A stretch of 24,091 nucleotides of DNA from Candidatus Eiseniibacteriota bacterium (GTDB lineage Bacteria > JAFGKV01), in contig JALOPK010000011.1 in assembly GCA_025453925.1 (NCBI GenBank), positions 1 through 24,091 of the forward strand, in the 5' to 3' direction. Position numbers and translations under genes: made by a program. This document shows positions 1 through 24,091 of this stretch, in pieces. Each line of letters opens with the position of its first letter. Within the stretch, counting starts at the first letter, position 1. The notes beneath the pieces are model-generated. The model did no database searches and was not told the origin of the DNA. It saw nothing but the letters and a program-made list of their open reading frames with translations.

Positions 1-2
1 TG

Positions 3-2021
3 GAAGTGACCAATGAGAGACTTGAACGGGCCATCGATCGCGCCAACGAACTGGCGGGGATGGCGGAGGAGGCCAGCAAAGCCAAAAGCGAGTTTCTCGC
101 CAACATGAGCCACGAAATCCGCACTCCCATGAATGGGGTGATCGGCATGGCGGGGGTGCTGCTGGACACACACCTCACCCCCGAGCAGAGAGAGTATGCG
201 GAGATCGTACGATCCAGCGGCGAGAGCCTGCTCGCCATCATCAATGACGTTCTTGACTTCTCCAAGATCGAGGCCGGGCGGATGGACCTCGAGATGCTGG
301 ATTTCGAGATTCGCACCGTCATGGACGAGACCGCGACACTCTTGGCGGTCAATGCGCACGGGAAGGGAATAGAACTCATCAGCATGGTGGAACCCGATGT
401 GCCGCGCATGGTGCGGGGAGACGCGGGGCGTCTCCGGCAAGTCCTGCTCAACTTGGCGGGCAACGCGGTCAAGTTCACCGACCGGGGAGAAGTATCGATA
501 CACGCCGACGTGGATAGTGAGACCCCTTCCTCGGTGACACTTCGCTTCGAGGTCAAGGACACTGGCATCGGCATATCGTCGGATGCGTTGCCGCTGCTGT
601 TCCGCCCGTTCGGACAGGCCGACACCTCGACCACGCGACGGTTCGGAGGCACGGGCCTGGGGTTGTCCATCTCGAAACGACTCGCTGAGATGATGGGCGG
701 GAACATCGGCGTGACCAGCAATCCGGGGCAGGGTTCAGTGTTCTGGTTCACCGTCGTGTTCGAGAAGTCCACCGCGTCGCCCACCGCTGCTGAGGCTCCC
801 GCGGGCGACATCGCGGGTTCACGCATTCTCGTCGTGGATGACAATCAGACCAATCGGCGGCTCCTGGCCGTGCTTCTGACATCCTGGGGGTGCACGCATG
901 CCGAAGTGGCCGACGGCCCGGCAGCGCTCGACGCCCTGACGCAGGCTCAGACGGAGGGACAGCCGTTCACCGTGGCGCTCATCGACATGCAGATGCCGGG
1001 GATGGACGGGCTCGAGCTGGGGAGGCGAATCAAGGAAGATCCGCGGATCAGCGCCACGATGCTGATCATGCTCTCGTCGCTGGGGAAGATCACGCTGGAT
1101 GCGCGTGCGGTGGCCGGAGAGTTCTCCGCCTTCCTGATGAAGCCGATCCGGCAGGTGCAGTTACGCCAATGCCTTGCGATGGTGCGTGGCGTCCGCCCTG
1201 ACGGCCCTGTCGCGTCTGCTGCCGACAGCCACGCACCTGATCGACGCGGGGTCCGCATCTTGGTCGCCGAGGACAACGCCACCAGCCAGCGAGTGGCGTC
1301 GGCCATTTTGAAGAAGCTCGGCTGCCGTGTGGATGTCGCGGCCAGCGGCCAGGAGGCCCTCCGGGCATTGGAAGCGGCCCCGTATGACCTTGTGCTGATG
1401 GACTGCCAGATGCCGGAGATGGACGGGTATGAGGCAAGCCGGCTGATCCGTGATCCCTCATCGCGCGTTCGGAGGCACGACATCCCCATCATCGCAATGA
1501 CCGCCTACGCCATGGAGAGCGACCGGCAGCGCTGCCTGCAGGCCGGGATGGACGATTACCTCGCCAAACCGGTCACCCCTGGCGCACTCCGTGCGGTCGT
1601 CGAGCGCTGGGCTGCCCGCGCCGAACGCGGGGCCCCCGCGGGCGTCCCGCCTCCGCCGAACAACCCCGCTCTCGTATTCGATAAGGCGGGTCTGATGGAA
1701 CGCACGATGGATGATGCGACGTTGGCGCGCGAACTGGCGGCCATGTTCCTGGATGACGCTCCCCGGCGGATCTCATCGCTGAGGGATGCACTGAATCGGT
1801 CCGACCTGGGCGCTGCGGCACGCATAGCGCACACCCTCAGGGGCGCGGCAGGCTCCGTGGGCGCCGCCTCGATCGTGGCCACCGCTACCCGAATCGAGCA
1901 TGCATGCACCGCCGGAGACGGCCGGCGGGCGGGCTCGCTGGTCGCAGCCGCGGAGGCGCAGCTCGGTGAGGTCATCACGGCCATGAGATCGGCAGGATTC
2001 TGGGGCGGGGAAGGAGCATGA
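3..2021 (+). CDS. Hybrid sensor histidine kinase (HisKA-HATPase-REC-REC-HPt), 5' truncated by window
   Basis: The frame is open to the left edge, and the first GTG (position 6) falls in a coiled-coil of the kind that follows sensor domains, so the sensor part is probably outside the window. Numbering from that GTG, the HisKA H-box [13 protein letters not shown] carries phospho-His 36. The HATPase has N-box Asn 153, DTGIG at 185-189 and GGTGLGL at 214-220. REC1 has acceptor Asp 327 in LIDMQMP and REC2 has Asp 466 in LMDCQMP. A C-terminal HPt domain carries His 609 in [10 protein letters not shown]. All catalytic residues of a BarA/ArcB-type multistep phosphorelay are present, so it should autophosphorylate and pass phosphate through REC to HPt. 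HPt would then phosphorylate a separate receiver. The REC-DnaA protein 168 bp downstream on the same strand is the nearest candidate partner by position, but that pairing is inferred. Confidence 0.93.
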
Positions 2022-2188
2022 GCGCCCGGCCGGACTGCGCACCCGCGGGAGCCGCACCCACTCCGCACTCAGCGTTCCGAGCTCCGCATTCTTGTAGGCG
2101 CGGCGGAGAAGGCGCACATTGGGGTGACCCGTGAATCCCTCGTCACCTCCGTCCATGCCCTTGCAGCACATGATGGAGAGGAGCGGCC

Positions 2189-4042
2189 GTGAGTACAGCC
2201 CGCATTCTCGTCGTCGATGATGACCCTCATATCGTGCGACTCCTGCGCAGCGTCCTCGAGCGCGAGCACTACGAGGTGCTGACGGCTGAAGACGGTGAAA
2301 AGGGGTGGTCCGCGGTGCAGGGTGAGCATCCCGAGGCGGTGATCACCGACGTGATGATGCCCAAACTCGATGGCTTCGAGCTGGTCAGGCGCCTCCGGTC
2401 GGATCCCGTGGTGGGCCACACCCCGCTCATGATCCTGAGCGGCAAAGTCGAAGAGGAAGACCAGATCAAGGGCCTGGAGCTTGGGGCCGACGACTACTTG
2501 TTGAAGCCCTTCAGCATCGAGCTGTTCCTGGCCCGTGTGCGGGCGCTGCTCCGACGGAGGGACCAGGTCCGCGCCAGGACCCAGCCCGGATCGGATGGCC
2601 CGTTCGCCTCCCCTGGGCTCGAGAGGCTCGCGCAGTACTCGTTTGACACCTTTGTGGTGGGCAAGGGGAACACCAAGGCCGTGGAGGCTGCCCGGTCGGT
2701 GGTTGAGCAGCCTGGCCGGCGGCACAACCCTCTGTTCCTGTATGGCGGACCCGGCCGCGGCAAGACGCATCTGATGTGTGCCGTGGCAAACGAGCTCTTC
2801 GCGCGAAACCCCGCTGCGCGCATCTTGTATCTCACGTCCGAGGTCTTCAGCCAACAGATCATCGATGCCTACGAACATCGCACGGTGGATCGGCTTCGGG
2901 CAGGGTATGTGGCATGCGATGCTCTCGTCATCGATGATATCCAGTTCCTTGCCGTATCGGCGAGTCTTCAGACGGTGGCCGCCGGCGTGTTCTCCGAGAT
3001 GTACCGCCTGCAGAAACAGATCGTCATCTCCGGCGACCGTCGCCCCGAGGAATTGTCGGCGCTCATAAAGGAGGTCAGCACTGGTCTTGCCGGCGGGCTT
3101 GTGATGAGCGTCGACGCCCCTGATGCCGCGCTCCGCGCCACCATCCTGAGAACAAAGGCCTTCCAGAAAGGCTGGCCGATTGCCTTCGAGTTGCTGGACT
3201 ACCTCGCCGCCGGTCTCGACAGCGACATCCGCACGTTGGAGGGTGCCGTCAAGAAACTCGTCGCGTTGCATACACTGCGCTCGGTCACCCTGGACCGGGC
3301 ATCGGTCGACAGGGTGATCCAGGCGGTTCGAACCGCGGATGCCCGCGCACCATCACCCGACGCGGCAGTTGCTCCTCCTGAACAGGTCGCGGAGCCGCAT
3401 GCCTTTGTCAAGGTGTTCACCAGAGGTGGCGATCTCGCCAGCACATGGGGAACTCCCGAGGAGATCGCCGCGATCGTGCCTCCGCCGAAAACCTCTCCCG
3501 TGATCGTTCTTGGCACATCTCCCGCGCAGGTCGTGGACACCATGGATGCCATCGCCGGAGTGAAAGGGCCCGTGTCGGTGATCCCCGAAGGCGACAGATG
3601 GGCGTGCCTGCTCCACCCGGAGACGCCGGAACCGGAGTGGGTGATTGTGGGAACCAACCGCTGGAATGCCGGAGACGATCTCTCCTGGGTCTTGGCGGGT
3701 GGGCAGCCGCCGATCTATGTGCTGGTGTTTGACAGCGCCGGATCCCGGATCGTCGATGCCCGACTTCTGGTCGCTTCCGTGCCGCGGGGCGTCGCCGCCG
3801 CGGTAGTAGTCTTGTTCGCGGGTGCGGCCAACTGCGCGGATCGCCTCGCCGGGGGAGTGCTCACAGGGAGCATGCGCCGCCTCTTCCGAGTGCCCGAGGA
3901 GATCCCCGTGATCGTGGGGACCGCGGTCTCTTCTCCGGCAGCGCGAACCTGGCTCAGATACGCGATCGAGGGGGGAGGTGAGCGGGCGGATTCACCCGTG
4001 CATGTCTCTGTCGAGGCGAGTGGCCAGGAAAGGTCAACGTAA
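2189..4042 (+). CDS. Receiver domain fused to a DnaA-type AAA+ ATPase, with unknown C-terminal domain
   Basis: 617 residues from a GTG preceded by GAGAGGAG at good spacing. Residues 1-125 are a CheY-like receiver: acidic pocket Asp10/Asp11, acceptor Asp54 in ITDVMMP, Ser84, Lys106. Residues about 148-385 match DnaA domain III closely: FDTFVVGKGN, NPLFLYGG, Walker A GGPGRGKT (186-193), Walker B LVIDDIQF (Asp249/Asp250), sensor I ISGDRRP, and sensor II in DIRTLEG (Arg348). DnaA domains I, II and IV (the HTH that reads DnaA boxes) are absent. The box VII arginine finger (SRF in DnaA) aligns with Gly299. Residues about 400-617 are an alpha/beta-looking region that I do not recognise. It sits between a hybrid kinase and a convergent kinase, about 12 kb from true dnaA. 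Possible roles are a phosphorylation-controlled DnaA partner, like Hda in architecture, or an unrelated AAA+ switch. Domain assignment is firm; function is inference. Confidence 0.92.
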   Translation: MSTARILVVDDDPHIVRLLRSVLEREHYEVLTAEDGEKGWSAVQGEHPEAVITDVMMPKLDGFELVRRLRSDPVVGHTPLMILSGKVEEEDQIKGLELGADDYLLKPFSIELFLARVRALLRRRDQVRARTQPGSDGPFASPGLERLAQYSFDTFVVGKGNTKAVEAARSVVEQPGRRHNPLFLYGGPGRGKTHLMCAVANELFARNPAARILYLTSEVFSQQIIDAYEHRTVDRLRAGYVACDALVIDDIQFLAVSASLQTVAAGVFSEMYRLQKQIVISGDRRPEELSALIKEVSTGLAGGLVMSVDAPDAALRATILRTKAFQKGWPIAFELLDYLAAGLDSDIRTLEGAVKKLVALHTLRSVTLDRASVDRVIQAVRTADARAPSPDAAVAPPEQVAEPHAFVKVFTRGGDLASTWGTPEEIAAIVPPPKTSPVIVLGTSPAQVVDTMDAIAGVKGPVSVIPEGDRWACLLHPETPEPEWVIVGTNRWNAGDDLSWVLAGGQPPIYVLVFDSAGSRIVDARLLVASVPRGVAAAVVVLFAGAANCADRLAGGVLTGSMRRLFRVPEEIPVIVGTAVSSPAARTWLRYAIEGGGERADSPVHVSVEASGQERST

Positions 4043-5183
4043 ACGTCGCGCCGTGCCCAGGGCCGGCGCTCGCGCAGGCCAACTGCATGGCGTGACGCTG
4101 ACTTATCAGCCTCCCTATCGCCAGGGACAGAGCCGTGCCAGAGCGGCGATGCAGCACATCGGGAGCGGCAAACGGTTCGAAGATGGACTCAACGGCGTCA
4201 GCGGCAAGCCCCAGGCCGGTGTCCGTCACCGTGAACACAAAGCCCCCGCCGTCGGTGGCCAGGAGGCGCACATCCAGCGAGCCGCCGGGCTGATTGTGTT
4301 TCACCGCATTGTCGAGCAAGGCTCTCACCAGAAACCGAAGGTGATCTCGATCCCCCTCGATGGGGAGTTCCGCCGCCGGATTCCACTGAACTGAGAGGCC
4401 CGCTTCGGCGATGCGGGGGCTAAGCCGGGCGACCTCATCTGCCACCAACGCGGCGAAGTTGATCGGAGCATGGTGCCCCACGTCGGCTCCCGACATGAGC
4501 CGAGAGTACAGCAGCGCCCGCTCCGAGAACTCGTGAATCCGCCGAAAGGACTGGAGAATCCCCTGCAGCAGATCGGCGATCTCCTCGCGGCTGAGCGAGC
4601 CGATCTCTTCCAGTGCCAGCTCGGCCAGGCCCATGCCGGCCAGCGGCGTGCGCAGCTCGTGGGCGATGAGGGTGAGGAAGTCCTCGCGCGTCCGGCCGAG
4701 TTTCTCCAACTCCCTGTTCGCCGCGACCAGTTCCTCTGTCCGCCGCCGCACCTCACCCTCCAGCCTGCGGGTGTAGTCCCGCGCCATCGCCTTGAATCGC
4801 CGGCGCTCGACGCAACGGCTCACGGCATGTTCAACCAAGACAAGGTCGAAAGGCTTGGCAATGAAGTCGGAAGCGCCGTGCCGAAGGGCGCTCACCGCGT
4901 CATCCATCTCGCCGAACCCGGTGATGAGGATAACCTCGACTTCCGGGTCGGCGTCGCGCAGGGCCTTGAGCAGATCGAGCCCGCCCATCTCCGGCATCCG
5001 GAGGTCCGAGATGACGACTCCCGGGGAGTGCTCGCGGAAGAGGCGCAGCCCTTCGGTTCCCGTGGCACCCTCGATCACGGTGGCGAAACGACGCCGCAGG
5101 AAGTGCGCAAGCAGGGCGCGGATCTGCGGCTCATCGTCGACCACCAGAATCAGGGTGGGCTCGATAACATCGGCAGTGGCCAT
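3954..5183 (-). CDS. REC-HisKA-HATPase protein (response regulator/histidine kinase)
   Basis: 409 residues. I chose the ATG whose upstream sequence is GGGAGGAATCCC, because the frame continues 62 codons further but those residues do not look like a receiver N-terminus. Residues 10-125 are a receiver with Asp60 in VISDLRMP and Lys110. A helical linker (about 125-165) leads to a HisKA H-box FLTLIAHELRTPLAG with His175. The HATPase has N-box Asn292 and DTGLG at 321-325. The G2 box reads SGTALSL rather than GTGLGL, a mild departure. No sensor or transmembrane segment is visible, so it is likely cytosolic and controlled through its own receiver, taking phosphate from another kinase or HPt protein. 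The last 22 residues after the HATPase fold are Pro/Arg-rich. They overlap the 3' end of the convergent REC-DnaA gene by 89 bp. Confidence 0.9.
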   Translation of the reverse strand: MATADVIEPTLILVVDDEPQIRALLAHFLRRRFATVIEGATGTEGLRLFREHSPGVVISDLRMPEMGGLDLLKALRDADPEVEVILITGFGEMDDAVSALRHGASDFIAKPFDLVLVEHAVSRCVERRRFKAMARDYTRRLEGEVRRRTEELVAANRELEKLGRTREDFLTLIAHELRTPLAGMGLAELALEEIGSLSREEIADLLQGILQSFRRIHEFSERALLYSRLMSGADVGHHAPINFAALVADEVARLSPRIAEAGLSVQWNPAAELPIEGDRDHLRFLVRALLDNAVKHNQPGGSLDVRLLATDGGGFVFTVTDTGLGLAADAVESIFEPFAAPDVLHRRSGTALSLAIGRLISQRHAMQLACASAGPGHGATFTLTFPGHSPRQRHARVNPPAHLPPRSRI

Positions 5184-5403
5184 GGGATTCCTCCCCGCGG
5201 GCTTCAGTGTCTCGGGTGCGGGTGCCGGGCGTACAGCTGTGACCAGAGTTACCTCGCCCGCGGTGCGCGTCAAGTTCTTGTGCCCCCCGAAGGGATGCGA
5301 CCCCGCGGGCTTGCCCGCGCCGGCGTCCTTTGTTACTTCTCTTCCCGGCATCCGGGGACAGGGCATCAAGACGCCCCCGTTGAGAGGATGGAGAGGTCAC
5401 GGT
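5184..5403. promoter_or_regulatory. Divergent intergenic region between REC-kinase and PAS genes
   Basis: This 220-bp spacer separates two divergently transcribed signalling genes and should hold both promoters. It contains a GC-rich inverted repeat, CGCGGGC-TT-GCCCGCG, at 5304-5319, which could be a hairpin or an operator. I see no convincing sigma70 -35/-10 pair on either strand. The Shine-Dalgarno sequences at its two ends (GGGAGGA for the minus gene, GAGAGG for the plus gene) support the chosen starts. Confidence 0.45.
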
Positions 5404-7662
5404 ATGAGCGCAATCGTCGGCAACGAATACTCCCTCCCCGAGGAGCCTGGCGGCACCCACGAAACGTGGGGAAGCCGGATCGCGCGCTTGGAGCACGATG
5501 CGGTGTCCTACGAGGCATTGCTCGACAACATGAGCAGCGGCCTTGCCGTGTACCGGGCCGTGGATGAAGGGGGCGATTTCGTTATCACGAACATCAACAA
5601 GGCAGGCGAGCGCATCAGCCGGGCCGGGAGGGAAGAACTCATCGGCAGGCGTGTGTGTGAGGCTTTCCCCGGCGCGGTGGAGTTCGGCCTGCTGGAGGTG
5701 CTTCGGGAGGTATGGCGAACCGGGGAACCCCAGCGCCACGGCCCCTCGCTGTATCGCGATGCGCGGATCACACACTGGGCGGAGAACTACGTCTACCGGC
5801 TGCCCAACCACGACGTGGTGGCCATCTACGACGATGTCGGCGATCGGGAACGCGCGCTCACCGGGCTCCGCGCGTCCGAGGAGCGGTTCCGAGCCCTAGC
5901 GGATGGGCTCCCCATCGGTTTGTATCGCACCACGGCGGAGGGGCAGATTCTCTACGTGAACCGCGCCCTCCACGCGATGCTCGGCTACCCCGACAAGGAG
6001 GCCATGCTTCGCCAACGGGCCGGCGTTGACTACGCGGATCCCTCCGACAGGCAACGATTCCTCGATGCCATGGAGCGCGTCGGTGTGTGCCACGGGTTCG
6101 AGAGCCGGTGCCGCACCGTGGATGGCCGTTTGATCTGGATCCGCGAGAGTGCCCGGGTGGTGCGAAACCCAGACGGTGCCCCTCTCTACTTCGAGGGCAC
6201 CGCGGAGGATATCACTGATCAGAAGGAAGCCACGACTGCTGCCCACGAGGCAGAACAGACGTTCCGCCGCTTCGCGGACGTCGTCAGCGACGTGATCTAC
6301 CGCTATGATGTGCGCGCCAATCGGTACGACTTCATCAGCCCCGCCTTCGAGCGCCTCACCGGGCTCAGCCGAGAGGAGCTGACCCCGGATCCGGTCCGAC
6401 TCACTCGCCGGTTCGTGCATGCAGGAGACGCCAAGCGGCTCTATCGGTCTCTGTACGAGCGGTTCCGGCAGGGGCCAGGCAAGGGCCCCCTTCAGATCGA
6501 CTACCGCGTTGTGACGAAGGATGGGCGCGTCCTCTGGGTGAGCGACCGCATTGATCTGGAGTTCGGCCCGGATGGCGCCATCCAGCGCATGAACGGCGTG
6601 ATCCGGGATATCACGGACCTCAAACAGGCTGAGCAGGAGCGGGAACACTTGGCCTGCCAGCTTTCCGAGCGCGTCAAGGAGCTCAACTGTCTCTCCTCGG
6701 TGTCAACTGCGCTGGGCCGTACGGAGGGGCCGCTGGCGGCCATCGTGTCCGCCGCGGTGACACCACTGCCGACCGGCATGCGATTCCCGGCACTCGCGGC
6801 CGCTCGCGTCGTCCTCCGCGGGGAAGAGGCCTCCACTCCGGGCTTCCAGCCAACGGCCTGGCGGATGGAGGCCCCTCTGCGGGTGAACGAGACGTCGGAA
6901 GGCCGCGTGGAGATCTGCTATGTCGCCGCACCACCTCCGGATGCGGGCGCCCCATTCCTCCCCGAGGAAGCCCATCTGCTGGAAGAGGTTGCTGAACGGA
7001 TTGCCCGCCGGGTGGAACGGTGGGACGTGACCGAGGCACTCCGCGCGTCGGAAGAGCGCTATCGGGATCTCGTCGAGAAGGCACGCATCGGGATCCTCAT
7101 CGACGACGCGCAGGGGAGGTTTCGCTACTTCAACGACACGTTTGCCGCAATGTTCGGTTACTCACGTGAAGAGATGAGCAACCAGACCATCGAGACCATT
7201 GTGCATCCGCTGGACCTCGAACGCGTGGTCGCGCAGCATCAGGGCCGGGTCAAGGGTTCTGCGCCGTCGGCCCACTACGAGTTCATGGGCATCCGCAAGG
7301 ACCGTCTCCCCATTCACGTCGAGGTGGATGCCCTTGAACTGCGGGAAGCCGACCACGTGGTGGGCACGCGATCCTATGTCTGGGACATCTCAGAGCGCAA
7401 GGCCGCCGAGAAGGAACGCGAGCGGCTGATCGATGAACTGAAGGGGGCGTTGGCGAAGGTCAAAACCTTGAGCGGACTCTTGCCTATCTGCGCGAACTGC
7501 AAGCGCATCCGTGACGACACGGGCTACTGGCAACAGGTGGAGACCTACATCCACCACCGCTCAGACGCCGACTTCAGCCATGGCATCTGCCCCGACTGCA
7601 TGAGCAAGCTGTACCCTGACTATGCGGATGCGATCTCGCCGGACAGTGGCCACTCCGGCTGA
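5404..7662 (+). CDS. Multi-PAS sensor protein with C-terminal CxxC tail, no kinase or cyclase domain
   Basis: 752 residues from an ATG 9-10 nt after GAGAGG. The frame stays open upstream, but that part is antisense to the neighbouring kinase and has no family signal. Domains as I read them: PAS at about 36-150, PAS/PAC at about 160-280 (ends FEGTAEDITDQKEA), PAS/PAC at about 285-420 (ends MNGVIRDITDLKQAE), a GAF-like segment at about 425-545, PAS/PAC at about 555-680, then a coiled-coil. The tail carries LLPICANCKRIRDDTGYW, then FSHGICPDC and KLYPDY. This double C-x2-C, probably metal-binding, tail follows PAS domains in many environmental bacteria. No transmembrane segment, HisKA, HATPase, GGDEF or HTH is visible, so the output is unknown; it may signal by protein contact with the adjacent kinases. 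A 62-bp GC-rich gap (with the palindrome CCGGCGCCGG at 7688-7697) separates it from the convergent next gene. Confidence 0.88.
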   Translation: MSAIVGNEYSLPEEPGGTHETWGSRIARLEHDAVSYEALLDNMSSGLAVYRAVDEGGDFVITNINKAGERISRAGREELIGRRVCEAFPGAVEFGLLEVLREVWRTGEPQRHGPSLYRDARITHWAENYVYRLPNHDVVAIYDDVGDRERALTGLRASEERFRALADGLPIGLYRTTAEGQILYVNRALHAMLGYPDKEAMLRQRAGVDYADPSDRQRFLDAMERVGVCHGFESRCRTVDGRLIWIRESARVVRNPDGAPLYFEGTAEDITDQKEATTAAHEAEQTFRRFADVVSDVIYRYDVRANRYDFISPAFERLTGLSREELTPDPVRLTRRFVHAGDAKRLYRSLYERFRQGPGKGPLQIDYRVVTKDGRVLWVSDRIDLEFGPDGAIQRMNGVIRDITDLKQAEQEREHLACQLSERVKELNCLSSVSTALGRTEGPLAAIVSAAVTPLPTGMRFPALAAARVVLRGEEASTPGFQPTAWRMEAPLRVNETSEGRVEICYVAAPPPDAGAPFLPEEAHLLEEVAERIARRVERWDVTEALRASEERYRDLVEKARIGILIDDAQGRFRYFNDTFAAMFGYSREEMSNQTIETIVHPLDLERVVAQHQGRVKGSAPSAHYEFMGIRKDRLPIHVEVDALELREADHVVGTRSYVWDISERKAAEKERERLIDELKGALAKVKTLSGLLPICANCKRIRDDTGYWQQVETYIHHRSDADFSHGICPDCMSKLYPDYADAISPDSGHSG

Positions 7663-7724
7663 ACTGCGACCGTCCCTGCCGGGAGGGCCGGCGCCGGGCC
7701 TCGACAACGACTGCGTGGTTGCTT

Positions 7725-9275
7725 TCATGGCCGCTTTGCCGCAACCAGTGACCGAATCAGCGCGATCAGCCGGGCCGGTTCAACCGGCTTCTGGAGTAGC
7801 CGGTCAACCCCCGCGGCCTCAATCTTGCCCCGGTCTCTGTCGCTCAGCCATCCGGTCAGAAGGATGAACGCCGGCTTCGCGGGCCCCCCGCCATGGAAGA
7901 TCTCGGTGATCTCCCGGCCGACCTCCAGGCCGTTCATCTCGGGCATGGCGAAGTCGCAGACGACGGCATCGACGCGGCGCCCCTTCAGGATCTGAAGCGC
8001 CTCGCGCCCTGAGGGCGCAGTGACCACGAGCTGCCCGAAGCGCCGCAATCCATCCTCGATGGCGGCCAGCACTTCGCGATTGTCGTCAACGACCAGAATG
8101 GAGAGCTGCGCATCTTTTTCGACCGCCGCGCCTCCCTCTCGCGCGGCGACGCGCGCATTGGGCAGGCGAACCGTGAAGGAGGGCCCCAAGAGATCCGCGC
8201 GGTCGACCGTCAGGCTGCCGCCCAATCGTTCCGTGATGATCTGTGCCGCGGCGAATTCGGTAGGCACCCACCCACCGCCTTCCATCCGCACGCTGGTGCC
8301 TGCCAACGGCCCGTCGTCTTTCGCAAGACCCTTTCCAGGATGGGAAACCGTCAGGACAACCTCAACGTTCCGCTCCTGAGTCGTCACGCGGACGCGGCCG
8401 CCCTCAGGCGCACCGGTCAGGGCTCCGCGAATCAGGATGGTCGCCAACTCCAGGAGTTCGCTCTTCCTGCCCCTCACCACGCACCCGGACGTCAGTTCCT
8501 CGTTCAGCGACACGCCGCGCGAATCCGCCGTCGCGTCTCCCATCCACGAGGGGGACAACATGGCGATCGCCTGGCCGACAATGACGGATAGATCGCAAAG
8601 AACGACTCCCGGGGCGTTCGCCTCGCTCCCCGCACGCGCAACATCCAGCAGGTGCATAACCGTCTGCTGGCCCTTCCCGACGCTCTCCATGATCTCCTGA
8701 AGGACGCTTCGGACTTGTGTCGGGTCACCGCTGTCCAAGTCGGCCAGCGCAACCTGCGCGCCGGATACTACCACCTGGAGGAGATTGTTGAACCGGTGCG
8801 CGACCGAGCCGGCGAGTTCGCCCACGGCTCTGAACCGCTCAGTCGAGAGCTGGGAGTGCTCGTCGGTCTTCCGGTCCGTGACATCGGCGAACACCAGGGC
8901 GATGTGCCGGACGTTACCGGAGGCGTCTTTGAGGGGGAACCCCGTGATCTCTCGAATGCGGGTGCTGCCGTCTTCCGTGGTGACGACGCGCTGGAAGGTC
9001 ACGGGCATCCAGGTCTGCATGACCTGGTCGACCGGGCAGGGATGGGTGCTCGGGCGACAGGGCTGGGTGCTGCCCCAGAGCAGGTCATGGCACGTCGCCA
9101 GCGGCCCGGTCATCCCTGCCCTCGCCTTGGCATTGGCTTCCACCACGCGGTAGGTGCCGGCCTCCACGATCACCAGCGGCTCCGGAAATGCCTCGAATAC
9201 CCCTCGGGCAATACCTGTGTCAGGGCTTGCCTGCTGCGGCAGCGGCTCGGCCGGCCTCTTTCCGCGTAGTCTCAT
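7725..9275 (-). CDS. PAS-histidine kinase-REC protein with degenerate kinase core
   Basis: 516 residues; the ATG is preceded by AAGGAGGGG at 5-6 nt. Residues about 25-135 form a PAS domain containing Cys62, Cys73 and Cys80 (LATCHDLL, QPC, HPCPVDQV), a cysteine pattern seen in a subset of PAS domains. An NtrB-like H-box follows, GELAGSVAHRFNNLL: His160 is present, but the usual acidic residue after it is Arg161. In the ATPase region the N-box reads ILIRGA, with Gly284 where Asn is expected, and the G1 box reads SHPGKG in place of DTGxG. ATP binding and autokinase activity are therefore doubtful. Residues 391-512 are an intact receiver: Asp397/Asp398, acceptor Asp441 in VVCDFAMPEM, Thr474, Lys496. 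It may act as a pseudokinase scaffold or phosphatase-like partner whose receiver is served by another kinase. Domain order is certain; loss of activity is inferred. Confidence 0.88.
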   Translation of the reverse strand: MRLRGKRPAEPLPQQASPDTGIARGVFEAFPEPLVIVEAGTYRVVEANAKARAGMTGPLATCHDLLWGSTQPCRPSTHPCPVDQVMQTWMPVTFQRVVTTEDGSTRIREITGFPLKDASGNVRHIALVFADVTDRKTDEHSQLSTERFRAVGELAGSVAHRFNNLLQVVVSGAQVALADLDSGDPTQVRSVLQEIMESVGKGQQTVMHLLDVARAGSEANAPGVVLCDLSVIVGQAIAMLSPSWMGDATADSRGVSLNEELTSGCVVRGRKSELLELATILIRGALTGAPEGGRVRVTTQERNVEVVLTVSHPGKGLAKDDGPLAGTSVRMEGGGWVPTEFAAAQIITERLGGSLTVDRADLLGPSFTVRLPNARVAAREGGAAVEKDAQLSILVVDDNREVLAAIEDGLRRFGQLVVTAPSGREALQILKGRRVDAVVCDFAMPEMNGLEVGREITEIFHGGGPAKPAFILLTGWLSDRDRGKIEAAGVDRLLQKPVEPARLIALIRSLVAAKRP

Positions 9276-9640
9276 GACGTCCCCTCCTTCGTCAGCACCA
9301 TGGTTGCTCCGCCGATCCTCGGCTGAACGCGCGGCGCTCTTTGCTCCGTTCGCATGCGTGGGAGATAGTACCGGGCGGCCTCGACCAGGTCAACGGCCAG
9401 AGTCGCGCGGCCCAGTCGCCGGCCGGGTGCCGTGCGTCCAGGCGCATCGGCAGGAATTCGCGGACGGGGGAAGCTCAGTCAGGAGTGAGCAGCAAGGCCT
9501 CTCCGCTCGCCTTCATCCTCCCCGGCCGGGCGAGGAAATCTCCGCAGGCGTGGAGCACGCGGGCTGGCGAGCGCGCTGCCGCGCGAGGTCTCGCGTTCGG
9601 GGAACAGCGGCTCGCCTCCCGGCGAGCCGCTGCGGCTACC
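9276..9640. other. Intergenic stretch, no gene seen
   Basis: 365 bp between the start of the PAS-kinase-REC gene and the end of pmbA, both on the minus strand. It should contain the promoter of the signalling gene. The first 20 bases above 9275 hold its strong Shine-Dalgarno. Apart from the hairpin at 9606-9631, I see no RNA gene, repeat or credible small ORF. Long frames crossing it on the plus strand are antisense shadows of pmbA. Confidence 0.5.
9606..9631 (-). terminator. GC-rich hairpin after pmbA (probable transcription terminator)
   Basis: A perfect 11-bp inverted repeat, AGCGGCTCGCC / GGCGAGCCGCT, with a 4-nt loop begins 10 bp beyond the pmbA stop codon on its 3' side. No T-run follows, so it is not a classical intrinsic terminator. 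It could be a U-tract-less terminator or a 3'-end stabilising structure closing the rpmH-to-pmbA operon. Confidence 0.6.
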
Positions 9641-11014
9641 CTAGAACGAATCGGCCGAGTCGGTGATGTGGACGCCTTCGGCCACGGCGTAGCGCGGGAT
9701 GCTCCACGCCACCGGCGCGCGGCGACCATAGGTATCCGAGAGGTTCACCGACACCCGCTCGGCGGCCAGCACGGCCAGATTGTTGAACAGGTTCTGGAAG
9801 CTCTCCGTCACACGGCTGGAGAACAAGGGTGCGACGATCTTCCCACGTTCCACCACCACGGCGCTGAACCGGGAACTTCCCGTGAACAGCCCCTTGGCCA
9901 TGCTCGGCACATGCATGTAGTGCAGGGCCGGAATCCAGAGGACCCGCTCACGATCCACAACAGCGGCAAGGGCATCATCGGGGCCGTGACCACCGTCCAT
10001 CACCACACTCGTGGTTTGCGTCGTATGCCCCGTGAGGGGCCTCTTGTACTTGGCCGCGGTCTCGATGTCGTACATGAGCCCGGCGATACACCCCCGTTCG
10101 ACCAGAGGATACCGGCGACGTTTCGTGCCGCCCAGATCGAAGGCGTACCGAAACGTATCTGGATCTCCCGGATCGTCCGTCACCGTGATGTTGGCACCAA
10201 ACACCGTGTCACCCATCGCGTTGTGCGAGGTCCATCCCTGCTTCTCTTCATACATCCGGCCGTGGAACCCCGTCCACAGCGCCATGCCGAGGATCTCCGC
10301 CATGGCCTGCGGGCCGAACAACACCGTGTACGTCCCCGGCTCGACCTTGATCCCCTCGCGCTGCTGGTAGACCGGCAGGACCCGCATGATATCCGCGACG
10401 GCCCGTTCCGCGCTGAAGTCGACGACTCGCCACCCGCTCTGGTCGGTCCGCAGCTCCCACTCTTGGGTCGGATGCTTGAGCACCAGCGAAAACTGCGAAT
10501 CCGTGCAACGGTGATACGCCTCGTCATCCGTCGCGGTGGAGATCAGATAGGTTTCCGTCGCTCCCGAGGACCATGCGCCCGAGTAGGTAGGCGTCGGGCC
10601 GATGTCCCGCATGATCCTGGCATACCCTTCGGTCTTGGACGTGCCGTCGAGCTCCGCCAGCGCCGGGTCATACTGACCTGTCTGCGCGACTCCCTCCTCA
10701 ACCCGTTCCAGGATCGGTTCAAACTCGCGCGCCGGCGCCTCCCTCACCTTCGCGACTGTTATCTCCAGGGTGTCAAGCGCGTCTTGGGCAGACGTGAGCT
10801 CCCTCAGTGAGGTGTGGGTCGCCTCGCGGCATCCGTCGACCACCCGGGCCTTCAGTCGTGTCAGGGTCTCCGTCGTGTTCAGTGACACCGAGCTATTGCC
10901 GAGCCTGAGCAGATGACTGCGCTCCCGGTGCAGGAGAAGCGAGGCCTGAATGCCCCGTCGACGAGCCCTGTCCGTGGCGTCTCTGAGAATCTCCCTGGTC
11001 TGTGCGTCCAGCAT
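9641..11014 (-). CDS. pmbA: TldD/PmbA family protein, PmbA-like partner
   Basis: 457 residues, starting at the ATG four bases after the tldD stop codon; a longer frame exists but runs into tldD coding sequence. GAGAAGGGG upstream serves as ribosome site. The N-terminal half has the PmbA/TldD pattern (TETLTRLKARVVDG, helical 90-150). The C-terminal half has the family core (FGPQAMAEILGMALW, VLWIPALHYMHVPS, FTGSSRFSAVVVERGKIV). The HExxxH zinc motif of TldD is missing, as expected for the PmbA-type subunit. In characterised TldD-TldE(PmbA) pairs the two form a heterodimeric protease that trims unfolded or modified peptides. Adjacency with 4-bp spacing implies coupled translation. Some lineages have several TldD/PmbA paralogues, so an orthologue-level symbol is less certain than the family. 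Confidence 0.88.
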   Translation of the reverse strand: MLDAQTREILRDATDRARRRGIQASLLLHRERSHLLRLGNSSVSLNTTETLTRLKARVVDGCREATHTSLRELTSAQDALDTLEITVAKVREAPAREFEPILERVEEGVAQTGQYDPALAELDGTSKTEGYARIMRDIGPTPTYSGAWSSGATETYLISTATDDEAYHRCTDSQFSLVLKHPTQEWELRTDQSGWRVVDFSAERAVADIMRVLPVYQQREGIKVEPGTYTVLFGPQAMAEILGMALWTGFHGRMYEEKQGWTSHNAMGDTVFGANITVTDDPGDPDTFRYAFDLGGTKRRRYPLVERGCIAGLMYDIETAAKYKRPLTGHTTQTTSVVMDGGHGPDDALAAVVDRERVLWIPALHYMHVPSMAKGLFTGSSRFSAVVVERGKIVAPLFSSRVTESFQNLFNNLAVLAAERVSVNLSDTYGRRAPVAWSIPRYAVAEGVHITDSADSF

Positions 11015-11018
11015 TGGC

Positions 11019-12503
11019 CTACCCCTTCTCTCCGCTGAGGACATTGTCGAATCGTACCACCGGTACTCCGTGTCCCAGCTGCATGATCTGATTGGGCTCG
11101 CCCTTGCCGCAGTTCTCCACCTGCTCGACCCGCCAGCTTGACGCGTCGCCGACCGCGTCCAGCGCATTGTAGAACTCTATGGTATGTCCCTGATAGGTCG
11201 GATTCCTGAGCACTCTGGTGCGGCGGCCGTCCTTTACTTCCCACGCAATCTCACACCCGAAATGGAAATGCTCGCGGTTCGAGCCGATGGACCAGGAAGT
11301 TGGGGTGTCCACGATGATGCCGTCGACCGTGGCCGCAACGATGTCCTCCACGGTGCCGTCGGTGCCCGGCAGGATGTTCACGTTGGTCATGCGTTCCAGC
11401 GGCGTACGGTAGAACGTGGTGGCCCGGGCGGCTCCGCCGCTTTCCTTCACCACGGTTCGCCCCGCGACATGGTTCACTTCATTGACCATTGCCCGCGACG
11501 AGAGGACGTTCACAAGGATGCCCCGATCGATCAGAAGGTAGTCCCGCTCGGGCGTCCCGTCATCGTCAAAGCCGAACGAACCGGGGGAGTTCTCGATGTT
11601 CCCGAACGAACTCACATTGAGACGCTCACTGCCGTACCGGAGGGTGCCGATGTCGCCTGGTGTGACCAGCGACCCGCCAGCGTACGAGAGTTCGTAGCCG
11701 AGGATGCGGTCAAGCTCCAATGGGTGCCCGATCGTCTCGTGAACCTGCAGCCACGCCTGCCCCGGCAGGAGGATCACGGAGCGCCTCCCGTGGGCGAGAA
11801 CGTCCGCGGGAAGCAGATCGGCTAATTCCTGCTTCACCCTGTCCACATGGTTCCCGAAAAGCTCACGGTCCGTGATCATCTCCCAGCCCCGGGTGCCGCT
11901 TCCCCGCGTGTAGAGGTTGTGGCTCCGCCGCTGCATCTGCCCGTCCTTGTCGGGCGCCATGATCATCACGGTGCCGAACACATTGGTGAGCCTCTTCTCT
12001 ATACACGTTCCCTCGCTGTTCCAGAACTGCACCGTCTTCTTCTGGGTGGTCGCCATCACGATCCGCCGCTGGATCCAGTCTTCCCTCAGGCGCGCATCGA
12101 GACCTCTCAGGAGATCGATACGCTCGTTCAGGGGAAGTGAGAAGGGGTCGACCTGCACCGGCGACTGGTACGTGCTTCGGTGGCCTGGCATCTCGCCCAT
12201 CTCGAGGGGAATCGCCACTAGCGCGGCCGCGGTTCGCGCGTTGCCGAGGCTTCGTGCGAAGCAGTCATGCACGCGCCGCAGATCGCTGGTCCCGCAGAAA
12301 CCCCACGCTCCGCCCCAGAGCACCCGCACGCCGAGGCCCTGTTGCGAGAGGGTTTCGTTCTGCTCCAGATTCCCGTCGTACATGACGAGGGATTCGGCAG
12401 TGTCATCGAGGTGCACCCGCACGTCGGCGTAGGCGGCGCCCTGCTCCATCACCCAGGAGAGTCCCTCCTGGGCCTCTCGCTGCACCCGCTCGGTATCACA
12501 CAT
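11019..12503 (-). CDS. tldD: TldD-type zinc metalloprotease
   Basis: 494 residues from the ATG that follows GGGAG by 8 nt; a GTG two codons upstream is too close to that site. The zinc-protease motif is VHETIGHPLELDR, i.e. HExxxH as in TldD. Flanking signatures of the family are VILLPGQAWLQ before it and GSFGFDDDGTPERDYLLIDRG after it. The C-terminus contains NPTYQGHTIEFYNAL and VPVVRFDNVLSGEKG. TldD is the catalytic half of the TldD-PmbA cytosolic protease. It follows jag by 64 bp on the same strand and leads into pmbA with a 4-bp gap, so it is likely transcribed from the rpmH-side promoter. Confidence 0.92.
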   Translation of the reverse strand: MCDTERVQREAQEGLSWVMEQGAAYADVRVHLDDTAESLVMYDGNLEQNETLSQQGLGVRVLWGGAWGFCGTSDLRRVHDCFARSLGNARTAAALVAIPLEMGEMPGHRSTYQSPVQVDPFSLPLNERIDLLRGLDARLREDWIQRRIVMATTQKKTVQFWNSEGTCIEKRLTNVFGTVMIMAPDKDGQMQRRSHNLYTRGSGTRGWEMITDRELFGNHVDRVKQELADLLPADVLAHGRRSVILLPGQAWLQVHETIGHPLELDRILGYELSYAGGSLVTPGDIGTLRYGSERLNVSSFGNIENSPGSFGFDDDGTPERDYLLIDRGILVNVLSSRAMVNEVNHVAGRTVVKESGGAARATTFYRTPLERMTNVNILPGTDGTVEDIVAATVDGIIVDTPTSWSIGSNREHFHFGCEIAWEVKDGRRTRVLRNPTYQGHTIEFYNALDAVGDASSWRVEQVENCGKGEPNQIMQLGHGVPVVRFDNVLSGEKG

Positions 12504-12567
12504 GATCACGCTCCCTGGGCGCGCCCGAATCGCGGAAGCCGTGCGCTCCCGCGATGAGCTGACCCTG

Positions 12568-13572
12568 TTATGCCTCGAACCCGTCGCTTGCCGGGCGAGT
12601 CGGCCGGTTTCTCGGTTTCCGGTGCGTACGTCGCCGGCCGTACGATGGTGCGGCCGACGGGAGGATCTCCTCGATGCCGGAAGGCATCGGCTCCTGATCG
12701 TCGCGCGAAACGCTCACGTCGAACACCGTAGGGGACACGATGTGGCGCGGCCTCTCGTCACGAATGGGCTCCTCATCTCGAATGGGCTCCTCATCTCGGA
12801 TCGGCTCCTCGTCACGCCGGGGCCTCTCGTCACGCCGGGGCCTCTCGTCACGCCTCGGTTCCTCATCACGCCCGCGTTCCGGGCGCCGCTGCCGCTGGCG
12901 ACCCCCCTCGGCAGGAGCAATGACTACCTTGCGTTCCGGTTCCTGTCCCACCGAGTAGGTGGTGATTCCCCGGTCAGGCTTCAGGGCAAGATGCACCGCC
13001 CGCCGCTCGCTCGGCGGCATGGAATCCAGGGTGATCTGGCGGCCGCTCCTCTTCACCTGCTCCGCCATGCGCAACGCACGCTGCACCAGCGCGTTCTTGC
13101 GGCGTTCGCGATACCCGCCCACATCAACGACCACCGGCACCGGCTCTCCGGCTTTCCGTTCCACCAGCCGCCGAACGACATGCTGGAACGCTTCCAGCGT
13201 CGTGCCGCGCCGTCCGATGAGGATGCCCCCGTCCTCTTCGCTCATCTCCAGGTCAACCTGGAGGCAGTCATCCTGCGGGCTGGCGGCCGCATGCGCTGCC
13301 AGTCCCATGTGCTGCAGAAGTGTCTCCGTGCACGACACCGCCCATTCGGCCAGCGGGGCCTCGCCCCCGTCCCCACTTCCGTCGCCACTCCCCTCTCCCT
13401 CCCGCAGCCAGACCTCCAGCACCGCAGGCTTTGCGCCGATCAGGCCGAGGACGCCCCGGCTCCCGACTTCGATTACCCGGTACTCCTCCTCGCGAAGCGG
13501 CCGACCGATGCGTTCCGCCGCCGCCCGTACCGCATCGTCCACTGACTTACCCGTCTGCTCGAAACGTTCCAT
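12568..13572 (-). CDS. jag: Jag/KhpB RNA-binding protein (Jag_N-KH-R3H) with repeat-rich C-terminal tail
   Basis: 334 residues from the ATG preceded by GGGAGAGGG; a GTG 7 codons upstream directly abuts the yidC stop and is less likely. The N-terminal Jag_N domain is MERFEQTGKSVDDAVRAAA through VLGLIGAKPAVLEVWL. After an acidic Gly/Ser linker comes a KH domain with the GxxG loop in GGILIGRRGTTLEAFQ, then an R3H domain with DSMPPSERRAVHLAL. Both RNA-binding modules look intact. Residues from about 215 on are highly charged, with six-residue repeats of the type RRDERP/IRDEEP (DNA repeat listed separately), and a basic end RRRTHRKPRNRPTRP. Typical Jag proteins stop soon after R3H, so the extra tail of about 110 residues is unusual and probably disordered. 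Its position after yidC is the normal one. Confidence 0.93.
   Translation of the reverse strand: MERFEQTGKSVDDAVRAAAERIGRPLREEEYRVIEVGSRGVLGLIGAKPAVLEVWLREGEGSGDGSGDGGEAPLAEWAVSCTETLLQHMGLAAHAAASPQDDCLQVDLEMSEEDGGILIGRRGTTLEAFQHVVRRLVERKAGEPVPVVVDVGGYRERRKNALVQRALRMAEQVKRSGRQITLDSMPPSERRAVHLALKPDRGITTYSVGQEPERKVVIAPAEGGRQRQRRPERGRDEEPRRDERPRRDERPRRDEEPIRDEEPIRDEEPIRDERPRHIVSPTVFDVSVSRDDQEPMPSGIEEILPSAAPSYGRRRTHRKPRNRPTRPASDGFEA
12749..12874 (-). repeat. 18-bp tandem repeat, 7 units, inside jag
   Basis: Seven consecutive 18-bp units of the type GGCTCCTCATCTCGAATG / GGCCTCTCGTCACGCCGG (plus-strand reading) begin at 12749, 12767, 12785, 12803, 12821, 12839 and 12857. They encode on the minus strand the hexapeptide variants RRDERP, RRDEEP and IRDEEP. 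Because 18 is a multiple of three, gain or loss of a unit keeps the frame, so copy number may vary between strains. Confidence 0.9.
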
Positions 13573-13593
13573 ACGACCCTCTCCCTTCTGCAC

Positions 13594-15198
13594 TCAGGAC
13601 GCCGGTTTCTCCGCTGCCCGTCGTTTCCGCCACATCTGTTCCCCTATCTGGAGCACGTTGAACATCAGCCAGTAGAGGACAAGTCCGGAGGGCATTTGGA
13701 AGAAAATGTAGGTCATGAAGACCGGCATCACATAGGCGAGTGCCTTGTTCTGCTTATCGGTTGCCATCATCTTGCCGCTGATGAACTGTGTGAGGCCCAT
13801 CAGAACCGGCAGAATGGGGTTCGGTTGCGACAGGTCACCGACGATACCCGGAATGAACGATGCGCCGCGCAGGTGGATCGAGGCGCGAAGCACCGGGTAC
13901 ATCGCGAAGAAAATCGGCATCTGCAGCAGCATCGGCAGGCATCCTCCGAGCGGGTTGATGCCCTGCTCTTTGTAGAGCTTCATCGTCTCCTGCTGCTGTT
14001 TCTGGGGATTGTTCTTGTACTTTTCCTTGATGGCGGTGAGTTTCGGCTGCAGTTCCTGCATCCGCTGCATTGACCTCGTGGTCGTCATCGTCAGCGGCTG
14101 GAGAAGCAGCTTCATCGCGACGGCGAACAGTATGATCACGATGCCATAGTTGGGAACGCCCTTGTGCACCGACGTGAGGAACAGGAGTACCACCCGGCCG
14201 ATGGGGCGGAGATACCGGTTGCCCATCTCAACGGCGTGGACGACGCCCCCGCCGATCGGCGCCAGCCGGTCATAGTCAAGGGGGCCGAGGTACAGGGTGT
14301 AGGCCGCGTCCAGCGAACCTCCCAGCGCCATCCCTTCTGCCCCAATGCCGATACTCCCCAACGCGGCGCCGCCCATGGTGGAAATGCGGTGCCACGTGAG
14401 CGAATCCGGCACCAGCGCTGCGATGAAGTACTTGCTGCGAAGCCCCAGCCAGCTGGTCGGCCCCTCGCTGCTGGCGACACCTTCCTTCAGTTTGCCGAGT
14501 TCCTGTTTCCAGGTTCGCCCCGAGACTCCGGCCATGGCGGCGAAGTAGGTGTGATCATCCTTCTGGTTGCGCTCGGTGCTGCGGAGACCCGGCGGGAATT
14601 CCAACCGGAATCCGGCCAGGCCCAGGCCTCGACTCTCCAGCCGGAGCCGGCACGCATATCCGGTCTGGGGGATCTCCAGGGTCTTCCTGATCCACGCGCC
14701 GTCCTGGCGTGAGGCGCTCCACTCGATCCGGGCGGCGATGCCGTCCGAAGGCGTCTGCGCCACCTGCATCTGGAAGGGAAGATCGTCCAGCGGGTGGTCT
14801 CCTCCACGGTTGACCGTCATCCCCAATGCACCCGGGTACTCCTGAGGAAACAACCGCACAGGGCGACCGTCGGACTCTATGAACCGCGGCAGCTCGCACG
14901 ACACGAGCTTCGCACCCACGGATGCCACGCGAACTGACAGGTCGTCCGTCTGGACGGTTACGGTCTCCGCGGGAGCCGTCAGAAACCCCTCCAGGTATCC
15001 GTCGCCGCCAACCGCGACCGAATCGGGCAATTCTGCGCCCCGGCTCTCCGGCGGCATTGCCGCCCAGCCTGAGGTCGAGGCACTGTCTGCTTCCACGGGC
15101 TCGCCCGGTGGCGCCCGGCGCACGGGCTGGACGAACTGCTGGAACAGGATCATCGTCAGCGCAACAAGAACGAAGAAAAGGACGAGCCGTTTCTCCAC
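13594..15198 (-). CDS. yidC: Membrane protein insertase YidC
   Basis: 534 residues from a GTG preceded by GAGGAG; it begins 3 bp after the yidD stop. The N-terminus has the signal-anchor LVLFFVLVALTMILFQQF, followed by a large periplasmic domain (about 60-320), the form found in bacteria with an outer membrane. The conserved insertase core follows: VPNYGIVIILFAVAMKLLL, the cytosolic hairpin (RSMQRMQELQPKLTAIKEKY), GGCLPMLLQMPIFFAMYPVL, and the last helices ending in a basic tail (WRKRRAAEKPAS). YidC inserts proteins into the inner membrane alone or with SecYEG. Neighbours rpmH, rnpA, yidD and jag are the standard set. Confidence 0.97.
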   Translation of the reverse strand: MEKRLVLFFVLVALTMILFQQFVQPVRRAPPGEPVEADSASTSGWAAMPPESRGAELPDSVAVGGDGYLEGFLTAPAETVTVQTDDLSVRVASVGAKLVSCELPRFIESDGRPVRLFPQEYPGALGMTVNRGGDHPLDDLPFQMQVAQTPSDGIAARIEWSASRQDGAWIRKTLEIPQTGYACRLRLESRGLGLAGFRLEFPPGLRSTERNQKDDHTYFAAMAGVSGRTWKQELGKLKEGVASSEGPTSWLGLRSKYFIAALVPDSLTWHRISTMGGAALGSIGIGAEGMALGGSLDAAYTLYLGPLDYDRLAPIGGGVVHAVEMGNRYLRPIGRVVLLFLTSVHKGVPNYGIVIILFAVAMKLLLQPLTMTTTRSMQRMQELQPKLTAIKEKYKNNPQKQQQETMKLYKEQGINPLGGCLPMLLQMPIFFAMYPVLRASIHLRGASFIPGIVGDLSQPNPILPVLMGLTQFISGKMMATDKQNKALAYVMPVFMTYIFFQMPSGLVLYWLMFNVLQIGEQMWRKRRAAEKPAS

Positions 15199-15201
15199 GG
15201 A

Positions 15202-15411
15202 TTACTCCTCGCTGGCGGGTACCGGATCGTCGCCGGCCCCTCCCCAGGGGTGACAACGCAGGAGGCGGCGCGCGGCGAGCATCAGGCCTCGGCGCGCACC
15301 GAATCTCTCGATGCTTTCGATGGCATAGGCGGAACAGGTCGGTTGGAAGCGGCAGCTCGGCGGCATCAGCGGTGACAATATGACGCGGTAGCCGCGTAGC
15401 ATTGTGAGCAT
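15202..15411 (-). CDS. yidD: Membrane protein insertion efficiency factor YidD
   Basis: 69 residues. The family signature is complete: [23 protein letters not shown], then [12 protein letters not shown] and [16 protein letters not shown], including the conserved cysteines of CRFxPTCSxYA and RCHPW. I took the ATG 11 bp after the rnpA stop; GAGGA at the rnpA end is the likely ribosome site, and an internal ATG three codons later is an alternative. YidD is a small membrane-associated protein that aids YidC-dependent insertion. The spacing between rnpA and yidC is short on both sides, consistent with co-translation. Confidence 0.94.
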
Positions 15412-15422
15412 AGCGCGCCCGC

Positions 15423-15776
15423 CTATTCCTCGGCGCGCCATAGGCTGGCCTCGCGGAGCAGATGCTCCATTTCGCGGGTGATCTCGGCCGTCGACGCCGC
15501 GGAGCTTCCCGGCCTCGCGATGAACAGCATGTAGGCCGGCATCACTGCATGCCGGAGATGACGGTAGCTCTCGCGAAACCTCCGTCGCACTCCGGAACGA
15601 ACGACGGCGGATCCGACAGGGCGACCCACCGCGATGCCCATGGCCCGGTCGCATTCCTGGCATTCCCAGAGCACGACCATGTAGCCGCCGCTTCTCCTAC
15701 GGCCATGCTGGCGCAGCCTGGAGAAGTCCCGCTGGCGATGCAGCCGCTCCCATCGGGGCAGCCGGGCGTCAGGCAG
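15423..15776 (-). CDS. rnpA: Ribonuclease P protein component, apparent CTG start
   Basis: 117 residues if translation starts at the CTG at 15774-15776. An ATG exists at 15680, but starting there removes the conserved RnpA N-terminus. Upstream of that ATG the frame reads [19 protein letters not shown] and GRRRSGGY, which aligns with the standard RnpA opening. It is bounded by a stop at 15810-15812. Between that stop and the RnpA sequence there is no ATG, GTG or TTG, only the CTG with GGAGGA six bases ahead. The RNR-type motif reads [16 protein letters not shown]. RnpA binds the P RNA and helps process tRNA 5' ends. The start overlaps the rpmH 3' end by 8 bp. Confidence 0.9.
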
Positions 15777-15903
15777 ACAGTCTCCTCCGCCCGCGCGCCC
15801 GTCTCGCGCTCAATATCTTGCGACCCCAGCGGGTGCTCATCCGGTGCCTGAATCCGTGGGTGTTCTTCCGACGCCGATTCCTCGGCCTGAATGTAAACGA
15901 CAT
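15769..15903 (-). CDS. rpmH: 50S ribosomal protein L34
   Basis: 44 residues, [18 protein letters not shown] followed by [17 protein letters not shown] and ending GRRRLSA. It matches the full length and pattern of L34 (TFQPSNRKRKxxHGFRxRM, then GRKVLxxRRxKGRxxLSA). It is a large-subunit protein that contacts 23S rRNA. Unusually it begins MSF rather than MKR. It is first in the minus-strand operon and faces dnaA across the upstream origin region, as in many bacteria. Confidence 0.97.
15783..15788 (-). promoter_or_regulatory. Shine-Dalgarno of rnpA, inside rpmH
   Basis: On the minus strand the sequence is GGAGGA-GACTGT-CTG. The GGAGGA overlaps the Arg-Arg codons near the end of rpmH and sits six bases before the CTG I take as rnpA start. 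This is the main evidence for the non-standard start codon. Confidence 0.7.
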
Positions 15904-16135
15904 AGGACAACCCCTGGGCTGGAGGTGTGCGGGGATCCGGGTGCGCGGCGCGCCACACGAGGTGGGCTGGAGTGGGCCCTCAATGACGCATGGTCGATGG
16001 TGAGGATAGGCTGAAACGCCCCGGATCCACCCACTGCGGGACTTACCCGTGTGAATAGTCTTCGGCCAAGTAACCCTCGCGTCGCTCCGGGTCAAGGGGC
16101 TTGCCGAGCGCACGCCAACGCACCCTGCTTTTCTA

Positions 16136-16165
16136 TTGACAGATTCCCCGCGGGAGTGCTACTGA
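16136..16165 (+). promoter_or_regulatory. Possible dnaA promoter
   Basis: A perfect TTGACA at 16136-16141 is followed after about 17-18 bp by TGCTACTGA, which offers an extended TG but a poor -10 hexamer. It is the best sigma70-like candidate upstream of dnaA on this strand, but I hold it loosely. Confidence 0.3.
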
Positions 16166-16226
16166 GTACCGCCGTTTCGCCGGTACAAACACTCGTCACT
16201 GAGGGCGCGGAGATGTCAACACACCC

Positions 16227-16246
16227 TGTGGACAACTTGTGGACAA
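16227..16246 (-). other. Pair of DnaA boxes (TTGTCCACA orientation)
   Basis: Two identical 9-mers TGTGGACAA at 16227-16235 and 16238-16246 (TTGTCCACA on the minus strand) have starts 11 bp apart, about one helical turn. TTGTCCACA is a well-known DnaA-box variant, especially in high-GC bacteria. Same orientation and helical phasing favour cooperative DnaA binding. Confidence 0.8.
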
Positions 16247-16317
16247 TCCCGATGCAGACGTGGCAACTTCATGGCGCCCCAAAGACTTCCTCCCATTGCT
16301 CCGCCATCGGGTCTTTA

Positions 16318-16361
16318 CGTGATCTTCACGATGACCGCCCCACTTGTGACATTGTCTCACA
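16318..16361. promoter_or_regulatory. Two GTGA/TCAC inverted repeats upstream of dnaA
   Basis: CGTGA-TCT-TCACG at 16318-16330 is a perfect 13-bp inverted repeat. TGTGA-N7-TCACA at 16345-16361 is a second with related half-sites. The second resembles a CRP/FNR-family site but with a 7-base rather than 6-base spacer. They lie between the DnaA box pair and the dnaA start, where a regulator of dnaA or of origin firing could bind. No regulator can be named from sequence. Confidence 0.4.
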
Positions 16362-16477
16362 TAGCCTTTCTCGAATGACCTCAACCTCTGTCTTAGGCAA
16401 ACTCGCTCAACTGCATGGCCTGCCGTGCATGCCGCCCCGCCGAGTTTGCCGCAGACGGATTCCCACGGGGGGGAACC

Positions 16478-16486
16478 TGTGGATAA
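16478..16486 (-). other. Perfect DnaA box overlapping the dnaA start codon
   Basis: TGTGGATAA on the plus strand is TTATCCACA on the minus strand, the exact consensus DnaA box. It overlaps the GTG that I take as the dnaA start (16479-16481). DnaA binding here could autoregulate dnaA transcription. Confidence 0.8.
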
Positions 16487-17831
16487 CCTGTTGAATGCGG
16501 TGACCGGCGGGCACGCCCTGCACGCCGAAGGCCTTTGGTCGGCGTGCGTTGACCTCCTGTATCGCGGCGGAGCCCTGAGCCCCGGCACGTTCGCCCTCCT
16601 GTCCGCGGCGCGCGCCACGGGCTACGATGGCGGCACGCTCATCATCATGTTGCCCAGTGATTTTCACGTCCAATGGATCGATTCCCATAACAAAGTGGAT
16701 ATTCTCCGTGCCTTAGAGCTCGTCGCCGGCAAGGAGGTCCATTTGCGCCTGGTGGCGGGGACGCACTCACCTCCCGCCGAACCGGCATTGGAGCCCGATG
16801 CGGCCCCTGCCGCCAACGTCAGCTTCCTCAACGACGCATTCACCTTCGAGAGCTTCATCGTCGGAAAGAGCAACGAACTCGCGCACGCGGCGTGCGCGAC
16901 GGTGGCGAAGAACCCGGGCACTCACTACAACCCGCTGTTCATTTATGGAGGCACGGGGCTCGGCAAGACCCATCTGCTTCACGCCATCGGCCACCACCTG
17001 CTCCGCCATCAGCCGGGCGCCACCGTGCGCTACGTCAGTTCGGAGGATTTCACCAACGATCTGGTGAGCGCGATCTACCAGAACACGCCCCATGAGTTCA
17101 GGAGGCGCTACCGTTCGCTGAAGCTGCTCCTCATCGACGACATTCATTTCATCGCTCGGAAAGACGGCATGCAGGAGGAGTTCTTTCACACCTTCAATAC
17201 ACTCCACCGGAAGAAGAGCCAGATCGTCATCACCAGTGACCGTCCTCCCCATGAGACCAATCTGGAGCAACGGCTCATCTCCCGCTTCGAGTCCGGTCTC
17301 ATCGCCGACATACAGCCCCCCGAGTTCGAAACCCGCGCGGCGATCCTCTACAAGAAGGCCGAGATCATGGGCCTCTCCTGCCCGCCCGACGTCATGACGT
17401 TCATCAGCAACCATGCCAGCAGAAATGTCCGACAGATCGAAGGCTGCCTGGTGCGCCTCGCCGCTCACGCCGCCTTAGGCAAAAGGATCGACCTGGCAGT
17501 CGCAAGGAGCATCCTGGCGGACATGATCCAGACTCGCCCTGCGGCCGTGTCGGTCGAAGACATCATCCGCGCCACGGCCGGGGCCACGGGCGTCGTGCCC
17601 GGCGCACTTACCTCGAAACGCCGCACCAATCAGATTGCGCGGGCACGACAGGTCGCGATGTATCTCGCCCGCACGCTCACCAATCTCTCCACCACGGATA
17701 TCGGCCGCTATTTCGGCGGCCGCGACCACTCGACCGTCATCCATGCCTGCGGGCAGGTGAGACTCCTCATCGAGAGGGACGGTGCCGTTTCCTCCCTCGT
17801 CGAGTCTCTGGAACAACAACTCCGCGTCTGA
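16479..17831 (+). CDS. dnaA: Chromosomal replication initiator protein DnaA
   Basis: 450 residues from a GTG with a G-run (GGGGGGGAA) about 4-6 nt upstream. A GTG 18 codons earlier is possible but has no ribosome site. Domain I at about 15-95 (GLWSACVDLL, PSDFHVQWI); a short Pro/Ala domain II at about 96-118. AAA+ domain III: FTFESFIVGKSN, Walker A GGTGLGKT 157-164, Walker B LLLIDD with Asp220/Asp221, sensor I ITSDRPP, arginine finger Arg269 in ISRFESGL, sensor II Arg318 in VRQIEG. Domain IV has the HTH and the signature GGRDHSTVIHA at 413-423. All functional residues are intact, in contrast to the REC-DnaA protein. It binds DnaA boxes and opens oriC in its ATP form. Its plus-strand sequence is C-rich, unlike dnaN-gyrB. 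Confidence 0.98.
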   Translation: MDNLLNAVTGGHALHAEGLWSACVDLLYRGGALSPGTFALLSAARATGYDGGTLIIMLPSDFHVQWIDSHNKVDILRALELVAGKEVHLRLVAGTHSPPAEPALEPDAAPAANVSFLNDAFTFESFIVGKSNELAHAACATVAKNPGTHYNPLFIYGGTGLGKTHLLHAIGHHLLRHQPGATVRYVSSEDFTNDLVSAIYQNTPHEFRRRYRSLKLLLIDDIHFIARKDGMQEEFFHTFNTLHRKKSQIVITSDRPPHETNLEQRLISRFESGLIADIQPPEFETRAAILYKKAEIMGLSCPPDVMTFISNHASRNVRQIEGCLVRLAAHAALGKRIDLAVARSILADMIQTRPAAVSVEDIIRATAGATGVVPGALTSKRRTNQIARARQVAMYLARTLTNLSTTDIGRYFGGRDHSTVIHACGQVRLLIERDGAVSSLVESLEQQLRV

Positions 17832-18519
17832 CCCGGGCGCCACCGACAACCGCCCTCTCCGAGAGCGCCATCGTTCGCCCGGCGCGGATGCCACAAAGGG
17901 CACATCCCCTACCCCAGAGAAGACGGCCGGCGGTGCCGCGGGGACCGTCGAAGTCTGACGGAAAGGGTATCACTGCATCGTCACTACGGACGAGTGAAAC
18001 GAGGCGTGCGATCCAGGGGCAAAGGAGCCGGACTCCCGCTCCACGATCAGGGCGGGGGGAGGCGACCCACAGGATGACCTGCCGCGAAGATGACAGAAGG
18101 AGAGAAAATGGCCGCTCCCGACGGTCTCATGCCAGCTCGACCTCGGACATAGAGCACATGATGCCGTACGTATGCGATGGTCATTGCGAGTCCGTTCGAG
18201 GACCGAGCAATCCCCGGCCGAAAATCGATCGTCTCGACCGCAAGACCTCACGCCGCCAGGGTGGAGCAGCGTGACGCCCATGGTCACCGTGATGACCGAA
18301 GTGTCGGTCGTCCGAGAGACTTCATGTGTGTCGTCGAGGCCGTATCGGACGGGTGGCTGGACCCTGTTGATTGGCCGTTGACAATCCGCGGGACTGCGTT
18401 CCCTCCTACAACTCTCCACATTCTGTCAACACGCCAACACCTCCCGAGCACGTTCCGCAGAAACGCGCCTGTCGTCTTATGCACACTGTCCACCGGGCCT
18501 ACTACTATTCCTGATAGTA
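17832..18519. other. dnaA-nth intergenic region, downstream part of a probable bipartite oriC
   Basis: About 690 bp with no supported gene. Frames on both strands have no family signal and a composition unlike neighbouring genes. Contents seen: a 14-codon mini-ORF with a strong AAGGAGAG at 18108-18152; inverted repeats TCGTC-N6-GACGA (17978-17993), GGTCA-N6-TGACC (18282-18297) and GACCGA-AGTG-TCGGTC (18294-18309); and the DnaA-box/trio element near the right end. I recognise no RNA gene (not SRP RNA, RNase P RNA or a tRNA). Confidence 0.6.
18412..18519 (+). other. Probable oriC unwinding element: DnaA boxes, GC spacer and DnaA-trios
   Basis: CTCTCCACA (18412-18420) is a weak DnaA box. TTATGCACA (18477-18485) fits the TTATNCACA consensus, and CTGTCCACC (18486-18494) follows directly as a second, weaker box. 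After the GC spacer GGGC comes CTACTACTA (18499-18507), i.e. three 3'-GAT-5' triplets on the lower strand, then a moderately AT-rich TTCCTGATAGTATCAA. Box, GC spacer, DnaA-trio is the arrangement described for the Bacillus subtilis unwinding region downstream of dnaA. Strand composition changes close by. An alternative reading of TACTAT-N-ATAGTA is a weak terminator stem for nth. Confidence 0.65.
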
Positions 18520-19173
18520 TCAACGAGACCTGATTACCAACCGTTGCGCACAATCCGCTCTCACCGGGCACAGCGAACAGCGAGGCGACTGCGGCGTGCA
18601 GATGTTTCTCCCGAACAGCACCAGCAGGTAGTTCACATTCATCCAGAGTTCTCTGGGGAGGCGATGTCGGAGTGAGGTCTCCGTGTCTTCGGGGGTGGCG
18701 GTATGAACGAAGCCGAGGCGATTCATGATTCGATGAACATGGATGTCTACACAGATCGCGGGAATCCCGAACGCGTCGGCGAGCACCAGGTTTGCCGTCT
18801 TGCGCCCGACGCCCGGCAGTTGAAGGAGCGCGCCCATGTCGGCGGGGACCATGCCGCCATGGCGTGAGAGCAGAATGCTGCTGAGACTGAGGATGTGGCG
18901 CGCCTTGGTCTTCCAGAATCCGACAGGGTAGATGAGGGTTTCTATCTGTTCTGACGAGAGAGCAACCATATCGAGAGGCGTCGCTGCCGCTGCGAACAGG
19001 CGTCGCGACGCTTGGAGGGTGGTTTCCTCCTTGGTTCTCTGGCTGAGCAAGCACGATATGAGAATACGGTAGGGATCACCGTCGGTGGTATCTTCCGTGG
19101 CGAGGGGATCATCGAGGGCGATGACCGCGGTTTCGATCGTTGCCAGCACGCGGGTGATGGTTGTGTTGTTCAT
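18520..19173 (-). CDS. nth: Endonuclease III (DNA glycosylase/AP lyase)
   Basis: 217 residues; ATG preceded by GAGGAG at good spacing. Residues 40-47 give ISCLLSQRT, the family's substrate-side helix. The helix-hairpin-helix is LPGVGRKTANLVL with catalytic Lys125. CVDIHVHRIMNRLG contains catalytic Asp143. The C-terminal iron-sulphur loop is complete: Cys192-x6-Cys199-x2-Cys202-x5-Cys208. It removes oxidised pyrimidines and cleaves the abasic site in base excision repair. It stands alone on the minus strand, head-to-head with the glycosyltransferase (122 bp between starts) and running toward dnaA. Its 3' end abuts the predicted unwinding element. Confidence 0.95.
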   Translation of the reverse strand: MNNTTITRVLATIETAVIALDDPLATEDTTDGDPYRILISCLLSQRTKEETTLQASRRLFAAAATPLDMVALSSEQIETLIYPVGFWKTKARHILSLSSILLSRHGGMVPADMGALLQLPGVGRKTANLVLADAFGIPAICVDIHVHRIMNRLGFVHTATPEDTETSLRHRLPRELWMNVNYLLVLFGRNICTPQSPRCSLCPVRADCAQRLVIRSR

Positions 19174-19295
19174 CTCATCTCCTCAAGCCGACGCGCGCGC
19201 CGGCCGGGGATCTTGACGTTCGCGCGCGACCCGTGTATGTGACGCAGGTCGATGCAAGCGCACAACGTCCGCCGGGAGGAATGGAGCATGGTGAT

Positions 19296-20267
19296 ATGTA
19301 CGGCGAAGCAATCGTCCGGGCGGTAGTGGTCAACCTGAATGGGGGCGCATACATAGGTGAAGCGATCGAGTCGCTTCGACAGCAAGACTATCCGCATCTG
19401 ACGATTGAGGTGGTGGACAACGGATCCACCGACGGCAGCGTTGCCTGGATAAGGCGGACATACCCCGACGTGATAGTCCGAGAGAACCAGCGCAATACCG
19501 GTTTTGGCGGAGCGAACAACGTCGGCATTGAAGACGCATTTCGGGAGAACAGTGATTTTGTTTTTCTCCTGAACTACGATGCGAGAATAGGGTCCTCGTG
19601 TCTTTCAACTCTCGTGGCTGCGGCAGTGTCTGCCGGTGTGGGCATGGTCGGTCCGAAGATATTCTTCCATGATCCTCCTTCCCTCATCTGGTCTGCCGGA
19701 GGGAACATCCACTGGTGGCGCGGCAGCGTTGCGCACCGTGGGATCAGAGAACAGGACCGAGGCCAGTATGATATGTCTACCGATGTTGATTACCTGACCG
19801 CCTGCGCAGTTCTCCTTGACGCTGGGATGATCCGGCGCATCGGTATGTTCGATGATGCGTTTTTTCCCAGCTACTTTGAGGATGCCGACCTCTGTCAACG
19901 GGCGAAACGGGCAGGCTACCGGCTCCTCTTCGAACCGCGTGGAGAGGCCTGGCACCGGGTGTCGGCCCACAGCGGAGGAGGAACGACGGCACTGAAGGTG
20001 CGCCTGCGATTTCGCAACCAGTTCATCTTCTTTCGGCGCTATGCCCGATGGTACCACTGGTCCACCATTCCGGTATGCGCCGGTCTCACGGCGGGTGCAT
20101 ATCTTCTCAGGTGGATCGGCACGGGGCAATGGAACCTGGTGCGCGCCATGGTGAAGGGCGCGATTGCAGCGGCGGGCGTCAGGGCTGCGATGCGTGATCG
20201 AGGAGAGGCGGCTCTGATGGAAACGAGGGGCGCCGGCGCCGGGGAGGACTCATCGGGGAAAGGTTGA
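19296..20267 (+). CDS. GT2 family glycosyltransferase
   Basis: 323 residues from the ATG with GGAG 8-9 nt upstream. An ATG five codons earlier has a GGGAGGA directly abutting it, which is too close. The GT-A fold signatures are AVVVNLNGGAYI, VVDNGSTDGSVAW (Asp41), ENQRNTGFGGANN and LLNYDARI as the DxD-like site. Further on come DYLTACAVLLDAGMIRRIGMFDD and SYFEDADLCQRAKRAGYRL. This is the rhamnosyltransferase-like branch of GT2. A hydrophobic stretch near the C-terminus (IPVCAGLTAGAYLLRW) suggests membrane association. Likely role: adding a sugar to a cell-surface polysaccharide; donor and acceptor cannot be told. It is out of place between dnaA and dnaN. Confidence 0.9.
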   Translation: MYGEAIVRAVVVNLNGGAYIGEAIESLRQQDYPHLTIEVVDNGSTDGSVAWIRRTYPDVIVRENQRNTGFGGANNVGIEDAFRENSDFVFLLNYDARIGSSCLSTLVAAAVSAGVGMVGPKIFFHDPPSLIWSAGGNIHWWRGSVAHRGIREQDRGQYDMSTDVDYLTACAVLLDAGMIRRIGMFDDAFFPSYFEDADLCQRAKRAGYRLLFEPRGEAWHRVSAHSGGGTTALKVRLRFRNQFIFFRRYARWYHWSTIPVCAGLTAGAYLLRWIGTGQWNLVRAMVKGAIAAAGVRAAMRDRGEAALMETRGAGAGEDSSGKG

Positions 20268-20379
20268 AGGAAATCGAGATTTGAAGTATCTTCATTCAAT
20301 ACTCAGAGACCTTGGCCGGGCGTCAGGGTGGGTGTCATAACCGTCTGCCGGCTCGCATGGCCATGAAGGAGACCACCCC

Positions 20380-21489
20380 ATGCAAGTAACGCTCTCACCG
20401 TCGTTGTTGGGTTCGTGCCTGCGCGATCTCACCGCCATCATTCCCTCGCATCCCAGCTCTCCCATTCTGGGCTCGTCGCTGGTGACCGCGGATGAGCAGG
20501 GAATCTGGTTTTGGGGAACCGATCTTGACGTTTCAGGGCGTTTCCGCGTCGAAGGCAGTGTGCTTCGCTCGGGAAAAGCCGCGTTGCCTGCCCGCCGCCT
20601 GGCGGACATCGTGCGGCAGTTGCCGGGCGACGAGATGACGCTGGATGTCGGTGATAACAAGGCGGAGGTGCGGTGCGGGCGGAGCCGCTTCGTGATGCCG
20701 GTGATGAACGCCGACGACTTTCCCGTGTTTCCCCGCATGGAGAACGCGGACAGGGTGGTGTTTCCATCGTCCGCGCTGGCCCGGCTGGTAGACGGAACCG
20801 TGTTCTGCGCCGGCAGGGAGGAGTCGCGGCCGGGTTTGAACAGCGTCTTGTGGGAGATGAAGGATGATGCGTCCCTCATGGTTGCCACCGACGGGCGTCG
20901 GCTGGCCCTCATGGAGCTGAAGCTGAAAGACCCGACGCGCATGGAGCGGAAGTTCATTCTGCCACCCAAAGCGCTGAACCAGATCGTGCGCCTGGCCGGG
21001 TCGGCCGAGAACGTCACCGTTGGCCTTGGTGAACGCTTCGTGAGTTTCGAACTCCCCCAGGCGGCCTTGTACACCCGCGAGCTGGATGTGTCCTACCCCG
21101 TATACGGCACCGTGATTCCGAAAGAGACGCGGCTGGAGATGACGGTGGGGCGCGAGGCACTGACCGGCGCGCTGCGCCGGGCCACGATTTTCGCCATGCC
21201 GTTGACCAGCCAGATCAGGCTCGTGATTGACGTCGGCAAACTCGTGCTCCACGCGGAGTGCCCGGAAGTCGGCGAGGCAACAGAGGAACTCGACGTGTCG
21301 TACGAGGGGGAATCCTTCGAGATCGGATTCAACGGCAAGTACCTGCTGGACATCCTGTCTCACATCCTCAGCGAACGAGTGGTGTTCAAGATGAATGCCC
21401 CGCTGAAGGCCGCGCTGGTGGTGCCGGAGCAGGCGCAGGAGGGTGAAAGCTACACCTGCCTCTTGATGCCGCTGCGGCTGAACGAGTAG
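20380..21489 (+). CDS. dnaN: DNA polymerase III beta subunit (sliding clamp)
   Basis: 369 residues, the normal clamp length; ATG preceded by AAGGAGA. Three repeated clamp folds are visible. The first ends near residue 120 with NADDFPVFPRM. The second contains LMVATDGRRLALMEL, the usual ATDGHRLA motif. The third ends SYTCLLMPLRLNE, matching the MPMRL-type C-terminus. It forms the ring that tethers the replicase to DNA and binds partner proteins in a hydrophobic cleft. A small palindrome TGAAG-TAT-CTTCA at 20282-20294 lies in the 112-bp upstream gap. dnaN leads a compact plus-strand group with recF, dciA and gyrB. Confidence 0.97.
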   Translation: MQVTLSPSLLGSCLRDLTAIIPSHPSSPILGSSLVTADEQGIWFWGTDLDVSGRFRVEGSVLRSGKAALPARRLADIVRQLPGDEMTLDVGDNKAEVRCGRSRFVMPVMNADDFPVFPRMENADRVVFPSSALARLVDGTVFCAGREESRPGLNSVLWEMKDDASLMVATDGRRLALMELKLKDPTRMERKFILPPKALNQIVRLAGSAENVTVGLGERFVSFELPQAALYTRELDVSYPVYGTVIPKETRLEMTVGREALTGALRRATIFAMPLTSQIRLVIDVGKLVLHAECPEVGEATEELDVSYEGESFEIGFNGKYLLDILSHILSERVVFKMNAPLKAALVVPEQAQEGESYTCLLMPLRLNE

Positions 21490-21510
21490 GGGCGAGCGGG
21501 CCGCGGGTCC

Positions 21511-22553
21511 GTGCGGGTCTCGACGCTGCTGCTTCGGGACTTCCGGATCCACCGGGCGTTCGACGTGCGAATCGGCGGGCATCTCCTGCTCGTCGGGCCC
21601 AACGGCGCCGGAAAGACTTCGATCCTTGAGGGCCTGCACATGCTCGCGGTGGGCAGGTCGTTCCGCCGGGTGCCGGATGAGCATCTCGTACGGCACGGCG
21701 CAGCACTCATGGAAGCGGTCGGGGACCTGGCGTGGAGCGACGGGTCCCACCGGGTGGAGTGCAGGGTGGCGCCCGCTGTGGGAAAGAGGATTCACCTGGA
21801 CGGGCGGGTGGTCAGCCGCCTGGGAGACCTGGTTGAGGCGACCTCGGTGGTCACCACAAGCGTCGACGACGTGCTGCTTGTGGAAGGCAGCCCATGGCAC
21901 GCGCGGAGGTGGCTTGATCTGTTCGCGTGCCAGCGGGAACGCGGGCTGCTGGCGTTGATGGTGCGGTACGCGCAGGTGCTGCGGCAGCGGAACGCCCTCC
22001 TGGCCCGGGGGAGAGACGATCCAAAGGCAGTGGCGCCGGGCGTGTTAGAGCCGTGGAGTGCGCAACTGTTCGAGCTGGGCAAGGAGATTGAGGAGCGGCG
22101 GATCGCTCTGGTGCGGGCCGCGGAGCGCATCGTTCCCGCGGTCTACGCCACCTTAGCGGGACATGAGGCGGATGTGCGGCTCGTGTATGAGGCGGGCATC
22201 CGGTCTGACACGTTGGCGGGCCTCAGGGGAGTGCTGCAACGGGAGGTGGCGCGGGGGCACTCCCTTTGGGGCCCCCATCGTGCGGGTCTGGAGGTGACCC
22301 TCAATGGGGCGTCGGCCCGGGCGTTTTCCTCCCGGGGCGAGAAGCGGAGCCTCGCGTTTGCCATGAAGATCGCCCAGGGCAGGCTGATGCGGGAGACCCC
22401 GTTGTGTCTCATCGACGACCTGGCGCTGGAGCTGGACGCCCGTCGCAGCGCGGAGGTGGTGAGGCTGTTCATGGAGGTCGGCCAGGTTGTGGCGACCAGC
22501 GCGCGCCGCGAATCGGCGTGGCCCGAGGCGCTGGAAGTGAGGAACCTCGATGG

Positions 22554-22557
<4 letters not shown>
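21511..22557 (+). CDS. recF: DNA replication and repair protein RecF
   Basis: 348 residues from a GTG 21 bp after dnaN; the ribosome site is weak. It opens STLLLRDFRIHRAFDV, the RecF/SMC-like start. Walker A is VGPNGAGKTSILEGLH. The ABC signature region reads FSSRGEKRSLAFAMKIAQG, and Walker B is LCLIDDLALELDA. RecF is an ABC-type ATPase that, with RecO and RecR, loads RecA at single-strand gaps. At 348 residues it is only slightly short of the family norm. It shares an ATGA overlap with the next gene, so translation is probably coupled. Confidence 0.96.

Positions 22558-24091
<1,534 letters not shown>

Follow-up and report, generated by a model that had tools for sequence, protein, structure and literature searches.

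The window, as we call the whole 24,091-nucleotide stretch analysed here, contains a gene in which a response-regulator receiver (REC) is fused to an AAA+ module of the DnaA domain III type and to a C-terminal domain whose model has an EngB/YsxC-type GTPase fold but whose sequence lacks the motifs for GTP binding (Table 1). We tentatively favour the view that the encoded protein is a response regulator with a repurposed DnaA-type output, a phospho-controlled and DNA-independent molecular switch whose likeliest partners would be HTH-less DnaA proteins of the pilus or cell surface.

The first two domains had been recognised in a first-pass annotation of this DNA, and both assignments are borne out. 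Pfam Response_reg matches residues 6–117 (E = 3.8e-29), and the receiver residues D10, D11, D54 and K106 are invariant across an alignment of 12 orthologues and paralogues (the four long copies from each of three genomes of the phylum); position 84 is Ser or Thr (Thr in one copy). Bac_DnaA matches residues 149–306 (E = 1.3e-43) and the NCBIfam DnaA model TIGR00362 spans residues 148–385 (E = 1.2e-67), such that the AAA+ module resembles DnaA domain III motif by motif and in fold. The full-length AlphaFold2 model has a mean pLDDT of 74.5 and a pTM of 0.42, and the arrangement of its domains is therefore not reliable. Its best matches in the PDB are structures of DnaA domain III (8btg and 8bv3; E ~1e-18, rmsd ~2 Å over ~230 residues), which rank above NtrX/NtrC-type AAA+ proteins and Hda, so that a structural comparison suggested in the same annotation comes out in favour of DnaA domain III. 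NtrC-type response regulators also place a receiver before an AAA+ ATPase, but the AAA+ module here is of the DnaA type, and the protein has neither a Sigma54_activat match in Pfam nor a Fis-type HTH. An NtrC-type identity is ruled out by the absence of that match together with the first rank of the DnaA structures.

Table 1. Coordinates of the fusion gene, its domains and the neighbouring features in the window.
Feature	Position	Strand	Remarks
Hybrid histidine kinase, HATPase-REC-REC-HPt	6..2021	+	Upstream; truncated at the 5' end by the window; candidate phosphodonor
REC - DnaA domain III (AAA+) - pseudo-GTPase fusion	2189..4042	+	617 aa; GTG start
Receiver domain, residues 1-125	2189..2563	+	Pfam Response_reg; D10, D11, D54 (phospho-acceptor), S84 and K106 intact
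DnaA domain III-type AAA+ module, residues 148-385	2630..3343	+	Profiles, motifs and structure match
Linker, about residues 386-405	3344..3403	+	Fast-evolving; low model confidence
Predicted C-terminal EngB/YsxC-like TRAFAC GTPase fold, residues ~406-595	3404..3973	+	Structure model; weak EngA profile matches
REC-histidine kinase, convergent	3954..5369	-	Second possible partner; start codon uncertain
DnaA boxes	16227..16486		Mark the likely oriC side of dnaA
True dnaA	16425..17831	+	Bac_DnaA_C 7.8e-27; TIGR00362 8.7e-143; has the domain IV HTH and an intact arginine finger

A conserved third domain (residues ~406–595), overlooked in the first-pass annotation, has no match in Pfam. When modelled alone with AlphaFold2 from the 12-sequence alignment (pLDDT 81, pTM 0.81), it matches EngB/YsxC GTPases in Foldseek (3.3e-5) and superimposes on YsxC over 174 residues (VIA Z = 13.1, rmsd 3.7). 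Its sequence profile gives a weak match to EngA (E = 0.014), and hhalign against the GTPases of the same genome gives E = 4e-4 at a probability of 35%, which is weak alone. In the control alignments the domain showed no signal with either the receiver or the AAA+ module, while the AAA+ module aligned with the same GTPases over 33 columns, presumably at the P-loop. Since the profile–profile support is weak by itself, the assignment rests on the structure model. The P-loop Lys (GxxxxGK[ST]) is absent from the domain in all 12 copies, in which the DxxG (G3) and NKxD (G4) motifs are not recognisable by alignment, and we therefore refer to it as a pseudo-GTPase. It would thus share its fold with the EngB/YsxC GTPases but differs from them in lacking the G1, G3 and G4 motifs, in being fused to other domains and in having no ribosome-assembly context. 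Each of the three phylum genomes encodes exactly four proteins with this tail, which was found in 0 of 383 other genomes.

The ATP site of the AAA+ module is kept, with Walker A (GGPGRGKTH), Walker B (DD249–250), sensor I (SDR/GDR) and the sensor II arginine (R348) all retained across the alignment. Nine of the 12 copies, the window copy (Gly) among them, have lost the Box VII arginine finger that corresponds to R285 of E. coli; the remaining three have an arginine at this position. In all 12, other residues have taken the place of the basic ones in the ssDNA-binding B-motif (K/R of GKERTQ). The initiator-specific region is partly retained and keeps a hydrophobic residue where E. coli has V211. 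In E. coli DnaA, R285 contacts the ATP of the neighbouring protomer, and V211 and R245 represent the H and B motifs, respectively (PMC12122000). DnaA domain I is absent from the window protein according to Pfam, which also finds no Bac_DnaA_C (domain IV HTH) match, although the window's own dnaA has one, and no DNA-binding domain; all 12 copies lack domains I and IV. Lacking domain I, domain IV, the finger and the basic B-motif, the protein is therefore not an initiator; it further differs from DnaA in carrying a receiver and a pseudo-GTPase and in belonging to a clade apart from the DnaA of its own genome. An ATPase for DNA or RNA transactions under receiver control, such as a DnaC/DnaI-like loader or an ssDNA-binding remodeller, would fit the DnaA-clade fold and the retained part of the initiator-specific region, but the uniform replacement of the B-motif basic residues and the lack of a DNA-binding domain make it highly unlikely.

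Hda and HdaA resemble the window protein in being DnaA-family AAA+ proteins without domain IV. The Hda model TIGR03420 scores 87 bits on the window protein (E = 1.3e-24), under its curated cut-off of 194.8, and, in contrast to Hda, the window protein carries a receiver and a tail. The arginine finger of Hda is required for the hydrolysis of DnaA-bound ATP (PMC10380432). Copies that have lost the finger would therefore not stimulate DnaA-ATP hydrolysis in the manner of Hda, and judged from their residues an Hda-like action is unlikely for most of the family.

Could the gene simply be a functionless, decaying duplicate of dnaA? The loss of the finger and of the DNA-binding parts would be expected of one, but this explanation is scarcely credible given four copies in each of three genomes and given the dN/dS values. 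Between the window gene and its congener these are 0.05, 0.08 and 0.15 for the three domains, and across four congener pairs they lie between 0.05 and 0.26 for every receiver, AAA+ module and tail with an estimable dS (one receiver has a saturated dS). The linker evolves far faster in the same comparison, and the tails of paralogues diverge faster than the core. On the basis of the low ratios, we conclude that all three domains are functional. Purifying selection on all three likewise rules out a chance open reading frame or a relic, and a binning artefact is ruled out by the presence of the gene and dnaA on one contig in two independent genomes.

The source genome encodes nine Bac_DnaA proteins, namely the true DnaA, four REC-DnaA-pseudoGTPase proteins, one short receiver-DnaA protein, one with a degenerate receiver and two MshEN-DnaA proteins. 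The search for REC plus Bac_DnaA architectures that had been proposed from the sequence thus yielded further fusions, with exactly four long copies, together with receiver-DnaA variants, in each of the three genomes that make up our sampling of the phylum (G000, G001 and G002). No receiver-DnaA fusion was found outside the phylum in ~770 genome searches (two samples, possibly overlapping, with the best 3–5 candidates scored per genome). The short form, which has no tail, lies directly 3' of a gene for a TPR protein in G002 (L149, 7285–9254) and has a homologue in G000 (L012, 8898–10817). In a further DnaA-like protein (L014, 1850–3322, with orthologues in L147 and L148) the receiver is degenerate and the tail does not resemble the pseudo-GTPase; the genes on either side of its own are conserved in all three genomes.

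The first-pass annotation placed the fusion near the replication origin and inferred that it could feed a signal directly into replication initiation. The location holds for the window copy: dnaA and its boxes lie in the window, the GC-skew minimum is near 18 kb, and the only other box-like sites are single-mismatch sites at 4925 and 18477. In the congener G001, both the window gene and the hybrid kinase upstream of it have syntenic counterparts (79% and 89% identity), again on the dnaA contig. For the family the description fails, since only one of the four paralogues, and that in two congeners only, lies ~13 kb from dnaA; the contigs of the other three hold no recognised replication genes, and the dnaA contig of G002 lacks a REC-DnaA gene, none of the four copies in that genome being near dnaA. 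A direct regulator of replication is conceivable, in which phosphorylated REC-DnaA would dock on the finger face of ATP-DnaA and cap or block the oligomer at oriC. The AAA+ module is genuinely of the DnaA type and retains its ATP site, a finger-less module could accept the finger of DnaA and so act as a filament cap, and the window copy is near dnaA in two congeners. Set against this are the distance of the other paralogues and of all four G002 copies from dnaA, the sub-threshold Hda score, which gives no Hda-type membership, and a sister group that sits in a pilus locus. Direct replication control is therefore possible but not favoured, and we consider it improbable. The claimed input to initiation is similarly opposed by the missing domains I and IV, the B-motif replacements and the nine lost fingers as well as by the pilus-locus relatives.

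Control of the DnaA-like module by phosphorylation, the other half of that claim, is plausible, given the intact acceptor site and the kinases that adjoin the family. A histidine kinase gene is adjacent to seven of the 12 long REC-DnaA genes, the window copy included. The G001 orthologue of the truncated upstream kinase is a 1270-aa PAS-HisKA-HATPase-REC-REC-Hpt protein encoded beside the same REC-DnaA gene, and in one paralogue group (C384) the kinase gene overlaps the REC-DnaA start codon in G000 and G001 and is a few bases off in G002. The remaining neighbours are mixed, with genes for peptidoglycan turnover, glycosyltransferases and surface proteins; none of the REC-DnaA genes in the three genomes lies within a pilus locus, and both points count against the reading that we favour. 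These surroundings could be read as a sign that each copy is a switch ATPase with targets of its own (in envelope synthesis, metabolism or polarity, for example), served by different kinases and reaching different partners through the divergent tails. The neighbourhoods do differ between paralogues and are partly conserved, as with the LD-carboxypeptidase, GH3 and DapF genes flanking the C384 group, and the faster divergence of the tails points the same way. The neighbourhoods may, however, reflect chance, conservation of several of them does not extend to G002, and the common AAA+ core suggests a shared mechanism or partner, so that we regard copy-specific targets as rather unlikely.

The relatives of the AAA+ module point towards the pilus. 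In a FastTree phylogeny of AAA+ domains, the receiver-DnaA proteins cluster together (support 0.99 for the long REC-DnaA-tail fusions and 0.92 for all receiver types), and finger-less MshEN-DnaA proteins are their sister group with moderate support (0.72), apart from the DnaA proteins of the same genomes. All three phylum genomes have a type IV pilus locus that holds MshEN-DnaA genes (G002:C14, L143 and L144; G001:C299, L142; G000:C183, L015). The locus is whole in G002, where they lie between the prepilin peptidase gene (PilD) and those for PilB, PilT, PilC, PilS, PilT2 and PilR, and where a 1993-aa MshEN-DnaA-coiled coil-DnaA protein with its arginine fingers kept is also encoded. The coiled-coil forms, MshEN-DnaA-coiled coil(-DnaA), of which this is the longest, have intact fingers. 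The MshEN parts of the MshEN-DnaA proteins contain two 24-residue motifs of the c-di-GMP type as defined previously (PMC5013675), partly degenerate. In having an MshEN input ahead of an ATPase and in their pilus-locus setting, these proteins resemble the MshE/PilB-type ATPases (MshEN-T2SSE), but their ATPase is a DnaA-type AAA+ module and not of the PilB/GspE type.

A phospho-controlled switch, the reading that we favour, is supported by the pattern of conservation, in which receiver and ATP-site residues are invariant while DNA-contact residues and, in the main, finger residues are lost. In such a mechanism the neighbouring histidine kinase would phosphorylate D54, and this would alter either the nucleotide state or the exposed faces of the AAA+ module. 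Without a finger to supply, most copies can only receive one; they would therefore make no ATPase filament of their own and would instead dock, from one side, on an AAA+ protein that bears a finger. Three of the 12 copies keep an arginine at that position, so that such one-sided docking cannot be general. The pseudo-GTPase tail would confer target specificity, and the likeliest partners would be, rather than the initiator, those HTH-less DnaA proteins that have fingers (MshEN-DnaA-coiled coil) and are part of the type IV pilus or cell-surface apparatus.

HTH-less DnaA-type proteins with intact fingers are also present in lineages beyond the phylum. Giants of 1790–2145 aa in which an N-terminal domain and TPRs precede a DnaA part without the HTH but with the arginine finger are encoded in G014 (L145, 9958–16356, minus strand), G162 (L162) and G301 (L152); by eye, they may have a CHC2-like zinc-binding N-terminus. 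G107 encodes a 701-aa tandem-DnaA protein (L201, 3863–7497), its gene lying two genes after that for a DUF4388 protein which also has an MshEN-like match, and HTH-less DnaA proteins of 600–730 aa with flanking domains occur in G118, G382, G210, G240 and G255. A stand-alone receiver gene comes directly after the HTH-less DnaA gene in G210 (L202, 8293–10682), G340 (L207) and G069 (L210, 6449–8150), so that these unrelated genomes have the two partners side by side but not fused. PilT is encoded two genes from HTH-less DnaA in G118 (L204) and G382 (L205, 5498–9154), and in G240 (L206) and G368 (L208) PilT, a histidine kinase and a receiver share the same 12-kb stretch among glycine-cleavage genes. 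Genes for glycine cleavage and for central and sugar metabolism are likewise present in the neighbourhoods of HTH-less DnaA in other lineages, which counts against the pilus reading. Taken together, these lineages offer suggestive, independent support for a link between HTH-less DnaA, receivers and the pilus motor.

The AAA+ module of DnaA is familiar from replication, in DnaA and Hda, and from related loaders. Neither receiver-DnaA nor MshEN-DnaA proteins are described in the open-access literature that we searched, and the best reading is that repurposed DnaA modules form a class so far largely unrecognised. More speculatively, DnaA-type AAA+ modules may have left replication to become a general class of signal-controlled switch or scaffold ATPases, of which the REC-DnaA-pseudoGTPase proteins would be phospho-controlled and mostly finger-less subunits that regulate such assemblies. 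It is conceivable, with similar reserve, that this wider class takes its inputs from receivers and from MshEN/c-di-GMP, has its outputs in type IV pili and surface machinery, and includes the giant MshEN-DnaA-coiled coil-DnaA protein. What would be new is the combination of phosphorelay and c-di-GMP inputs, absent DNA binding, four copies per genome and relatives in a pilus locus. A practical warning follows for annotation, in that proteins labelled 'DnaA' from PF00308 only may be wrongly named. The family also makes testable the question of whether a DnaA-type AAA+ switch or filament acts on protein machinery without DNA. In this cell, a replication engine seems to have been turned into a signalling switch which, if the reading is true, would add a new kind of output to those of response regulators and put the initiator ATPase to a new use.
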